This document shows, piece by piece, positions 1 to 64,000 of a DNA stretch of 64,000 nt. Within the stretch, counting starts at the first letter, position 1. Every line of letters begins with the position of its first letter. Source of the stretch: Chryseobacterium lathyri. GTDB lineage: Bacteria > Bacteroidota > Bacteroidia > Flavobacteriales > Weeksellaceae. Position numbers and translations under genes: made by a program. The DNA lies in NCBI RefSeq assembly GCF_030812195.1, contig NZ_JAUSSF010000001.1, positions 868,001 to 932,000 on the forward strand, written 5' to 3'. The notes under the pieces were generated by a model, which worked only from the letters and a program-made list of their open reading frames with translations, had not been told where the DNA came from and searched no databases.

Positions 1-3000
1 TATGACCTTCTGAAACATACTTCTGGCAGTGCTTTTCTGGAGATCAGAGATTTTCATGATGTTCATCCTACTGCCATTGAAAACAATATCGGGGTTTTTA
101 CTAAAAAAACTCCATTAAAGGATTTTCCTGACGTTTCTGTAAGCCAGATAGGCAGTTCCATCGTAAGTACCTGCACCTGCAACAGTTCCAAAGACATACT
201 TTGTGAGCATCAGACAGAAATTATACACAGTATTTTAGAGGAGAAAAAATTCAGGACTTTTTTTGATCCGTTCCTCCGTAAGAAACTGTTTATTGCTAAA
301 GCTAAAAGTTACGGCTTAGAAAATGCCCCTGATCTTGATATGTATTTCGAACTGGAGTACGTTGATGGCAAAGTCGAGGTACGACCTAAGATCAAAGAAA
401 TGTTGCCTATCGATGAGGATGTTTTTAAACAGCAACTTCTTCCCCAACGCTCATCTGTAATCCATGAATTAGCATTGCAGGAGAACGGGAAAAGGAAGAT
501 TCTGGTTATTGGAAGGCACCGCTATTACAGCCATCTGAATTTTTCCCTTATGGAAGCTGAAACCACACAGGCAGGAAAGCTCAAAAATCCTATAAATCCT
601 GTTGACGCCATGCAGCTTATCTGGAAAGCCGAAGAACCGCAGCATATTAAATTTTACACTGCAGTTTCAGCATTTCAGAATAATTATAATGAAGATTACA
701 ATACAGCCGAACTGGAAGCTCTAAAACTGATCGTACAGAATCCGCTTGGGCTGGAAACCTATTATCATGACCGTGAGCTGTCCGAGACCGTTTCATCAAA
801 ATCTCTTGTTGCCGTACATCTTGAGGTTTTACAGGCAGAAATACAGCTTAGCGTATTCAAAAAGGAGCCTTTTTATGAGGTAACCGGAGCATTGGAATTC
901 AATGATGTATCCATTCCTTTTAAAAATATAATGATCAGGAATGAATATTTTGTCTATAGCCGGAATATTTTCAGCTTTGCAGATGATCCTGATATGCTCC
1001 GCGTGATTAAGTTTTTTAAAGCCAATAATGAGATCCTGCTTGTGCATGCCTCAAAATATGAAGCGTTCATGAAGAATGTTCTCTCTTCGCTGGAAGAACG
1101 GATTCACATCAATTACAGTTACATACAGCCTGCAACGCCAGTACAGCTTGAAGAAAAAAACCACCGGAAAGAACGGATCATTTATCTCCGCCAGCAGGGA
1201 AATTATGTTGCCTTGACTCCGGTTATGAAATACGGACAGGTAGAAGTTCCCGTATATTCCAGAAAGCAGCTTTTTGATACGGACCAGAACGGAAATGTAT
1301 TTAAAATTGACAGAAGTGATGCAGAAGAAGCCCGTTTTACATCTCTCATTATGAAGCAGCATCCGGACTTTGAAGCACAGATGGACGGCTATGATTATTT
1401 TTATCTGCATAAAGATAAATTTCTGGATCAGGACTGGTTTCTGCACTCATTTGAAATATGGAGACGTGAAGGCGTCATCATTCTTGGTTTCAATGAGCTT
1501 AAGAACACAAAACTCAACTCCCACAAGGCAAAGGTCAATATTCAGATTACCAGCGGACTGGATTGGTTCAATGCTAAATTAAAGGTAAGCTTCGGCCAGA
1601 AAGATGCTGCCCTGAAACAGCTTCACCGTGCGATCCGCAACAGAAGTAAATTTGTACAGCTGGATGATGGCACACTCGGGGTTCTCCCTGAAGAATGGAT
1701 CAACAAAATGAATGAATTTTTCCGGATCGGAGAAATTGATGCTGAAGATCTTAAAATTCCAAAGATCAATTTCACTGAAGTCTCCAATTTGTTTGAAAAA
1801 GACATTTTAAGCAACGAGGTACAGGAAGAGCTTTCTTCTTATTCACTTCAGTTCTCATCCGTTAAAGATATTCCTCGGATCAGCATCCCTTCCGGGTTGA
1901 ATGCGGTGCTGAGGGATTATCAGCATGATGGGCTGAACTGGCTGAATTTTTTGGACGGTTTCAATTTCGGCGGATGTCTGGCTGATGATATGGGTCTTGG
2001 AAAAACGCTTCAGGTGATTGCATTTATTCTTTCCCAACGCGAAAAAAGAGGGCATGTTACCAACCTCGTGGTAGTGCCTACTTCCCTGCTCTTCAACTGG
2101 CAGGAAGAAATTAACAGGTTTGCTCCTTCCATAAAGGTAATGACTCATTATGGAGCGGACAGATTGAAAACTACAGAACATTTTTCTGAATATGAGATGG
2201 TCCTTACCAGCTACGGAATGTTACTTTCGGATATCCGTTTTCTTAGAAATTTCCGATTCAACTGTGTTTTCCTTGATGAATCACAAACGATTAAAAATCC
2301 TAATTCGGAAAGATATAAGGCAGCACGTCTGCTGAATTCAAGAAACAGGATCGTTCTTACAGGAACTCCTATTGAAAATAATACTTTTGATCTTTACAGT
2401 CAGCTTTCTTTTGCATGTCCGGGGCTTCTGGGAAGCAAACAGTATTTTAAAGACATCTATGCTGTTCCGATTGATAAATTTGAATACGGGAAGCGTGCTC
2501 AGGAACTTCAGCAGAAAATAAAGCCTTTTATTCTCCGCAGAACAAAAAAGCAGGTTGCCAAAGAGCTTCCTGAAAAAACAGAGATGGTAATCTACTGCGA
2601 AATGGATACCGAGCAGCGTAAGATCTATGATGCTTATGAAAAAGAGCTCCGCGAATTTATTGCAGCCAATGATGATGACGATCTCAATAAAAACAGCATG
2701 CATGTTCTGACAGGGCTTACCAGACTCAGACAAATTTGTAATTCTCCTGTACTGCTAAAAGAGGGATATTCCGGTGATCATGCCGTGAAAATAGAAATAC
2801 TGATGGAACAGATCCAAAGTAAGTCTAAAGATCATAAAATCCTAGTGTTCTCACAATTTGTAGAGATGCTGGATTTACTTAAAGCTGAACTTGAACGTAA
2901 AAATATTGCTTTTGAATACCTTACCGGACAAACTAAAAACAGGAAGAAAGCCGTTAATAATTTCCAGGAAAATGAAGAGGTCCGAGTGTTCCTGATCAGT

Positions 3001-3297
3001 TTGAAGGCTGGTGGTGTAGGTCTTAATCTTACGAAAGCAGATTATATCTATCTGGTAGATCCGTGGTGGAATCCTGCGGCTGAAAATCAGGCTATTGACC
3101 GTAGTTACCGGATTGGCCAGACTAAAAATGTAATCGCGGTCCGGCTGATATGTTCAAATACTGTAGAAGAGAAGATTTTAAGTCTTCAGAAAAAGAAAAA
3201 CGAATTGGCTCAAAACCTGCTCCAGACCGATGGAACCGGTATTCAGAAGCTCTCAAAGCATGATTTACTGGAAATACTGGAGTCAAAACCTTTATAA
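1..3297 (+). CDS. SWIM zinc finger / SNF2-family DEAD-box helicase, 5' end missing
   Basis: The reading frame is open from base 1, so the true start lies upstream of the window. The first visible part (near bases 166-215) encodes a CxC...CxH pattern typical of a SWIM zinc finger. From about base 1900 comes the SNF2 ATPase core: Walker A (DDMGLGKT), a DExx box in the form LDESQ, and motif III TGTPIEN. The C-terminal helicase lobe follows, with SLKAGGVGLNL and the arginine-finger motif QAIDRSYRIGQ. SWIM-SNF2 proteins are thought to be DNA-stimulated ATPases that remodel protein-nucleic acid complexes; the bacterial role is poorly defined. The usual DEAQ/DEAH is DESQ here, a mild variation. It is followed by a terminator shared with a convergent gene. 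The family call is secure and the cellular role is not. Confidence 0.93.
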   Translation, partial: YDLLKHTSGSAFLEIRDFHDVHPTAIENNIGVFTKKTPLKDFPDVSVSQIGSSIVSTCTCNSSKDILCEHQTEIIHSILEEKKFRTFFDPFLRKKLFIAKAKSYGLENAPDLDMYFELEYVDGKVEVRPKIKEMLPIDEDVFKQQLLPQRSSVIHELALQENGKRKILVIGRHRYYSHLNFSLMEAETTQAGKLKNPINPVDAMQLIWKAEEPQHIKFYTAVSAFQNNYNEDYNTAELEALKLIVQNPLGLETYYHDRELSETVSSKSLVAVHLEVLQAEIQLSVFKKEPFYEVTGALEFNDVSIPFKNIMIRNEYFVYSRNIFSFADDPDMLRVIKFFKANNEILLVHASKYEAFMKNVLSSLEERIHINYSYIQPATPVQLEEKNHRKERIIYLRQQGNYVALTPVMKYGQVEVPVYSRKQLFDTDQNGNVFKIDRSDAEEARFTSLIMKQHPDFEAQMDGYDYFYLHKDKFLDQDWFLHSFEIWRREGVIILGFNELKNTKLNSHKAKVNIQITSGLDWFNAKLKVSFGQKDAALKQLHRAIRNRSKFVQLDDGTLGVLPEEWINKMNEFFRIGEIDAEDLKIPKINFTEVSNLFEKDILSNEVQEELSSYSLQFSSVKDIPRISIPSGLNAVLRDYQHDGLNWLNFLDGFNFGGCLADDMGLGKTLQVIAFILSQREKRGHVTNLVVVPTSLLFNWQEEINRFAPSIKVMTHYGADRLKTTEHFSEYEMVLTSYGMLLSDIRFLRNFRFNCVFLDESQTIKNPNSERYKAARLLNSRNRIVLTGTPIENNTFDLYSQLSFACPGLLGSKQYFKDIYAVPIDKFEYGKRAQELQQKIKPFILRRTKKQVAKELPEKTEMVIYCEMDTEQRKIYDAYEKELREFIAANDDDDLNKNSMHVLTGLTRLRQICNSPVLLKEGYSGDHAVKIEILMEQIQSKSKDHKILVFSQFVEMLDLLKAELERKNIAFEYLTGQTKNRKKAVNNFQENEEVRVFLISLKAGGVGLNLTKADYIYLVDPWWNPAAENQAIDRSYRIGQTKNVIAVRLICSNTVEEKILSLQKKKNELAQNLLQTDGTGIQKLSKHDLLEILESKPL

Positions 3298-3344
3298 AAA
3301 AGCATTTTTAATACAATATTCAGCTAGATCGGTTCAAAAAAGAA

Positions 3345-3369
3345 AACCGACAGATAGAATCTGCCGGTT
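3345..3369 (-). terminator. Rho-independent terminator of the GEVED/T9SS gene
   Basis: An 11-bp stem with one mismatch (AACCG.CAGAT against ATCTG.CGGTT) and a 3-nt loop. On the minus strand it is followed by a TTCTTTTTT tract. A second, mutually exclusive pairing (TCGGTT at 3329-3334 with AACCGA at 3345-3350) exists. It sits between convergent genes. Confidence 0.7.
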
Positions 3370-3408
3370 AAAAAACAAAAATTGATATGGATATGATTAG
3401 ATAAGTGT

Positions 3409-4707
3409 TTATTTTTTGATGATCTTTTCAGTGATGCTTTTTTTATCTTTAGTGTAGATCCTGATCAGGTACGTTCCAGAGGTAAAGCCGTTCATATTAA
3501 CAGTGCCGGATGTTCCTTCCAAAAGCTTCTGCCCTGATAAGCTGTAAACTTCATATTTTTCAAGTCCTTCTTCTGTTTGTACTGTTACGGAACCTGATGT
3601 AGGATTCGGGTATATTTTTGCAGAAGCTTTCTTTGTGACCTCCGATGTAGCCAGATTGGATGCCAGCACATTTAAAATATAATCTTCGGCCTGCCCTATG
3701 AACCATCCTGAAGGACATGGCAGATTTTCCAAGGTCCCCATCCATGAATTAGATTCGTAAGCTTTGACTATTCTTAAACGGGTCTGCCCCAGCATTGCAC
3801 CGGCAGGAATTGTTATGGTTCCGGATGTTACTCCCGACTGTTTGCCGGGGATAGGATCAGAATTGTCCAGATAGCCCAGATTAAATACTTCATCAGGATC
3901 AAATACATTATTATGATTAAAGTCGATGTAAGCATATGCAGAAACACTGGCCTGGCCCTGAGTTCCTCCTGTAATCGTTATAGGATAAGAATTACCTCTG
4001 TTCACATTGAAAACAGTATTGGTAAAATTTTCGATCACATCTGAAGTACCATCTATATTACTTTCGCTGGATATCCCTGTAAATTCTACTTTTGTAATTT
4101 CGCTAACAGTCAGAGTTGTAATATTTTCAGCTCCACAGTATGGTGATGGGAAAACCCCACTATTTCCTGCAATATTAACGGTGTAATCTTCGGTTTGTCC
4201 CGCTCTTAAGCTGGTATCACATGCTGTACTGATGGAATTCGGTGCATTGGGATCAGAATAAGCTGCGGTATTAGTATTTTTCAGAACTCTCATTCTTGTG
4301 GCACCGGATGCTGCATTCGCGGGAACTGCAATGGTACCGTTAACCGTAAAGGCATTAAAAGGGTTCGCTGCTGCCAGCCTACCGATATAGAAACTTTCTC
4401 CCGCATCATCAAAATTACCATTCCTGTTAAAGTCAATAAAAACAACAACATCGCTTGGAAAAGTACTGGAAGGACCTTTTACAGAAATCTGATAACTGTT
4501 TCCTGCCTGAAGATCTGCAGACAGTGAGGTAAAATCCTCATAAGGCTGTGCATTCCCTGATTGTGAAGTTGAGGTATTATTGATATTTCCAAAACTAACG
4601 TTGGTGATCATATTGCTATCTGTTCCATATTGAAATACAGGAGTACAGTATTGTGCGTTCATCAGCATATAGAATACCACAGCAGAAAGAGTAGATAATT
4701 TCTTCAT
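3409..4707 (-). CDS. Secreted GEVED-repeat protein with type IX sorting domain
   Basis: 432 aa. It starts with a short signal peptide (MKKLSTLSAVVFYMLMNAQ). Two copies of the GEVED module follow, each with a FIDFNRNGNFDD-like or YIDFNHNNVFDPDE calcium-type loop and ending in GQTEDY or GQAEDY. The last ~70 residues are a type A T9SS C-terminal sorting domain (KIYPNPTSGSVTV ... ITEKIIKK). The protein should cross the outer membrane through the type IX system and be released or surface-attached. GEVED modules are common in Bacteroidetes adhesins and exo-proteins; no catalytic motif is visible, so the substrate or partner is unknown. It is a single gene with its own terminator. A TAAATTTG -7-like element lies on the minus strand at 4730-4737, about 23 nt before the ATG, but I see no good -33. 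Confidence 0.9.
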   Translation of the reverse strand: MKKLSTLSAVVFYMLMNAQYCTPVFQYGTDSNMITNVSFGNINNTSTSQSGNAQPYEDFTSLSADLQAGNSYQISVKGPSSTFPSDVVVFIDFNRNGNFDDAGESFYIGRLAAANPFNAFTVNGTIAVPANAASGATRMRVLKNTNTAAYSDPNAPNSISTACDTSLRAGQTEDYTVNIAGNSGVFPSPYCGAENITTLTVSEITKVEFTGISSESNIDGTSDVIENFTNTVFNVNRGNSYPITITGGTQGQASVSAYAYIDFNHNNVFDPDEVFNLGYLDNSDPIPGKQSGVTSGTITIPAGAMLGQTRLRIVKAYESNSWMGTLENLPCPSGWFIGQAEDYILNVLASNLATSEVTKKASAKIYPNPTSGSVTVQTEEGLEKYEVYSLSGQKLLEGTSGTVNMNGFTSGTYLIRIYTKDKKSITEKIIKK

Positions 4708-4907
4708 TTATTCCTTTATTTTGTTGATACAAATTTATATTTATTTAGAATTAATAAAAATAAGAAACGAATGATATTTATCACCTTTTGCAGAATAATT
4801 TAAAAATCAGGAAGACATTTGAGCCAAAACTACTGAAAATCAATAGTATATATATTTGTAATGCATATAGGAAATCTGTAGGATCTATGGGTGTGTAAGC
4901 AACAATA

Positions 4908-5408
4908 CTAAGCTCGGGAAAGCTGATCGAGCTTTTTCAACAATGCAGGTATTCTGTAAGATCCGTACATCTGCTCTACTTTAGGAAGTATTTCATCAAC
5001 ATCGGCTCCTTTTGCCGTGAGAAATAACGGGGTTTTGCTCTCTCCTCTTAAAACATTTCTTCTTTGGGAATCCGGTGATGCAAATTCATTTTTAGCAATT
5101 CCAATGATTGCATACTTCCGGTTCAGAGCTTCATAAAGATATCCTCCAAGTCCAATTTTATTATCATTATCAAGGGTAACATATCCATCAACTATAATAA
5201 TATCTCCTTCCTTTAATTCAATTGTATTTAATAAACTCAGTATGCAGGGAAGTTCTCTTTTGTAGAAGGCACCACTTTCATATCCGGAGGAGACTTCTGT
5301 TTTTTCGGTAAAGATATCAGCCTCATTTTCTGAAGTCCAGTCTTCAAATGCAATACATACGGTGTTTGCATGGTCCTCATAATAATAAGTATCAAAAGCG
5401 TAAATCAT
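4908..5408 (-). CDS. Divergent endonuclease V-like protein
   Basis: 166 aa, shorter than typical endonuclease V (about 210-230 aa). The three acidic metal ligands seem present: Asp6 in AFDTYYY, Glu52 in KRELP and Asp74 in IIVDGY, followed by the IGIAKN strand typical of the family. The usual HPRxxGLASHLG segment after the DG motif is replaced by a shorter LDNDNKIGLGGYLYEAL stretch without the conserved His/Arg. Family members nick DNA or RNA at deoxyinosine or inosine; this one may have altered specificity. It is the last gene of a three-gene minus-strand operon, 15 nt after the VOC gene. Family assignment is good, activity is inference. Confidence 0.75.
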   Translation of the reverse strand: MIYAFDTYYYEDHANTVCIAFEDWTSENEADIFTEKTEVSSGYESGAFYKRELPCILSLLNTIELKEGDIIIVDGYVTLDNDNKIGLGGYLYEALNRKYAIIGIAKNEFASPDSQRRNVLRGESKTPLFLTAKGADVDEILPKVEQMYGSYRIPALLKKLDQLSRA

Positions 5409-5423
5409 ATTTTCTTTCTAACA

Positions 5424-5786
5424 TTAAAAAAACTCCCCGAAATGCCACAAAATCCCTGACGGGTCATGTACAAAACATTCTTTTCCCCACTCCATTGTTC
5501 GTACAGGGGTAAGCTTTACTTTTTCATATTTCTCAGTAAGATGTAAAGTCTGAAGTTCCTTCCAGAAATCATCTGTATTCTCTACTTCCATAAAGACCAT
5601 GGTATTGTCTACCCAATCTTTGGCATAGTAATCCTGAAGATAAAATCCTGTTTCCTGCCTTTTAAACAAAGATAATTTAGGTTCAAGAATTATTTCCTCA
5701 AACCCAAGATCTCTGTAGAAATTCCTACTTATTTCAAAATTTTCAGCGCCGATAAATGGTCTGATCGATTTTACACCTTGTCTCAT
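5424..5786 (-). CDS. VOC (glyoxalase/bleomycin-resistance fold) protein
   Basis: About 120 aa. It has the paired beta-alpha-beta-beta-beta layout of single-domain VOC proteins: RPFIGAENFEISRNFYRDLGF at the N-terminus in outline, and the closing MEWGKECFVHDPSGILWHFGE. The substrate cannot be read from the sequence. I chose the start at 5786 because its ATG overlaps the TGA of the upstream acetyltransferase (ATGA), a normal translational-coupling arrangement. An in-frame ATG at 5804 would add six residues and give a 22-nt overlap. It is the middle gene of the acetyltransferase - VOC - endonuclease V-like operon. Confidence 0.85.
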   Translation of the reverse strand: MRQGVKSIRPFIGAENFEISRNFYRDLGFEEIILEPKLSLFKRQETGFYLQDYYAKDWVDNTMVFMEVENTDDFWKELQTLHLTEKYEKVKLTPVRTMEWGKECFVHDPSGILWHFGEFF

Positions 5787-6232
5787 GGTTTTCTGTTTTT
5801 CCATTTATTATAGGTCATTTCAAACTTAATTTCGCTTTTCCTATGCCTACCTGCTTCCTGCCATCCGGACTTTCTGTAGAATGTTTCAGCTCTGGTCCCC
5901 GGTGCAGTTCCCAGCCATACATCTTCTTTGGTTTGCCCAAAATACCAGTCAAGCATAATATCGTGAAGTTTCCTTCCTAATCCAAGATTTTCAAAGTCAG
6001 GATGTATAAAAAGGGCCCAGATGTTATTTTCCTTCAGATCTGTGATGGAAAAACCTACAATTTGGGATTCTATTTCACCAACCCAGCCTTTCCCTCTTTC
6101 AAACAGAAACTCTTCACAGTCTGCATTGGTTACCAATGCGGGATCAGAAAGAGTGTTCTCCTTTACAGCGTTTCGGACGATCTGGATCTGCGGAATGTCT
6201 TCCAATCTGGCTTCTCGGATGATTATATTCAT
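5783..6232 (-). CDS. GNAT family N-acetyltransferase
   Basis: 149 aa from the ATG at 6232 (MNIIIREARLEDIPQIQ). The longer frame, beginning 39 nt upstream, has no homology-like sequence. The fold is recognisable from the N-terminal IREARLEDIPQI strand-helix, central strands (IWALFIHPDFENLGLGRKL, where the last residues form the acetyl-CoA pyrophosphate loop) and the C-terminal TRAETFYRKSGWQEAGRH. It should transfer acetyl groups from acetyl-CoA to a small molecule or protein amine; the acceptor is unknown. First gene of the operon with the VOC and endonuclease V-like genes. Confidence 0.88.
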   Translation of the reverse strand: MNIIIREARLEDIPQIQIVRNAVKENTLSDPALVTNADCEEFLFERGKGWVGEIESQIVGFSITDLKENNIWALFIHPDFENLGLGRKLHDIMLDWYFGQTKEDVWLGTAPGTRAETFYRKSGWQEAGRHRKSEIKFEMTYNKWKNRKP

Positions 6233-6386
6233 TTGATTTGAATTAAAACCTATTATCAAGGTAAGGCGCAATTTTTATCTGTCTGATGTTTATTATGGAA
6301 AATAGCAAACATTTGTTTTACTTTATTTTAGATATTCTTATTTAAAGTAATTTCCTTTTTTATCTTTGCTTTAACCCAACAATAAA

Positions 6387-7430
6387 TTATTTCTTATCTA
6401 CTACAATTCTTTCTGCCCTGTTTGCAATTTCCCAGGCAGTGGCAAAAATCAACTGGGCTCTTTTTTCCAGCAACGGATAATCAATTTTCTCAGGATCATC
6501 GGTTGGTTTGTGATAATCCTCATGAATACCGTCAAAGAAAAAAGCTACCGGAACATTGTTCTTTGCAAAATTATAATGATCTGAGCGATAATACAGCTGT
6601 TCCGGATCTGCCGGATCATCATATTTATAGTTTAATTCCAAATTATTTGTCTTTTTATTGGCTGCTTCATTGACAACTTTAAGCTGGGAGCTCAGCATTT
6701 CAGACCCTATCACATATACATATTGTTTTCCTCTGTTGGCTGCATCATCACGCCCGATCATATCAATATTAAGGTCAACCACAGTATTGGCCAATGGAAA
6801 TACGGGATTGCTGGTGTAGTATTCAGATCCGAACAGGCCATGCTCCTCTCCCGTTACATGGAGGAACAGAATTGATCTTTTGGGACCGTTCCCAGCCTTC
6901 TTAGCTTCCTGAAAAGCTTTTGCAATCTGCATAACGGCTACAGTTCCGCTTCCGTCATCATCAGCTCCGTTATAAATAACCCCGTTTTTAGTTCCAACGT
7001 GGTCATAATGGGCAGAAATCACTATTATTTCTTCAGGCTTATCGCTTCCCTCAATGAACGCAAGAATATTTTCAGAATCCGGAAGATTTCCACCGCCTCT
7101 TTTTTTCATAAACTCTGCAGGAACCTTTTGATAATAGGAACCTAACGCCTTTGGAGGAGTAATTCCCAAGCTTTTATAATAATTGATCATATACTCACCC
7201 GCTTTTTTCTGTCCCGGACTTCCGGTATCTCTTCCCCCCATCTCATCGGAAGCAATCACATATAAGTTTTTCTTTAGCTCATCAGCTTTAATAGTCTTAT
7301 AGGCAGAAAGAAAGGCTTTATCACCTTTTGCTACAGATGTGGAGTGAGTTGAAGCACCTTCAGAAGATTTCGCTGTTCCGCAGCTGACCACAACAGCCAG
7401 GCTCAACAACGGGAGAAGTATTTTTTTCAT
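6387..7430 (-). CDS. M28 family zinc aminopeptidase, lipoprotein
   Basis: 347 aa. The N-terminus is a lipoprotein signal with the lipobox ending at Cys17 (VVVSCGT), so the enzyme is probably anchored in an envelope membrane. The two-zinc M28 site is complete: HYDHVG, GADDDGSGT, the catalytic TGEEHG pair, DMIGRDD and the late RSDHYNF histidine. Such enzymes remove N-terminal residues from peptides in the periplasm or at the surface, probably for nutrient scavenging. It is transcribed alone, divergently from the aminotransferase, with an AT-rich 88-nt shared upstream region. Confidence 0.92.
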   Translation of the reverse strand: MKKILLPLLSLAVVVSCGTAKSSEGASTHSTSVAKGDKAFLSAYKTIKADELKKNLYVIASDEMGGRDTGSPGQKKAGEYMINYYKSLGITPPKALGSYYQKVPAEFMKKRGGGNLPDSENILAFIEGSDKPEEIIVISAHYDHVGTKNGVIYNGADDDGSGTVAVMQIAKAFQEAKKAGNGPKRSILFLHVTGEEHGLFGSEYYTSNPVFPLANTVVDLNIDMIGRDDAANRGKQYVYVIGSEMLSSQLKVVNEAANKKTNNLELNYKYDDPADPEQLYYRSDHYNFAKNNVPVAFFFDGIHEDYHKPTDDPEKIDYPLLEKRAQLIFATAWEIANRAERIVVDKK

Positions 7431-7518
7431 ATGATAATAATTTGCTTAAAAATAACAAATTTTATTTAATCTTCAACGAATGTCTATTTTCCTTATATTT
7501 GATATAAATGCAACATAG

Positions 7519-8658
7519 ATGGATAAAATTTATGGATTTACACATTATTCCTTTTTCACTGAAATGTCTGAGCTGGCTACAAAGCATAATAGTTTTGACC
7601 TTTCTTTGGGACTTCCTGATTTTGATATTGATGAACGGTTAAAATCATTTTTAAAGGAAGCTGTAGATTCCAACAAGCATCAGTATGAGCCACTTGCAGG
7701 CAATCCTCTGTTGATAAATAATATTATCGCATACAATGCAGCACGTAAAAACAGCATCAGCCTTAAAGAAAATGAGGTAACTGTTGTTCCATGTGCAACC
7801 TTTGCTTTACATACAGCCCTTAAATCCATTTTAAGCCAGGGAGATGAAGTAATTATTATTCAGCCTTCCTATTATACTTACGGTCCTTCTGTCGTTCTTA
7901 ACTGCGGCACTCCTGTTTATTATGACCTTGATAATGATTTTACCATTAATTGGGAGAAGTTTCAAAATTGCATCTCTGAAAAAACAAAAGCCATTATTGT
8001 CAACTCCCCACAAAATCCTACAGGAACCATCTGGAAACAAAAGGACTGGAACCAGCTCTATGAACTAATAAAACACCAGGAAATTTATCTCATATCGGAA
8101 GAAATCTATGATACCTACTGCTATGACGGAATCGAACATTACAGTTCTTTTCTTCATCCTGAGCTGAAAAACAAGACTTTCTGCATTTTTTCTTTCGGGA
8201 AAATGTTTCATACTTCCGGCTGGAAGGTCAGCTATTTACTTGCCTCAGAACATCTTACTTCAAAATTCAGATGCCACCAGCAATATATTTCCTATAGTGC
8301 GAATGCTCCCGCCCAATATGCCCTTGCCAAATATCTGGAAGTATTTGATTCCTGTGAAAATAAAAAGAAGATGCAGCGAAAAAGGGATATATTTAATGAA
8401 ATGATTGCATTTACACCTTTAGAAGCAACTAAAAAGGCTGAGGGAAGCGTTTTTCAAATTGTTAATTTCAGGAATGTTTCTAATACGATGACAGATGTAG
8501 AGTTCTCAAAATGGTTAACAGTAGAGAAAGGAACAGCATGCCTTCCCCTTTCTGCCTTCTATAATTCACGGCAGAATTCCGATTATGTACGGTTCAGTTT
8601 TGCCAAAAAAGATGAATTGATCATCCAGGCCCTGGAACATCTGCAGAAAAACCTGTAG
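7519..8658 (+). CDS. PLP-dependent class I/II aminotransferase (methionine aminotransferase-like)
   Basis: 379 aa, full length for fold type I aminotransferases. Visible family motifs are the N-terminal LSLGLPDFDI substrate segment, NSPQNPTGT (the Asn and Pro of the PLP pocket), SEEIYDTYCY, and the Schiff-base lysine in FSFGKMFHTSGWKVSY. The NPTGT and SFGKxFHxTGWK style resembles the methionine/kynurenine aminotransferase group (E. coli YbdL). It would transaminate methionine or aromatic amino acids in the cytoplasm; exact specificity is inference. A weak -7-like element (TATATTTG, 7494-7501) precedes it, without a clear -33. Confidence 0.88.
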   Translation: MDKIYGFTHYSFFTEMSELATKHNSFDLSLGLPDFDIDERLKSFLKEAVDSNKHQYEPLAGNPLLINNIIAYNAARKNSISLKENEVTVVPCATFALHTALKSILSQGDEVIIIQPSYYTYGPSVVLNCGTPVYYDLDNDFTINWEKFQNCISEKTKAIIVNSPQNPTGTIWKQKDWNQLYELIKHQEIYLISEEIYDTYCYDGIEHYSSFLHPELKNKTFCIFSFGKMFHTSGWKVSYLLASEHLTSKFRCHQQYISYSANAPAQYALAKYLEVFDSCENKKKMQRKRDIFNEMIAFTPLEATKKAEGSVFQIVNFRNVSNTMTDVEFSKWLTVEKGTACLPLSAFYNSRQNSDYVRFSFAKKDELIIQALEHLQKNL

Positions 8659-8725
8659 ATAAGGCATCAGTCAATCTAAAAAACATGCATAGCCATGCAC
8701 TTGAAAAATTCTTTTTATCAATAAA

Positions 8726-8750
8726 AAAGCACCGCTTGAGACGGTGCTTT
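8726..8750 (-). terminator. Rho-independent terminator for hppA (probably bidirectional)
   Basis: A perfect 9-bp stem, AAAGCACCG and CGGTGCTTT, with a 7-nt loop. On the minus strand it is followed by TTTTTTAT, so it best serves the pyrophosphatase gene ending at 8769. It can also end the convergent aminotransferase transcript. Confidence 0.85.
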
Positions 8751-8768
8751 GAATATTTAACTCTGATT

Positions 8769-11504
8769 TTAAAGAGCAAGAACTCTTACATCAATTCTTC
8801 TGTTCTTTGCTTTACATTCATCGGTGTCATTCGCTTCACAAACCGGATGCTGAGAACCATAGCCTTCTGCTTCTACCCTGTCTGATGAAATCCCTAATTC
8901 CAAAAGCTTCAGTTTTGCTGTCTGAGCTCTCAGATTTGACAATTTCTGATTGCTTTCTTCATTGCCTGTATTATCCGTGTATCCTCCTAATTTGATTTTT
9001 AAATCAGGATAGGCATTTAAGATTTCAGCAAGATTATTAAGCTGAACATCTGAACCGGCTTTCATATCACTGGATCCTGTTTCGAAATAAAGATTTTCCA
9101 GAGTAAACCAGTTATTAGGATTTATGACAGTCTGATCTTTTTGATTTACTGAATTGTACAGCTGGAACAGTCTGCTCCCTTCTCCTAAAGTGATTGTTTT
9201 TCCACCTTTTAGTTTAACCTCCTGAATATTTCCTGTTTCATAAACAAAATCCCCGTTTTCATTAAGGTGTCCTTTGATTTCCTTTGGAGCTGAAGGAAGC
9301 GTTTGAATATCTGCATGTGTTGTCGCTGAACCTGCATTGTAAGCTCTTGTCAGACTCTCCAGTTTCGCTTTTCTATTGGCTTCAATTTTATCTTTATGCA
9401 ATACGGCCAACGTCGGTGCAATCACTAATGAAACAATGGACATCAGCTTGATCAGAATGTTCATTGATGGTCCTGAAGTATCTTTAAACGGATCTCCCAC
9501 AGTATCTCCTGTTACGGAAGCTTTATGAGGTTCTGAGCCTTTATAATAAGTCTGACCGTTGATATCAACGCCTTTTTCAAATGATTTTTTGGCATTATCC
9601 CAGGCACCGCCGGCATTATTCTGGAACATTCCCATCAGAACACCACTCACGGTAGCTCCGGCTAAAAAGCCTCCCAAAACTTCAGGTCCGAAGATAAATC
9701 CGATCAGCAAAGGTGAAATAATAGCAATAGCTCCCGGAAGCATCATTTTTCTGATGGATGCATCTGTGGATATGGCCACACATTTTTCGTATTCAGGCTG
9801 TGCTTTTCCTTCCAGGATTCCCGGAATTTCGCGAAACTGTCTTCTTACTTCTTCTACCATGGCCATCGCAGCCTGTCCTACTGCAGTAATGGCAAGTGAA
9901 GAGAATATAAACGGTATCATTCCCCCTACGAATAAGCCAGCCAGAACATCTGCCCTGTATATATCAATTCCATCGATTCCGGCAATTCCTACAAAGGCGG
10001 CAAATAAGGCTAATGCAGTCAATGCTGCTGAAGCAATTGCAAATCCTTTTCCCGTGGCTGCCGTAGTGTTTCCTACAGCATCCAGGATGTCTGTTCTTTC
10101 ACGTACTTCTTTTGGGAGTTCACTCATTTCAGCAATTCCCCCGGCATTGTCAGCAATCGGTCCGAAAGCGTCAATAGCAAGCTGCATGGCAGTAGTTGCC
10201 ATCATTCCTGCTGCTGCAATAGCTACTCCATAAAGTCCTGCACACAAATAGGATCCGTAAATACCTCCTGCCAATACAAGTATTGGAAGCAAGGTAGACT
10301 CCATCCCTACTGCCAAACCTCCGATAATGTTCGTTGCATGACCTGTAGAAGACTGTCTTACAATGCTGGAGACCGGCCTTTTACCCATCGCCGTATAATA
10401 TTCTGTAATGATACTCATTAAAGTTCCTACAACAAGCCCTACCATTATAGCTCCAAAAACGCCCATTTTGGTAAATTCATGTTCTCTGAGTGTCATTTTT
10501 TCAGGAAGAAGGTAGGTAACCAAAAAATAAGAGGATATGGCAGTGATTACAATACTTCCCCAGTTTCCTAAATTCAGAGCATTCTGAACGCTTGAAGTGG
10601 ATGAGCCTTCATTGTCATTAATTCTTACAAATAAAGTTCCTATCATAGAAAAAATAATGCCTGTCCCAGCAATAAGCATTGGAAGAAGGATAGGTGCAAA
10701 GCCTCCGAAGGAATCATCAGACATTGTTTCTCTACCCAAAACCATTGTTGCCAGTACTGTTGCCACATAAGACCCGAAAAGGTCGGCTCCCATTCCAGCC
10801 ACATCTCCTACATTGTCACCTACGTTATCGGCAATAGTAGCTGGATTTCTAGGATCATCCTCAGGAATTCCTGCTTCCACTTTTCCTACAAGGTCAGCTC
10901 CAACGTCTGCAGCTTTAGTGTAAATTCCTCCGCCTACTCTCGCGAAAAGAGCAATGGATTCTGCGCCCAAAGAAAATCCTGTAAGAATTTCAATTGTTCT
11001 TTCCATTTCATAGGAATCTACTGTTGCATCAGGAGCGAAGATCTGTTTAATGATCAGAAAAAGAGCACCTAAGCCCAGAACTGCCAGCCCAGCCACTCCC
11101 ATTCCCATAACTGAACCTCCTGTAAAGGAAACTTTTAACGCTTTGGAAAGTGAAGTTCTTGCTGCTTCTGCTGTTCTTACATTGGCTTTTGTTGCAATCT
11201 TCATTCCGATAAATCCTGCCAATGCAGAAAATATGGCTCCAACGGCAAAAGCAACTCCAATGCTCCAGTGGGAATTGGAATTACTGGATCCCATTACAGC
11301 AAGTAGTATTGCAACTACAACTACAAAATAGGTCAAAATCTTGTACTCGGCCTTTAGAAAAGCCATTGCACCGTCAGCAATATGTCCGCTGATTATTTTC
11401 ATTTTCTCATTTCCGGCATTCTGCTTACTTACCCAGTTACTCTGCAGGAAAGTATACAATAAGGCTACAACACCAAAAACCGGAATTAAATAGAACAAAT
11501 CCAT
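8769..11504 (-). CDS. hppA: Membrane-bound ion-pumping pyrophosphatase with C-terminal OmpA domain
   Basis: 911 aa, against about 670-770 for ordinary membrane pyrophosphatases. Residues 1 to ~705 are the multi-spanning pump, with the catalytic blocks [11 protein letters not shown] and [18 protein letters not shown]. The [10 protein letters not shown] segment has Ala where potassium-independent enzymes have Lys, so the enzyme is probably K+-dependent. Whether it pumps Na+ or H+ cannot be read reliably. A linker follows, then a ~115-residue OmpA-like peptidoglycan-binding domain ([46 protein letters not shown]). The C-terminus of these pumps faces outside the cytoplasm, so the tail could bind peptidoglycan. 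It hydrolyses PPi to drive cation export. A soluble pyrophosphatase lies just upstream on the same strand. Confidence 0.95.
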
Positions 11505-11676
11505 AGTTTATTATTTTTATATTAATAAATAGTAATTAGTTTTATAAATATAACAAAAATTCCAATGTTTTATTAAGCCGGTTCTATATTATATTTTTCC
11601 GAAAAATTTAAAGCGTAAAAGGTAATATTCCGGGAAAGTATTAATTTATTTATGAAAAAACATTTTTTACAAATAA

Positions 11677-11703
11677 AAAGGCAGATGAAATTCATCTGCC
11701 TTT
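11677..11703 (-). terminator. Rho-independent terminator of ppa
   Basis: A perfect 13-bp stem (AAAGGCAGATGAA and TTCATCTGCCTTT) with a one-base centre, realistically a 3-5 nt loop. It is followed by TTTTATTTG on the minus strand and separates ppa from hppA. Confidence 0.85.
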
Positions 11704-11724
11704 ATTATTTTGGAACGCTGTTTC

Positions 11725-12336
11725 TTAGCCTCCGAATTTTTCTGCATAATCTTTTTGGGAAGCTTTGATCACTTTTTTAGCATGCTCAGCTCCGTATACC
11801 TCATGAATTCTACATTTTGCAGGTTCATCCGGTAAGTTCTTATAGGTTAAGAAATAGTGCATCAATCTTTTCACTTCAGCTTCCGGAAGTTCAGAAATAT
11901 CTCTGAAATGTCCAAAAGCATGGTCACCAATCATTACAGCAACAATTTTATCATCTGCTTCACCTCCATCGATCATTTTAAATCCACCGATTGGAATAGC
12001 TTCCATTAATAGTCCTCCTGAATGAATATTGTGGGAGCTTAACACACAGATATCAAGCGGATCATGATCACCTTCTGTCACATCATCAGCACCAGCTTCT
12101 ACAGCCAGTTTCATGACTTCATTATGGCAGTATGTTCTTGGAACAAATCCGTATAAAGCGGGAATAATATTAGAAAATTTCTGAGGCCTGTCTACCTTCA
12201 AAAATCCTGTTTCTTTATCTACTTCATATTTAATAGTATCTGAAGGAACGATTTCCACGAATACGTTTACAACATTTGGCGCATCTTCTCCTGCAGAAAC
12301 TCCATGCCATGGATGTGCTTTAAAATTTGGAATCAT
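11725..12336 (-). CDS. ppa: Inorganic pyrophosphatase, family I (soluble)
   Basis: 203 aa, the usual length for the bacterial family I enzyme or slightly above. The signature EGDHDPLDICVL holds the metal-binding aspartates; the N-terminal VNVFVEIVPSDTIKYEVDKETG strand pair and the DEPAKCRIHEVYG segment also match. It hydrolyses cytoplasmic PPi to phosphate and pulls biosynthetic reactions forward. It lies upstream of the ion-pumping pyrophosphatase but has its own terminator, so the two are neighbours and not one simple operon. Together they give the cell both wasteful and energy-conserving PPi removal. Confidence 0.95.
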   Translation of the reverse strand: MIPNFKAHPWHGVSAGEDAPNVVNVFVEIVPSDTIKYEVDKETGFLKVDRPQKFSNIIPALYGFVPRTYCHNEVMKLAVEAGADDVTEGDHDPLDICVLSSHNIHSGGLLMEAIPIGGFKMIDGGEADDKIVAVMIGDHAFGHFRDISELPEAEVKRLMHYFLTYKNLPDEPAKCRIHEVYGAEHAKKVIKASQKDYAEKFGG

Positions 12337-12352
12337 TATTTATCTGTTATTT

Positions 12353-12865
12353 TTAAGTTATAATTAAAATTTCTCTTCTAAGGTCTTCTATGGTAGCAGC
12401 GATATAATCCTCACCTTCCATATAATTCATAATGAAAATGGTTTTGAACTCCTCCAAATCAGCATTGTCATTCAGCCCATCATATGTTTTATGAAGTAAA
12501 TCAATCAAAGCATTTTTTGAGTCCACGATATTCTTCCATGAACTTTTCGTAATATACAGCTGTTGTGAAGAATTATACTCAAACTCTTCATTGATGGTCT
12601 TTTCTGTAAGGAAGATAAACTCATGTACTGCCAAACCTTTATCAAATTTCTGGATGATATTCGATGGCTTTATTCTTTCTAAAAAGAGGGTCATCCTTTC
12701 ATAGGAATGTGCTTTATTTTCAGAGTTTGATTTCACGGAAAGAAGCTTGATCTCCTGATTTTTAAGGGTAATGTACGAATGTACAAATTGTCTCAGCAAA
12801 ACCAAAAAAGGAATTGCTATAATCAATGCAAAAGCATACGGGAGATATCCTGAAAAACTTGCCAT
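12353..12865 (-). CDS. Small single-span membrane protein, conserved hypothetical
   Basis: 170 aa from the ATG at 12865. The longer frame begins with a TTG at 12880 that is part of a -7 promoter box, so I reject it. The N-terminus has one hydrophobic span (YLPYAFALIIAIPFLVLL), followed by a soluble part rich in charged residues with no motif I recognise. It ends 17 nt before ppa starts and may be co-transcribed with it. Proteins of this kind occur widely in Flavobacteriia as hypothetical proteins; I cannot assign a role. Confidence 0.75.
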   Translation of the reverse strand: MASFSGYLPYAFALIIAIPFLVLLRQFVHSYITLKNQEIKLLSVKSNSENKAHSYERMTLFLERIKPSNIIQKFDKGLAVHEFIFLTEKTINEEFEYNSSQQLYITKSSWKNIVDSKNALIDLLHKTYDGLNDNADLEEFKTIFIMNYMEGEDYIAATIEDLRREILIIT

Positions 12866-12877
12866 AATTTTAGACCG

Positions 12878-12885
12878 CAAAATTA
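12878..12885 (-). promoter_or_regulatory. Candidate -7 box for the 170-aa membrane protein / ppa
   Basis: Minus-strand TAATTTTG matches the Flavobacteriia -7 consensus TAnnTTTG and lies about 12 nt before the chosen ATG. A matching -33 was not convincing. It helps reject the TTG start. Confidence 0.4.
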
Positions 12886-12889
12886 CTAA

Positions 12890-14056
12890 TTATTTTCCGG
12901 CTTCTAAAGAGTTTTTAAATATATCAGTCTTAGAATTCTGAATATAGATCAGAGACAGAATAATGATCAGGTAAAAACCAATCATCATTCTGTTGGCCAG
13001 ACTTGGAAAAACCAGATATCTTAGAAAAACAGCGGCATACACAGCGCCAAAAAATAAGCACTGAGCCCAGCTTTTTTTACTGTTCAAAGAAAATTTGTTT
13101 GCAAGAATAACAACTATAAACAATAAAAGTAATGGGAAATATGACCCGTTAAAGTCCAGCATAATTGTTTTTTTTATAAAATTCAGATAATCCGGAAAAT
13201 AGAATGGATCTGGATTTGATATCGGATAGATCTGGACTTTTGTAAACTGGTTCATGAATAAAACAGACCATGAAATCTGGTTGAAGTACTGGATCAAAAA
13301 GAAGGAAAGGAAAATATAGCCGTAAGAAAGAAATACTTCCGCCGTTTTAATCTGAAGAGTGTTTTTATAAAAATAAACCAGAATATAAAGAAACGAATAT
13401 AAAATAAAATATTCAGGTCTTGTTAAAACACAGAGCATTGCAAAAACCGTAGCTGCAAGATGATTCTTTCTGACTACAAAAACATACAGACTCAGCAAAA
13501 GCAATAAACAGGATAAACTGTCCGCCGAAGCATGCCTGCTTGCCTCCAAAAGTGGTTTAAATAATGAAATTAGAACTGTTATGATAAATGCTAAGGGATA
13601 ATTTTTTAAAATCCTGATCAGAAAACTGAATATTAAAATCAAAATAGAAACATAAGATAGTATGGAGGTTAAAAATATTGCTGTTGTGACTTTAAAACCT
13701 AATTTAAAGAACATCAGGTTCACAAAATTATAAAATGGTTTTACGGAAAACAGCTGAAGTTCTTCTTCATACGCTTTGGGGTTTTCTGACAGAATATAAT
13801 AATAACTGTTTTCACCTATTGCAATTTCTTCATCATTGGTGGAGATTTCAGAAAGTTTCGGGTTTATATTTTTTAATTCTGTATATACTTTTTTATGAAT
13901 ATCTTCTATTTTAAGATCGGAATATTCAGTTTTATAAATAAGACCCATGTAGGCTTCCAAATCTGCATTATAATACTGATGGGTGTACAGATAGTAAGAC
14001 ATCAGGCATAAATAGATCGAAAAAATAAAAACAAGAATATTTTTAGTTTTCTTCAT
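12890..14056 (-). CDS. Multi-pass membrane protein resembling a GT-C glycosyltransferase
   Basis: 388 aa with about nine to ten hydrophobic segments. After the first span comes a large loop with an acidic motif (YYNADLEAYMG), and a later loop has RPEYF after a stretch of helices. This layout, with an acidic residue early in the first outer loop, is what GT-C polyprenyl-phosphate-sugar glycosyltransferases show. The sequence is too divergent for a secure call. Composition is markedly AT-rich and rich in Phe, Ile, Leu and Tyr. It lies downstream of the PhyH and FemAB-like genes on the same strand, suggesting a shared role in making or decorating an envelope glycan or lipid, which is inference. 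Confidence 0.6.
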   Translation of the reverse strand: MKKTKNILVFIFSIYLCLMSYYLYTHQYYNADLEAYMGLIYKTEYSDLKIEDIHKKVYTELKNINPKLSEISTNDEEIAIGENSYYYILSENPKAYEEELQLFSVKPFYNFVNLMFFKLGFKVTTAIFLTSILSYVSILILIFSFLIRILKNYPLAFIITVLISLFKPLLEASRHASADSLSCLLLLLSLYVFVVRKNHLAATVFAMLCVLTRPEYFILYSFLYILVYFYKNTLQIKTAEVFLSYGYIFLSFFLIQYFNQISWSVLFMNQFTKVQIYPISNPDPFYFPDYLNFIKKTIMLDFNGSYFPLLLLFIVVILANKFSLNSKKSWAQCLFFGAVYAAVFLRYLVFPSLANRMMIGFYLIIILSLIYIQNSKTDIFKNSLEAGK

Positions 14057-14170
14057 TTGCGTTTTAGTTTAATTCAATAAAGAATGCAAAAGTAAAAAAA
14101 CTATTCTCTTGGTCATTATGATTCAGCTTATTTATTCTTTTTATGAGAGCTCCTATGGAGGATCAGCAGA

Positions 14171-15103
14171 TTATAACTGAAATAATGCCGGTCTTTGTGT
14201 CACCTCATGATAACATACACTATTTTCATCAAAGAAGTGATAAACCAGGCTTTTTCTGGTTCTGTTTTTATCTGTGTGTGGTTCGCCACCGTGGAGAATA
14301 TTGGCATGCCATATTAACATATCCCCTTTTTTTGCTTTAAAAATCTCTTTTTTCAGACCTAATTCTTCAACCTTGGATTCCAAAAACTCTTCATAGGCCC
14401 GGTAACTTTTTTTACCGATTTTAAATGTACCCCCTTCATTATCATAATCAGAATTAAGGAAATAAGGAAGTTTATGGCTTTTGGGAATATAATGTAATGC
14501 ACCATTGGTCTCATCCACATCCTCTAAGGCAATCCATACTCCCAGAAGCCCGCCAAGCGGATAGGTCGTCATATGAATACTGTCTGAATGTGTTTTCTGC
14601 TGGCTGCCATTAATGAAGTTAATGCTCTGAAAAAGCTTGGCCTTACCATCTAAAAGGACAGACAAAAAATCCAGCAGGTTCTTATCGTTTCCAATATTTC
14701 TAATGATCTCAGAATGATGGATAGCAAACATCAGCTTGCCGCCGTAAATAAACTTCAGCGTGCCGTTTTCCATCAGTTTTTCAATTTCGCTATTGATCCT
14801 GTCGGCAGCATCTGCAGTGATGAAATTCCTCAAAATCATGTATCCATTCTCGTCATACCGAAGAACGCTTTCTTTATTTTCGGTAGTAAGTCCTTTGAAA
14901 AATGCAGTATCAACAAGCTTATCCTGATCTATTTTTCTTTCGGCAGCCGGAAGATGGGCAAAATCGGCACTGGAAATACTGGAAAAGTAATTTTTATTGA
15001 GCCCATACTTTCTATACAACGGAATATTATGCTGTAATTTCTTCTTATTAAAAAAATTATAAATAATATAGGGCAGTTTATAATAACGGATCTGCTTTAG
15101 CAT
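14171..15103 (-). CDS. Phytanoyl-CoA dioxygenase (PhyH) family protein
   Basis: 310 aa. The Fe(II)/2-oxoglutarate site is recognisable: HxD in QKTHSDSIHMT, and the distal His with the 2-oxoglutarate-binding Arg in LHGGEPHTDKNRTRKSL. The N-terminal ~90 residues form a basic, Tyr-rich extension. The central GVWIALEDVDETNGALHYIP block is diagnostic. It should hydroxylate an organic substrate; bacterial PhyH proteins act on lipids, amino acids and antibiotic or surface-glycan intermediates. The neighbours (FemAB-like transferase and multi-pass membrane protein) point to a cell-surface pathway, but the substrate is unknown. Confidence 0.87.
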   Translation of the reverse strand: MLKQIRYYKLPYIIYNFFNKKKLQHNIPLYRKYGLNKNYFSSISSADFAHLPAAERKIDQDKLVDTAFFKGLTTENKESVLRYDENGYMILRNFITADAADRINSEIEKLMENGTLKFIYGGKLMFAIHHSEIIRNIGNDKNLLDFLSVLLDGKAKLFQSINFINGSQQKTHSDSIHMTTYPLGGLLGVWIALEDVDETNGALHYIPKSHKLPYFLNSDYDNEGGTFKIGKKSYRAYEEFLESKVEELGLKKEIFKAKKGDMLIWHANILHGGEPHTDKNRTRKSLVYHFFDENSVCYHEVTQRPALFQL

Positions 15104-15194
15104 GGCTGGATTATTGGATAAATACTTTATAAAGGTACGGAATAATATTTAATTAAAATCATTCTAAATAACGAAATAAACATGATATTGATCT

Positions 15195-16106
15195 TTAAGA
15201 AAGCTTGCCTCTCATTAAAAACCGGGCAAAATCCTTAATCAATGTTTTTTTAGAATTTTCTATGACAGCATAATGTTTTAATTCTGGTCTGAAACCTCTG
15301 AAAAACTCTTCAATACTCGGAAGATTACCTCCTTCAAAATCAAAAATAAAATTTTCTATATTTTCTTTGATTACATGATCAATAAGCGTAGATGCCCCGG
15401 CCATTTTAATGTATTTTTTATCATTAAAAGTTCCTAAAAGGGCAATTGTATCGTAATCTGAATAAATAGCAATCATATTAGTGATCTCATGATGGTAGTA
15501 AAAAGCCAGAAATTTTAAATGTTTTGATAAATAAAATGCTTCGAGAGTTTTCAGTAAAGTATCTGTATCGCCTTCTTTATCCAATCCTATCACATTGTTT
15601 TTTATGAAAGTTTCTGCTTCTTCGTATTGTATTTCCTTAAGCTCTGAATTTTCTGTTACTTCATCATACAACCTTAATTTTCTTTTTCTTTTGGGCGAAT
15701 ATTTGGCATACACTTTAGCATACTCATCCGGATACAAAAGAAAATTCTTTTTTGTTTTTAACTTTGAATCAAAGCTATTGGTTTCATTAAAGTGATAAGC
15801 TCTCACCAGATAATTTTTCTGAAGAAAATACAGGAATTGTTCATTGATCTTTTTATCATCTTTATCTGAAAAGACTCCAAGTTGCTGGCATATCAGCGGA
15901 TTATGCACAATTTTAATCCCTTTTTTGAGGATAAAAGGAACTGGCATTACCGCCTCATAATCATTATAAACCAAAACATCCCATTGCCTGTCTGTAGTTA
16001 CATCTAAAAAACTTTTTGATGCTGAATACTTCCTCTGTTCTGACTTTTCCAGGCAGTCTGCATATTTTTTAAAATCAATCTCGTTATATTTCAGTCTTCT
16101 AATCAT
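15195..16106 (-). CDS. FemAB/GNAT-like acyltransferase, conserved hypothetical
   Basis: 303 aa. The overall pattern resembles FemAB-like tandem GNAT proteins: an N-terminal half with DVTTDRQWDVLVYNDYEAVMPVPF, a basic helix (YSPKRKRKLRLYDEV), then a second half with a SKHLKFLAFYYHHEITNM strand set and a closing FIFDFEGGNLPSIEEFFRGF motif. The last motif (DFEG...FF..F) is typical of the lipid II/aminoacyl-transferase-like group. The likely role is transfer of an acyl or aminoacyl group to an envelope precursor. Its ATG overlaps the stop of radC (ATGA), so it is translationally coupled to that gene. Fold moderately sure, substrate unknown. Confidence 0.65.
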   Translation of the reverse strand: MIRRLKYNEIDFKKYADCLEKSEQRKYSASKSFLDVTTDRQWDVLVYNDYEAVMPVPFILKKGIKIVHNPLICQQLGVFSDKDDKKINEQFLYFLQKNYLVRAYHFNETNSFDSKLKTKKNFLLYPDEYAKVYAKYSPKRKRKLRLYDEVTENSELKEIQYEEAETFIKNNVIGLDKEGDTDTLLKTLEAFYLSKHLKFLAFYYHHEITNMIAIYSDYDTIALLGTFNDKKYIKMAGASTLIDHVIKENIENFIFDFEGGNLPSIEEFFRGFRPELKHYAVIENSKKTLIKDFARFLMRGKLS

Positions 16107-16780
16107 AACAATCCTTCATCTGAGAAACTAAAGTAGGTGTCCTGTGTAACAATAATATGGTCTAAAAGCTGTATACTCAATGTTTTTCCTGCCTCATGTA
16201 TCTTTTTTGTAATGCTGATGTCTTCTTTGCTGGGTTTCAGGCTTCCCGACGGATGATTGTGAGCAATAATAATTCCTGTTGAAAAATGGTCAAGGGCCGT
16301 TTTAAACAGAATTCTTACATCTACGATTGACTGGCTTATACCACCCTGTGTCAGCTGTGAGATATGAATTACCTTATTGCTCTGGTTCAGGAATATAGCC
16401 CAAAATTCTTCAGTCCTTAAATCGGATAGTTTGTTTTTAAGAATAAAATATGCATCATCGCTATTTGAAATCACAGCTTTCTCAGGTATTTCCTGAACGG
16501 TCCTCCTCTTTCCTATTTCCAATGCAGCAATGATGGAAACAGCTTTTACTTCACCAACCCCTTTAAATTTCATAAGCTCTTTATTGGAAAGAAGGCTTAA
16601 CTGGTGCCAGCTGTTATTTACTGATGCAAGGATCTTTCTTGCTAATTCCAATGCGCTTTCGTCCTTACTTCCGCTTCCCATAATGATCGCCAGAAGTTCA
16701 GAATCAGAAAGTGAACTTTTCCCTTTTAACAAAAATTTTTCTCTAGGTCTATCGTCTTCGGCAAGGAATTTTATGGTCAT
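16103..16780 (-). CDS. radC: RadC family protein (JAB1/MPN metalloprotein)
   Basis: 225 aa, normal length. The N-terminal UPF0758 region includes a helix-hairpin-helix-like KFKGVGEVKAVSIIAALEIGKR. The C-terminal JAB/MPN domain has the complete zinc motif HNHPSGSLKPSKED (HxHPSGx7D). RadC was once tied to DNA repair, but its biochemical role remains unclear; the domain predicts a metal-dependent hydrolase. It is coupled to the FemAB-like gene by a 4-nt overlap and lies 37 nt downstream of the L,D-transpeptidase-like gene. There are no mobile-element genes nearby, so this is the chromosomal form and not a phage or ICE copy. Confidence 0.93.
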   Translation of the reverse strand: MTIKFLAEDDRPREKFLLKGKSSLSDSELLAIIMGSGSKDESALELARKILASVNNSWHQLSLLSNKELMKFKGVGEVKAVSIIAALEIGKRRTVQEIPEKAVISNSDDAYFILKNKLSDLRTEEFWAIFLNQSNKVIHISQLTQGGISQSIVDVRILFKTALDHFSTGIIIAHNHPSGSLKPSKEDISITKKIHEAGKTLSIQLLDHIIVTQDTYFSFSDEGLL

Positions 16781-16817
16781 TTGTGTATTATAAAGTTATA
16801 AATAAGGATTTCAGAAT

Positions 16818-17396
16818 TTAATAAAATGCATACATGATCACCGGTTGTCTTGACTGATCAAGATATTTTGCGGTCTGCTTAAATGCATTGGCAGAGAGCA
16901 TCGGACATCCTAAGCTCAAGCAGGCGGGAGCCGGAGATTCCTGATCTTGAATGCATCCGAAAGAATGCAAGACTATTGCCCTTTGCATGGCATTGCTGTT
17001 ACCTTTATCCAGACCCTTCAGCCTGTAAGCTTTTCCAAATTTTCCGTTATAGCTGTTCAATATTTCATACTTCCCGAGTGAAGACTGATATGACCCTTCT
17101 ATATTACTGAAATTCAGGCTATCAGAATTTTGAATAACTGATCCTGAGCCATGAGAAACAATTGCTTTCTGCAATATTTTATTGTTTTTCAGATCATAGA
17201 TAAAGTAACGATATTTCCCGGAATAAATCTTAAAATTAATAAAGATAGCAATATCCTGATTATAGCTCTTTCCCTTCACAAAATTTTTAATTTCCAGAAC
17301 CTTTGCCGCAGGAAGAACACCGGAAGCACTATTTTCCTGGCACATAACTCCAGAGCAGGAAAGAATAAAAAGGAACAGGAAAATATTTTTTTTCAT
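16818..17396 (-). CDS. Murein L,D-transpeptidase-like (YkuD-related) exported protein
   Basis: 192 aa. The signal sequence ends in FILSCSG, which may be a lipobox (Cys14) or a standard signal peptide with cleavage a little later (VMCQ). The C-terminal catalytic part has AIVLHSFGCIQ and SLGCPML, the His-...-Ser-x-Gly-Cys arrangement of L,D-transpeptidase catalytic domains. The family forms 3-3 crosslinks in peptidoglycan or attaches proteins to it in the periplasm. It lies between the LolD-like ATPase gene (15 nt upstream) and radC, likely in one transcript. Confidence 0.85.
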   Translation of the reverse strand: MKKNIFLFLFILSCSGVMCQENSASGVLPAAKVLEIKNFVKGKSYNQDIAIFINFKIYSGKYRYFIYDLKNNKILQKAIVSHGSGSVIQNSDSLNFSNIEGSYQSSLGKYEILNSYNGKFGKAYRLKGLDKGNSNAMQRAIVLHSFGCIQDQESPAPACLSLGCPMLSANAFKQTAKYLDQSRQPVIMYAFY

Positions 17397-17411
17397 GAGG
17401 TAAGGTTGTTT

Positions 17412-18080
17412 TTATTCGATGATCATTCCATCTTTCATGACCAGTTTCCGGTCTGTTATTTCGGCAAGATTTGGGTTGTGGGTTACAATGACAAAAGTTT
17501 GGTTGTATTTATCTCTAAGATCAAAAAATAACCTGTGAAGATCATCTGCATTCTTTGAGTCTAAGTTTCCTGTAGGCTCATCCGCAAAAATAATTTTAGG
17601 CGAATTAATCAAGGCTCTTGCTACAGCTACTCTTTGCGCCTCGCCTCCGGATAATTGGTTGGGCTTATGATTTAGTCTCTGTTCTATTTTAAGGTCTTCA
17701 AATAATGCATATGCCTTTTCTAAAGCCTCTTTTTCATTAGCTCCACCAATTTTCGTGGGAAGCAGAACATTTTCCAAAGCAGTAAATTCCGGAAGAAGCT
17801 GATGGAACTGAAATACAAAACCAATATTCTGATTCCTGAATTTGGAAAGCTGTTTATCATTCATATTAATGAAAGATTCGCCTGCAATACTTATTTCCGT
17901 ATTGTATTTATTGGAATTGCTGGGATGATCCAGGGTGCCTAAAATCTGAAGCAGCGTAGACTTTCCCGCTCCGGATTCACCTACAATAGAAACCACTTCA
18001 CCTATTTTAATATGAATATCAACTCCTTTCAGTACTTCTAAATTTCCATAGGATTTATGGATATTACTCGCTTTAATCAT
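17412..18080 (-). CDS. ABC transporter ATP-binding protein, LolD-like
   Basis: 222 aa. It has Walker [11 protein letters not shown]-loop [10 protein letters not shown], signature [15 protein letters not shown], Walker [13 protein letters not shown] and the switch VTHNPNLAE. The pattern and size match the MacB/LolD/FtsE group that powers lipoprotein release or other mechanotransmission from the inner membrane. The membrane partner is not adjacent, as is common for lolD in Bacteroidetes. First gene of the minus-strand run through the L,D-transpeptidase-like gene and radC; the upstream pdh terminator isolates it. Confidence 0.92.
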
Positions 18081-18171
18081 GATTCAAAAATAGTGATTTC
18101 TCTAAACAAAAATATAATTAATTAAAAATTTTATAGATGTACAGAACAGATATTTTAATTAATTAAAACAA

Positions 18172-18196
18172 AAAACCTCTCAAAGCGAGAGGTTTT
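18172..18196 (-). terminator. Rho-independent terminator of the pdhA-pdhC operon
   Basis: A perfect 10-bp stem (AAAACCTCTC and GAGAGGTTTT) with a 5-nt loop, followed on the minus strand by TGTTTTAATT. It lies 20 nt after the E2 stop codon. Confidence 0.85.
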
Positions 18197-18216
18197 AATA
18201 TTTACAATCCGGACTG

Positions 18217-19830
18217 TTACAGTAACAGGGTTAAAGGACTTTCCAGATATGTTTTTAGAGTCTGTAAGAACTGAGCTCCTGTAGCACCGTCTACCACTCT
18301 GTGATCACATGCCAGCGAAAGCTTCATAATATTTCCTACCACAATCTGACCGTCTTTTACGATCGGCTTTTCGATGATCGCTCCTACTGAAAGGATCGCT
18401 GAATTCGGCTGGTTGATGATACTTGTAAATGTTTCGATTCCGAACATACCCAGGTTTGAAATTGAGAATGTAGAACCTTCCATTTCATTAGCTTTAAGGC
18501 CTTTGCTCTTAGCTCTGGAAGCCATATCTTTTACCGCTGCAGAGATCTGAGTGTAGTTCATCTGGTCTGTATTTTTAAGTACAGGAACCACTAATCCGTC
18601 AGGAATAGCTACTGCTACCCCCACATTGATATTTCCTCTGTGGATAATCTTGTCTCCTGCCCAGCTTGAATTTACCTGAGGATGCTTTCTTAAAGCAACA
18701 GCTGTTGCTTTAATGATCATATCGTTGAAAGAGATTTTAGTATCCGGTAAAGAATTGATTTCTTTTCTGGCCTCAATCGCTTTATCCATATTGATCTCCA
18801 CCATCAGATAATAGTGAGGAGCAGAGAATTTACTTTCAGCAAGACGTTTTGCAATAATATTTCTTACCTGAGAGTTTGGAGTTTCTGTATCTTCACCCTG
18901 AACAAAGCTCAATGCAACCTGAGCTGCTGCCGGAGCAGAAGCCGCCGGTTGAGCCTGTGCCTGGGAAGGCTGATAGTTTTCAATATCTTTTTTAACAATT
19001 CTTCCGTTCTCTCCTGAACCGTTAACGCTGTTGATGTCAACCCCTTTGTCCTGAGCCATTTTCTTAGCTAACGGAGAAATCGCTACTCTTTCTGAAGATG
19101 AAGAACTTGCTGCCGCAGCTGCTTTTTCTTCCGCTTTCGCCTCAGTTTTCTGTTCAGCCGATTTTTCAGAGGTCTGGGCCGCTGCTTTTGGAGCACCTAC
19201 CGCAGAAACATCTGTTCCTTCCGGACCGATGATTGCTAATACTGAATCTACCGGAGCTGCGCCACCTTCTTCTACACCCTGCTTCAATAATACTCCGTTG
19301 AATTCAGATTCAAAATCCTGAACAGCTTTATCTGTTTCGATTTCAGCAAGAAGGTCTCCTTCTTTTACTGTATCGCCTACATTTTTATGCCATTTCGCCA
19401 CTTTACCTTCCGTCATAGTATCGGAAAGTCTTGGCATTGTAATAATTTCTACACCTGCAGGAACTTCTGCAGTAGTCTGCTCAACACTTGTAGCTTTATT
19501 TTCTGTTTTTGATTCTTCTTCAGACTTCTTCTCTTCAGAAGCACCTGCAGCGGAAGCAGCAGCTCCGCCAGTCAGCCCTGAAATATCTTCTCCCTCATTC
19601 CCAATAATCGCTAAAACAGAATCTACAGCAGCAGCACCGCCTTCTTCTACACCAATATATAAAAGAGTTCCTTCTATTTCAGATTCGAAATCCTGAACAG
19701 CTTTATCTGTTTCAATTTCGGCTAAAATATCTCCTTCTTTTACTTTATCTCCTACTTTTTTATGCCATTTTGCCACTTTCCCTTCCGTCATAGTATCCGA
19801 AAGGCGGGGCATCGTAATTACTTCTGCCAT
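18217..19830 (-). CDS. pdhC: Pyruvate dehydrogenase E2, dihydrolipoamide acetyltransferase, two lipoyl domains
   Basis: 537 aa. Two N-terminal lipoyl domains each carry the lipoylated lysine in EIETDKAVQDFESE (near residues 43 and 175), joined by Ala/Glu/Lys-rich linkers. A peripheral subunit-binding domain follows (VAISPLAKKMAQDKGVDINS ... GRIVKKDI), then the catalytic core ending in ACDHRVVDGATGAQFL with the active HxxxDG. It transfers the acetyl group from E1 to CoA as the core of the pyruvate dehydrogenase complex. It is 87 nt downstream of the E1-alpha gene in the same operon. Confidence 0.96.
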   Translation of the reverse strand: MAEVITMPRLSDTMTEGKVAKWHKKVGDKVKEGDILAEIETDKAVQDFESEIEGTLLYIGVEEGGAAAVDSVLAIIGNEGEDISGLTGGAAASAAGASEEKKSEEESKTENKATSVEQTTAEVPAGVEIITMPRLSDTMTEGKVAKWHKNVGDTVKEGDLLAEIETDKAVQDFESEFNGVLLKQGVEEGGAAPVDSVLAIIGPEGTDVSAVGAPKAAAQTSEKSAEQKTEAKAEEKAAAAASSSSSERVAISPLAKKMAQDKGVDINSVNGSGENGRIVKKDIENYQPSQAQAQPAASAPAAAQVALSFVQGEDTETPNSQVRNIIAKRLAESKFSAPHYYLMVEINMDKAIEARKEINSLPDTKISFNDMIIKATAVALRKHPQVNSSWAGDKIIHRGNINVGVAVAIPDGLVVPVLKNTDQMNYTQISAAVKDMASRAKSKGLKANEMEGSTFSISNLGMFGIETFTSIINQPNSAILSVGAIIEKPIVKDGQIVVGNIMKLSLACDHRVVDGATGAQFLQTLKTYLESPLTLLL

Positions 19831-19917
19831 AATTTATTGTATTATTTTTTCAATATGATGAGTAATGATAGAAACCTGTGATTTTTCACATCATCTATCA
19901 TTGGATCAGCAATTATT

Positions 19918-20919
19918 TTAGTTTTCTAATTTATCTAAGAATGGATAGTCTTCCTGAGCATAAACATATTCATACACCTTATCCGGATCAGGATATGGAG
20001 AATTTTCCATGAATTCGATACATTCATCTACAAAATCTCTTGATTTATTGTCGATCGTTTCCAATTCTTCTTCTGTAGCCCAACCGTTTTGCAAAATTCT
20101 GTGTTTTACCAGTTCCATAGGGTCATCATTTTTGTGAATCGCTACTTCTTCTTTGCTTCTGTAAGGCTCGGCATCGGACATCGAGTGTCCTCTGTAACGG
20201 TAAGTTCTGGCTTCTATAAAAGTAGGCCCGTCTCCTCTTCTTGCTCTTTCAATGGCTTCGTAAGCTGCTTCAGCCACTTTCTCAGGATCCATAGCATCTA
20301 CGGCAAGGCAAGGCATTTCATATCCTAAACCTAATTTGTAGATATCTTCATGGTTGGCTGTTCTTTTTACAGAAGTTCCCATTGCGTATTGGTTGTTTTC
20401 CACTACAAATACTACAGGAAGTTTCCAGTTCATCGCCATGTTGAATGTTTCGTGAAGCGATCCCTGTCTTGCAGCTCCGTCTCCGAAGAAGCAGATGTTT
20501 ACAGCTTTTCTGTCAAAATATTTATCTGCAAAAGCAATTCCGGCTCCCAAAGGAATCTGTCCGCCTACAATACCATGTCCGCCATAAAAACGGTGCTCTT
20601 TACTGAAAATGTGCATAGAACCGCCCATACCTCCGGACGTTCCGGTAGCTTTACCACAAAGTTCAGCCATGATTCTCTTTGGATCTACTCCCATCGCCAT
20701 TGGATGGATGTGGCATCTGTAAGCAGTAATCATACTGTCTTTTGTTAAATCCATTGCATGTGTGAAGCCGGCAGGGATAGCCTCCTGACCGTTATACAAA
20801 TGTAAAAAACCTCTGATCTTTTGTTTTAGATAAAGAGAACGGCATTTGTCTTCAAACCTTCTCCACATAGTCATATCTTCATACCACTTCAGGTATACCT
20901 CTTTAGAAAATTCTTTCAT
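19918..20919 (-). CDS. pdhA: Pyruvate dehydrogenase E1 component, alpha subunit
   Basis: 333 aa. The thiamine diphosphate motif runs from FFGDGAARQGSLHETFN to VVENNQYAMGTS, and the phosphorylation-loop-like TYRYRGHSMSDAEPYRS is conserved. It decarboxylates pyruvate together with E1-beta, which is not in this window; in Flavobacteriia the beta gene is often located elsewhere. First gene of the pdhA-pdhC operon. A TAATTTTG -7-like element occurs on the minus strand at 20956-20963 without a good -33. Confidence 0.95.
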   Translation of the reverse strand: MKEFSKEVYLKWYEDMTMWRRFEDKCRSLYLKQKIRGFLHLYNGQEAIPAGFTHAMDLTKDSMITAYRCHIHPMAMGVDPKRIMAELCGKATGTSGGMGGSMHIFSKEHRFYGGHGIVGGQIPLGAGIAFADKYFDRKAVNICFFGDGAARQGSLHETFNMAMNWKLPVVFVVENNQYAMGTSVKRTANHEDIYKLGLGYEMPCLAVDAMDPEKVAEAAYEAIERARRGDGPTFIEARTYRYRGHSMSDAEPYRSKEEVAIHKNDDPMELVKHRILQNGWATEEELETIDNKSRDFVDECIEFMENSPYPDPDKVYEYVYAQEDYPFLDKLEN

Positions 20920-20998
20920 GTGCTAGCTCTTGCTTTTTTATGATGAATATTTGAGCAAAATTATAAAAAAAACTTTGTTTTTATCGTATACATAGTAA

Positions 20999-21027
20999 TT
21001 GTTTTTTTGCTTATAGTGTTATATTTG
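20999..21027 (+). promoter_or_regulatory. Flavobacteriia-type promoter for the PAP2-like gene
   Basis: TTG at 20999-21001, an 18-nt spacer and TATATTTG at 21020-21027, 16 nt before the ATG at 21044. This fits the TTTG-N17-23-TAnnTTTG consensus except for the first T of the -33 box. Confidence 0.5.
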
Positions 21028-21043
21028 AATTTTAAACTTGAAC

Positions 21044-21646
21044 ATGGAAGAAAAACAGCCTTCAACAGTACATAAAATCTCAAAAATCATCTCAGATTTT
21101 TTCAATCCGCTAATTTCTTTATTTATTTTTTTCATTTATATGAGTATAAGTGAATATTCACTCGAAGATTCTCTTCTTTATTTTGTTCCTATATTATTAA
21201 TGATTATTGTACCGGTCGTGATCTGGCTGGTTTGGAATGTAAAAACCGGAAGATATACCAATATAGATGTTTCAGACCGTATTCAAAGGAAAACGCTCTA
21301 TATTTTTATTGCTGCCTGTGTGGTCACTTATCTTATTTTCAACTATATAAGAAACGGGTATATTGATCTTGTCATGCTGTTTATCCTGATCCTTGTTTTC
21401 ACGATGCAAATCAGTAACCTCTTTATTAAAAGCTCGATGCATACGGCATTTAATGTATTTGTTGCTGCATTGTTTTTTACATTGGACTGGAAAGCAGGAC
21501 TGGTATGGCTAGGAATTGCGGCTTTAGTGGGAATTACGAGAATCATTTTAAAAAGACATACGGTAAAGGAAGTATTTATGGGTGCAGGAATAGCATTTGT
21601 GGTATCTTTTATTTATCTTTATTGCAATATACAATTTCAACATTAA
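21044..21646 (+). CDS. PAP2-superfamily-like membrane protein
   Basis: 200 aa from the ATG at 21044; an upstream in-frame TTG at 21038 is less likely. Six hydrophobic segments are visible. The motifs KSSMHTAFN and TRIILKRHTVKEV correspond to phosphatase motifs 2 (xSxH) and 3 (Rx5Hx3D/E) of the PAP2 family, with Glu for the usual Asp. The first motif (KxxxxxxRP) is not obvious. Family members dephosphorylate lipid phosphates such as undecaprenyl diphosphate or phosphatidate at the membrane. It is 9 nt upstream of the BlaI-type regulator and likely co-transcribed. Enzymatic activity is uncertain. Confidence 0.72.
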   Translation: MEEKQPSTVHKISKIISDFFNPLISLFIFFIYMSISEYSLEDSLLYFVPILLMIIVPVVIWLVWNVKTGRYTNIDVSDRIQRKTLYIFIAACVVTYLIFNYIRNGYIDLVMLFILILVFTMQISNLFIKSSMHTAFNVFVAALFFTLDWKAGLVWLGIAALVGITRIILKRHTVKEVFMGAGIAFVVSFIYLYCNIQFQH

Positions 21647-21655
21647 GAATATTCT

Positions 21656-22141
21656 ATGAAAATAAATCATCTTACCGGTGCTGAGGAGAATTTTATGAAG
21701 CTGTTTTGGAAGCTTGAATCTTTTTATCTTAAAGACATTATGGAGCAGCATCCTGAACCGAAACCGCACCAGAATACTGTTTCTACCTACCTTAAAATAT
21801 TGGTGGAAAAAGGTTATGTCGCCACTCAAAAGGAAGGAAGAATCTTCAAATACACTGTAGTTGTCCCTATGGAAGAATACCGTAAATTCTTACTGAAGGA
21901 GCTTGCCCATAATTTTTTCAATGATTCCGGAAAGGAAATGCTGGAGTTTTTATTCAATGAAAAATTAATATCACAGGATGACCTGAAGAATTATTTTGAT
22001 CTTAAAATTGAGATTATTCCTGCAAAAGTTGAAGAACCGAAATTTGAATATGCAGATGAGATCTTAAATCCTAAAAAAGTTAAAAAGAGTAAAACAAAAG
22101 ATAAGGATAAAGACAAGAAGAAAAAAAAGAAAAAAGACTAA
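21656..22141 (+). CDS. BlaI/MecI/CopY-type repressor with Lys-rich tail
   Basis: 161 aa. The first ~75 residues form the winged helix of the BlaI/MecI family (LTGAEENFMKLFWKLESFYL ... TVSTYLKILVEKGYV), with the wing KEGRIFKYTVV, then a dimerisation helix. The last ~20 residues are almost all Lys and Asp, an extension most BlaI proteins lack. Classical BlaI is released by the BlaR1 sensor protease; no blaR1 is next to it. Instead it sits between the PAP2-like gene and the DUF4153 membrane protein, in a probable three-gene operon. Family clear, target genes unknown. Confidence 0.87.
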   Translation: MKINHLTGAEENFMKLFWKLESFYLKDIMEQHPEPKPHQNTVSTYLKILVEKGYVATQKEGRIFKYTVVVPMEEYRKFLLKELAHNFFNDSGKEMLEFLFNEKLISQDDLKNYFDLKIEIIPAKVEEPKFEYADEILNPKKVKKSKTKDKDKDKKKKKKKD

Positions 22142-22159
22142 GCACAAAATACACGAATC

Positions 22160-23950
22160 ATGAAAACGAAAATCCGGGAAATAACAGGAAAGGCACAGGA
22201 TGTCCTGTCGCGTTATCCGATGGTTTTATTAATGGGGCTACTCTCTTCTGTGGGAGCCATCCGTGTGTTGGACAGTAAGTACGATCGTGAATCGTTATTC
22301 ATCCATTCCAAATTTACGATTTGCTGCTGCCTCGGCATTTCCCTCATGTTTGCTTTGAAAATCCTTTCCCAACGGATCGGAAAAAGACTGTTGCTGGAAA
22401 TACTGGGTACAGCATTCCTGATCGGGTTTTTCTTTGTTCTGCCTACAAAAGAGAGAGATTTTACCGAAGTACATGGCTTTATCATAGCTATTACGCTTCT
22501 GCTTTCTCACTTACTGGTTTCCTTTGCTGCATTTCTGGAAAAGAATAAAGAGCTTAATTTCTGGCAGTATAATAAAAATCTTTTCGTTAATATTTTCCTG
22601 ACTGCCGTTTTTACGGGAGTGCTTACAGGAGGTGTAGAACTGGCCATTCTAGCGGTTGACAAATTATTCGATTTTAATTTCAGTGACCATCTATATGCCG
22701 ATACGTTTTATGTCCTGGCTATTTTCGGAAGCAGCTTTATCTTTCTTCTTTTCAATGAAACGGGGCTAAGCTATCTTGAAAAAGACAGTACCTATCCGGT
22801 GATCTTGAAGTTTTTCACACAGTTTGTCCTCATTCCGCTGCTTTTTATTTACCTGGTCATCTTATATGTTTATTCATTTAAAATAGTAATCAATTGGGAA
22901 CTTCCGAGAGGATGGGTTTCTTATCTGGTCCTGGCTTACAGTATCATTGGTATCCTTGCCTTACTGCTTGTATATCCGCTTAAAGAGGAAAAAGCAAAAT
23001 CCTGGGTCAAAGTATTTTCAAAGCTGTTTTATTACACCATAATTCCTTTGCTTGTTTTATTATTTACAGCTATATTTACAAGGATCCTGGAATACGGTTA
23101 TACAGAACCCAGATACTTCGTATTGCTGCTGGCATTATGGCTGCTGAGTGTAGTCTCTTATTTTGTATTGAATAAGAAATCAAGCATAAAATTTATTCCA
23201 ATCAGCTTATTTGCGTTTGGCGCTTTTTCATTGGTCTTTCCTTATTTAAATGCATTCAGTGTAGCCAAACGAAGCCAAAAAAATCAATTGATAACTCTTC
23301 TGGATAGAAATAAAATTCTGGTCAACAATAAAATAGATTTTCAAAAGAAGATATCAGATACGCTTGTTGATGAAATTGCCAATAAATTTGAATTTCTGGC
23401 AGAAAGAAAGGAAAAGGAATTTTTACTGAATCTGGTTGATACCAAAAAACAGAAAATCATAGCGGATGATTTTGAAAGACCTTACTATGGCTTAATAAGC
23501 AGCAATCTCAGAGAGGCATTTACGAATGTGAATAAAACTTCAAAGACTACAGGTTTTGAACGGTTTGTATTAGAAGCCGAGTCTAAAATAGTTGATATTC
23601 GGGGGTATCAGTATTTAATCAATTTTAACAGCTATAATCAGGAGTCGAAAGATATAAACGGAGATACGTTCCAGATTGATAACCAGACGGAGGTTAATAA
23701 TATGCGAACAATTAAGGTCATCCTCAATTCAAAGGAAGCTGTGGATTTCAGTTCTGCAATGGATAAACTATTTGAGAATAATGCCGGCAAAAATAAAACG
23801 GTACAGCTTAAAGAAATCTCTATGGAAAGTGATTTGGGAAAATACCATATCAAAATAATTTTCCCGGATATCTCAAGAGATAAAGCCCCCAGGGAAAACC
23901 AAAAGAATATATTCTACGACAATGCAGCACTGCTGATCAAAGAAAAATAG
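22160..23950 (+). CDS. DUF4153-type multi-pass membrane protein
   Basis: 596 aa. The N-terminal ~390 residues contain about 12 hydrophobic spans. The remaining ~200 residues are a hydrophilic domain (from around AKRSQKNQLITLLDRNKI) without recognised catalytic motifs, likely periplasmic or cytoplasmic. The layout matches DUF4153 proteins of Bacteroidetes, whose function is unknown. It starts 18 nt after the BlaI-type gene and ends in a good terminator, so it is probably regulated with that repressor. Confidence 0.75.
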   Translation: MKTKIREITGKAQDVLSRYPMVLLMGLLSSVGAIRVLDSKYDRESLFIHSKFTICCCLGISLMFALKILSQRIGKRLLLEILGTAFLIGFFFVLPTKERDFTEVHGFIIAITLLLSHLLVSFAAFLEKNKELNFWQYNKNLFVNIFLTAVFTGVLTGGVELAILAVDKLFDFNFSDHLYADTFYVLAIFGSSFIFLLFNETGLSYLEKDSTYPVILKFFTQFVLIPLLFIYLVILYVYSFKIVINWELPRGWVSYLVLAYSIIGILALLLVYPLKEEKAKSWVKVFSKLFYYTIIPLLVLLFTAIFTRILEYGYTEPRYFVLLLALWLLSVVSYFVLNKKSSIKFIPISLFAFGAFSLVFPYLNAFSVAKRSQKNQLITLLDRNKILVNNKIDFQKKISDTLVDEIANKFEFLAERKEKEFLLNLVDTKKQKIIADDFERPYYGLISSNLREAFTNVNKTSKTTGFERFVLEAESKIVDIRGYQYLINFNSYNQESKDINGDTFQIDNQTEVNNMRTIKVILNSKEAVDFSSAMDKLFENNAGKNKTVQLKEISMESDLGKYHIKIIFPDISRDKAPRENQKNIFYDNAALLIKEK

Positions 23951-23954
23951 ATAT

Positions 23955-23982
23955 AATAAAGCGGCATTTTAGCCGCTTTATT
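23955..23982 (+). terminator. Rho-independent terminator after the DUF4153 gene
   Basis: A perfect 11-bp stem AATAAAGCGGC and GCCGCTTTATT with a 6-nt loop, followed by TATTATTATG. It starts 5 nt after the stop codon. Confidence 0.8.
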
Positions 23983-24093
23983 TATTATTATGTTGCAGAA
24001 TAATAAACTATCAATAATAGCCTGTATTAGCGCTGAGAATCTATTTATTACTTTATAGCCAAAACCTATCTTATTATGTAGTATAGGCAGCAA

Positions 24094-24152
24094 ATTATTA
24101 TCCCTTCCTGATAAAATCAACAAAGTCAATTTTATCAGGAAGGGATAATAAT
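24094..24152. repeat. 24-bp perfect inverted repeat, 11-nt loop
   Basis: The left arm 24094-24117 and the right arm 24129-24152 are exact reverse complements (core CCCTTCCTGATAAAAT and ATTTTATCAGGAAGGG), separated by 11 nt. It lies between two separate terminators of convergent genes, so neither gene needs it as a terminator. Its RNA would fold into a very stable hairpin from either strand. Confidence 0.85.
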
Positions 24153-24156
24153 ACAT

Positions 24157-24183
24157 AAAAAAAGCGGCTAAAAAAGCCGCCTT
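24157..24183 (-). terminator. Rho-independent terminator of the RRM protein gene
   Basis: GCGGCT and AGCCGC pair around a 5-nt loop, with an A/T-rich extension of the stem. It is followed by TTTTTTTATG on the minus strand. Confidence 0.8.
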
Positions 24184-24190
24184 ATATTTT

Positions 24191-24559
24191 TTACCAACGA
24201 TTTCCGCCGCCGTTACCACCACGGTTATTACCACCGCCGTAGCCACCGCCACCATTTCCACGGTTGTTACCTCCGTAACCTCCGCCTCTGTTGTTGTCAA
24301 AGCTTCTTCTTGGCTTTTCCTCTCTTGGCTTAGCTTCAGATACGTTTAATTCTTTTCCGTTAAATTCTTTCTGATTAAGAGCTTCGATAGCTTGCTTTCC
24401 TTCTTCATCACCCATTTCTACAAAACCGAAACCTCTTGAACGGCCAGTTTCTCTGTCTGTAACGATTTTAGCTGATGATACATCACCAAATTCTGCGAAT
24501 AGATCATGCAACTCATATTCTTTAGTTGCGTAATTGATGTTTGAAACAAAAATGTTCAT
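24191..24559 (-). CDS. Single RRM RNA-binding protein with Gly-rich tail
   Basis: 122 aa. Residues 1 to ~80 are an RNA-recognition motif with RNP2 (MNIFVSNINY) and RNP1 (RSRGFGFVEM). The tail is an Arg/Gly/Asn-rich low-complexity run (GGGYGGNNRGNGGGGYGG-like). Such proteins are abundant RNA chaperones in cyanobacteria and Bacteroidetes and are often induced by stress or cold. The gene has an AT-rich leader of about 75 nt if the TATATTTG on the minus strand at 24639-24646 is the -7 box, which would leave room for post-transcriptional control. Confidence 0.95.
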   Translation of the reverse strand: MNIFVSNINYATKEYELHDLFAEFGDVSSAKIVTDRETGRSRGFGFVEMGDEEGKQAIEALNQKEFNGKELNVSEAKPREEKPRRSFDNNRGGGYGGNNRGNGGGGYGGGNNRGGNGGGNRW

Positions 24560-24871
24560 TTTAAATAAAAATTAAAAATTAATAAAAATTTGGTATATAA
24601 AAGAAAAACAACATAAATTAATGAACAAATATTGATTCCAAATATAAACGTATGCAAGATACAATTAAAAATTTTAAATCAAAGTTTTTTTTAAAGTATT
24701 TGTCACATTTTGAGGAATTCGAAGCTGTTTTTTATTGAATAGCAATAAATAGATATTGTTTTTCACTAAAATTTTGTTGAAATTTACCAAAAGTTAAAGT
24801 TAGTTAACATAATAAAAAAACTATTCTCCAAAAGTGCAAAATACAACCTTTTTAAAGACAAAATATAACCC
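24560..24871. other. 312-nt AT-rich divergent intergenic region
   Basis: Divergent upstream region of the RRM gene (minus) and the XRE regulator (plus). It contains a minus-strand TATATTTG at 24639-24646 (-7-like) and otherwise only AT-rich sequence. I found no ORF, terminator or repeat of note. Confidence 0.5.
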
Positions 24872-25075
24872 ATGCCTATTATAATAAATCTTGATGTGAT
24901 GATGGCTAAGCGAAAAATGTCACTGAACGAGCTTTCAGAAAAAATAAATCTTACCTTATCCAATCTATCCAATCTAAAAACCGGAAAAGCAAAAGCAATC
25001 CGCTTCAGTACGCTTGATGCCATATGCAAAACACTGGACTGCCAGCCCGGTGATATTTTAGAATTCAAAGAGTAA
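24872..25075 (+). CDS. Small XRE/Cro-type transcriptional regulator
   Basis: 67 aa, nearly all one helix-turn-helix domain: MAKRKMSLNELSEKINLTLSN and LSNLKTGKAKAIRFSTLDAI, ending LDCQPGDILEF. This is the YozG-like form that elsewhere pairs with a small DUF2975 membrane protein; no such partner is adjacent here. It probably represses its own promoter or a nearby gene. It lies 62 nt before the DUF6157-like gene. Confidence 0.88.
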   Translation: MPIIINLDVMMAKRKMSLNELSEKINLTLSNLSNLKTGKAKAIRFSTLDAICKTLDCQPGDILEFKE

Positions 25076-25137
25076 CCTGAATTTAAAAAACCAAAGTAAT
25101 ATGATAGATCACTCTTATTGATAACATCTTTATCTTT

Positions 25138-25548
25138 ATGAAACATACTACAAATTATACCAACACCTTTATTGAAGTTGCCGATGACTGCCCTGTTTCC
25201 CAAGCCGAAGTACCGTCTGAAAAGAAAATAAAAACATTGGCAGAGCTTCAGTATAAACAGATCATGAAACATCCCTACCGCTATACTTCTGATGATATCA
25301 TATTTGAATGTTATGCTCTGAAAAATGATATCCCGGAAAGCGAAAGACAGCAGGCAAGGATACAGTTTTTCTCCAAAGGACAACCCTGCCTCAGGTGTTC
25401 CCCGCTATCCAAACGTTATGGATTCGGAATCCATCACAATGAGGAAGGAAAGGTAGCTATCTTCCCTGTTGAAAGTAAAGAATATCAAAAATTTTTAAAC
25501 GATAGTACCATAAAAAAAGTAAAGGCGATGCGTTCCAAGAAAATATAA
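25138..25548 (+). CDS. DUF6157-like conserved protein
   Basis: 136 aa. It begins with the strongly conserved-looking MKHTTNYTNTFIEVADDCP and has RYTSDDIIFECYAL, a CxxCSPLSKRYGFGIH segment and an EYQKFLNDSTIKKVKAMRSK tail. I recall this pattern as the DUF6157 family, a small cytoplasmic protein found in many bacteria without known function. The two cysteines in PCLRCSPL could bind metal, but this is only a guess. It is flanked by the XRE regulator and the thioesterase, with its own short upstream AT-rich region. Confidence 0.75.
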   Translation: MKHTTNYTNTFIEVADDCPVSQAEVPSEKKIKTLAELQYKQIMKHPYRYTSDDIIFECYALKNDIPESERQQARIQFFSKGQPCLRCSPLSKRYGFGIHHNEEGKVAIFPVESKEYQKFLNDSTIKKVKAMRSKKI

Positions 25549-25592
25549 TTGAGAAAATGAATCATTTCCTTCAGATAAGTAAATACTGTTTC

Positions 25593-25624
25593 TTTGATAA
25601 ACCCAGTTTTTAACACTAAATTTG
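25593..25624 (+). promoter_or_regulatory. Strong Flavobacteriia-type promoter of the thioesterase-AraC operon
   Basis: TTTG at 25593-25596, a 20-nt spacer and TAAATTTG at 25617-25624, 19 nt before the ATG. This is a full match to the Flavobacteriia consensus and the best promoter in the window. Confidence 0.7.
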
Positions 25625-25643
25625 TGAAGCAAATTATCAAAAC

Positions 25644-26036
25644 ATGAACTATCATACCAGAAAATGGGTAAAGCCCGAAGACCTGAATCCCAATCATTCT
25701 CTTTTTGGAGGAAGACTTTTACAATGGATCGATGAAGAGGCAGCGCTTTACGCAATCATTCAGTTGGAAAACACAAAAGTGGTTACAAAATTTATTTCAG
25801 AGATTAACTTTGTAAGCTCTGCAAAACAGGGAGATATCATAGAAATAGGGATTGAAGCCACACACTTCGGATCTTCGTCTGTTACCTTAAAATGTGATGT
25901 AAGGAACAAAATGACCCACCAGACAATCATTACCGTAGACAAGATCGTAATGGTAAACCTGGATAATGAAGGAAACCCTGCTCCACACGGAAAAACCCAG
26001 ATCGAATTTGTAAAAGACAGATTAAGCAAGCCATGA
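25644..26036 (+). CDS. Acyl-CoA thioesterase, hotdog fold
   Basis: 130 aa. Near the start is the hotdog signature for this subgroup (PEDLNPNHSLFGGRLLQWIDEEAA), with the catalytic Asp in WIDEEAA. The central FISEINFVSSAKQGDIIEIG strand pair also fits the YciA/BACH-type thioesterases. It should hydrolyse acyl-CoA in the cytoplasm. Its stop overlaps the start of the AraC-type regulator by 4 nt (ATGA), so the two are translationally coupled. Confidence 0.88.
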   Translation: MNYHTRKWVKPEDLNPNHSLFGGRLLQWIDEEAALYAIIQLENTKVVTKFISEINFVSSAKQGDIIEIGIEATHFGSSSVTLKCDVRNKMTHQTIITVDKIVMVNLDNEGNPAPHGKTQIEFVKDRLSKP

Positions 26037-26593
26037 AAATTTTCATTAAGAACATGGTGTGCAACCGCTGCATCTCTGCAGTGGAAAAAATATTCAGCGA
26101 GGCTGGTATAGCAGTAAACTCTGTTGTGTTAGGAGAAGTAGAAGTCGACACTGATATTTCAGCAGAAAAAATGCTGGCTGTGGAAAAAAGTCTTATGGAG
26201 ACTGGATTTGAAAGAATTAAGGACTCCGTTCACCAGCTTGTCGACAAGATCAAAAATACCATTATTATCAAGATCAGTGAGCTGGATATTGATGAAAACT
26301 TCCTTCTTTCCGAGTTTTTAAGCTCAAAAATCCCCAAAGATTACAGCTCTCTTTCTAAAACCTTTTCTCAGAACGAAAACATTACCCTCGAACAGTTTTT
26401 TATTCTTCACAAAATTGAAAAAGTAAAAGAACTGCTTCTTTATAATGAATTTACCCTCACAGAAATCGCAGGGAAGCTTGGCTATAAAAGTGTTCAGCAT
26501 CTTTCCTCCCAGTTCAGGAATATCACAGGCTTTACTCCTACGGAATTCAAGAAGCTGAAGGACCATCAAAGAAAGACCCTGGATAGTCTTTGA
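26033..26593 (+). CDS. AraC-type regulator with N-terminal heavy-metal-binding (HMA-like) domain
   Basis: 186 aa. The first ~65 residues look like an HMA fold with a CxxC metal site (KNMVCNRCISAVEKI). The C-terminal ~100 residues carry an AraC helix-turn-helix (IEKVKELLLYNEFTLTEIAG and KLGYKSVQHLSSQFRNITGF). The architecture predicts a one-component metal sensor, probably for Cu(I). It lies directly upstream of the copper ATPase and is the likely activator of that gene. It is coupled to the thioesterase by a 4-nt overlap. Copper control is inferred from domain and position. Confidence 0.85.
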   Translation: MKIFIKNMVCNRCISAVEKIFSEAGIAVNSVVLGEVEVDTDISAEKMLAVEKSLMETGFERIKDSVHQLVDKIKNTIIIKISELDIDENFLLSEFLSSKIPKDYSSLSKTFSQNENITLEQFFILHKIEKVKELLLYNEFTLTEIAGKLGYKSVQHLSSQFRNITGFTPTEFKKLKDHQRKTLDSL

Positions 26594-26742
26594 GTTTGAG
26601 GGTTGGAAGATTGTGGATACTCAAAACCCTCCTATTTTAAAACTCTCAAACACCTGTAAGCAAAATTCTATAACTATTATCCTTAAATTTATAACAGCCT
26701 TACCAATTCGTTTTGGAAATTTGTAGTATAAATTCAAGGATC

Positions 26743-29607
26743 ATGAACAGACAATATAATATACTCGGAATGACGTGCTCCGGCTGTCAGAAAAAAATTT
26801 CTGAAAAGCTCAACTCTGTTGAGGGAGTTACCGCTGATGTAAATCTGGAAAACAATACCGCAACCATCACTTCCGATAAGGAAATTGAATTGTCGGTTCT
26901 AAATAACGCTTTAGAAGAAATCGGAAAATACAGATTGGAAGACCCCAGTCAACCTGAAAAGACATTTATAAAACCTCAGGACAGGGTTTCTCCTTCTTCA
27001 GTATATTACTGCCCGATGGAATGCGAAGGCGAAAAAGTATATTTTAAACAGGGTGAAAGATGTCCGGTCTGCAATATGTATCTGGTTCCCATCGAGGAAA
27101 AACATGCTAAAGATCCTAATCATAAACCTGCCTACTCTTCTTCAAATCTGCCCGAGAATTTCAAAAACAGTATAGGAAAGCACTATTGTCCTATGTTCTG
27201 TGAAGGAGATAAAGTATATGACGAGAAAGGCGACTGCCCGGTTTGCCATATGCATCTGGAAGAAATTACAGAAGATCTTGCAAAAAATGCAACCTCTCAA
27301 AGCCATCAGCATGCTCATTCCCACCATCACGATCACAGCCATCATCATGAAGCTCCCAAAGTGACAGATGATATGGCCGGAAAATATTACTGTCCAATGT
27401 ATTGTGAAGGCGACAAAACCTATGATTCTAACGTAGGATGTCCTGTCTGCGGAATGGATCTTGTAAAATACCCGGAAAAGAAAACTGCAAAATACACCTG
27501 TCCCATGCACCCTGAAATCATCCGTGACGAACCGGGAGACTGCCCGATATGCGGAATGGACCTGGTAAGAATGCCAGACAGTGGCGAGGGTGAAGAAGAT
27601 GAAACATACAATATTCTGAAAAGGAAATTCATGACTTCCCTTGCCTTCACCATCCCGGTTTTTATTCTTTCAATGGGTGGAATGTTCATCACCTTTCCTT
27701 TTTCCCACACAATACAGGGGTTTATTGAACTTGCTTTAACGCTTCCCGTGATGTTTTATTCCGGATGGTTCCTGCTGAAAAGAGGCTGGGTTTCTTTCAA
27801 GACTTGGAATTTAAATATGTTCAGCCTGATTGCTTTAGGGGTTGCAGCAGCATTCATCTTCAGTATTGCCGCATTGTTCTTTCCTGATATTATTCCTCAT
27901 GAAATCAGAGGTCATAATCATGAAATCCCACTGTATTTTGAGGCGGTCTGTGTCATCCTAACGTTGGTAATTTTAGGACAGCTGATGGAAGCCGCCGCTC
28001 ATAAAAAAACGGGGAATGCTATCAAGGAACTGATGAATCTTTCTCCTGACGAAGCCAATCTTATTGTAAACGGAGAAGAAAAAAGAGTATTGCTTTCCCA
28101 TATAAAAATCGGAGATCTGCTGAAAGTAAAACCGGGTGAAAAAATTCCTGTTGACGGTAAGATCACAGAAGGAAGCTCTTTGGTCGATGAAAGTATGATC
28201 ACCGGAGAACCTGTACCTGTAGAGAAAAACATCGATGATAAAGTTTCTTCAGGAACAATCAACGGAAACAAGGTATTCATTATGAAAGCTGAAAAAGTTG
28301 GTGATGAAACCCTTCTTTCGCAAATCATTAAAATGGTAAATGAAGCCAGCCGGAGCAGAGCCCCAATACAGAAACTGACCGATAAGGTTTCCAAAGTCTT
28401 TGTTCCTGTTGTAATTCTGATTGCTGTTCTTACTTTTGTTTTATGGCAGTTTTTCGGGCCGGAAGGAAAAAGAAGTTTATTTGCTTTTGTGAATGCCGTT
28501 GCCGTTCTCATTGTTGCCTGTCCTTGTGCGCTCGGGCTGGCAACTCCGATGTCACTGATGGTGGGAATCGGGAAAGGAGCTAAAAGTGGAATACTCATCA
28601 AAAATGCAGAAGCGTTGGAACAAATGCATAAGGTCAATGTTCTGATCACAGACAAAACAGGAACTTTAACGGAAGGAAAGCCTTCTGTAGAACATATTGA
28701 AATTACAGGGAACAGAGATAAAAATGAGATCCTGAAACTTGCCTTTTCTCTAAACCAAAATTCAGAACATCCATTATCCAATGCCGTGATCAAAAGAGCA
28801 AAAAATGAAAATTTAACTGCTGAAAAGGTGAACCACTTTGAAAACATCTCAGGAAAAGGAGTTCAGGGGAAAATCAATGGAAAAACAGTTTATTTAGGAA
28901 ATGAAAGCCTTCTGGTCTCCAACAGCTTATCTATTCCTCAGGAATTAAAACAAAAAGCAGTCGAAGTACAGTCCAAGGCACATACCATCTCTTATATTGC
29001 ACAGGATAAAACAGTGTTGGGCTTCATCAGCTTTACCGATAAAATTAAGGAAACTTCCAAAAAAGCGGTTCAGCGTCTGATGAATGAGGGAATTGACGTG
29101 ATCATGATGACCGGTGACAATGAACATACGGCCAAGGCAGTTGCCGACGAATTAGGAATCAAACATTATAAAGCAGGCTGCCTTCCGGAAGATAAGCTGA
29201 ATGAGGTAAAAAAACTTCAGCAGCAAGGCAAGATTGTTGCGATGACCGGTGACGGGATCAATGATTCTCCTGCCCTTGCACAATCTAATATAGGAATTGC
29301 GATGGGAACCGGCACCGATGTTGCCATGGAAAGTGCAGAGATAACGCTATTGAAAGGTGATATTTTAGGTGTAGCAAAAGCTAAATTATTAAGTGAAAAG
29401 CTTCTCAAGAATATTAAAGAAAACCTGTTTTTTGCCTTTATTTATAATGTGCTGGGTATTCCCGTAGCGGCAGGATTATTGTATCCTTTCTTTGGAATAC
29501 TATTGTCACCCATGATTGCTGCAGCAGCAATGAGCGTCAGTTCACTCTCTGTTATTCTGAACTCACTGAGGCTGAACTCTGTAGATCTGGATGCAGATAT
29601 AAAATAA
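26743..29607 (+). CDS. copA: Copper-translocating P1B-type ATPase with four heavy-metal-binding repeats
   Basis: 954 aa from the ATG at 26743; the upstream TTG at 26713 is rejected. It has an N-terminal HMA domain with MTCSGC, then four Cys-rich metal-binding repeats with the pattern YxCPM...CPxCxMxL (about 27004-27084, 27178-27270, 27382-27466, 27490-27570). A His-rich run lies between repeats two and three (27301-27352). Transmembrane helices and the pump core follow: ion-binding CPC in [13 protein letters not shown] (28518-28526), phosphorylation motif DKTGTLTEG and hinge [10 protein letters not shown]. It exports Cu(I), or Ag(I), from the cytoplasm. Four repeats is more than the one or two often seen. 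The AraC-HMA regulator precedes it and DUF72 follows after 4 nt. Confidence 0.95.
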
Positions 29608-29611
29608 TGTC

Positions 29612-30340
29612 ATGAAAAAAGAAAGTCTTTACATTGGATGTTCGGGATTTTATAATAACGACTGGAAAGGGTCGCTATATCCTGAGAATGCCCAAAGTAA
29701 AGACTTTCTTACCTTATATGCCAAGGTTTTCAATACAGTGGAGATCAATTCCACTTTTTACAGGAAACCAACTGCTAAAACGCTTTTAAAATGGTATGAT
29801 GAAACACCCGCTGATTTTAAATTTTTCATTAAAATACCAAAAGTCATTTCCCATGAAAAACGGCTGAAAGATGCTAAAGAAGATATTTCAGAGTTCTGTA
29901 AACACATCCAAATTCATTTAAAAGAAAAGCTTTCCGGGTTTCTGTATCAGTTTCCTCCTTCTTTTAAAAACTCACAGGAAAACATCGATCTGATCTTGAC
30001 AAGTCTTGATTTTAATTATTTAAATGTTATAGAATTCCGTCATAATTCCTGGTGGACCGACGACATTTTCACTGTTTTAAAAGAAAATAATATTATTTTT
30101 TCCGGAGTCAGCTTTCCCGGTGATCTTCCGGAAGGAATCATAATCAATCATCCTGAAGCTCTGTATTACAGACTTCACGGAAAACCAATCCTCTATAAAT
30201 CGGAGTACAGCTTGGATTTTCTCGATGATCTGGCTGAAAAAATCAGTCATTCAGGAAAAAAAGCATTTATATTTTTCAATAATACATGGGGCACTGCTGC
30301 CATTAAAAATGCGACATATCTTAAGGGGACTTTAAAATAA
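29612..30340 (+). CDS. DUF72 (YecE-like) family protein
   Basis: 242 aa, the standard size. It begins with LYIGCSGFYNNDWKGSLYPE and contains VEINSTFYRKPTAKTLLKWY and FKFFIKIPKVISHEKRL, the typical TIM-barrel-like DUF72 blocks, and ends with FIFFNNTWGTAAIKNA. The function of the family is not established. Only 4 nt separates it from the copper ATPase, so it is expressed from that transcript, though a direct role in copper handling is unproven. Confidence 0.9.
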   Translation: MKKESLYIGCSGFYNNDWKGSLYPENAQSKDFLTLYAKVFNTVEINSTFYRKPTAKTLLKWYDETPADFKFFIKIPKVISHEKRLKDAKEDISEFCKHIQIHLKEKLSGFLYQFPPSFKNSQENIDLILTSLDFNYLNVIEFRHNSWWTDDIFTVLKENNIIFSGVSFPGDLPEGIIINHPEALYYRLHGKPILYKSEYSLDFLDDLAEKISHSGKKAFIFFNNTWGTAAIKNATYLKGTLK

Positions 30341-30686
30341 ATCTCTACATTTCCGTCATACAATCAACTCTCTTTGCCTATTCTAGGATATAGCAAAAAC
30401 AAATCATTACTTTTTATTGTTCAATTAAGATAATTCTCCATAAAAGGAAAAATAATTTAATCTCAACAGAAATAGAAAAAGACTATTGTTTTTACAATTA
30501 TAAATGTTAAAATAATAGAAAAAGGAAAGATAATTCAAAACCTTTTAATCTATTAGGAATGATATTTAAAATAAGAACTTAAAATAAAATTAAAAAGCAG
30601 TGTTTTAACAAATACTGGCATATAATTTGTTAACATTTAAGCGATAATTTAACATTTTTTTAACGATTTAAATCTCCATTATCTTT
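30341..30686. other. 346-nt AT-rich intergenic region upstream of the polysaccharide deacetylase
   Basis: Very AT-rich, with scattered short A and T runs. I see no ORF, strong hairpin or clean TTTG-TAnnTTTG pair. The region 30600-30686 probably holds the promoter of the deacetylase; TATAATTTG near 30620 is one base off the -7 consensus spacing. Confidence 0.45.
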
Positions 30687-31553
30687 ATGAGAAAAATTTT
30701 TGGGGGAAAGTCAAAAAATATGACTTTTCTCGGGATGACTGCATTGATGAGTGCGGCCTCAATTGTATTCAACGGCTGTAATGGCAAAACTGATGTGAAA
30801 GAGTTTGAAAAAAAAGTTTCACTGGAACATCCCACCGTGAAAACGGTCCCGAAAATAGATGATGAGAATATAGAATCCGATAAAAGAATCATTTACCTTA
30901 CTTTTGATGACGGCCCCAACCAGGGAACGGAAAATCTCCTTAAAATATTAAACAAAAGGAATGTGTGTGCTACTGCTTTTCTAGTGGGAAAACATGCTTA
31001 TGGAAGTAAAAGACAGAAAGATGATATGGAACTTTTAAAAAGCAATCCTCTGATTGAGCTTGCCAATCACAGCTTTAGCCATGCCCATAATAAATACACC
31101 GATTTTTACAAGAACCCTGAGGCTGTAGTCCATGATTTTGATATTGCCAAAGACAGTCTTAAACTTTATGATAAGATAGCAAGAACTCCGGGAAGAAATA
31201 TCTGGAGACTGAACAATATTAACGTTACCGATATTAAAAGTTCAACCGACGCTGCAAACGGCCTTAGAAAAGCAGGCTATAAAGTGATCGGCTGGGATCT
31301 TGAATGGAGACCTTCTCAGAAAATGACTTTAAAAGGAAGCCATGAGGCTATGATCAAAAAAGTGGACAGTATCTTCCTGAATGATCTGGAAAAAACATCA
31401 AGACACCTGGTTTTTCTTACGCATGACCAATACCTCAGAGATGCCGATTCCATCAATGAGCTGGACATGTTTATAGAAAAGCTTCAGAAAAGCAATAAAT
31501 TTGTCTTCAGAAAGATTTCCCAGTACCCGGAGATCAATGATATTCTCAATTAA
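30687..31553 (+). CDS. Polysaccharide deacetylase (NodB homology), lipoprotein
   Basis: 288 aa. The N-terminus carries a hydrophobic signal ending in VFNGCNGK, a lipobox with Cys31. The NodB domain shows motif 1 YLTFDDGPNQGT (catalytic base and metal Asp), motif 2 HSFSHAHN (HxxxH metal ligands), motif 3 RTPGRNIWRL and motif 5 FLTHDQ. It should remove acetyl groups from a polysaccharide, for example peptidoglycan or an exopolysaccharide, in the periplasm or at the surface. The strongly hydrophilic segment after the Cys is a spacer. It is a single gene. Confidence 0.9.
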   Translation: MRKIFGGKSKNMTFLGMTALMSAASIVFNGCNGKTDVKEFEKKVSLEHPTVKTVPKIDDENIESDKRIIYLTFDDGPNQGTENLLKILNKRNVCATAFLVGKHAYGSKRQKDDMELLKSNPLIELANHSFSHAHNKYTDFYKNPEAVVHDFDIAKDSLKLYDKIARTPGRNIWRLNNINVTDIKSSTDAANGLRKAGYKVIGWDLEWRPSQKMTLKGSHEAMIKKVDSIFLNDLEKTSRHLVFLTHDQYLRDADSINELDMFIEKLQKSNKFVFRKISQYPEINDILN

Positions 31554-31708
31554 TGTAACAGTGTATCAGTACAATTTAATAATGCACTGAATAAATTATA
31601 TTGATGGTAACCGATAACTAGCAACTAATTAACCAGTAACCTGCACCCCCAACAACAATTTTACAGATTCATTAGTTTTTTGCTTTTAAAATTCAGAAAT
31701 TTGCATTT

Positions 31709-32368
31709 ATGGATATTAAAGAAAATTATCATGCAATAAAAAATCAGCTGCCTGCGGGAGTTCAGCTGGTTGCCGTTTCCAAAACACATCCTGCTCAGAA
31801 TGTTCAGGAGGTTTATGACCTGGGACAAAAAGTCTTTGGTGAGAACAAGGTTCAGGAACTTATGGAGAAATACCCTCTCCTACCCAAGGATATCCAATGG
31901 CACCTGATCGGGCATCTGCAAACGAATAAAGTAAAATATATCGCTCCTTTCATTGATACTATCCAAAGTGTGGATTCAGAAAAACTTCTTTCAGAGATCA
32001 GTAAGGAAGCCGGAAAGAACAACAGAACTATTAAAGTACTGCTTCAGGTAAAAATTGCAGCAGAGGAAACCAAATTCGGATTTGAGATTGCTGAAGCTAA
32101 ATCATTATTCCAACAGTATATTGACGGAAAATTCACCAATGTTGAAATTACCGGCCTGATGGGTATGGCCACATTTACAGACGACAAAGAACAGGTGAGA
32201 GAAGAGTTCTTGATTTTAAAAAGACTTTTTGATGAATTAAATCAATTAAAAACACTCGAAACTTTATCTATGGGAATGAGTGATGATTTCCCGGCTGCCA
32301 TTGAATGTGGTGCTAATTCCGTAAGGGTTGGATCAGCTATTTTCGGGAGAAGAGATTACTCAAAATAG
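31709..32368 (+). CDS. YggS/PLPBP family pyridoxal phosphate homeostasis protein
   Basis: 219 aa. The PLP-binding lysine is in VQLVAVSKTHPA. The family markers FGENKVQEL and WHLIGHLQTNKVKYI are present, and the C-terminus has LSMGMSDDFPAAIECGANSVR with VRVGSAIFG. It is a single-domain alanine-racemase-like barrel without known catalysis, acting in vitamin B6 and amino-acid homeostasis in the cytoplasm. The start is supported by a GAAATTTG element close upstream, although the promoter match is imperfect. Confidence 0.95.
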   Translation: MDIKENYHAIKNQLPAGVQLVAVSKTHPAQNVQEVYDLGQKVFGENKVQELMEKYPLLPKDIQWHLIGHLQTNKVKYIAPFIDTIQSVDSEKLLSEISKEAGKNNRTIKVLLQVKIAAEETKFGFEIAEAKSLFQQYIDGKFTNVEITGLMGMATFTDDKEQVREEFLILKRLFDELNQLKTLETLSMGMSDDFPAAIECGANSVRVGSAIFGRRDYSK

Positions 32369-32385
32369 TATATTTAGGTATAGTT

Positions 32386-32419
32386 TTTGCTAATAATTGA
32401 ATCAAAAAATCTAAATTTG
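32386..32419 (+). promoter_or_regulatory. Flavobacteriia-type promoter of the sigma-54 activator gene
   Basis: TTTG at 32386-32389, a 22-nt spacer and TAAATTTG at 32412-32419, five nt before the ATG at 32425. Spacing is at the long end of the range and the leader would be nearly absent. Confidence 0.45.
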
Positions 32420-32424
32420 CAACT

Positions 32425-33609
32425 ATGCAAAAAATCCTTATTGTAGAAGACGAAAAAGCAATCTCGGGAGTATTACACAGTATCCTTTCTGATGAACTTA
32501 CCGATTACGAATTTGTTATCGCTGAAGATGGCCTTGAAGGCTACAAACAGATAGAAAAAGAAGATTTCGCATTGGTGATCTCTGATATCAAGATGCCTAA
32601 ACTTTCAGGAACAGAACTTTTAAAGCAAAGTATGATCTTAAAGCCTGAAAGCACATTTATCATGATCTCAGGTCACGCAGATATTGATTCTGCTGTTTCC
32701 TGCCTGAAGGAAGGTGCATATGACTTTATTTCTAAACCGATTGACATCAACAGGCTGATCACAAGTGTAAAAAATGCTCTAGCTAAAGAAAGTCTTAAAA
32801 AGGAAAATAAAAATCTTCAAACTGAAAATAAAACCTTAAAGAAAAAGGTTAACAAAAAATACCAGATGATCGGTGAGTCTCCTGCTTTGAAGAAGATCCA
32901 GGATATGATCGAAAAGGTAGCTGTTTCTGATGCCCGTGTTTTGATTACGGGACCTAACGGAGCCGGAAAAGAATTGGTAGCACACGCTATCCACAATCAA
33001 AGTGAGCGTGCAAGAGGCCCGATGATCGAAGTAAACTGTGCTGCGATCCCTTCTGAACTTATTGAATCTGAACTTTTCGGACACGTAAAAGGTTCTTTTA
33101 CAGGGGCTATTAAAGACAAGCAAGGAAAATTTGAGCAGGCGAACGGAGGAACCATCTTTTTAGATGAAATTGGAGATATGAGCCTTATTGCCCAGGCTAA
33201 GGTTTTGAGAGCATTGCAGGAAAGTAAAGTGTCTCCTGTAGGAAGCGATAAGGAAATAAAAGTTGATGTAAGGGTAATTGCTGCTACAAATAAGAACATG
33301 CAGAAGGAAATTGAGGAAGGAAAGTTCAGGGAAGACCTTTATCACAGGCTTTCTGTAATTGAAATCTATGTTCCGCCGTTGGACGACAGAAAAGAGGATA
33401 TCAAATTATTGGTAGATCATTTTTCCGGATTAATTGCCGATGAGCATGGTACTGCCGTAAAAAAGTTTGATGATAAGGCGATTGAAGCGCTTAAAGTTCT
33501 TTCATGGACAGGAAATATCAGAGAACTGAGAAATGTTGTAGAAAGATTAATTATTCTTGGCGGAAACACTGTTTCTGAAGAGGATGTTGCAAGTTTTGTA
33601 AGGAAATAA
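32425..33609 (+). CDS. NtrC-type sigma-54 response regulator without a DNA-binding domain
   Basis: 394 aa. It has a receiver domain (residues 1-120, phospho-Asp in LVISDIKMPKLSG), a coiled linker (KKENKNLQTENKTLKKKV) and an AAA+ domain with Walker A GPNGAGKE (usually GESGTGKE), the sigma-54-contacting loop GSFTGA (usual form GAFTGA) and sensor RHxLY-type RLSVIEIYVPPLDDR. It stops right after the AAA+ lid (ISEEDVASFVRK-like end), so the C-terminal Fis-type helix-turn-helix of NtrC is absent. It may act from solution or with another DNA-binding partner. A strong terminator follows. The sensor kinase is not adjacent. Confidence 0.92.
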   Translation: MQKILIVEDEKAISGVLHSILSDELTDYEFVIAEDGLEGYKQIEKEDFALVISDIKMPKLSGTELLKQSMILKPESTFIMISGHADIDSAVSCLKEGAYDFISKPIDINRLITSVKNALAKESLKKENKNLQTENKTLKKKVNKKYQMIGESPALKKIQDMIEKVAVSDARVLITGPNGAGKELVAHAIHNQSERARGPMIEVNCAAIPSELIESELFGHVKGSFTGAIKDKQGKFEQANGGTIFLDEIGDMSLIAQAKVLRALQESKVSPVGSDKEIKVDVRVIAATNKNMQKEIEEGKFREDLYHRLSVIEIYVPPLDDRKEDIKLLVDHFSGLIADEHGTAVKKFDDKAIEALKVLSWTGNIRELRNVVERLIILGGNTVSEEDVASFVRK

Positions 33610-33637
33610 TTTAATAGAACATTAAATATATGATAAC

Positions 33638-33670
33638 AATTTGCAGTAGCCTTACTGCAAATTTTTTTTG
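33638..33670 (+). terminator. Rho-independent terminator of the sigma-54 activator gene
   Basis: A perfect 11-bp stem AATTTGCAGTA and TACTGCAAATT with a GCCT loop, followed by TTTTTTG. Confidence 0.9.
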
Positions 33671-33713
33671 CCCTATTTTTAAATATTAAACTATATATGA
33701 ATCATAAAATACT

Positions 33714-35108
33714 ATGAACTTTTTAAACAAAAATTATACGAAAGAATGCCTTACCCTGGCTCTTCCTGTCATGCTTACGCAGGTTGGGCAGGTCTCGGTG
33801 AATCTGTTCGACAATATCATTGTCGGAAAACTTTTAGGAGCGGATGCGCTGGCTTCCGTTTCATTGGGGAATGCCGTATTTTTCTCGGTGTTTGTACTGG
33901 CACTGGGTTTTTCATTTGCCATACCGCCTCTTGTTTCTGAGGCACATTCCAAGCAGGACCACGGAACTATTAATTCCGTATTCAGCCACGGATTTGTGAT
34001 CAATATGGCTGTAGGGATTATTTTAATGGCAATTTTACTTTTAGGGATGCCGCTACTCTATCATTCCGGGCAGCCGGAGAAGATCATTCCGAATACGGTA
34101 GATTTCTTGGGTATTATGGCAATCAGCATGATCCCCTTCATGGCTTTTCAGACGCTTCGTGAAGTCTCTGAAGGTCTTTCTTATACTATTGGTGTTACGA
34201 AGGCAACGATTATTGCGAATGTTATTAATATTGTCCTGAACTATGTTTTCATTAAAGGACTCTGGATCTTTCCCGAAATGGGTGTAAAAGGATCAGCTTT
34301 AGCCACACTGATCTCCAGAATATTCATGGTGGTTTTCCTGTATGCTGTACTGGTGAAAGAGAAAAAAACAAGAAGATATATTAAAGATTTTTCCTTAAAA
34401 ATTCAGGTTTTCTCCAGAAGTATGTTTGATAGAATGGTGAAACTGGGCCTGCCTACTGCCTTACAGATGTTCTTTGAAGTTACCGCTTTTGCAGGTGCAG
34501 CATTTATCTGCGGGCTGATTTCGGCTCACGATATTGCTTCTCATCAAATTGCTTTAAGTATGGCCTCATTTACCTTCAACCTGTGTGTAGGATTCAGTGT
34601 GGCTTCAACGGTTATGATCGGAAGAAAGCTTGGTGAGCAGAACTTTGTTGAATTAAGAAAAGTCGGGATCAACAACCTGAAAATCGCCTTTATTTTTATG
34701 TGTATCTGCGGATTGGTCTTTATTCTGGGAAGAAATATATTACCTACTTTCTTTACTAAAAAAGAGGAAGTTGAAGTGATTACCCTTGCATCGAAATTAA
34801 TGATTATCGCTGCTTTATTCCAGCTTTCGGACGGAATTCAGGTAACGGCTTTAGGAATGCTCAGAGGACTTCAGGATGTAAAAATTCCATCGATCTATAC
34901 TTTTATTGCTTATTGGGTGATTACTATTCCTTTAGGATACTTCTTATGTGTCACTTTAAAAATGGGCGCTTTCGGAATGTGGATCGCTCTAGGACTGGGA
35001 CTCACGGTTTCTGCAGTTTTCCTGGTGAAGCGGTTTTTAAATATGTCTGCGAAGAGAATAAAGCAGAAACATACACAGAATATAACAATAGATCAATTGG
35101 GAGATTAA
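33714..35108 (+). CDS. MATE family multidrug/toxin exporter (NorM type)
   Basis: 464 aa with about 12 hydrophobic segments. The N-terminal LALPVMLTQVGQVSVNLFDN matches the first MATE repeat, and a second related repeat starts near MVKLGLPTALQMFFEVTAF. MATE proteins exchange Na+ or H+ for organic cations and other drugs across the inner membrane. It is a monocistronic gene ended by a very strong hairpin. The terpene synthase islet begins just after this terminator; a link between them is not shown. Confidence 0.94.
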   Translation: MNFLNKNYTKECLTLALPVMLTQVGQVSVNLFDNIIVGKLLGADALASVSLGNAVFFSVFVLALGFSFAIPPLVSEAHSKQDHGTINSVFSHGFVINMAVGIILMAILLLGMPLLYHSGQPEKIIPNTVDFLGIMAISMIPFMAFQTLREVSEGLSYTIGVTKATIIANVINIVLNYVFIKGLWIFPEMGVKGSALATLISRIFMVVFLYAVLVKEKKTRRYIKDFSLKIQVFSRSMFDRMVKLGLPTALQMFFEVTAFAGAAFICGLISAHDIASHQIALSMASFTFNLCVGFSVASTVMIGRKLGEQNFVELRKVGINNLKIAFIFMCICGLVFILGRNILPTFFTKKEEVEVITLASKLMIIAALFQLSDGIQVTALGMLRGLQDVKIPSIYTFIAYWVITIPLGYFLCVTLKMGAFGMWIALGLGLTVSAVFLVKRFLNMSAKRIKQKHTQNITIDQLGD

Positions 35109-35131
35109 AACTCCGGTTATTGACTAAATTT

Positions 35132-35172
35132 AAAAAAGCTGCGCGAAGTCTTCGACTTCGCGCAGCTTTTTT
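35132..35172 (+). terminator. Very strong terminator after the MATE gene
   Basis: A perfect 19-bp stem, arms 35132-35150 and 35154-35172, with a 3-nt loop (TTC) and a GC-rich core GCTGCGCGAAGTC. It ends in TTTTTT. Its last bases form the left edge of the first copy of the 23-bp direct repeat. Confidence 0.92.
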
Positions 35173-35189
35173 ATCCAAGAATAAGAACT
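35167..35189 (+). repeat. 23-bp direct repeat, left copy (islet boundary)
   Basis: Six T followed by ATCCAAGAATAAGAACT. An exact copy is at 36860-36882. The two bound the DNA that carries the terpene synthase, its decayed paralog and the large hairpin. The left copy overlaps the MATE terminator tail. Confidence 0.85.
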
Positions 35190-35354
35190 TGTATATTTTG
35201 GAGAAATATAGGGAAAATCATCAATATTAATTGATTTAAAATCACATCATATACAAAATTATATATGATTAATATTGAATAATTAAAATAAAATTATATT
35301 ATGTATAATAAATTCTTATTTTAGTATTCAAAACTAAACCAAAAACATCACAAT

Positions 35355-35606
35355 ATGAACAATGAAAATCTCAACACACTTGAGCTGTTTTACAAACAGT
35401 TTAAATAACCTTTCCCAACATTAAAAATTCCCAACCTGATTACTTTTTCAATGAAGTACAATCGGTAATCAAAGACGAGGCAACCAGATGGCATGCATTA
35501 TCTTAAAGTAATCCAGCATGAACATCCAATGTCTCTGAAAGAAGCCTGTCTTAAAGATTGGTGCTTGCACAATAAACACCTGAAAGAATTTGTGAGCATA
35601 ACTTAG
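35355..35606 (+). pseudogene. Decayed second terpene synthase (N- and C-terminal fragments, internal deletion, frameshifts)
   Basis: Three frames are needed. An ATG at 35355 gives MNNENLNTLELFYKQFK, then stop. A shift then gives FPNIKNSQPDYFFNEVQS, VIKDEATRWHALS and a stop, which aligns with the N-terminus of the neighbouring terpene synthase (PVYPWETLSS ... EEETRWYDQDYQFLS). A second shift gives HPMSLKEACLKDWCLHNKHL and KEFVSIT followed by TAG. This matches the post-NSE helix of terpene synthases (neighbour residues ~250-274: ISFDEACKEGMRIHDEL, VNEFVTLS). About 200 codons between the two parts, including both metal motifs, are gone. Confidence 0.75.
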
Positions 35607-35669
35607 AAAATAATCACATAGTGAGTATGAATACAATTTTTTATCATTTTAAACTAAAACCATATTATT

Positions 35670-36683
35670 ATGAAACAATTTAATGTACCCAAGCCGGTAT
35701 ACCCTTGGGAAACCCTCTCAAGCCCCTTCGTTGGAACTTTCTATGAAGAAGAAACCCGTTGGTATGACCAGGATTATCAATTCTTATCAAAAGAGGCAAT
35801 GACCAGGTACAGAAAAATGAGGTTAGTTGATGTAGGGCCCTTTATGGTACCTGCAGCTACCGAAAAGGACAAAATCCTGCATGCAACGCGTTTTGCTATT
35901 TATATGACAGTAACTGATGATTATGTTGAACTTTTGCCCATAAAGGAAATTGCAGCTTTCAGAGACCGTATTTTTGAGATAATGATGGGAGATGATCCAA
36001 AACCGGGAGAAATAGGAATGTTCCGTCAAATGCAAACAAACAGAAAGGAATGGATTGCGCTTGGGATGCCAGACTTCTGGCTTGAGCGGATTGCTAAGAA
36101 TTATAAATACCGTTTCGTTACTGATGGAATTATGGAAGAATCACCATATAAAATCAGTAAAGACATTCCCCCTATTCCTCTCTTTCATTTAATCCGTGCA
36201 AATTCCATAGGAATGATTCCATTTGTTGATTTGATATGCCCTTCAACTGGTTTTGCTTTACCTGACTACATTTATAATCATACCGTTATCCAGCGTATTA
36301 TTATGCTACAGTCAATCATTGTTGCTCTTCAGAACGATTTTGCAACTATTGGCAAAGAGCTCGCAATAGAATCAGAGATTTTCAATATCATCAAATTATT
36401 ACAGCATCACAATAAAATTTCTTTTGATGAAGCCTGCAAAGAAGGAATGAGGATTCATGATGAGCTTGTAAACGAATTTGTAACACTATCAAACCATCTA
36501 CCGGATTTCAGTCCATACCAAAAGGAGACAGAGGAATTTATTTATTACATAAAACAAATGATCAGTGGATTAAATAATTGGTATTATAAAAGCGGAACAG
36601 AACGATATGAACCTGATGGATTTGCTGTGCCGCCCAATGGAAAAGGTGAGACAATGGACAGAGTAGAAATTAAATATTTCTAG
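35670..36683 (+). CDS. Class I terpene synthase (cyclase)
   Basis: 337 aa, the normal length of bacterial single-domain terpene synthases. All four active-site landmarks are visible: metal motif DDYVE at residues 83-87; pyrophosphate-sensor Arg176, exactly 46 residues before the NSE triad; NSE triad NDFATIGKE at 222-230; and the RY pair at 312-313. These bind the Mg-diphosphate of a prenyl diphosphate and trigger cyclisation. The substrate (geranyl, farnesyl or geranylgeranyl diphosphate) cannot be read. No prenyl transferase or P450 is adjacent. It sits in an islet between 23-bp direct repeats, just after a decayed paralog. Chryseobacterium is known to contain diterpene synthases. Confidence 0.9.
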   Translation: MKQFNVPKPVYPWETLSSPFVGTFYEEETRWYDQDYQFLSKEAMTRYRKMRLVDVGPFMVPAATEKDKILHATRFAIYMTVTDDYVELLPIKEIAAFRDRIFEIMMGDDPKPGEIGMFRQMQTNRKEWIALGMPDFWLERIAKNYKYRFVTDGIMEESPYKISKDIPPIPLFHLIRANSIGMIPFVDLICPSTGFALPDYIYNHTVIQRIIMLQSIIVALQNDFATIGKELAIESEIFNIIKLLQHHNKISFDEACKEGMRIHDELVNEFVTLSNHLPDFSPYQKETEEFIYYIKQMISGLNNWYYKSGTERYEPDGFAVPPNGKGETMDRVEIKYF

Positions 36684-36752
36684 GACTGATATAGATAATA
36701 TTTTACAGAATTTAAATCTTACAGAAGAATATAATTCAAAAGATTACATGCC

Positions 36753-36833
36753 ATGTAGCCATTACCCCGGCCCGACTTTATCCATCCACATGCAGAGCAG
36801 ATGAGGAAAGATATGGATGGATAATGGCTACAT
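36753..36833. repeat. Large imperfect inverted repeat with a bulge
   Basis: ATGTAGCCATTA (36753-36764) pairs with TAATGGCTACAT (36822-36833), and TCCATCCA (36781-36788) pairs with TGGATGGA (36814-36821). On the left side only, 16 nt (36765-36780) are extra, as if inserted into one arm. It may be a folded RNA end, a terminator or the remains of a small mobile repeat. Confidence 0.7.
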
Positions 36834-36859
36834 CTGACCTGACTTAACGCTTCAGCAAT

Positions 36860-36882
36860 TTTTTTATCCAAGAATAAGAACT
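36860..36882 (+). repeat. 23-bp direct repeat, right copy (islet boundary)
   Basis: Exact copy of the 23 bases at 35167-35189. The flanking bases upstream (TTCAGCAA) loosely resemble the end of the MATE terminator (CGCAGC). Confidence 0.85.
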
Positions 36883-37031
36883 ATACAAACTTAAACTATA
36901 ATTCCTCCATATCAGTAAGCTTTGTTCCCTTTCCGCAAATTCTTTAAAGCTTGTATTTTCATCTGCATTTTCATTTTGAAGTTAAAACCGGGATTCATCT
37001 TACCTCTCAGAACATATGTCTCAAAAAAGAT

Positions 37032-37535
37032 TTAACTCACTCTTTTCCCTAAAATCATCAAGCTCCTTTCAATTCCATCCAGAACCGCTACATCAGGAAA
37101 CATTCCCCATTCTTCAAACCCGAAATTCCTGAAGAGTTTCAAACTGGCTTCATTATGTGAGAAGATAAATCCGAGCAGTGTTTTTATCCCTAAACTTGGT
37201 GCCTTATCAATACAGTATTCCATTACTTTTTTCCCATACCCTTTTCCTCTGCAGGATTCATCGAGGTAAATACTCATTTCAACTGTTCCATTATAGGCAG
37301 GTCTTCCGTAAAATGAAGAAAAACTTACCCATCCTATCGTTTCATGATCATTATTTTCAATGATCCAAAGCGGCCTTGTCTCTGGATTATGTTCGTCAAA
37401 CCAATTTTTTCTGCTTTCCACAGAGACACTTTCTGTATCGGCAGTAACCATTCTTGAAGGAATGGTAGAATTATATATCTCAACTATTTTTTCTAAATCT
37501 TTCAGTTCAGCATTCCTGAATTGCAGCTCTCCCAT
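37032..37535 (-). CDS. GNAT N-acetyltransferase, phosphinothricin acetyltransferase-like
   Basis: 167 aa. The opening LQFRNAELKDLEKIVEIYN, the central SFYGRPAYNGTVEMSIYLDE and the acetyl-CoA loop CRGKGYGKKVMEYC, then SHNEASLKLFRNFGFEEWG, match the Pat/YncA-type GNAT group that acetylates amino-acid-like amines (phosphinothricin, methionine sulfone or sulfoximine). It acts in the cytoplasm. It is transcribed alone on the minus strand just outside the terpene islet. Confidence 0.9.
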   Translation of the reverse strand: MGELQFRNAELKDLEKIVEIYNSTIPSRMVTADTESVSVESRKNWFDEHNPETRPLWIIENNDHETIGWVSFSSFYGRPAYNGTVEMSIYLDESCRGKGYGKKVMEYCIDKAPSLGIKTLLGFIFSHNEASLKLFRNFGFEEWGMFPDVAVLDGIERSLMILGKRVS

Positions 37536-37613
37536 TTTTTATATATTTCTCTGCAAAAATAAGAAGCCTACAGCTTTAACTTGCAGAAAGTTCGTCTGTA
37601 ATTATAATTTATT

Positions 37614-38180
37614 TTACTTTCCTAAATTCCTTAAAGTCCGGTTCAGACTTCTCACCGTAATTCCCAAATAGGCAGCCATATCTTCTTTTGAAATCTTTAT
37701 CCCTTGTTGCGCCTGCAGTTCAAGAAGCTGGGACAATGTATGTTCAGCCGCATACAACTGTTGATATGAGGCTCTTTTTGAAGTATTGACAATACGTTCA
37801 GCAAATACGTCCAGCAACAGATTATTCAATGCGAGATCAGCTTTTATCAAAGACCTGAAATACGGTATAGCAACAGCATACACAGTAACATCTGTAACTG
37901 CTTCAATGCTGCAAAGGCAGGGGATATTCCGGATCAATTCTATTTCCCCGGTGACCTCCCCTTTTCCCAGAAACTCAACAATATACTCTTTACCATTATC
38001 TTCAACGAAAAAACATTTGGTAATTCCTTCTTTGATCAACATTACTTTAGAGAGTTCCTCACCCTGCGCGAATATTCTATCGCCTTTGGAAAATGATCTT
38101 ACCACGATATCTTCTTTGCGTTCCTGCTTTTCATATAAACCTTCCAAATGGTTTAAAAATAGCTGATTGGTCCGTAACAT
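37614..38180 (-). CDS. Crp/Fnr family transcriptional regulator
   Basis: 188 aa. The N-terminal cyclic-nucleotide-binding-like barrel is visible (RSFSKGDRIFAQGEELSKVM, then EYIVEFLGKGEVTGEI), followed by a C-terminal helix-turn-helix (ISKEDMAAYLGITVRSLNRT). It lacks the four-Cys Fe-S ligands of true Fnr, so the ligand is unknown. It is divergent from the HAD hydrolase gene with a 77-nt shared upstream region; mutual control is possible. Confidence 0.9.
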   Translation of the reverse strand: MLRTNQLFLNHLEGLYEKQERKEDIVVRSFSKGDRIFAQGEELSKVMLIKEGITKCFFVEDNGKEYIVEFLGKGEVTGEIELIRNIPCLCSIEAVTDVTVYAVAIPYFRSLIKADLALNNLLLDVFAERIVNTSKRASYQQLYAAEHTLSQLLELQAQQGIKISKEDMAAYLGITVRSLNRTLRNLGK

Positions 38181-38257
38181 ATCTTATCCGGGACAAATGT
38201 CCTTTTCTGTTTGAATTTTTATATTGAATTTTGTCACGAGAAAAATACAAAAGTAAA

Positions 38258-38947
38258 ATGAATAATCATATAATGACCATCGCTTTTGATGCAGATGATA
38301 CGCTTTGGATCAATGAACCTTATTTTCAGGAAGCTGAAAAGGAATTCTGTGCACTTCTTGAAGATTATCTGCCCCAGCATTCTGTTTCTCAGGAATTATT
38401 CAAGACTGAAATGAAGAATCTTCAACTCTACGGTTACGGCGTAAAAGGTTTCATGCTCTGTATGATAGAAACCGTCAGCAGAATTTCAGAAGGTACAGCA
38501 TCCATGCAGTTGATCAACCAAACCATCGAGATCGGTCAGGACCTGCTGCAAAAACCCATAGAACTGTTAGATGGAGTCACAGAGACATTGGATGCTTTAA
38601 AAGGGAAATATAGGCTGGTAGTGGCCACAAAAGGCGATCTGCTGGATCAGGAGCGGAAACTTAAGAATTCAGGACTCCAGGAATACTTTCATCATATAGA
38701 AATTATGAGCGACAAGAAGGAAAGTGATTACCAGAAGCTGCTGAAACATCTGGATTGCAAACCAGAGCAATTTCTAATGCTCGGAAATTCTATAAAATCA
38801 GATATTTTACCGGTACTGGAGATCGGAGGTTTTGCAGCACACATTCCTTATCATGTGACCTGGACCCATGAACAGCATGAGCATCATTTGGAACATAAAA
38901 ATTTTATGGAATTGAAGAGTATTGATGAAGTGCTGAAGTATTTATAA
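38258..38947 (+). CDS. HAD family hydrolase
   Basis: 229 aa from the ATG at 38258; the upstream frame begins at a TTG (38231) and is rejected. HAD motif I is FDADDTLW (nucleophile Asp plus acid/base Asp), motif II is VVATKGD and motif III/IV is FLMLGNSIKSDILPVL. A cap domain lies between motifs I and II. It is a haloacid-dehalogenase-fold phosphatase for a small phosphorylated metabolite; the substrate is unknown. It is convergent with the S9 peptidase gene, sharing a terminator. Confidence 0.9.
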   Translation: MNNHIMTIAFDADDTLWINEPYFQEAEKEFCALLEDYLPQHSVSQELFKTEMKNLQLYGYGVKGFMLCMIETVSRISEGTASMQLINQTIEIGQDLLQKPIELLDGVTETLDALKGKYRLVVATKGDLLDQERKLKNSGLQEYFHHIEIMSDKKESDYQKLLKHLDCKPEQFLMLGNSIKSDILPVLEIGGFAAHIPYHVTWTHEQHEHHLEHKNFMELKSIDEVLKYL

Positions 38948-38948
38948 A

Positions 38949-38978
38949 AAAGCCCGTTCATTGTTTAGAACGGGCTTT
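38949..38978. terminator. Bidirectional terminator between the HAD hydrolase and S9 peptidase genes
   Basis: A perfect 11-bp stem AAAGCCCGTTC and GAACGGGCTTT with an 8-nt loop. T runs occur on both strands (TTTCTATTT on plus, TTTTTTATAAA on minus), so it can serve both converging genes. Confidence 0.85.
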
Positions 38979-38991
38979 CTATTTAACCATT

Positions 38992-41394
38992 TTATTTCTT
39001 CAAACATTTCTCAAGGAACTGATCCTGTTCCCATAAAAGGTGTAAGATGTTTTCTTTAGCTACATAACCGTGAGATTCTTTCGGAAGCAGAACCATTTTC
39101 ACAGGAGCTCCTAAATTTTTAAGAGCCTGGAAATATCTTTCCGTCTGCAAGGTAAAAGTTCCCGGATTATTATCAGCATCACCATGAACCAAAAGCATTG
39201 GTGTTTTCATTTTGTCAGCATTCATGAATGGAGACATCGTATTATAGATTTCCGGAACATCCCAGTAATTTCTCTGTTCACTCTGGAATCCGAACGGAGT
39301 CAAAGTTCTGTTATAAGCACCACTTCTTGCTATACCGCACGCATAATCTTTGGAATGGGTTAGCAGGTTGGCCGTCATAAATGCACCGTAAGAATGTCCT
39401 CCCACCGCTACTTTTGTTCTATCAATATAACCTAACTGGTCTACAGCATCTATGGCCGCTTTTCCATTAGCAACCAACTGTGGAATAAAGGTATCATTCG
39501 GTTCTGTTTTTCCTTCACCGATGATCGGGAAAGCAGCATCATCCAGTACGGCATACCCTTTTGTAGTCCAGTACACGAAAGATCCGTAGTATGGGAATGT
39601 AAAATCGTTCGGGTTCTGGGTATTCTGCCCTGCTGTGTTTTTATCCTTGTATTCTGTAGGATAGGCCCAGATCAGTAAAGGAAGCTTTTCTTTTTTAGCT
39701 TTTCTGTCGTAATTGGCAGGCAGATAAAGAGTTCCCGTTAAAGTAACTCCGTCATTTCTTTTGTACGTAATTACCTCTTTATAAACGTCTTTAATACTTT
39801 CAAAAGGATTCACAAATTGAGTTACTGCTTCTGCTTTATTGGACTTAATATTCTTTTTAAAATAGTTCGGATACAGGCTTGGAGACTGCTGAGTCGTGAG
39901 AATTTCACCTTTTGAAGGATTCAGGATATCTATGATCTCTTCCTTACCATTCTTCATATTAGATGTATACAGTCTTTTCTTTTTAAGTGACTTTACATCC
40001 ATTTCGTCGATGAAGGGATGTTGCCCATCTTTCGTAAATCCATCTCCTATGAGGTAGGTTTTTCCTCCTTTCATATCAATAACATATCTTCCGTACTGAT
40101 TTTTCGTAGTACTAAAGTTCCCCGGATCACTGTAAACATCCTGGTAATTTCTGTCATCAATCACTTTTGATTCACCATTATTAAGGTCTACAAGGAAAGA
40201 TTTGGTATTTCTTGTATCATACCACCCTTCGGAAATTATGGCATAGTGATCATTGGTCCAGCTTACGCCTTCATATCTCTGTTTTGTTTTAAAGAATGAT
40301 TTTGGAGCAGCGGCAAATGGCGCTTCCCATGTAAAAATCTCATCTCTATACTCAGCAGATTTAGACTGGTCGCCTCCATCCAGCGCTTCAGCAAATATTA
40401 AAGTAGCCGGTGCGTCATTTCTCCAGCCCATGCTTCTTTTCCCTGTTCTTACAGATGAAAATCCTTTTGGCATTATTTCATTTAAAGGAACATCATTTAC
40501 TATTTTCACTGCATTCCCTTTCATATCGTATACCGTAGTTGTCAGAGGAAATCTGCTTAAAGGAACAATGTATGAAAAAGGCTTTTTAATCACCGTTGCC
40601 ATTAAATAATTTCCGTCCGGAGAAAAGCTTAAACCGGAATACATATCCTGATCTTTTACTTTTTTAAGATTCCCGCTCAGGTCTACATTATAAATTTCTG
40701 AAGCAGTAAGAACCTCAAAGTTTTTTTCATCCTGAGGATTTTTCAGAAGATCCTGATAGGTTCTGTTTTGCGAAACCTTACCATCAGCCGTAGAAACGAT
40801 GGGTCCGGTGGGAAGATCCTTGCTGGCATCTATAAGAGCCGGTCTGTTTTGAGGAAGTGTTTTGATCAGAAGGCCTTTAGAATCATTGTACCAGGTATAA
40901 GGTGTTCCTAAGTTGGCATTCAGGTTATCACCGGTAATTTTTTTGGCAGAAGCAGTTTCCATATCTACTGTCCAAAGTTCAACTCCTTTATTGGTTGTAT
41001 TGGTAAATGCCAGTGTTTTTTCGTCCGGTGAAAATGAAATATATGTGATTTTGGCATTGGCAGGCAGATTTTTCACCTGAATCTCGCTTTTATCATTGAT
41101 CTTTCTGACCTTCAGATTATCAGAGTAAGTTATGCTGCTTGAAATATTAGTAACAGGATTGATTCTTAAACCTGCAAGTTTCATTTCCTGCTGATTAAGA
41201 TCTCCAAGTGTTTTATAGGTAGGGCGGTAAGTGAAAACCACCCAGTCTTTTTTGCTGTTCATCAGAACACTTGGCGGTCTTTCGTAATCTGCAAGCTTTA
41301 GAATTTCAGCAGATGGTTTTTGATAAGTAATATTCTCCTGTGCATCATAGAAATTGAGAAATGCCAGAAGGCAAATGGTCAGTTTTATCTTCAT
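38992..41394 (-). CDS. Prolyl-oligopeptidase family (S9) serine peptidase, exported
   Basis: 800 aa. An N-terminal signal peptide (MKIKLTICLLAFLNFYDAQ) is followed by a WD40-like beta-propeller of about 500 residues. The C-terminal alpha/beta hydrolase has catalytic Ser668 (GGHSYGAFMT), Asp741 (HGDADNNPG) and His775 (KESHGYVA). It should act in the periplasm, cleaving peptides, probably like the S9 dipeptidyl or glutamyl peptidases. The gene stands alone with a shared downstream terminator. Confidence 0.93.
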   Translation of the reverse strand: MKIKLTICLLAFLNFYDAQENITYQKPSAEILKLADYERPPSVLMNSKKDWVVFTYRPTYKTLGDLNQQEMKLAGLRINPVTNISSSITYSDNLKVRKINDKSEIQVKNLPANAKITYISFSPDEKTLAFTNTTNKGVELWTVDMETASAKKITGDNLNANLGTPYTWYNDSKGLLIKTLPQNRPALIDASKDLPTGPIVSTADGKVSQNRTYQDLLKNPQDEKNFEVLTASEIYNVDLSGNLKKVKDQDMYSGLSFSPDGNYLMATVIKKPFSYIVPLSRFPLTTTVYDMKGNAVKIVNDVPLNEIMPKGFSSVRTGKRSMGWRNDAPATLIFAEALDGGDQSKSAEYRDEIFTWEAPFAAAPKSFFKTKQRYEGVSWTNDHYAIISEGWYDTRNTKSFLVDLNNGESKVIDDRNYQDVYSDPGNFSTTKNQYGRYVIDMKGGKTYLIGDGFTKDGQHPFIDEMDVKSLKKKRLYTSNMKNGKEEIIDILNPSKGEILTTQQSPSLYPNYFKKNIKSNKAEAVTQFVNPFESIKDVYKEVITYKRNDGVTLTGTLYLPANYDRKAKKEKLPLLIWAYPTEYKDKNTAGQNTQNPNDFTFPYYGSFVYWTTKGYAVLDDAAFPIIGEGKTEPNDTFIPQLVANGKAAIDAVDQLGYIDRTKVAVGGHSYGAFMTANLLTHSKDYACGIARSGAYNRTLTPFGFQSEQRNYWDVPEIYNTMSPFMNADKMKTPMLLVHGDADNNPGTFTLQTERYFQALKNLGAPVKMVLLPKESHGYVAKENILHLLWEQDQFLEKCLKK

Positions 41395-41520
41395 ATAAAT
41401 TCGTTTTCCACGAATGTAGTGATTTTTGCGTATAATTAAAATGATAATTTTACTCCCCTTAGTCGTGATATAATTAAATAATTCTATATTAGTAGTACCA
41501 AATAATTTAAAATATTTATT

Positions 41521-41682
41521 ATGAAAAATCTAAAAAAATTATCCAAGAGAGATTTAAAAACTATTATTGGAGGACATGTGCCATCATGTCCTTCCGGATA
41601 CAAAGCATGTGTAGCAGGTGAAGATGAAAACGGTACAATTATATGGACCTGTGTATGGTCCTCGCTGCCATGTCAGCCATAA
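41521..41682 (+). CDS. 53-aa double-glycine leader peptide ('bacteriocin-like'), four Cys
   Basis: The leader MKNLKKLSKRDLKTIIGG ends in the Gly-Gly cut site used by peptidase-containing ABC exporters. A mature part of 35 residues follows, with four cysteines (SCPSGYKAC and WTCVWSSLPCQP) that could form disulfides or be modified. Chryseobacterium genomes carry many short peptides with the same leader, often annotated as bacteriocin-like. No ABC exporter, LanM or radical-SAM enzyme is nearby, so processing would rely on genes elsewhere. Strong terminator directly downstream and an AT-rich upstream region support a real gene. Confidence 0.85.
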   Translation: MKNLKKLSKRDLKTIIGGHVPSCPSGYKACVAGEDENGTIIWTCVWSSLPCQP

Positions 41683-41688
41683 TAAATA

Positions 41689-41717
41689 AAAAGAGCATTC
41701 AAATTGAATGCTCTTTT
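41689..41717 (+). terminator. Terminator after the GG-leader peptide gene
   Basis: A perfect 12-bp stem AAAAGAGCATTC and GAATGCTCTTTT with a 5-nt loop. A T-rich tract follows that forms the tandem repeat. Confidence 0.85.
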
Positions 41718-41741
41718 ATCTTTTATCTTTTATCTTTTATC
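41714..41741 (+). repeat. Four tandem copies of TTTTATC
   Basis: Four exact 7-bp copies in a row, overlapping the end of the terminator and lying just before the convergent DoxX gene. Copy number could vary by slippage. Confidence 0.9.
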
Positions 41742-41750
41742 TGAACCGGA

Positions 41751-42179
41751 CTACCAATCCGAAGCTCTTTTTCTTTTTTCTATCATATGGTCTACCGATA
41801 TTTTTCCCGCACCAAAAACCATGAGAAGCAGATAAACAGACAAATAGATCAGACTCATTTCTTTTTTATCAAAAGGATCTGCTCCATGAACTACAAAAGC
41901 CGCAATGGTCATGGTAAAAATCAGAAATCCTAAAGAAATCCTTGTAAAAAGACCTAGAATAAGAAGTATTGAACAAACAAATTCAGCAATAACCGTAAGA
42001 ACCAAGGTCACTGTAGGACCTAATCCTATAAAGTCGAAAAATTCAATTTTACCGCCCTCAAGCAGCATCTGAAGTTTTGGAAACCCGTGAGAAAGCATGG
42101 CAAAACCTACAAATACTCTCACTGCTAATAAAATAATATCTTTAGGCACTGAGCTGGAATTTGAATTAAAATAGTTCAT
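41751..42179 (-). CDS. DoxX family membrane protein
   Basis: 142 aa with four hydrophobic segments. DoxX markers are FVGFAMLSHGFPKLQMLLEG in the first half, and the later ILLILGLFTRISLGFLIFTM and DKKEMSLIYLSVYLLLMVFG. DoxX proteins are small inner-membrane proteins linked to oxidative-stress or quinone metabolism; the biochemical role is unclear. It lies upstream on the minus strand of the convergent peptide gene. Confidence 0.9.
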   Translation of the reverse strand: MNYFNSNSSSVPKDIILLAVRVFVGFAMLSHGFPKLQMLLEGGKIEFFDFIGLGPTVTLVLTVIAEFVCSILLILGLFTRISLGFLIFTMTIAAFVVHGADPFDKKEMSLIYLSVYLLLMVFGAGKISVDHMIEKRKRASDW

Positions 42180-42246
42180 TTACTAAAAATTTAGACTAAA
42201 GTTAATAAAAATCTTTTAATAGAACGGAATCGAGGGCATTTTTAGT

Positions 42247-43122
42247 TTATCTGTATCCGAAATTTTTAAGATCCCTGTCGTTTTTACGCCAGTCCTTTTT
42301 CACTTTTACAAAAAGATTCAGATGAATTTTCTTTGAAAAGAATTTTTCAAGATCCAATCTGGCTTCTGTTCCTACTTTTTTAATAGCTTCTCCTTTATGT
42401 CCAATGATAATTCCTTTCTGGGTATCTCTTTCTACATAAATAATAGAATCAATGAAAATAATCCCCTCTTTTTCTTTAAACTGCTCGGTAACCACTTCTA
42501 CAGAATAAGGAATCTCTTTTTCATAGTTTAAAAGGATTTTTTCACGGATCGCCTCATTCACAAAAAATCTTTCCGGCTTGTCTGTATACTGTTCCTTGTC
42601 ATAATAAGGAGGATTCTCCGGTAACAAGGATCTTAGTTTTGGCAGAATAATATCTGTATTGAAGGCATTAAGGGCAGAAATAGGAAGAATCTCAGCTTTC
42701 GGGATTCTTTGGTGCCATTCTTCTACCAGTTTTTCAAGTCCTTCCTGTGTAGTCTGATCTACTTTATTCAATAAAAGCAATACAGGGACCGGGATCTTGT
42801 TAAGTTTATCAATTAAAAATTCCGAAGGTTCAGCTTTGTCAGTAACGTCTACAATGAATAAAAATACATCGGCATCCTGTAAAGAATCCTTCACAAAATC
42901 CATCATTTTTTCCTGAAGACCATACTTTGCGTCTAAAACTCCGGGTGTATCTGAAAATACAATCTGTAAATCCTCTTCATTATAAATTCCAAAAATCCTG
43001 TGGCGTGTTGTCTGTGCCTTTTGTGTTACGATAGCCAATTTCTCCCCCATTAACTGGTTTAATAAGGTAGATTTTCCGGCATTAGGCTTTCCGACTATAT
43101 TTACGAATCCTGCTTTGTGCAT
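42247..43122 (-). CDS. era: GTPase Era
   Basis: 291 aa from the ATG at 43122 (MHKAGFVNIVGKPNAGKST). A longer frame to 43335 adds 71 residues without Era similarity and overlaps a -7-like box and a palindrome, so I reject it. The G domain has Walker A GKPNAGKST, switch-II DTPGV, NKVD and SALN. The C-terminal KH domain has IVGHKGE-like GIIIGHKGEAIKKVG. Era binds 16S rRNA near the 3' end and helps 30S subunit maturation at the membrane. Length is standard. Confidence 0.96.
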   Translation of the reverse strand: MHKAGFVNIVGKPNAGKSTLLNQLMGEKLAIVTQKAQTTRHRIFGIYNEEDLQIVFSDTPGVLDAKYGLQEKMMDFVKDSLQDADVFLFIVDVTDKAEPSEFLIDKLNKIPVPVLLLLNKVDQTTQEGLEKLVEEWHQRIPKAEILPISALNAFNTDIILPKLRSLLPENPPYYDKEQYTDKPERFFVNEAIREKILLNYEKEIPYSVEVVTEQFKEKEGIIFIDSIIYVERDTQKGIIIGHKGEAIKKVGTEARLDLEKFFSKKIHLNLFVKVKKDWRKNDRDLKNFGYR

Positions 43123-43135
43123 ATAATAATTTTTA

Positions 43136-43151
43136 GGCTCAATATTGAGCC
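43136..43151. repeat. 16-bp perfect palindrome in the era leader
   Basis: GGCTCAATATTGAGCC, 14 nt upstream of the era ATG (minus strand) and just downstream of a -7-like box. It could be an operator for a dimeric regulator or an RNA hairpin in the leader. Confidence 0.75.
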
Positions 43152-43157
43152 GGCCTG

Positions 43158-43165
43158 CAAAGTTA
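43158..43165 (-). promoter_or_regulatory. Candidate -7 box for era
   Basis: Minus-strand TAACTTTG (TAnnTTTG), about 36 nt before the era ATG. A convincing -33 was not found. The adjacent palindrome would cover the transcription start. Confidence 0.4.
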
Positions 43166-43333
43166 GTGAAAACAAAATTTAATTGGGTTTTGTTTCTATG
43201 AAAAGTAAGTACAGCCTTTGAAAAAGTAATATATTTATGGGAAAATTCATCTATGACCGAAGCAGAAAAGCATTTTGCAGAATTAACAGATTTGAAGACA
43301 ATAGGGAAAACCTTTAAAAAGTAATTAAAACTC

Positions 43334-43897
43334 ATGGATATAGACCAGATCCTTGACCGTATTTATGTTTTGCCAGAAGCTTCTAAAAACGCTTTGAAGC
43401 ACCACATTCAAGAAGTATCACATCCAAAATATTTCTGTCTCATGGAAGTGGATAAGATTATCCCGCATATCTATTTTATCAGGAAAGGGATTGTACGTGC
43501 CTATGCCTCTACAGCTGAGAATGATATTACATTCTGGTTCGGAAGTGAAGGCGAAACCATAGTTTCCATGAAAAGCTATGTGGAAGACAGGCCGGGCTAT
43601 GAAAGTATTGAGCTTTTGGAAGATTGTGATCTTTACATTCTGAAAACGGAAAGCCTGAAAAAACTTTTTAATGAAGACATTCACATGGCCAACTGGGGAA
43701 GGAAATTTGCAGAAAAAGAGCTTGTGAAAACGGAAGAATTAATAATTTCAAGACAGTTTAAAACTTCTTTGGAACGATATAAAGACCTGATGACCAACAA
43801 ACCTGATCTCTTAAAAAGAGTCCAACTCGGCCATATTGCGTCTTATCTTGGAATTACTCAGGTAAGTCTTAGCAGAATACGTGCAGAAATAAAATAA
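43334..43897 (+). CDS. Crp/Fnr family transcriptional regulator
   Basis: 187 aa. The cyclic-nucleotide-binding-like barrel is visible (MEVDKIIPHIYFIRKGIVRA, then FWFGSEGETIVSM), and the C-terminal winged helix-turn-helix has RVQLGHIASYLGITQVSLSR. It is the Bacteroidetes Crp type without recognisable Fe-S or cAMP ligands. The SMR transporter gene lies 69 nt downstream on the same strand and is a plausible target. It is divergent from era. Confidence 0.9.
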   Translation: MDIDQILDRIYVLPEASKNALKHHIQEVSHPKYFCLMEVDKIIPHIYFIRKGIVRAYASTAENDITFWFGSEGETIVSMKSYVEDRPGYESIELLEDCDLYILKTESLKKLFNEDIHMANWGRKFAEKELVKTEELIISRQFKTSLERYKDLMTNKPDLLKRVQLGHIASYLGITQVSLSRIRAEIK

Positions 43898-43966
43898 TTT
43901 TTTAACAAATGTATAATTTTTTTCCTTTCTGAAAGTTGAAATTTGCAGGAGAGAAAATCAAAAAAA

Positions 43967-44293
43967 ATGAATTGGATTATTTTAATCGTCGCCGGATTGT
44001 TTGAGGTTGCTTTTGCATCCTGTCTGGGAAAAGCCAAAGAAACCTCCGGATCTGAGATGTACTACTGGTATGCCGGTTTTCTGGTGACCATGACGATCAG
44101 TATGGCATTGCTGATCAAAGCTACACAAACACTTCCAATAGGGACGGCTTATGCTGTATGGACAGGGATAGGAGCTGTAGGAACAGCGCTTATGGGAATT
44201 TTCTTTTTTAAAGATCCTGTAAGCTTTTGGAGAGTATTTTTTATTATAACCTTAATTGGTTCTGTAGTAGGACTGAAATCTGTTTCTCACTAA
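43967..44293 (+). CDS. Small multidrug resistance (SMR/SugE-like) transporter
   Basis: 108 aa from the ATG at 43967; the TTG at 43943 is rejected. Four transmembrane helices. The first helix carries the essential Glu (LIVAGLFEVAFAS), and the third has GTAYAVWTGIGAVGTALMG, typical of the SugE/Gdx branch. These act as antiparallel dimers exporting guanidinium or quaternary ammonium compounds in exchange for protons. I see no guanidine riboswitch upstream. It follows the Crp/Fnr gene by 69 nt. Confidence 0.9.
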   Translation: MNWIILIVAGLFEVAFASCLGKAKETSGSEMYYWYAGFLVTMTISMALLIKATQTLPIGTAYAVWTGIGAVGTALMGIFFFKDPVSFWRVFFIITLIGSVVGLKSVSH

Positions 44294-44320
44294 GATCAAA
44301 AACAATTTCTATCTATATTA

Positions 44321-44354
44321 AATAAACCCGTCTTCTATAGAAGGACGGGTTTAT
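44321..44354. terminator. Bidirectional terminator between the SMR and methyltransferase genes
   Basis: AATAAACCCGTC (44321-44332) pairs with GACGGGTTTATT, with a further TTC/GAA inner pairing around a TATA loop. It lies between converging genes. Confidence 0.8.
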
Positions 44355-44357
44355 TCT

Positions 44358-45125
44358 TTATTTTTTGAAAACTACAGGTAAGATCTCATTTTGTCTCAAC
44401 CCATATTTTTTGATTTCTTCTTCTGAAAAATTCTGGGAGTAGAAGTTCGGTTCTGTTTCAAAACCGGCCTTTCTCAAGCGGTCGAAATAATCCATTCCGT
44501 ACCAGCGGACATGATCGTACTGCCCAAAATGTTTCTGGCGTTCTTTCGGATCTCTTATTGAAAAATCTTCATAGGTCTTTTCCATAGAGTTTCTCATGGG
44601 AACCTGAAAAATTCCCCAGCCTCCGGGCTTCATTACCCTGTACAATTCGCTGATAGCCTTCGCATCATCTTCGATATGTTCCAGGACATGGTTGCAGAAA
44701 ACAATATCAAAACTTTCATCAGGAAAAGGTAAATCCAAAATATCCGCCTTCACATCTACAATGGGAGAAAAAAGATCTGCAGAAATATAATTCAGATTTT
44801 TCATCATCTTAAATTTTCTGAGGAATTCCTGTTCGGGAGCAATATGAAGAACTTTTGCATTTTTAATAAAAAAATCGGTCTCATTCTGAAGATACAGCCA
44901 CATCTGGCGGTGTCTTTCCAAACTCAGGGTTCCGGGAGAAAGTGCATTTTCCCTTTGTTTTCCATAGCCGTAAGGAAGGAATTTCCGGTAAGACCTTCCG
45001 TCGATAGGGTCATAGAATTCTTCTCCTTTAAAAAACTGATAAATAAGCGGCCTCGCCCAGATACTCATTTTAATAAGCATTGGGCGAGGTATTTTATTGA
45101 GTAAAAGTTTAGTTACTTTTTTCAT
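44358..45125 (-). CDS. Class I SAM-dependent methyltransferase
   Basis: 255 aa. It has a Rossmann methyltransferase core: motif I AKVLHIAPEQEFLRKF (a degenerate form of VLDxGxGxG), the acidic second-strand LNYISADLF, then DIVFCNHVLEHIEDDAKAIS and VMKPGGWGIFQVP typical of the Methyltransf_11 fold. The substrate is unknown. The N-terminal ~80 residues are basic and Tyr-rich. Its ATG overlaps the map stop codon by one base (TAATG), so translation is coupled to map. Confidence 0.85.
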   Translation of the reverse strand: MKKVTKLLLNKIPRPMLIKMSIWARPLIYQFFKGEEFYDPIDGRSYRKFLPYGYGKQRENALSPGTLSLERHRQMWLYLQNETDFFIKNAKVLHIAPEQEFLRKFKMMKNLNYISADLFSPIVDVKADILDLPFPDESFDIVFCNHVLEHIEDDAKAISELYRVMKPGGWGIFQVPMRNSMEKTYEDFSIRDPKERQKHFGQYDHVRWYGMDYFDRLRKAGFETEPNFYSQNFSEEEIKKYGLRQNEILPVVFKK

Positions 45126-45934
45126 TAAAAATCCAATTGGAAAGGCTTTTCTTCATCACTTACGATCCTAAGAGCCTCATAAACATATTTGAATGTTGAA
45201 AGCAGCACCGGTTTCCCGTTGATCACCGCTACATCGTGTTCAAAATGGGCAGAAGGCAGGTTATCTAAAGTAGTGACCGTCCAGCCGTCATTATGGAATT
45301 TCACTTTTTCAGTACCAAGATTCACCATCGGTTCGATAGCAATGGCAAGACCGTCTTTAATGACTTTTCCGCTTCCCTGTCTTCCGTAATTCGGAACCTG
45401 GGGATCTTCGTGCATTTTTCTTCCAAGACCATGTCCTACAAGCTCTTTTACCACCCCATATCCTTCTTTTTCACAATGGGTCTGAATCGCATGGGAAATA
45501 TCCCCTATCCTTTTTCCTCTCACACACATTTCAATTCCTTTGTAAAGAGATTCTTTCGTTACCTGAAGCAGCTTTTTAACTTCAGGTTTCACTTCCCCGA
45601 TCTCAAATGTGTAGGCATGATCTCCTACAAAACCATTGAGAATAACCCCACAGTCTACAGAAAGAACATCCCCTTCTTTGATAATATCATTATTGGGAAA
45701 ACCGTGAACAACCTGGTCATTTGGAGAAATACATAAAGAATTCGGGAAACCGCCATATCCTAGAAAAGCAGGTTCTGCCCCATGATCCTTAATGAAATCG
45801 TGGGCCAGCTTATCAAGGTGTAAAGTATTGATTCCCGGTTTTATTTCTTTTGCAAGCATTCCCAGTGTTTTCGAAACCAGGTGTGCACTCTCCTTCATCA
45901 GGCGGAGCTCCTCTATTGTTTTTAATTGAATCAT
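45125..45934 (-). CDS. map: Methionine aminopeptidase, type I
   Basis: 269 aa. Five metal ligands are recognisable: Asp in VLSVDCGV, Asp in GFVGDHAYTF, His in GHGLGRKMHEDP, Glu in AIEPMVNLG and Glu in HFEHDVAVI. It also has SLCISPNDQVVHGFPN, the substrate-binding His. It removes the initiator Met from nascent proteins. It is coupled to the downstream methyltransferase by a 1-nt overlap. Confidence 0.96.
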   Translation of the reverse strand: MIQLKTIEELRLMKESAHLVSKTLGMLAKEIKPGINTLHLDKLAHDFIKDHGAEPAFLGYGGFPNSLCISPNDQVVHGFPNNDIIKEGDVLSVDCGVILNGFVGDHAYTFEIGEVKPEVKKLLQVTKESLYKGIEMCVRGKRIGDISHAIQTHCEKEGYGVVKELVGHGLGRKMHEDPQVPNYGRQGSGKVIKDGLAIAIEPMVNLGTEKVKFHNDGWTVTTLDNLPSAHFEHDVAVINGKPVLLSTFKYVYEALRIVSDEEKPFQLDF

Positions 45935-46031
45935 TGTATTAATTTACCAATGTATTAATGTACCAGTGTAACAATTTATCAATACGTCATTGCTACATTG
46001 TTATACTGTTAAATTGTTATATTATACTTTT
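45935..46031. repeat. Degenerate short AT-rich repeats between map and the HAD gene
   Basis: Several related blocks of the type AATGTATTAATGTACCAGTG, AACAATTTATCAAT and ACATTGTTATACTGTTA occur in ~90 nt, forming imperfect inverted pairs (e.g. ACATTGTTAT and its near-complement). I see no ORF. Confidence 0.5.
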
Positions 46032-46463
46032 CTACCAGAAAAGTCCTTTTTTCTTCTCTTTTTTAAGTTTTGAGTAAGCCAGAACTTCTTTTCCTTCTAC
46101 ACGGAATTCTATTCTCTCTTGGATAATATTGTAGATTTCACCCCAACCAGGAAATCCTCCCAAATTCCTGTCATCAATGAACCAGTCTGCATCCAGCTTT
46201 CTTGACTGATTTTCAGGATCGAAAACCTCTCCTTCAAAACTGGAATTTACTGCATAAAATTCTACACCGTTATTTCTGCAAAATTCTACAGCTTCATCCA
46301 AAGTTTTTCCATGTCTGTATGTCCAGAGAATTAATCTGTACCCTTCTGCCTGAAGTCTTTTTAATGTTTCGAAAGCAAAGATTTTTGCTTTACCAATTGC
46401 CGGATATGCATCATCAACGATAGTTCCGTCGAAATCAACAGCAATTTTTTTGTTATTTAACAT
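46032..46463 (-). CDS. HAD-fold hydrolase, BT0820-like
   Basis: 143 aa from the ATG at 46463 (MLNNKKIAVDFDGTIVDD). The longer frame up to 46523 is rejected: a terminator (46501-46527) and a -7 box (46484-46491) lie inside its first 20 codons. HAD motif I is VDFDGTIVDD, the Thr motif II is in YRLILWTYRHG, and the late acidic pair is WFIDDRNLGG. The compact form without a cap domain matches the BT0820 group of Bacteroidetes phosphatases; the substrate is unknown. Confidence 0.87.
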   Translation of the reverse strand: MLNNKKIAVDFDGTIVDDAYPAIGKAKIFAFETLKRLQAEGYRLILWTYRHGKTLDEAVEFCRNNGVEFYAVNSSFEGEVFDPENQSRKLDADWFIDDRNLGGFPGWGEIYNIIQERIEFRVEGKEVLAYSKLKKEKKKGLFW

Positions 46464-46483
46464 TTTGTCTTTTTTTAGCTTTG

Positions 46484-46491
46484 CAAAGATA
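46484..46491 (-). promoter_or_regulatory. Candidate -7 box for the HAD gene
   Basis: Minus-strand TATCTTTG (TAnnTTTG) about 20 nt before the chosen ATG at 46463. It supports the short start of the HAD gene. Confidence 0.5.
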
Positions 46492-46500
46492 AGAAATAAA

Positions 46501-46527
46501 AAGAGTGCCGAAAACGATGGCACTCTT
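46501..46527 (-). terminator. Rho-independent terminator of the acyl-ACP desaturase gene
   Basis: A perfect 9-bp stem AAGAGTGCC and GGCACTCTT with a 9-nt loop, followed by TTTATTTCTT on the minus strand. Confidence 0.85.
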
Positions 46528-46554
46528 AAGTTTTATAATTTAGTGTTTGTAAAG

Positions 46555-47535
46555 TTAGCCTTTTACCCACTTGAACTGAAACTGTAAATCCGGAGTTGAG
46601 ATTCTGTCTGTGATTTTCTGAAGTCTCGAAGGCAGTTTCATCAGGTATTCCTGAGCTTTTTCAGCTTGCTCAGTAAGTCCTTTTACATGCTCTATCTTCC
46701 ATTCATCCAATAGGTCTTTCATTATATTGATATAATCCTGACCTGTATATACCATGCATCTTTGTGCTGCATCTGAGAAATGTCCCCAAAGCTCTCCGGC
46801 TTTTTGTCCGGACTGTCTCATCATATGAGCAGGCATTACGATCTTTTTACGCATCATATCTTCAAATGCAAGGATCATTTCTGATGGGTCTATTTCTAAA
46901 ATTTTGGCAACGAAATGTTTGTAAGCTTTTGCGTGTCTGGCTTCATCTGCAGCAATTACCCCACACATTTTGGCCAGTTTCCCGTTTCCGGACTGTTTTG
47001 CCAATGTTCCTACTCTTCTGTGAGAGATATTGGTTGCAGTTTCCTGAAAACTTGTATAAACGAAGTTTCTGTATGGATCCATGCTTGTTCCTAAATCAAA
47101 ACCGTCGTTAATTAAATATTGAGTGGTCACTTCCAGTTCTCTCATATTCACTCTTCCGCACAGATAAAGGTATTTGCTCAAAAGATCTCCATGTCTGTTT
47201 TCTTCACCAGTCCATGCTCTTATCCAGTTGGCCCAGCCTACTTCTTTCTGCTCCTGATCCACTCCGTCTACTCCCATTAACCATGATTCATACGATGGTA
47301 AAGCTTCTTCTGTGATACAGTCGCCAATCAAAGTTACAAACAAATCATAAGGCATTTCACGGGCAAAAGTCTGGATTTCTTCTAGATCATATTTAAAATC
47401 AGAGCTTGACGGATCCGGAAGGTAATCGGAAGGCTGCCAGATTTTTTCAATTGGCGTTAAAAATTTATCCAGAAAAGAACCTACTTCCTTTTCCAAAATT
47501 CCCATTACTTCTTTTCTGACAAGCTTTTGATACAT
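46555..47535 (-). CDS. Acyl-ACP desaturase (ferritin-like di-iron)
   Basis: 326 aa. Both halves of the di-iron site are present: WTGEENRHGDLL and VIAADEARHAKAYK (ExxH motifs). The segment NFVYTSFQETATNISHRRVG is typical of stearoyl-ACP desaturases. It introduces a double bond in acyl-ACP in the cytoplasm and shapes membrane fluidity. It is transcribed alone; a TATCTTTG at 47559-47566 on the minus strand is the likely -7 box. Confidence 0.94.
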   Translation of the reverse strand: MYQKLVRKEVMGILEKEVGSFLDKFLTPIEKIWQPSDYLPDPSSSDFKYDLEEIQTFAREMPYDLFVTLIGDCITEEALPSYESWLMGVDGVDQEQKEVGWANWIRAWTGEENRHGDLLSKYLYLCGRVNMRELEVTTQYLINDGFDLGTSMDPYRNFVYTSFQETATNISHRRVGTLAKQSGNGKLAKMCGVIAADEARHAKAYKHFVAKILEIDPSEMILAFEDMMRKKIVMPAHMMRQSGQKAGELWGHFSDAAQRCMVYTGQDYINIMKDLLDEWKIEHVKGLTEQAEKAQEYLMKLPSRLQKITDRISTPDLQFQFKWVKG

Positions 47536-47558
47536 CTTATTATATAGATTTTAATTTA

Positions 47559-47566
47559 CAAAGATA
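47559..47566 (-). promoter_or_regulatory. Candidate -7 box for the acyl-ACP desaturase gene
   Basis: Minus-strand TATCTTTG, 23 nt before the ATG. No matching -33 was found at the right distance. Confidence 0.4.
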
Positions 47567-47632
47567 TGATTTATTTATTATTTGTGGCATAATAACCTAT
47601 GCAACTCATACGATGACTGACATAAATCATAC

Positions 47633-47667
47633 AAAAATGCCGCCATCAATACAATAACGGCATTTTT
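47633..47667 (-). terminator. Terminator of gpmI
   Basis: AAAAATGCCG and CGGCATTTTT form a perfect 10-bp stem with a 15-nt loop, 20 nt after the gpmI stop, with TTTTTGTATG on the minus strand. Confidence 0.75.
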
Positions 47668-47687
47668 CGGACAATATTATTGAATTT

Positions 47688-49229
47688 TTAACTAACTAAG
47701 ATATCTCCGGTCATTACTTCCGGAATTTCCACTCCCATTACTTTTAAAATTGTAGGGGCTACATCTCCGAGTTTTCCGGGCTTTAAATTCCATGTATGGT
47801 CTTTATCCATCACAATAAATGGTACAAGGTTCGTGGAATGCTGGGTATTTGGGGTACCGTCCGGGTTGATCATTACATCTGAATTTCCATGGTCGGCCAA
47901 AATAAATACGGCATAGCCATGCTCATACGCTGCAGTTGCCACTTTTTCAATACATTTATCTACTGTTTCTGCTGCTTTTACGGCTGCTTCAAAAACTCCG
48001 GTATGGCCTACCATATCAGTATTGGCAAAATTCAGACAGACAAAATCCGCTGTTCCGTTTTCCAGTTCGGGCACAATGGCATTGGTAATGTCATAAGCAG
48101 ACATTTCCGGTTTAAGGTCATACGTCGGAACATCTTTCGGACTTGGGCAAAGCAGTCTTCTTTCTCCGTTGAACTCTTCTTCTCTGCCTCCGGAAAAGAA
48201 AAACGTTACGTGAGGATATTTTTCTGTTTCAGCAATTCTGATCTGTGTTTTACCGTTTCTTTCAAGAATTTCACCCATTGTTTCCTTCAGTACTTCTTCA
48301 TCAAAAACAACCTGTACATTCTGGAAAGTCTTGTCATAGTTGGTTAAAGTAATATAATGAAGGTTCAGCTTACGCATAAAATACTCCGGAAAATCTTTCT
48401 GGCAAAGGACTTCTGTGATCTCACGCCCTCTGTCTGTACGGAAATTAAAACAGATCACCACATCACCGTCAATGATTTTAGCTACAGGCACTACATTTCC
48501 TGTTTCTGTGCTGTTGATAAGAATAATAGGCTTCAGAAACTCATCGGTCACGTTATTATCATAGGAAGATTTAATAGCAGTCAAAGCATCTGTCGTCTGC
48601 AGTCCTACTCCTTCTACCATCGCATCGTATGCCAGTTTTACACGTTCCCATCTTTTATCACGGTCCATCGCATAATATCTTCCGATCACCGTTGCCAGCT
48701 TACCCACGGTAACCTCCATATGATTTTGAAGCTCTTCTATAAACCCAAGCCCTGAATGTGGATCACAGTCTCTTCCGTCTGTAAAGGCATGTACAAAGAC
48801 ATTTTCATGCAGCCCAAATTCATGCGCGGCGGTCAGTAAACCTTTTAGGTGATTGATATGCGAGTGTACACCACCATTGGAAACCAATCCGATGAAGTGC
48901 AGCTTTTTATTTTCTCTTTTAGCATATTCAAAAGCATCCTGAATGACCTGCTGCTGTCCCAATGTACCATTTTCCACAGCCATATTCAGTTTTACAAGAT
49001 TCTGATAGACCACTCTTCCTGCTCCTAAATTCATGTGTCCTACTTCAGAATTCCCCATCTGTCCTACAGGAAGTCCTACAGCCAATCCGCTGGCTTCAAG
49101 TGTTGTATGTGGAAATTTTTGGTAACAGCTGTCTATAAATGGAGTGTTTGCTTTATCTAAGGCAGAAACTTCAGGATTTTTTCCCAGTCCCCATCCGTCA
49201 AGGATTGCTAATATTGCTTTTTTTGACAT
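47688..49229 (-). CDS. gpmI: 2,3-bisphosphoglycerate-independent phosphoglycerate mutase
   Basis: 513 aa, standard length. Alkaline-phosphatase-fold metal ligands are seen in ILDGWGLG (N-terminus) and ILADHGNSDVM with the later NTQHSTNLVPF. The phosphorylated serine is in GQMGNSEVGHMNLGAGR. The VHAFTDGRDCDPHSG and RYYAMDRDKRWER blocks of the second domain are intact. It interconverts 3- and 2-phosphoglycerate in glycolysis and gluconeogenesis. Single gene with its own terminator. Confidence 0.97.
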   Translation of the reverse strand: MSKKAILAILDGWGLGKNPEVSALDKANTPFIDSCYQKFPHTTLEASGLAVGLPVGQMGNSEVGHMNLGAGRVVYQNLVKLNMAVENGTLGQQQVIQDAFEYAKRENKKLHFIGLVSNGGVHSHINHLKGLLTAAHEFGLHENVFVHAFTDGRDCDPHSGLGFIEELQNHMEVTVGKLATVIGRYYAMDRDKRWERVKLAYDAMVEGVGLQTTDALTAIKSSYDNNVTDEFLKPIILINSTETGNVVPVAKIIDGDVVICFNFRTDRGREITEVLCQKDFPEYFMRKLNLHYITLTNYDKTFQNVQVVFDEEVLKETMGEILERNGKTQIRIAETEKYPHVTFFFSGGREEEFNGERRLLCPSPKDVPTYDLKPEMSAYDITNAIVPELENGTADFVCLNFANTDMVGHTGVFEAAVKAAETVDKCIEKVATAAYEHGYAVFILADHGNSDVMINPDGTPNTQHSTNLVPFIVMDKDHTWNLKPGKLGDVAPTILKVMGVEIPEVMTGDILVS

Positions 49230-49472
49230 TTCTTATAACTTTTTGTTACACAAATTTACCTAATTTCCGATGAATGGAAGAATTTGAAAAGTTTATTTTG
49301 AAAACATTGGGGTAAAAACATTATGCAAGTACTTTTTTGATCTCCGCAGATTTCATCACTGATGACACAGATTATAAATAATGTCTGCATTCTCAAATTT
49401 TCCTATATTTTTTTGCGTTAAATTATCTATTGATCTGATCCACTTTTATAAATTATTATTTAATTTTGCTTA

Positions 49473-49796
49473 ATGGATTTACGAGATCAGTTAAAGAACC
49501 TTTTCCCTGAACATGAAGAACAGGATTTTGAAATGCCTAAAGACGAATTTAAGCAACAGGAACCTTTGGTATGTAAATTTGAGAAAAAAGGCAGAAACGG
49601 TAAGCCTGTAACGATTGTTGAAGGCTGGGAAGGCAGTGAGGAAGATTTGAAGAAAATCTCAAAGAAAATAAAAACCACCTTGGGAATAGGCGGTTCAGAG
49701 AAAGATGGAACGATCATTATTCAGGGTGATAACCGTGACAAAATAATGAATATCCTTAAAGAAATGGGATATAAAACCAAAAGAGTCGGCGGATAG
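49473..49796 (+). CDS. SUI1/eIF1-like translation factor (YciH family)
   Basis: 107 aa. The C-terminal SUI1 domain is recognisable: CKFEKKGRNGKPVTIVEGW, LKKISKKIKTTLGIGGS and DGTIIIQGDNRDKIMNIL, which is the usual basic-loop then GDHR-type segment. The first 30 residues are acidic. Bacterial homologues are thought to influence initiation-complex fidelity on the 30S subunit. It is convergent with the leucine-rich-repeat gene, only 2 nt between stop codons. A TAATTTTG -7-like element is at 49461-49468. Confidence 0.9.
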   Translation: MDLRDQLKNLFPEHEEQDFEMPKDEFKQQEPLVCKFEKKGRNGKPVTIVEGWEGSEEDLKKISKKIKTTLGIGGSEKDGTIIIQGDNRDKIMNILKEMGYKTKRVGG

Positions 49797-49798
49797 GT

Positions 49799-50698
49799 CT
49801 AGAAATAGATCTGGGTTTCCGGCATCAGGCTTTTCAACCGTTCAATCTTAGTTTTCTCGATAGGGTTTCCTGTCAGAATAAGGGTCTTTAGCTTTTTCAG
49901 CTGTCTTATTTCAACAGGAAGATCTTTCAGGTTATTATTAGCCAGATTCATACTGACTATATTTTTCAGTCCTTTTATGTTAGGGGATATTTCTGTGATA
50001 TGATTACTGCTTGCATTCAAAAATTCGAGATTCTGAACTTTGAACAGGTTTTCCGGCAGCTTTACAATAGCATTCTGCTGCAGTTCAAGATATTTTAAAT
50101 GTTTAGGGAAAGAAAGATTCCCCAAATCATTAATCTGATTTTCAGACAAGTTCAGAAATTTTAAATTTTTAATTTTGTATAAACGGTCCGCAATACTACT
50201 GATCTGGTTTCCCTGAAGGTTAATTTCTTCCAACGCCGGTATTTCCATCAGGGCTTCGGGAAAAATATTCAGATTATTGGCATCAAAATGTACTGCCTTT
50301 AAATTCTGAAGTTTTGCAACATTGGGATTGATGCTTGTCAGGCCATTGAGGTTCATTGAGAATGTATTCAGCTTTTTCAGATTTCCAATTTCGTCAGGAA
50401 TATACTTGATACTGTTTTCATTCACATTCAAGATTTCCAGCTCTGTTAATGTAAAGATCTCCTGATCCATTTTTTCAAGCTTATTCCCCATGATGTTAAG
50501 GAAAAATAAGGATTCCAGTTTCGAAATTTTGGGAGGCAGGTTAAAAAGCCCCTTTTCCCTGAAGCTCATGCTGTAAACCGTTTTCTTACTGTTTAGAGCT
50601 TCATCAATACTGGTAAATGTAGGATATTTCACAGGATCTATCTGTGCCTTTGCAAGACATAGGGAGAGAACAGAAATCAATAGAACAAATTTTTTCAT
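49799..50698 (-). CDS. Secreted leucine-rich repeat protein
   Basis: 299 aa. A signal peptide (MKKFVLLISVLSLCLAKAQ) is followed by about ten leucine-rich repeats of the bacterial ~23-residue type, with the consensus LxxLxxLxLxxNxLxxLPxxI (for example LEILNVNENSIKYIPDEIGN). No T9SS sorting domain is present, so the protein is probably periplasmic or surface-bound. LRR proteins bind other proteins; the partner is unknown. Its start lies immediately downstream of a very GC-rich hairpin (50708-50738). Confidence 0.92.
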   Translation of the reverse strand: MKKFVLLISVLSLCLAKAQIDPVKYPTFTSIDEALNSKKTVYSMSFREKGLFNLPPKISKLESLFFLNIMGNKLEKMDQEIFTLTELEILNVNENSIKYIPDEIGNLKKLNTFSMNLNGLTSINPNVAKLQNLKAVHFDANNLNIFPEALMEIPALEEINLQGNQISSIADRLYKIKNLKFLNLSENQINDLGNLSFPKHLKYLELQQNAIVKLPENLFKVQNLEFLNASSNHITEISPNIKGLKNIVSMNLANNNLKDLPVEIRQLKKLKTLILTGNPIEKTKIERLKSLMPETQIYF

Positions 50699-50707
50699 AG
50701 AGATAAA

Positions 50708-50738
50708 TTTCGGGCGGCGGCTTTGCCGCCGCCCGAAA
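50708..50738 (-). terminator. GC-rich 14-bp hairpin between the PhoX-like and LRR genes
   Basis: Perfect arms TTTCGGGCGGCGGC and GCCGCCGCCCGAAA around a TTT loop. It lies after the PhoX-like gene stop (50753) and 10 nt before the LRR ATG on the minus strand. No U-tract follows, so simple termination is doubtful; it may be a stem protecting RNA, a translation-control element or a repeat unit. Confidence 0.6.
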
Positions 50739-50752
50739 TAGATATTAATAAT

Positions 50753-52906
50753 TTATTTTTTTAATAGTTTCACGGTCTTCTGGAAACCACCTTCCGCTTC
50801 AATATTCAGAACCAGAATACGGGATGCTTCCAGCTGATGGGTAAAGTCAAGATCCAATGATTTGTTGATCCCGCTGAATTTATTCGTGTAAACGATTTTT
50901 CCATCCATGCTGTATGCTGTTACTGAAATATCTTTTAGGCCTTTTGGAGAATTGATCTTAACGATTCCTGAAGTAGGATTCGGAGCTACTTCAACCGTAT
51001 TTTCCGCATTTTGGTTTTCAACAGTTCCTAATGCTCCTGCAGTTCCTAAGTTTTGTTTTAAGGCAATAACGATGGTAGCTGATTTTCCTCTGTAATCAAT
51101 TGTATTCCCGGTAGCATCTACATCCGTAGAAATCGTAGAATTCGGATGCTGAATTGAGAAGAAACCAAATTTATGATCCGGTGTAAATGTCAGTCCTGTA
51201 GGCTCTGATCCCGCTGGCATAGAAGCGAAAAGCCTCACTTTAGGATTAGCCGCTGTATGATCCGGAGCAATTACCCAGATATAATTTTTTCCGCCATCCT
51301 GAAGCACCCAAAGATTTCCAAGTTCGTCAAAAGTAAGGTTGTCGTTTCCATCGCCCCATGCTTCAGATTTTATTCCTTGTGCTGTATTGAATGAATAAGA
51401 TGTAGAAGCACCTCCCACAAAAGTTTCTACCTGAGAAGCAGTTGTTCCGTTATCCTGAAGACGGTATATTTTATCCAATCCTTTTGCCGTAAAATAAATC
51501 TTTCCATCTAAAGGACTGATCTCTACATCTTCCACTCCATTAAAGCTCGTACCTCCCAATGACTGAGCAAGAGCAGTTGTATTATTCTGGTCTGCTTTCA
51601 CTTTGTTCGGAACTTGGATCCATGTCGCTGTAGTTCCTACAGGATCTCCGGAAGTACTTAGTCCCTGATCAAGCTTTAATACATAAAGGTTTCCTGAAGC
51701 AAGATTATTCGGTGTATCCATTACATATTTGTAGACCATGTGTGTTCCACCGTCTTCTCCGTAATAGGCTGTAGTTCCTGCATTATTTACCACTACATTT
51801 TCGTGACTCATAATTCCCATCTGCCAAAGTTTTCCTTTGGATCCGTCTGCATTTTTGGAAATGACTTGTGCTGTGGCCGGGTCAATTTCCACTAACCATC
51901 CATAGTCTTTATAGCCGTCACTGTTCACATCATTGGAAGTAACAGATTCTTCTGCTGTAACAACGGTTCCCCAAGGAGTAATCCCTCCTGAACAGTTTCT
52001 GATCGTCTGAACCAGGCTCGGATCTGAGAAGCTTACAGCTCTGGATCTTGTCAGCTGCCAAAGTTTGGTAGAAGCATTGTAATTAACCTCAGCAATGGTA
52101 ACACCTCCGGGATTTGTTTCGTGATTCACAGAAAGATATCCGTTCGTACTGCTTCCTAATTTTGCAACATAGGCTGTAAAGTCATTCAGACCTCCTACCA
52201 TTCCACCGCCTTCAGTATAATTGTCACCTTCTTTTAATATAAGCTGGTATTTATGCTCAGCCGGGATAATCAGTTTACTGGTCTGAACAGTCGGAACGAT
52301 GGAAGTAAAACAACTAATGTGTGTTCCTGTACATGCCGGAGGAGGTGTAACAGTAGCTGTTGTCTTTAAATAAGCATCAATTCTAAGATCTGAACTGGCT
52401 CCGGTTCTGTTGTGAAGCTCAATGGAAATCCTGTTGGTTCCGTTTACAAAGCTAGATTTCGGAATAGAAAAAATATTATAAGCACTCTCTGCTGAACCAT
52501 CTATCGTGGTACTTGAAGGGGTACTGAAAGTAATGTTACCGGTCGGCATATTGTCTCTCACCACTTCCACTCCGTTAAGATAAACTACGATTCCGTCGTC
52601 TCTCATTACCCCTAATTCCATATTGTCTGACAGGGTTGACAGGTCTGCTGTGAAATCTTTAGCAAAATAAGCTGCTGTAAGACCCGAGCTGATAGTAGTG
52701 GTTACAGGATCTCCATAACCAAGAGGCCCGTTGCCTGCTGCCCACGTTGAGATATTAAATGTCTGGTCTTTCCATGAATCTGCCAGGGCTTGGTTGTTAT
52801 CTTTATAATTCCAGGACGAGTTTTTATTGAATAAAAAAGTTTGTGCCTGTACACTAAAGCCAGCGACCATTGCCAGCGCAGCAATTGTAAGTAATTTTCT
52901 CTTCAT
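50753..52906 (-). CDS. PhoX/DUF839-like secreted protein with type IX sorting domain
   Basis: 717 aa. A signal peptide (MKRKLLTIAALAMVAGFSVQAQ) is followed by an N-terminal beta-sandwich region (VYLNGVEVVRDNMPTGNI). The DUF839/PhoX-type beta-propeller follows, with NHETNPGG, TPWGTVVTAEESV, GIMSHENVVVN, YYGEDGGTHMVYKYV and FNGVEDVEISPLDGKIYF, which includes the acidic calcium/iron ligands. The last ~80 residues are a T9SS type A sorting domain (VEVAPNPTSGIVKI). It is probably a secreted phosphatase or related metalloenzyme. It lies on the same strand downstream of the di-heme peroxidase, 278 nt apart. Confidence 0.9.
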   Translation of the reverse strand: MKRKLLTIAALAMVAGFSVQAQTFLFNKNSSWNYKDNNQALADSWKDQTFNISTWAAGNGPLGYGDPVTTTISSGLTAAYFAKDFTADLSTLSDNMELGVMRDDGIVVYLNGVEVVRDNMPTGNITFSTPSSTTIDGSAESAYNIFSIPKSSFVNGTNRISIELHNRTGASSDLRIDAYLKTTATVTPPPACTGTHISCFTSIVPTVQTSKLIIPAEHKYQLILKEGDNYTEGGGMVGGLNDFTAYVAKLGSSTNGYLSVNHETNPGGVTIAEVNYNASTKLWQLTRSRAVSFSDPSLVQTIRNCSGGITPWGTVVTAEESVTSNDVNSDGYKDYGWLVEIDPATAQVISKNADGSKGKLWQMGIMSHENVVVNNAGTTAYYGEDGGTHMVYKYVMDTPNNLASGNLYVLKLDQGLSTSGDPVGTTATWIQVPNKVKADQNNTTALAQSLGGTSFNGVEDVEISPLDGKIYFTAKGLDKIYRLQDNGTTASQVETFVGGASTSYSFNTAQGIKSEAWGDGNDNLTFDELGNLWVLQDGGKNYIWVIAPDHTAANPKVRLFASMPAGSEPTGLTFTPDHKFGFFSIQHPNSTISTDVDATGNTIDYRGKSATIVIALKQNLGTAGALGTVENQNAENTVEVAPNPTSGIVKINSPKGLKDISVTAYSMDGKIVYTNKFSGINKSLDLDFTHQLEASRILVLNIEAEGGFQKTVKLLKK

Positions 52907-53184
52907 TTTTTAATTGATTTATTAGACTCTACAAAGCTATTTTTTTGGCGCGGCACCTTTGTTAATAAGAGTTTAAATATATAGCGAAGAATATTAATTA
53001 ATTCATAACCCAATGTTAAGGGAGTTAAATAATCATTAAATAATGTAGTCTTTTGAGTGGAGGGTTTGGATAAAGTAGGATATAGAGATTTATTAGACTG
53101 GAATCATTTACTTATAAAAAGGATTCTGTATAAATGCATTATTGATGTTTACGGCTCTCTCTCCGACTCTTAAACTCTTCCACC

Positions 53185-55014
53185 TTATCTCGCCTTACTG
53201 ATATCCGTCAGGGAATTCAGGAAAGCAATGACCTGCTTGATTTCTGTTTTTGTTAAATTCAGTTTATCCGGTGGCAGTGTTTGGTTTTTCATCTTTAAAC
53301 CGAGGCCTTCTCCTCCACCTTCATTATAGAAGTCCATAACTTCTTCCAGGGTATTGAAAGCTCCGTTATGGAAGTATGGCTTGGTAAGGGCAATATTTCT
53401 TACCGTAACGGTTTTGAAAGAATAATCATAGATCCATGATTTTTCTTTTTTTACAGGGCTGTTTCCCCTTCCCAGATCAGAATCCAGTTCAACAGGAAGC
53501 TGATTGACAGGTTTTGCTGTAATTCCTAAGACTTCGGATTCATTCTCATTGAAAAACGGCGGTACAAGGCCTGAAAAATGTGGCGCAAAGTGGCAGGTTG
53601 CACAGTTGGCTTTTCCCATAAACAGGTTGTATCCTTTTTTAACATCTTCAGAGACTTCTTTTTCGTTCCTCATAAATCGGTCAAAATCACTGTCAAAAGA
53701 ATACAGGGATGCTACATAAGAACTTAAGGCTTTGGAAAAATTCTCTTTGTTTATTTTACCGTCTTTAAAAGCAGTACGGAAAGCTTTCTTATACTCAGGT
53801 TTTGTTTTTAATTTTTTGATGATCTCTTCATAGCTTGTATTGAACTCATCATCATTGTAAATCACATGTTCTGCCTGCTGTTCCAAATAAAAAGCGCGAA
53901 GATCATAGAAAAACCTTTTGGCAAAAACAGCATTGTACAGAGACGGAGAATTTCTCAGAACTGTTTTTCCTTCTACGTTGCTCTGCGATTTTACTTTAAG
54001 ATCTGTAAAAGCATTTTCCTGAAGGTGGCAGGCAGCACAGCTCATTTTACCATTTTGGCTTAAATTCTGGTCATAGAAAATAGATTTTCCGAGATTTCGG
54101 AGGCCTGCATTATCTTCTGATGACTCCAACAATGTATAAAAATACGGATCCAGAAAATCACTGTTGAAAAGATTTTTGCTCTTCACATTCCAACCGGAAA
54201 ATTCTTTAAGATCATCGGCTCTTCCGTCCCATTTTCCAAATTCTTCATACAGCGGCTGAATATATTTTTTGTAAAATGCAATTCTGTCAAAAGTTTCAAA
54301 ATCTTTGTTCACAGAAACATAATTGATTCCTTCACTAAGGATTTGATTGGCTTTCTGCACATTATAGTTTTTAAAGTAAACATCATCGTTGATGTATTCT
54401 TTTATTCCTCTAAGGGCATGGCTAGCCTCTTCGGAAATATTCAGGGAACCCGGTGTATCAAAGCCTGTAACTCCGAGGGTATAAATTCTTATCAATTCTA
54501 TTCTTAATGGCAGTGTTTTATTGTTTCCACGGCTTAATCCATTCTTTATGGTACTCAGATAAAAGCTTGAATAGGAATTGTACAGAAAATCTGTCATGGT
54601 TTTGATCTTTTCTTTTTGGTCCCCGGCTTCATCGGAAAATATCAGTTCATCCAAAACCTGGAGCCCTTCCGGTGGCAGCGTAAAAGCAGAGGTTCCCGCA
54701 GCTTCAATATGAAACAGAGGAGCAGCATTAAGATGTGTTTTTGTAAATTCCGGATAGTGATAGGCAATATAAAATTCGATTTCTTTAAATGAATTTCTTG
54801 TCTCTCTCAAAGAATTTCTAAGTTCTTCAATAGAGATCTCGTCTTCTGAGAATTTATAGACATCCGATTTCAGCCGGTCCAGCCTGTTTTTAAAATCTGA
54901 TAAGCCTTTATTGACAAAGGTATTTTCGCTTTTTTTTCCCTTATCGACCGGGTTAAAGGACATAACAGCCAAACCTATCAAAACAATCACAGCTAGCAGC
55001 GGATATAATCTCAT
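53185..55014 (-). CDS. Di-heme cytochrome c peroxidase (MauG/CCP family) with N-terminal extension
   Basis: 609 aa, much longer than standard CCP (about 330-400). An N-terminal hydrophobic anchor or signal (LLAVIVLIGLAVMS) precedes a ~270-residue helical extension, then the peroxidase with two heme-binding motifs, MSCAACHLQENAF and KANCATCHFAPHFSG. The C-terminal TKPYFHNGAFNTLEEVMDFY pattern is typical of the family. It should reduce peroxide or oxidise protein substrates in the periplasm. The gene is next to the PhoX-like gene, a pairing I have seen in other Bacteroidetes. Confidence 0.92.
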   Translation of the reverse strand: MRLYPLLAVIVLIGLAVMSFNPVDKGKKSENTFVNKGLSDFKNRLDRLKSDVYKFSEDEISIEELRNSLRETRNSFKEIEFYIAYHYPEFTKTHLNAAPLFHIEAAGTSAFTLPPEGLQVLDELIFSDEAGDQKEKIKTMTDFLYNSYSSFYLSTIKNGLSRGNNKTLPLRIELIRIYTLGVTGFDTPGSLNISEEASHALRGIKEYINDDVYFKNYNVQKANQILSEGINYVSVNKDFETFDRIAFYKKYIQPLYEEFGKWDGRADDLKEFSGWNVKSKNLFNSDFLDPYFYTLLESSEDNAGLRNLGKSIFYDQNLSQNGKMSCAACHLQENAFTDLKVKSQSNVEGKTVLRNSPSLYNAVFAKRFFYDLRAFYLEQQAEHVIYNDDEFNTSYEEIIKKLKTKPEYKKAFRTAFKDGKINKENFSKALSSYVASLYSFDSDFDRFMRNEKEVSEDVKKGYNLFMGKANCATCHFAPHFSGLVPPFFNENESEVLGITAKPVNQLPVELDSDLGRGNSPVKKEKSWIYDYSFKTVTVRNIALTKPYFHNGAFNTLEEVMDFYNEGGGEGLGLKMKNQTLPPDKLNLTKTEIKQVIAFLNSLTDISKAR

Positions 55015-55244
55015 GAATTTTTAGCGACAAAAGTAGCGTTCCGATGTTATCTTAAGATTAATTGGAGATTAAAAAATGTTTATATTTTAGGTGAAATATT
55101 TTTATTAATTTTAAACCCCGAAATCAAATTCATTATACTTAACGACGGCTGATTTCTATAGGCCGGTTCAAAAAAAGGTGACGAAAGATATTGGGAGAGG
55201 ACTTATAACATCATTTTCAGTAAAATTAAAAACAAAATATTATT

Positions 55245-55700
55245 ATGAAAACAAAAGTATTATTCGCTTTTGCGGCGAGTTTCCTTTCGATTTGTGCATT
55301 TTCACAGAAAAAGAAAGAAATGGCCGTTTATGCAGAGAAAAAAGGCAACGATTATTACCTGATACGCCTGGAAGAAGGCAAACAGGTTCCAAATGTTTAT
55401 GTGTATTCAAATGGAATAACTAAACCTTATAAGAACTATACCGAACTTAAGGATATTGTTATGGATTTTCCGGGAATGATGGACTCGAGCAGTTCAACAA
55501 AGGAAGAAATGGTCTCTGTTCTAAAAAAAGGAGATAAGCTCTACGAAATAACAACACAAAGGAAAGATCCGAAAAACTTTGAAAAAACCATTATTACGGT
55601 CTATGAGATTTTCCAGGGACAAAAACGGATTGTAGAAGAATATGATACCATCTATGATCTTTCCGGATCACCTTACAAAGAAGCCATTTTCATTAATTAA
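55245..55700 (+). CDS. Exported hypothetical protein
   Basis: 151 aa. A clear signal peptide (MKTKVLFAFAASFLSICAFSQ) and a mature part of ~130 residues of mixed beta type, with Lys/Glu-rich segments. No recognised domain. It lies 20 nt upstream of the nucleoside phosphorylase gene on the same strand and may share its transcript. The role is unknown. Confidence 0.75.
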   Translation: MKTKVLFAFAASFLSICAFSQKKKEMAVYAEKKGNDYYLIRLEEGKQVPNVYVYSNGITKPYKNYTELKDIVMDFPGMMDSSSSTKEEMVSVLKKGDKLYEITTQRKDPKNFEKTIITVYEIFQGQKRIVEEYDTIYDLSGSPYKEAIFIN

Positions 55701-55720
55701 AAAAACAAAAAATATAAATT

Positions 55721-56575
55721 ATGCTAAATAAACTTGCTGCCTCAGAGCTGGTACTGAATGATGACGGAAGTGTATACCACTTAAATCTTTTACCTGAAGA
55801 TATTGCTGATAAGATCATTCTTGTAGGAGATCCGGACAGAGTGGCAAAAGTTTCAAAATATTTTGACAAAGTAGAGATCAAAAAAAATAAAAGGGAGTTC
55901 TATACCCATACCGGAACACTGCGCGGAGAAAGAATTACCGTAATGTCTACAGGTATCGGAACGGAAAATATTGATATCGTGATGAACGAGCTTGATGCCC
56001 TGGTGAATATTGATCTTAAAAACAAAGAGTTTAAAACGGAACATAAAGCACTTGAGCTTTTCCGTATGGGAACTTGCGGAAGTGTAAATCCGGACGTACA
56101 GGTAGATAATATGCTGGTCACCCAGAATGTTGTAGGTCTGGATGGGCTGATGCATTTCTACCAGGATTACAGCTTCGAGAATGAATTCTCCAAAAGCTTC
56201 ATGGAAAAATTCCCGTATGAGAAGATCAAGCCAATGCTTTATTTCTCAGACTGGGCAGAAGAAATGGCAGAATATTATAAAGATGCCAAATACCACGGAA
56301 ATACAGCTACTTTCCCGGGATTCTATGCTCCGCAGGGAAGACAGCTGCGTTTAAAGGCGGTTGATGATAAGTTTCTAGAAACATTAAATGACCTTGGAGT
56401 GACCAACTTTGAAATGGAAACCTCAGCAATCTATGCCCTTTCAAAACTATTGGGTCACAAGGCAATTACAGTGAATAACGTTATAGCCAACAGAAGACGT
56501 GGGGAATTCTCTGCAGATCACCATGCTTCTGAAAAGAACCTGATTGACTGGGTATTAGAAAGAATCATTAAATAA
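55721..56575 (+). CDS. Nucleoside phosphorylase (PNP/UDP family)
   Basis: 284 aa. The family pattern is clear: IILVGDPDRVAKVSKYFD at the phosphate site, VMSTGIGTENIDIVMNELDA, FRMGTCGSVNPDVQVDNMLV and the closing NFEMETSAIYALSKLLGHKA (the Glu that binds ribose). It phosphorolyses purine or pyrimidine nucleosides in salvage; the base specificity cannot be decided from sequence alone, though the layout resembles uridine phosphorylase-like enzymes of Bacteroidetes. It is followed by an inverted repeat shared with the convergent epimerase gene. Confidence 0.92.
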   Translation: MLNKLAASELVLNDDGSVYHLNLLPEDIADKIILVGDPDRVAKVSKYFDKVEIKKNKREFYTHTGTLRGERITVMSTGIGTENIDIVMNELDALVNIDLKNKEFKTEHKALELFRMGTCGSVNPDVQVDNMLVTQNVVGLDGLMHFYQDYSFENEFSKSFMEKFPYEKIKPMLYFSDWAEEMAEYYKDAKYHGNTATFPGFYAPQGRQLRLKAVDDKFLETLNDLGVTNFEMETSAIYALSKLLGHKAITVNNVIANRRRGEFSADHHASEKNLIDWVLERIIK

Positions 56576-56602
56576 AATTCCAAAAGAAATTTAAGTCCAA
56601 AT

Positions 56603-56662
56603 ATCTGCGTGATCTGCTCAGTCTGCGAGAAATTAATATTTCCGCATGCAGATCACGCAGAT
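56603..56662. repeat. 15-bp inverted repeat, REP-like, between convergent genes
   Basis: Arms ATCTGCGTGATCTGC (56603-56617) and GCAGATCACGCAGAT (56648-56662) are perfect, with a 30-nt spacer that contains further TCTGCG fragments. Units like this recur between genes in Flavobacteriia. It may terminate transcription in both directions. Confidence 0.75.
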
Positions 56663-56669
56663 TTTTAAT

Positions 56670-57428
56670 TCAGTGGAAATACCTCGGATCCGGATATTTA
56701 AAAATAAAATCAAGTTCTGAAATTAGCTTTGAAGAGAGGATAATTTTCCCCTCACCTATTATTCCTTCAAAAGATTTCAAATTTTGCTGAGCATTGATCA
56801 CCTGGGCTTTTGACGGATGTTGTGGTGCAGAGACATTGTACAGTTTTCCTTCTGATCCTCTTTCGATCATTTTTTCGATCACCCTGCAGATATCTTCATA
56901 GTGAATGTGATTCACAGGAGCTTCAGAATTTGAAACCGTATAGTTTTTAAGAAGCCTGTTATCTCCCATGAGTCCTGATAACCTAAAAATATTAACCTGC
57001 GGATATCTGTTTTTCATCATTCTTTCACCAGGAACATTATCCGTAGAAAGATTTTCTTCTGTATATTCTCCCGGAATATCCGGATATACACCAGTAGAGC
57101 TCATCACAAACATCTGCCCCTTAAAATCGCCGATAAATGAAAATAAATGCTGAATCCTGTTATATAGTGAACTTGCACAACAGCTTTTACCGGAAATCGG
57201 AATGGTAATGATGAGGATATCGATATCTTTAATCTCAGTCCATGGGGTAATCTTTTCTTCCAGCTGAAAATCCGGAAAGCTGGCAACAATAGTATTAAAC
57301 CCTTTAGTAGACAATTCATCAGCCTTGTTTTTTGTAGTGGTGGTAGTGTATATTTTATACTTCCCGGACATTGAACCGGCAATCCTTGACCCCAGCCAGC
57401 CACAACCTATAATTCCTATTTTCTTCAT
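56670..57428 (-). CDS. NAD(P)-dependent Rossmann-fold protein, YeeZ-like epimerase
   Basis: 252 aa. The N-terminus has the dinucleotide motif IGIIGCGWLGSRIAGSM. Later blocks are FVMSSTGVYPDIPGEYTEEN, FRLSGLMGDNRLLKNY and VNHIHYEDICRVIEKMIERG, typical of the extended SDR/NAD-dependent epimerase group. It lacks a complete YxxxK, so it resembles the YeeZ-type atypical members rather than classical epimerases. The substrate is unknown. Confidence 0.85.
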   Translation of the reverse strand: MKKIGIIGCGWLGSRIAGSMSGKYKIYTTTTTKNKADELSTKGFNTIVASFPDFQLEEKITPWTEIKDIDILIITIPISGKSCCASSLYNRIQHLFSFIGDFKGQMFVMSSTGVYPDIPGEYTEENLSTDNVPGERMMKNRYPQVNIFRLSGLMGDNRLLKNYTVSNSEAPVNHIHYEDICRVIEKMIERGSEGKLYNVSAPQHPSKAQVINAQQNLKSFEGIIGEGKIILSSKLISELDFIFKYPDPRYFH

Positions 57429-57958
57429 AAATTTTCAAGTGTATGCATTAATACTCTAAATCTTTCTCCTTTCTATAAGCAGAACATCAGCAAAATTAAA
57501 TCAATTTATATTGTCTGCAATTCTTTCATCCTCCTCACATTCTTCCCATACAAATTGATGTATTTATGCATCAGTTTTTTTGTCTCATCTTGGACCTAAC
57601 AACTGTTAGTAGTAAAACTACGACAAAAAGAAAAATAGCCTTTCTTTTTTTTCCTATTTAAGTCTTTGCTTCTTATATTTGTTTCACGTGGATGTGATTT
57701 TAATAACAGCATTACAAAACTGTAATTCAGAATATTAAATTCATTAAAACTAAATATTAATTATATTTTAAAATTTAAAAATATACAGGGATCTATTCCC
57801 GGCATCAGGTGAAAACAGAACGATAACTCCTCACAAAGATACTATTCTGTTGACATTAACCAGACAGTATTTTGATCTGCAGTGAGTAATAAGAACAGCC
57901 ATAATGCAGTCTGGTATTCCGGACTGCTGTTACATACACTAACCAGAAAAAATATGTT
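57429..57958. other. 530-nt intergenic region upstream of the VgrG cassette
   Basis: AT-rich, with the 14-bp palindrome CTAACAACTGTTAG at 57596-57609. I see no ORF, terminator or clear TTTG-TAnnTTTG promoter. A 31-codon ORF at 57566 is not convincing. It probably holds the cassette promoter and the boundary between the core chromosome and the T6SS cassette. Confidence 0.5.
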
Positions 57959-60148
57959 ATGTTCCAGGACAGCAAATCATCAAAAAACCAGATTTCAAAA
58001 TCTAAAAAAGATCTGGACAGTATAAAACCGGCAGATCTAGGCTCAGGTCAAGAAACTGAAAAAAAAACTGAAAAAATAAAAAAAACAGTACAGACGGCCG
58101 GACAAGCTCTCTCCTATACCGATAATTTCATGAACAAAGCTGCACAGCCTAACACAGCTCTGGTTTCTGAAAATAAAATTTGGAACGAGCAGCCTACTTC
58201 CAAAATATACAATGCCGGATCAATTCCGAAAAGTGAACTTTTAGGAATCAATCGTGTGGTTAAGCTGGAAATCGTTATTGAAGGTAAAATAATCAAGCAC
58301 TTCAAGCATTTTAAACTGACCCAAAGTGCTATTAAACATCACGAGTTTAATCTTATGCTTGCGCATGATGCTTTGGGTGGCGCAGAAAACCACAATCTAG
58401 AGCAGGCACAAAACTTTCTGGGCAAAAGAATCACAGTAGTATTTAAATATAAAGATGTAGAAGAAAGTCCCGAACGAAACTTTGTGGGAGTTATTACAGA
58501 AGTAGGATTCAGCCAGGAAAAAGGTAGTCTGGGAAATATTGTTCTTACCGGAAACAGCCCGACTGTACTTCTTGATGCGGCACCACACATTCAGAGTTTT
58601 GGTGGCACAAAAGAGATCAGCCTAAACAGCATTGCAGACTGGGTAATAAAAGAAGGACTGGGTTCCAATAAATTTGATTTCAGAGTAGATTCCCAGCATG
58701 GAAATGTTTCCTACAGCTCACAATATGACGAAACCCATTACAACTATCTCGCAAGAATGGCCGAAGCTTATGGAGAACAGTTTTATTATGATGGCGAGGT
58801 TCTTCATTTTGGGAAATTGCCTCCACAGGAAAAACCTGTTCAGTTGGTTTACGGAAGCAGCGTACATGATATTAAGATCAAAATGAGAGCTCAGCATGTG
58901 AACCCTGTTTTTTACGGTTATAACAGTAGCAAAAATGAAAAACTTACAACTGGAAGTTCCAAAATAAACCATCAGTCAGACATTGCGAAACGTGCCTATG
59001 AAATATCCAGGGCAACCTTCACAACACCTTCATTAAGAGTAGCTCCAATCAAAGCATCTACATTTATGGATATTGATGCCTCACAGAAAGGTACGGCGGG
59101 AAGTAAAGCTGTAGATGTTTTCATCACTTCCGGGAGCACTTCCGTCCCGTTTTTATATCCGGGATGTACTGCAGATGTAGAAATGCGAAAATCTGAAACC
59201 AACCAGACCACCTATTTTACCAAACTTATGATCACAGAGGTCAGCCACGAGGTAGATGCAAGAGGTCATTATACCGGAAATTTTGAAGCAATAGCAGCAG
59301 ATACCGGATTTATGCCACGTCCCGAATTTCAGATGCCTAAAGCAGATCCTCAGTTCGCTAAAGTTATTTCAAATACTGACCCTCTTAACCAGGGCCGTAT
59401 ACAGGTTCAGTTTGACTGGCAAAACGGACAGGATACCACAGAATTTATCCGTGTCATGACTCCCGATGCAGGCGGAAGCGATAAAGTAAGTAAAAACCGC
59501 GGTTTTATGGCTATTCCTGAAGTTGGAGATCAGGTGGTTGTCAATTTTGTACATCAGCATCCGGACCGTCCTTTTGTAATGGGGGGAATGTTTCATGGAG
59601 GTGTTGGCGGCGGCGGCGGACAAAACAATAACGTTAAAAGCCTGAGCAGCCGGAGTGGTAATAAACTGGAACTGGATGACGGTGCTGGATCAGTATTCTT
59701 AACTGATCAAGGAGGAGCCAATATGAAATTTGACGGTGCCGGAAATGCAATAACGAATACCAACAATGATAAAACAGTCACTGTAGGAAATAATAATACG
59801 GTAAATGTTGGAAGTCTAAGTTCTATCAATGTAGGAGGAAAAGAGGGCGGAGGGGCCAATTCTATGCTGAAAATGGATAATGGCGGAAATATTACTCTGG
59901 AATGCGACACAACCATTACCATCAAAACAGGGAGCAGCTCAATAACCATGACTACAGGAGGAGATATTACTATAGAAGGGCTCAATGTAAAGGTTATAGG
60001 AAAAACAACTACAGAGCTTGGAAAAGCTGCTGCCAATCCTGGAATTAAGATTGATAGTGATATCAATGCCAAAGCTGCCAAAATTAATACCTCATCTTCA
60101 GGACCTACCAATATCAAGGGGGCTGATGTGGAAATCAATAAAGGATAA
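57959..60148 (+). CDS. Type VI secretion VgrG spike protein
   Basis: 729 aa. After a disordered, Lys/Ser-rich first ~90 residues, the N-terminal gp27-like part follows (SAIKHHEFNLMLAHDAL, GFSQEKGSLGNIVLTGNSPT and YDETHYNYLARMAEAYGEQF). A gp5-like OB domain follows (SNTDPLNQGRIQVQFDWQ, FMAIPEVGDQVVVNFVHQHP, RPFVMGGMFHGG). The C-terminus is a repetitive Gly/Asn/Thr-rich beta-helix (VGNNNTVNVGSLSSINVGG). It forms the trimeric needle tip that carries effectors. Gene order points to delivery of the PAAR-nuclease protein downstream. Confidence 0.95.
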   Translation: MFQDSKSSKNQISKSKKDLDSIKPADLGSGQETEKKTEKIKKTVQTAGQALSYTDNFMNKAAQPNTALVSENKIWNEQPTSKIYNAGSIPKSELLGINRVVKLEIVIEGKIIKHFKHFKLTQSAIKHHEFNLMLAHDALGGAENHNLEQAQNFLGKRITVVFKYKDVEESPERNFVGVITEVGFSQEKGSLGNIVLTGNSPTVLLDAAPHIQSFGGTKEISLNSIADWVIKEGLGSNKFDFRVDSQHGNVSYSSQYDETHYNYLARMAEAYGEQFYYDGEVLHFGKLPPQEKPVQLVYGSSVHDIKIKMRAQHVNPVFYGYNSSKNEKLTTGSSKINHQSDIAKRAYEISRATFTTPSLRVAPIKASTFMDIDASQKGTAGSKAVDVFITSGSTSVPFLYPGCTADVEMRKSETNQTTYFTKLMITEVSHEVDARGHYTGNFEAIAADTGFMPRPEFQMPKADPQFAKVISNTDPLNQGRIQVQFDWQNGQDTTEFIRVMTPDAGGSDKVSKNRGFMAIPEVGDQVVVNFVHQHPDRPFVMGGMFHGGVGGGGGQNNNVKSLSSRSGNKLELDDGAGSVFLTDQGGANMKFDGAGNAITNTNNDKTVTVGNNNTVNVGSLSSINVGGKEGGGANSMLKMDNGGNITLECDTTITIKTGSSSITMTTGGDITIEGLNVKVIGKTTTELGKAAANPGIKIDSDINAKAAKINTSSSGPTNIKGADVEINKG

Positions 60149-60150
60149 TC

Positions 60151-60993
60151 ATGCAGGTGAATATAGAAAACAAGGGTGAATACCGGAAGTATACTTTTCT
60201 CAGAGAAGAAAGGTATCAGTTCCAGGGCCTCAGAAATGAAAACTATATTGAAGCTGAACTTAAGGTTACATTAACTTCTATTGAAAATGAAAAGCCAGTT
60301 TTTACCGTTGAAATGCCATTTTATAAGCAATCCAATAAAGACGGCATGTACAAATGGGTTGGAGATCTGCATCAGTTGAGAAAAAAAATAGTATGTACCC
60401 TCAATGAAAACGGTCAGCTTGGAAAGATTATCAATTTAACGGAAGTCCAGAATCAATGGAGAGAAATAAAACCCAAAATCATCCTGAAGCACAGAAGTGA
60501 AAAATACCGTGAACTTTTCATTAAGGGCGTAGAAGAACTTTTGGAGGATGGTGAACGTCTGGCTGAGGCTCTACGTTTCGCAATGCCCTATCAACTGCTT
60601 TTTCCCGGCATCCATTTCAAAGAGTTTAAAAAAAACGAGATCATCAACGGATATCGCGAGCTTCCCAACTTTATTGCGGCCAAAAGTGTTCCCATTACTA
60701 CAGAAGAAAGAATTTCAAAATTAGAAGACGGCAGGTATCAAATTGATGTGAAAGGAAGCATAGACGAAGACAATTTTGAGCAGGATAAAGTAACCGCTAT
60801 GATCCGTATCTTAAAGAACCGACCCCGTGTACCGACTCTTCTGCAACTTAATTATATAGAACGCTATCTTCTGGAAGAGTGGCCATGGTCTGAACAGAGC
60901 ATGTGCATGAGCCTGGCACAGATTCCCGGCACATTATACCGTGAAGAAAAAAATATTTTAAAAGCTGCAGCCCATGACCATCCCACTGCTTGA
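60151..60993 (+). CDS. Unrecognised protein of a Bacteroidetes T6SS cassette
   Basis: 280 aa. It starts 2 nt after the VgrG stop and overlaps the next gene by 20 nt, so the three genes are one operon. No signal peptide or membrane span. The sequence is rich in Glu, Lys, Leu and Arg, with a regular alternating strand pattern in the N-terminal part (LKVTLTSIENEKPVFTVEMP) and helices later (LFIKGVEELLEDGERLAEAL). I do not recognise a domain. Its position between VgrG and the effector suggests a loading factor or adaptor, which is inference from context only. Confidence 0.7.
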   Translation: MQVNIENKGEYRKYTFLREERYQFQGLRNENYIEAELKVTLTSIENEKPVFTVEMPFYKQSNKDGMYKWVGDLHQLRKKIVCTLNENGQLGKIINLTEVQNQWREIKPKIILKHRSEKYRELFIKGVEELLEDGERLAEALRFAMPYQLLFPGIHFKEFKKNEIINGYRELPNFIAAKSVPITTEERISKLEDGRYQIDVKGSIDEDNFEQDKVTAMIRILKNRPRVPTLLQLNYIERYLLEEWPWSEQSMCMSLAQIPGTLYREEKNILKAAAHDHPTA

Positions 60994-61246
60994 TATTGTA
61001 TTTCAGAATGACCGATATTATCTTCTCTTCGATGATGAGAAGATCCTGGAGCCTCCGGTTACCAGAGAATGGCATATTTATGCAGACGGAGAATATACCT
61101 GCTCTATCAACAATTGTAAGGTTTCGGAGCTGTTGAAAGTTCCGGGTAAGATTTTTCTGGAAACCCGGGAAAACCTTAATAAACTGGAAAATAGTTTCAG
61201 AAGATTGAATCATGTAATCCTGAGCTCAGATAAAATTAACCTCTAA
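60974..61246 (+). CDS. Small unrecognised protein of the T6SS cassette
   Basis: 90 aa. The ATG at 60974 overlaps the end of the 280-aa gene. Visible features: mixed strand/helix, CSINNCKVSELLKVPGKIF (two Cys), Asn/Lys/Glu-rich end. No signal peptide or membrane span. It ends 11 nt before the PAAR-like gene. It is probably co-expressed with VgrG and the effector and may act as a chaperone or adaptor, without direct evidence. Confidence 0.65.
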   Translation: MTIPLLDIVFQNDRYYLLFDDEKILEPPVTREWHIYADGEYTCSINNCKVSELLKVPGKIFLETRENLNKLENSFRRLNHVILSSDKINL

Positions 61247-61257
61247 ATCATCGCATT

Positions 61258-62799
61258 ATGGCAAAAAAATACGTGCCCGAAGGTGCCTTTTTAGCTTGCG
61301 ACAAAGGAACAAGCCCCTCTACCCTGCGGGTGAGCAACAATAAGAACACGACCATATACAGTGTTCCCATGGCCTCCGAACTGGATTTTCTTCCTTTTTT
61401 CAATATCAAGCCCATGGGTTTTTGTACCAACCCTTTAAAATGGGCAACAGGGGCTTCGTGCCTGCCAACCATTCTCACTGGATGGCAAGCGCCAAAGGAC
61501 GGGGTAAAGATCAATGGCAGCCGGATGCTCTTGGAAGATTCTTTCTGTAATTGTATATTTGGCGGAAAGATTAATATCTTCTTTGACAGAGCTGCCGCGG
61601 TATCCTATGGCGTCGGAGAAGGAAAAATGCCCTCTGATTATATAAAGGAAGGTTTTGACTGGATCGCTGAGCAAAATAAAAAAGGCCGGGAAATGCGGGA
61701 CCAAATGCTACCGGACTGGATGAAGCCTGTAACAGGTGTCGGAGACTGGTTCAGTGATCTGGGGACAGGACTGGTAGAAGGAGCCGTAAACGGTGTTGTA
61801 GGTTTAGGCGAAACAATTTATCAGGTGGGTCAGGATCCCGTGGGCACTGCTGAAGCATTGGGAGGAATGGTAAGTGACGGATGGAATGCAGCTACCGAAG
61901 GTGTTGGAAATGCCTGGGACTGGGCCAGCAAAGGAGATAACTGGAGCAATGCAGCAGAAGGAGCCTGGAACTGGGCCAGTGACGGACAAAACTGGGCAGA
62001 TGCAGGAAGCGCAGCCTGGGAAGGCACTAAAGATGCTGCAAGCTGGGTTGCTGAAAACCCCAGAACAATAGGAACCACTGTTGGGGAATTTATTCCTGAT
62101 GCCGCTGCTGCTGCATTTAGTGGGGGATCTTCCTTAGCATTGACTGGTGCTAAAGTTGCCGGAAAAGAAGCACTTGAAGAAGCTGGTGAAAGAATAGTTC
62201 GGGAAGGCGTAGAAGAAGCAGGTGAGCGGGCAGCAAGGGAGGGTGGAGAAGCTGTAGCTACCAGAACAGGTAGAGAACTTATAGAATCTTTAGGTGATGA
62301 TGCAGCTGATATTGCCCGAGTAATTACAAGAACTACGGATGATATTCAAGATGATATTATAAAACAGGTTAAGGATGGAGATATAGAACTTAGTACTTCC
62401 GCAAGAAAAGGTAATTTTGGTGAAATGACTGCAGATAGAGATATGATGGATAAAGGGTATGAACCTTTACATCAGAGGCTAACAGACATTGACGCCTCGA
62501 CTCACCAAGGAATTGATGGAGTATTTAAAAATCCTGGACCACCACCATCATATGTTGTTGTAGATGCTAAATATGGTCAAGCCGGACTCAGTACACTAAC
62601 AGACGGAACTAGACAGATGTCTGATAAATGGATACAGGACAGATTGGGTAATACTGTTTCTAGACAAGAGTTGCGTAATATAACACAATCAGGTTACGAG
62701 AGAGTTGTTGGAAAAGTTGACGCAAATGGAAATATTGTTTATAGACGTGTTGATGCAAATGGATATATAATTAGAGGAAATGCAGGAAAATGGCCATAA
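61258..62799 (+). CDS. T6SS cargo effector: PAAR-like (DUF4280) tip with C-terminal PoNe-like nuclease domain
   Basis: 513 aa. Residues 1 to ~125 are a DUF4280 PAAR-like domain (VPEGAFLACDKGTSPSTL, FCTNPLKWATGASC, DSFCNC), which caps the VgrG spike. Residues ~125-300 form a helical, Trp- and Gly-rich linker with repeated motifs of the type WNWASDGQNWADAGS. A Glu/Ala-rich helix follows (~300-345). Residues ~381-513 are a nuclease domain with the PD-(D/E)xK pattern: KGNFGEM (Glu389), HQGIDGVF (Asp420) and VVVDAKYG (Asp436, Lys438), then DGTRQMSDKWI. This matches the PoNe DNase family. The adjacent PoNi-type gene supports the call. Confidence 0.85.
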   Translation: MAKKYVPEGAFLACDKGTSPSTLRVSNNKNTTIYSVPMASELDFLPFFNIKPMGFCTNPLKWATGASCLPTILTGWQAPKDGVKINGSRMLLEDSFCNCIFGGKINIFFDRAAAVSYGVGEGKMPSDYIKEGFDWIAEQNKKGREMRDQMLPDWMKPVTGVGDWFSDLGTGLVEGAVNGVVGLGETIYQVGQDPVGTAEALGGMVSDGWNAATEGVGNAWDWASKGDNWSNAAEGAWNWASDGQNWADAGSAAWEGTKDAASWVAENPRTIGTTVGEFIPDAAAAAFSGGSSLALTGAKVAGKEALEEAGERIVREGVEEAGERAAREGGEAVATRTGRELIESLGDDAADIARVITRTTDDIQDDIIKQVKDGDIELSTSARKGNFGEMTADRDMMDKGYEPLHQRLTDIDASTHQGIDGVFKNPGPPPSYVVVDAKYGQAGLSTLTDGTRQMSDKWIQDRLGNTVSRQELRNITQSGYERVVGKVDANGNIVYRRVDANGYIIRGNAGKWP

Positions 62800-62822
62800 A
62801 CCAATAAAAAAATAAAAAAAAT

Positions 62823-63527
62823 ATGAGAACTAGATTTAAGAGCCCTGAGTATTTTGAAAACTATATCACATTAAATAATGAAGATATTGAATTTTATGAA
62901 GACGGATTAAAATCTGGAGCTACTAAAGAGGATCGAATCCCCGCTGTAAGCAGACAGATTTTTACAACAAGTATTCATACCATCATTGCAAAATATTCTG
63001 CCGGAGCTCCTATTCAGGAAATGCAAAATGACTTCTTAAAAGTTATTGATAATTTAAAAACCGGGTGGCAGAGTGATACTCCTACTATTCAGTTTGATGA
63101 TTATATATTAATGCTTTGGATGCTTTCATTAGGTGTTTTATTGGACATTTCGGAAGATGATTACAAAAAAATAACAACCGTTCTGGATAATAGTAATCAC
63201 AAAGATTATATTTATGATATAATTATTTCGTCCAAAATATCCGACAGAAATATAGATTCAAATATATATTATCCTGACGAATTTGGTTTTTTAAAAGATC
63301 TTTATGACGAAAAAAATATTGCTGCATTAAAAGATTATTTAAATGATAGCTGGTACAAAAAAATGAAATCTACCTATTGGTACGATAATGATAAAAACAA
63401 AAACGATGTTTTCTTTGGATACTGGAGTTTTGAAAGCGGAGCTTTTGTGAAAATCTTAAGATTGGATGATTCATCTTTAAAAGAACAGCAATATTACCCT
63501 TACGATCTGGTTCATTGGAAATCATAA
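62823..63527 (+). CDS. PoNi-like immunity protein (DUF1910/DUF1911)
   Basis: 234 aa. The C-terminal block FGYWSFESGAFVKILRLDDS and YPYDLVHW is the DUF1911 hallmark of PoNi immunity proteins, and the N-terminal half (FENYITLNNEDIEFYEDGLK, RQIFTTSIHTIIAKYSAG) corresponds to DUF1910. It should bind and inhibit the nuclease domain encoded by the preceding gene, protecting the producer from its own and sibling effector. The gene starts 23 nt after the effector stop and is clearly more AT-rich than VgrG. Confidence 0.9.
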   Translation: MRTRFKSPEYFENYITLNNEDIEFYEDGLKSGATKEDRIPAVSRQIFTTSIHTIIAKYSAGAPIQEMQNDFLKVIDNLKTGWQSDTPTIQFDDYILMLWMLSLGVLLDISEDDYKKITTVLDNSNHKDYIYDIIISSKISDRNIDSNIYYPDEFGFLKDLYDEKNIAALKDYLNDSWYKKMKSTYWYDNDKNKNDVFFGYWSFESGAFVKILRLDDSSLKEQQYYPYDLVHWKS

Positions 63528-63530
63528 AAT

Positions 63531-64000
63531 ATGGAAAAATATGTAGAAATTATTAAACTCCTTGTTTCAAATGAGGACGATAGGAATTCTATTATTGATA
63601 GACTTATTGAAATTAAAAGTAACTCTTCATTATATGAAGATACTTTCTTCAGAATGCCGGATGATGGTCAAGATATAATCTGGTTGGCAATGGTAGATAT
63701 GCTTATTGAAAGCGGACATGCATTTGAGATCGATTGGAAAGAGGATTACAGCACAGCTAAAAACCAGACAGAAATACTGTTAGGAAACAAAAATGCAGCT
63801 GTAGAAATTGAAAAAGATGAAGATCTCTATAATTTGGAAGCCGAATCCTTTTTTCCCCTTCTTAATAAAAAGATAGAAAAATCTGGTTATCAGCTTTTAA
63901 ACTTAGATATTGACAGCGACAGTTATGTTAGCCTATTAGCCAATTATGAATGCATACATAGACTTTTATCTTTAGATAATCGAATAAAGGAATATAGATA
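63531..64000 (+). CDS. DUF6630-like small acidic protein, 3' end outside the window
   Basis: The ATG at 63531 lies 3 nt after the PoNi-like stop; the frame stays open to the window edge (156 codons visible). The block QDIIWLAMVDMLIESGHAFE and IDWKEDY resembles DUF6630 family proteins, which occur near immunity genes. The protein is acidic, with no signal peptide. It could be a second or orphan immunity protein. Family and role are tentative. Confidence 0.55.
   Translation, partial: MEKYVEIIKLLVSNEDDRNSIIDRLIEIKSNSSLYEDTFFRMPDDGQDIIWLAMVDMLIESGHAFEIDWKEDYSTAKNQTEILLGNKNAAVEIEKDEDLYNLEAESFFPLLNKKIEKSGYQLLNLDIDSDSYVSLLANYECIHRLLSLDNRIKEYR

Follow-up and report, generated by a model that had tools for sequence, protein, structure and literature searches.

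How can a terpene synthase (TPS) gene reach a new place in a bacterial chromosome when no recombinase or transposase accompanies it? The question is raised by an islet in the window, the 64,000-nucleotide stretch of Chryseobacterium DNA analysed here, where an exact 23-bp direct repeat encloses TPS sequence between a MATE efflux transporter gene and a GNAT acetyltransferase gene (Table 1). A first-pass annotation had reported this repeat, and both copies are present and identical. The annotation had also described the contents as an intact TPS, a decayed second TPS, a hairpin and nothing else, and had likened the arrangement to an insertion at, or recombination within, the end of the MATE terminator.

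Table 1. Coordinates of the islet, its flanks and the array-side protein (window coordinates, except in the last row, where each locus is named)
Feature	Position	Strand	Evidence
MATE efflux transporter, left flanking gene	33714..35108	+	Pfam MatE E 5.9e-51; TIGR00797 over cut-off
MATE terminator hairpin	35131..35173	+	20-bp arms 35131-35150 / 35154-35173, 100% complementary
Left copy of 23-bp direct repeat	35167..35189	+	Exact match; C. elymi 21/23 identical (2 mismatches), C. lathyri (G062) 20/23 (3 mismatches)
Islet left end, candidate upstream region of TPS-A	35190..35354	+	Array homology from 35253 at earliest, later in most arrays
TPS-A remnant	35355..35607	+	First ~25 codons joined to the stretch from ~222 to ~275
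TPS-B, intact predicted class I terpene synthase, 337 aa	35670..36683	+	PF19086; motifs; dN/dS
TPS-C 5' remnant	36722..36859	+	70-86% identical to intact C starts over 36722-36822; alignment, translation
Right copy of 23-bp direct repeat	36860..36882	+	Exact match; identical in C. elymi, 1 mismatch in C. lathyri (G062)
Decayed 3' end of 181-aa gene	36888..37017	-	76-80% identical to L037, L039, L041, L053
GNAT acetyltransferase, right flanking gene	37032..37535	-	Pfam Acetyltransf_1 E 2e-16
112-116-aa protein beside TPS arrays	L102 10652-10990; L104 6402-6752; L112 12639-12977; L113 3005-3343		

Contents of the islet

The islet as a whole, its hairpin included, is a fragment of a tandem TPS array of the order A-B-C, since the DNA on either side of TPS-B matches, in order, the neighbours of TPS-B's closest relatives elsewhere. 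Arrays at other loci read A-B-C in G087, A-B on contig 27 of G062, A-B-C-D in G153 and G078, and A-B-D in G083, and they occupy different gene neighbourhoods in different species; G158 carries TPS-B without neighbouring array genes. The window genome has at least 12 matches to TPS-B. When the islet DNA was searched against 246 genomes drawn from the family, some match was found in 75, and a nearly full-length one (query 15-1654 of 1670) only in C. lathyri (G062) and C. elymi (G032). The leading stretch of the islet, 35190-35252, matched none of the relatives' arrays with which it was compared. A small protein of 112-116 aa (M.I.KI.D..AEK.SNDY.TW...L..TQ...YVC..W..EI) lies repeatedly beside TPS arrays; a 60-aa piece of one such protein had no Pfam match.

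TPS-A carries a large internal deletion, of codons ~25 to ~222, and also lacks its end, the final ~60 codons; the two blocks that remain lie ~600 bp apart in intact A genes. The deletion junction is common to the window, C. elymi and C. lathyri, and the three islets therefore descend from one event. TPS-B is the intact member. Judged by domain and motifs it is predicted to be a class I bacterial terpene synthase, with a match to PF19086 (Terpene_syn_C_2) at E 1.3e-22 (80.9 bits against a curated cut-off of 23.7) and with DDYVE at residue 83, NDFATIGKE at 222 and RY at 312, which we take to be the Asp-rich, NSE-type and RY motifs of this class. Its dN/dS among the three islets is 0.035-0.084, and the gene is thus under purifying selection. 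Apart from TPS-B the islet contains no open reading frame above 70 aa and none of the size of a recombinase or integrase.

The third gene survives as a 5' remnant. Homology to TPS-C reaches codon ~73 in C. elymi and C. lathyri, where it stops against the right repeat, and the window remnant lacks about 60 bp relative to these two. The hairpin of the first-pass annotation (arms 36753-36767 / 36819-36833) lies inside this decayed 5' end and is thus no separate part of the islet; the intact TPS of that description is TPS-B and the decayed one is gene A. The folding z-score of the hairpin is only -2.6, and Rfam at E up to 0.1 gave no match on 36753-36833, its sole result being a sub-threshold miRNA-family match on the MATE terminator. 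We rejected the hairpin as an RNA element or dispersed palindrome, because it lies in decayed TPS-C coding sequence and has no Rfam match. By eye, its arms seem more complementary than the same stretches of intact TPS-C, and a shift of both arms toward complementarity is what a quasi-palindrome template switch would produce. The right repeat can be read as a continuation of TPS-C coding sequence (FQQFFYPRIRT), a reading that we dropped because intact C genes, compared by eye, are unmatched past CAG(CA).

The repeat, its junctions and the corresponding intervals in relatives

The repeat stretches leftward to 28 nt with 2 mismatches (35162-35189 / 36855-36882). The window holds no further match to the 23-mer at up to 3 mismatches, and two matches arose in none of 100 shuffles. 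A search for the 23-mer in the genus, again with 3 mismatches allowed, covered 173 genomes. Eighteen contained a match of any kind, but a pair at one locus, flanking a TPS, occurred only in the window genome, C. elymi and C. lathyri; the last two carry repeats that look slightly decayed. G128 has two 3-mismatch matches, unrelated and far apart. With the 6 islet copies set aside, 16 matches remained across the 173 genomes, each with 3 mismatches, against 17 for a reversed control pattern. This is chance level, so a dispersed repeat, which would have counted against the first-pass reading, is ruled out. The window genome itself has no match at up to 3 mismatches outside the two islet copies. An exact 20-mer was found in six stretches of genome contigs, two from C. 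elymi, one from C. lathyri and three from unrelated metagenome-assembled genomes (MAGs), in a search that possibly did not include the window's own record.

On the left, the repeat copy begins in the T-run at the tail of the MATE terminator hairpin, a T-run that relatives have in common; the first-pass annotation had noted the overlap with the terminator tail. The terminator core occurs at one place in the window genome at up to 3 mismatches, and the same kind of hairpin follows MATE in relatives that bear a GLPGLI-type gene there. Such a gene (GLPGLI/Porph_ging-type, the family being that of the G033 copy) occupies the MATE-GNAT interval of L037, L039, L041 and L043, where the 19-bp palindromic terminator core GCGAAGTCTTCGACTTCGC is present twice; a core related to GCGAAGTCTTCGACTTCGC occurs at a single place in the window genome. 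On the right, the repeat starts where TPS-C homology ends. Its extended 28-nt form opens at GCA(G/A), at the point where that homology stops (CAGCA), which suggests 3-5 nt of microhomology at this junction. Beyond the repeat, 36888-37017 would be the target side of the right junction: a minus-strand gene of 181 aa stands intact before GNAT in L037, L039, L041, L053 and L063. Its copy in G002 had no Pfam match.

We then compared the intervals between MATE and GNAT in 40 relatives, mostly the best of the 172 of 173 genomes that match the MATE query. A TPS lies in the interval in only two, C. elymi and C. lathyri, and is absent from the other 38; among the matches listed for the 171 genomes with TPS matches, no other TPS stands beside this MATE gene. 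Within the genomes searched, then, three species alone have the islet. Two of the 40 intervals gave no GNAT; in the other 38, where both genes were found, the gap is variable in general, from 66 bp to 2.3 kb. Of the 41 intervals, the window's included, 27 were tested for exact direct repeats of at least 14 bp. A repeat at islet ends appeared only in the window (23 bp) and C. elymi (21 bp), the other repeats being the doubled terminator palindrome of the four loci named above and, in L039, a 14-bp repeat.

These comparisons support the proposed insertion at the end of the MATE terminator. The alternative outcome, an islet in most relatives with no empty sites, did not occur, and the intervals without it include those of an adjacent clade (G096, G101, G072 and G073). 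An empty site with a single 23-bp copy, which the first-pass annotation had named as the sign of insertion, was found in 0 of 173 genomes, and target duplication is accordingly something we infer. We also looked for homology across the joined flanks in the 38 relatives, and three matches were not bettered in 100 shuffles: one falls on GLPGLI coding sequence by chance, one is largely the end of the 181-aa gene itself (G002), and one is an AT-rich stretch after a distant relative's terminator (G127).

The trees of the flanking genes disagree. DPP unites the three islet species in one clade (support 100/99) and G101, G072, G073 and G096, none of which has the islet, in another (100/98), which is sister to the islet clade in the FastTree DPP tree and unresolved in a second DPP tree. 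The MATE and HAD trees do not group the three islet species. Given this disagreement, recombination has affected the flanks as well, and one tree does not show how many gains there were, nor can a single insertion on one stem followed by descent be read off it. The C-terminus of MATE (window 35040-35130) has a long, ITIDQLGD-like form in the window, G033, G082, G096 and G145 and a short form in C. elymi, C. lathyri and others; the distribution of the two forms is at odds with the DPP tree and points to recombination close to the terminator.

Exchange of the filled locus

The synonymous difference of TPS-B is 0.141 between the window and C. elymi, 0.145 between the window and C. lathyri, and 0.034 between C. 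elymi and C. lathyri. For the last pair no lower value occurs among the 43 genes compared over about 60 kb (ORFs of at least 120 aa), GNAT comes second (0.059), and MATE, CRP, HAD and DPP differ at 0.365-0.476; for the window and C. elymi the TPS-B value is the second lowest of 48. TPS-B differed from groups of neighbouring genes in 14 of 15 Fisher tests (p 7e-30 to 2.6e-5). The exception is TPS-B against GNAT in the C. elymi-C. lathyri pair (p 0.37), GNAT being part of the same exchanged block. For this pair low divergence begins at about 35044 (window coordinates) and ends at about 37650, a block of ~2.6 kb that holds the islet and GNAT; beyond it, over CRP, divergence returns to roughly 8-17% per 60 columns.

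The decayed parts of the islet agree, differing by 2-3% between C. elymi and C. lathyri and by 10-14% between the window and either. TPS-B places C. elymi with C. lathyri (100/98), whereas DPP places the window with C. lathyri (100/98). Because the synonymous divergence of the block is low and the decayed parts agree with it, we conclude from these alignments that the filled locus was evidently exchanged recently, by homologous recombination, between the C. elymi and C. lathyri lineages.

The window's own islet was likely exchanged in the same way. The case for a transfer involving this lineage is weakened because distant pairs likewise show smaller synonymous divergence in TPS-B than in DPP and MATE (G087-G158: 0.464 for TPS-B, against 0.715 for DPP and 0.702 for MATE). 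Simple vertical inheritance in all three species is thus rejected for C. elymi and C. lathyri and, since the synonymous divergence of TPS-B is low in other pairs as well, only weakened for the window. Elsewhere in the window, a 122-aa gene on the minus strand (24191-24559) has a synonymous difference of 0.013 to C. elymi and of 0.27-0.28 in the other two pairs, and is likely another recent exchange, between the window genome and C. elymi.

Proposed arrival of the fragment

The junctions read most simply as the capture of a linear fragment together with duplication of 23-28 bp of the target. The fragment, a piece of a TPS array that starts upstream of gene A and stops near codon 73 of C, would have entered the intergenic DNA that directly follows the MATE terminator and adjoins the end of the 181-aa gene. 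A staggered break repaired by the Ku/LigD pathway could have duplicated the terminator tail, leaving one copy at each end; replication that switched template and resumed ~23-28 bp upstream of its departure point could have produced the same duplication. Either route predicts a target duplication of this length. Being broken, genes A and C would then have decayed while TPS-B kept its function, and the filled locus would later have been exchanged among close species by homologous recombination in its flanks. On balance we consider this sequence of events somewhat more likely than not. Ku is encoded in the window genome, with a LigD (ligase/primase-polymerase) gene 0.7 kb downstream, and was found in all 12 genomes tested, the window genome among them, which shows a capacity for end joining and not its involvement.

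A different route to an exact direct repeat without a transposase would be Campbell-type integration, in which the array fragment, circular or with its ends joined, had the 23-bp sequence beforehand and recombined by crossover with a matching chromosomal site, the repeat being the crossover homology. Recombination at short flanking repeats is discussed for small variable segments in the relevant passages of PMC2884548. However, no TPS among the matches listed is found less than 50 kb from any of the 16 non-islet 23-mer matches, all of which have 3 mismatches, and 23 bp is below the ~30-bp threshold for RecA in E. coli that the same passages cite. We regard such a crossover as unlikely.

The repeat might also be no insertion scar but a second copy of the terminator tail, functional or incidental, that constraint has preserved. 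The two window copies show 0 differences, against ~3 expected for neutral DNA of the islet's apparent age as estimated from islet divergence, so the repeat may be constrained or converted. It also differs little across species, while the window's islet remnants are 10-14% different from those of C. elymi and C. lathyri. Yet both copies sit at boundaries between array-derived and target-derived DNA, although 35190-35252 matches no array, and the sequence occurs nowhere else in the window genome at up to 3 mismatches; we think a constrained duplicate quite unlikely. The islet could instead descend from a transposon or integrative element with terpene synthases whose recombinase is now gone, in which case the repeat would be the element's target duplication or attachment site. 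Such an origin would fit a gene that most neighbours lack at this site and that has direct repeats on both sides, and it would fit arrays in differing gene neighbourhoods, but it is very unlikely, given that the islet ends bear no inverted pair, that no recombinase-sized ORF besides TPS-B is present, that no tRNA lies in 31000-42000 and that TPS-C is cut inside its coding region at the repeat.

For the same reasons the islet, captured as a linear array fragment on our reading, does not belong with transposons, insertion sequences or MITEs, having no transposase and no terminal inverted repeats, or with site-specific integrative elements, having no integrase-sized ORF and no nearby tRNA. We file it with a looser kind of event, comprising insertions with long target duplication and small variable segments, with the proviso that a single-copy site was seen in 0 of 173 genomes. 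Insertion with long target duplication was described in Helicobacter pylori (Nobusato et al. 2000, as summarised in passages of PMC1643837 and PMC4978471), where restriction-modification genes are frequent among the inserts and the unduplicated site is known from a second strain. As there, a gene-bearing insert is flanked by a direct repeat; unlike there, the insert is a TPS array fragment and none of the 173 genomes supplies the single-copy site. The link to restriction-modification, which PMC1643837 presents in its account as frequent and not obligatory, is not seen in the islet, where only TPS sequence was recognised.

Small variable segments, of which 10-18% are flanked by repeats mostly under 30 bp according to the sections of PMC2884548 on homology-assisted illegitimate recombination, resemble the islet in being short accessory segments between conserved genes. 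That within-species comparison, however, reads repeats chiefly as deletion sites in those sections, whereas our islet looks like an insertion product and is found in three species. TPS-B can further be likened, on genus and enzyme class alone, to the chryseodiene and wanjudiene synthases, class I diterpene synthases of Chryseobacterium that PMC7383580 reports, in the part describing them, along with many presumptive TPS genes in the genus; that part concerns chemistry, and our subject is the locus. Among the matches listed in literature on terpene-synthase clusters, tandem arrays and pseudogenes in Chryseobacterium or flavobacteria, which are enzyme, taxonomy, survey and plant papers, no title names such an islet, which leaves its absence from that literature unproven.

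The islet is a well-resolved case of an already known kind of event. It lets one read how a biosynthetic gene can come to a new site without an evident mobile element, be pared down to the one useful gene and be exchanged between species as an ordinary allele, and it illustrates how relics of array genes can present themselves as a striking hairpin and a decayed second gene. Were the capture mechanism demonstrated, there would be a way to test whether bacterial Ku/LigD repair contributes to gene gain. A broader proposal, which we offer as a speculation with low expectation, is that part of the unusually large TPS repertoires of Chryseobacterium is built by capturing array fragments at intergenic terminators without a recombinase, the target being duplicated through end joining and the filled loci then spread between species by flanking recombination. 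If that were true, the MATE-GNAT interval would be one such landing site.
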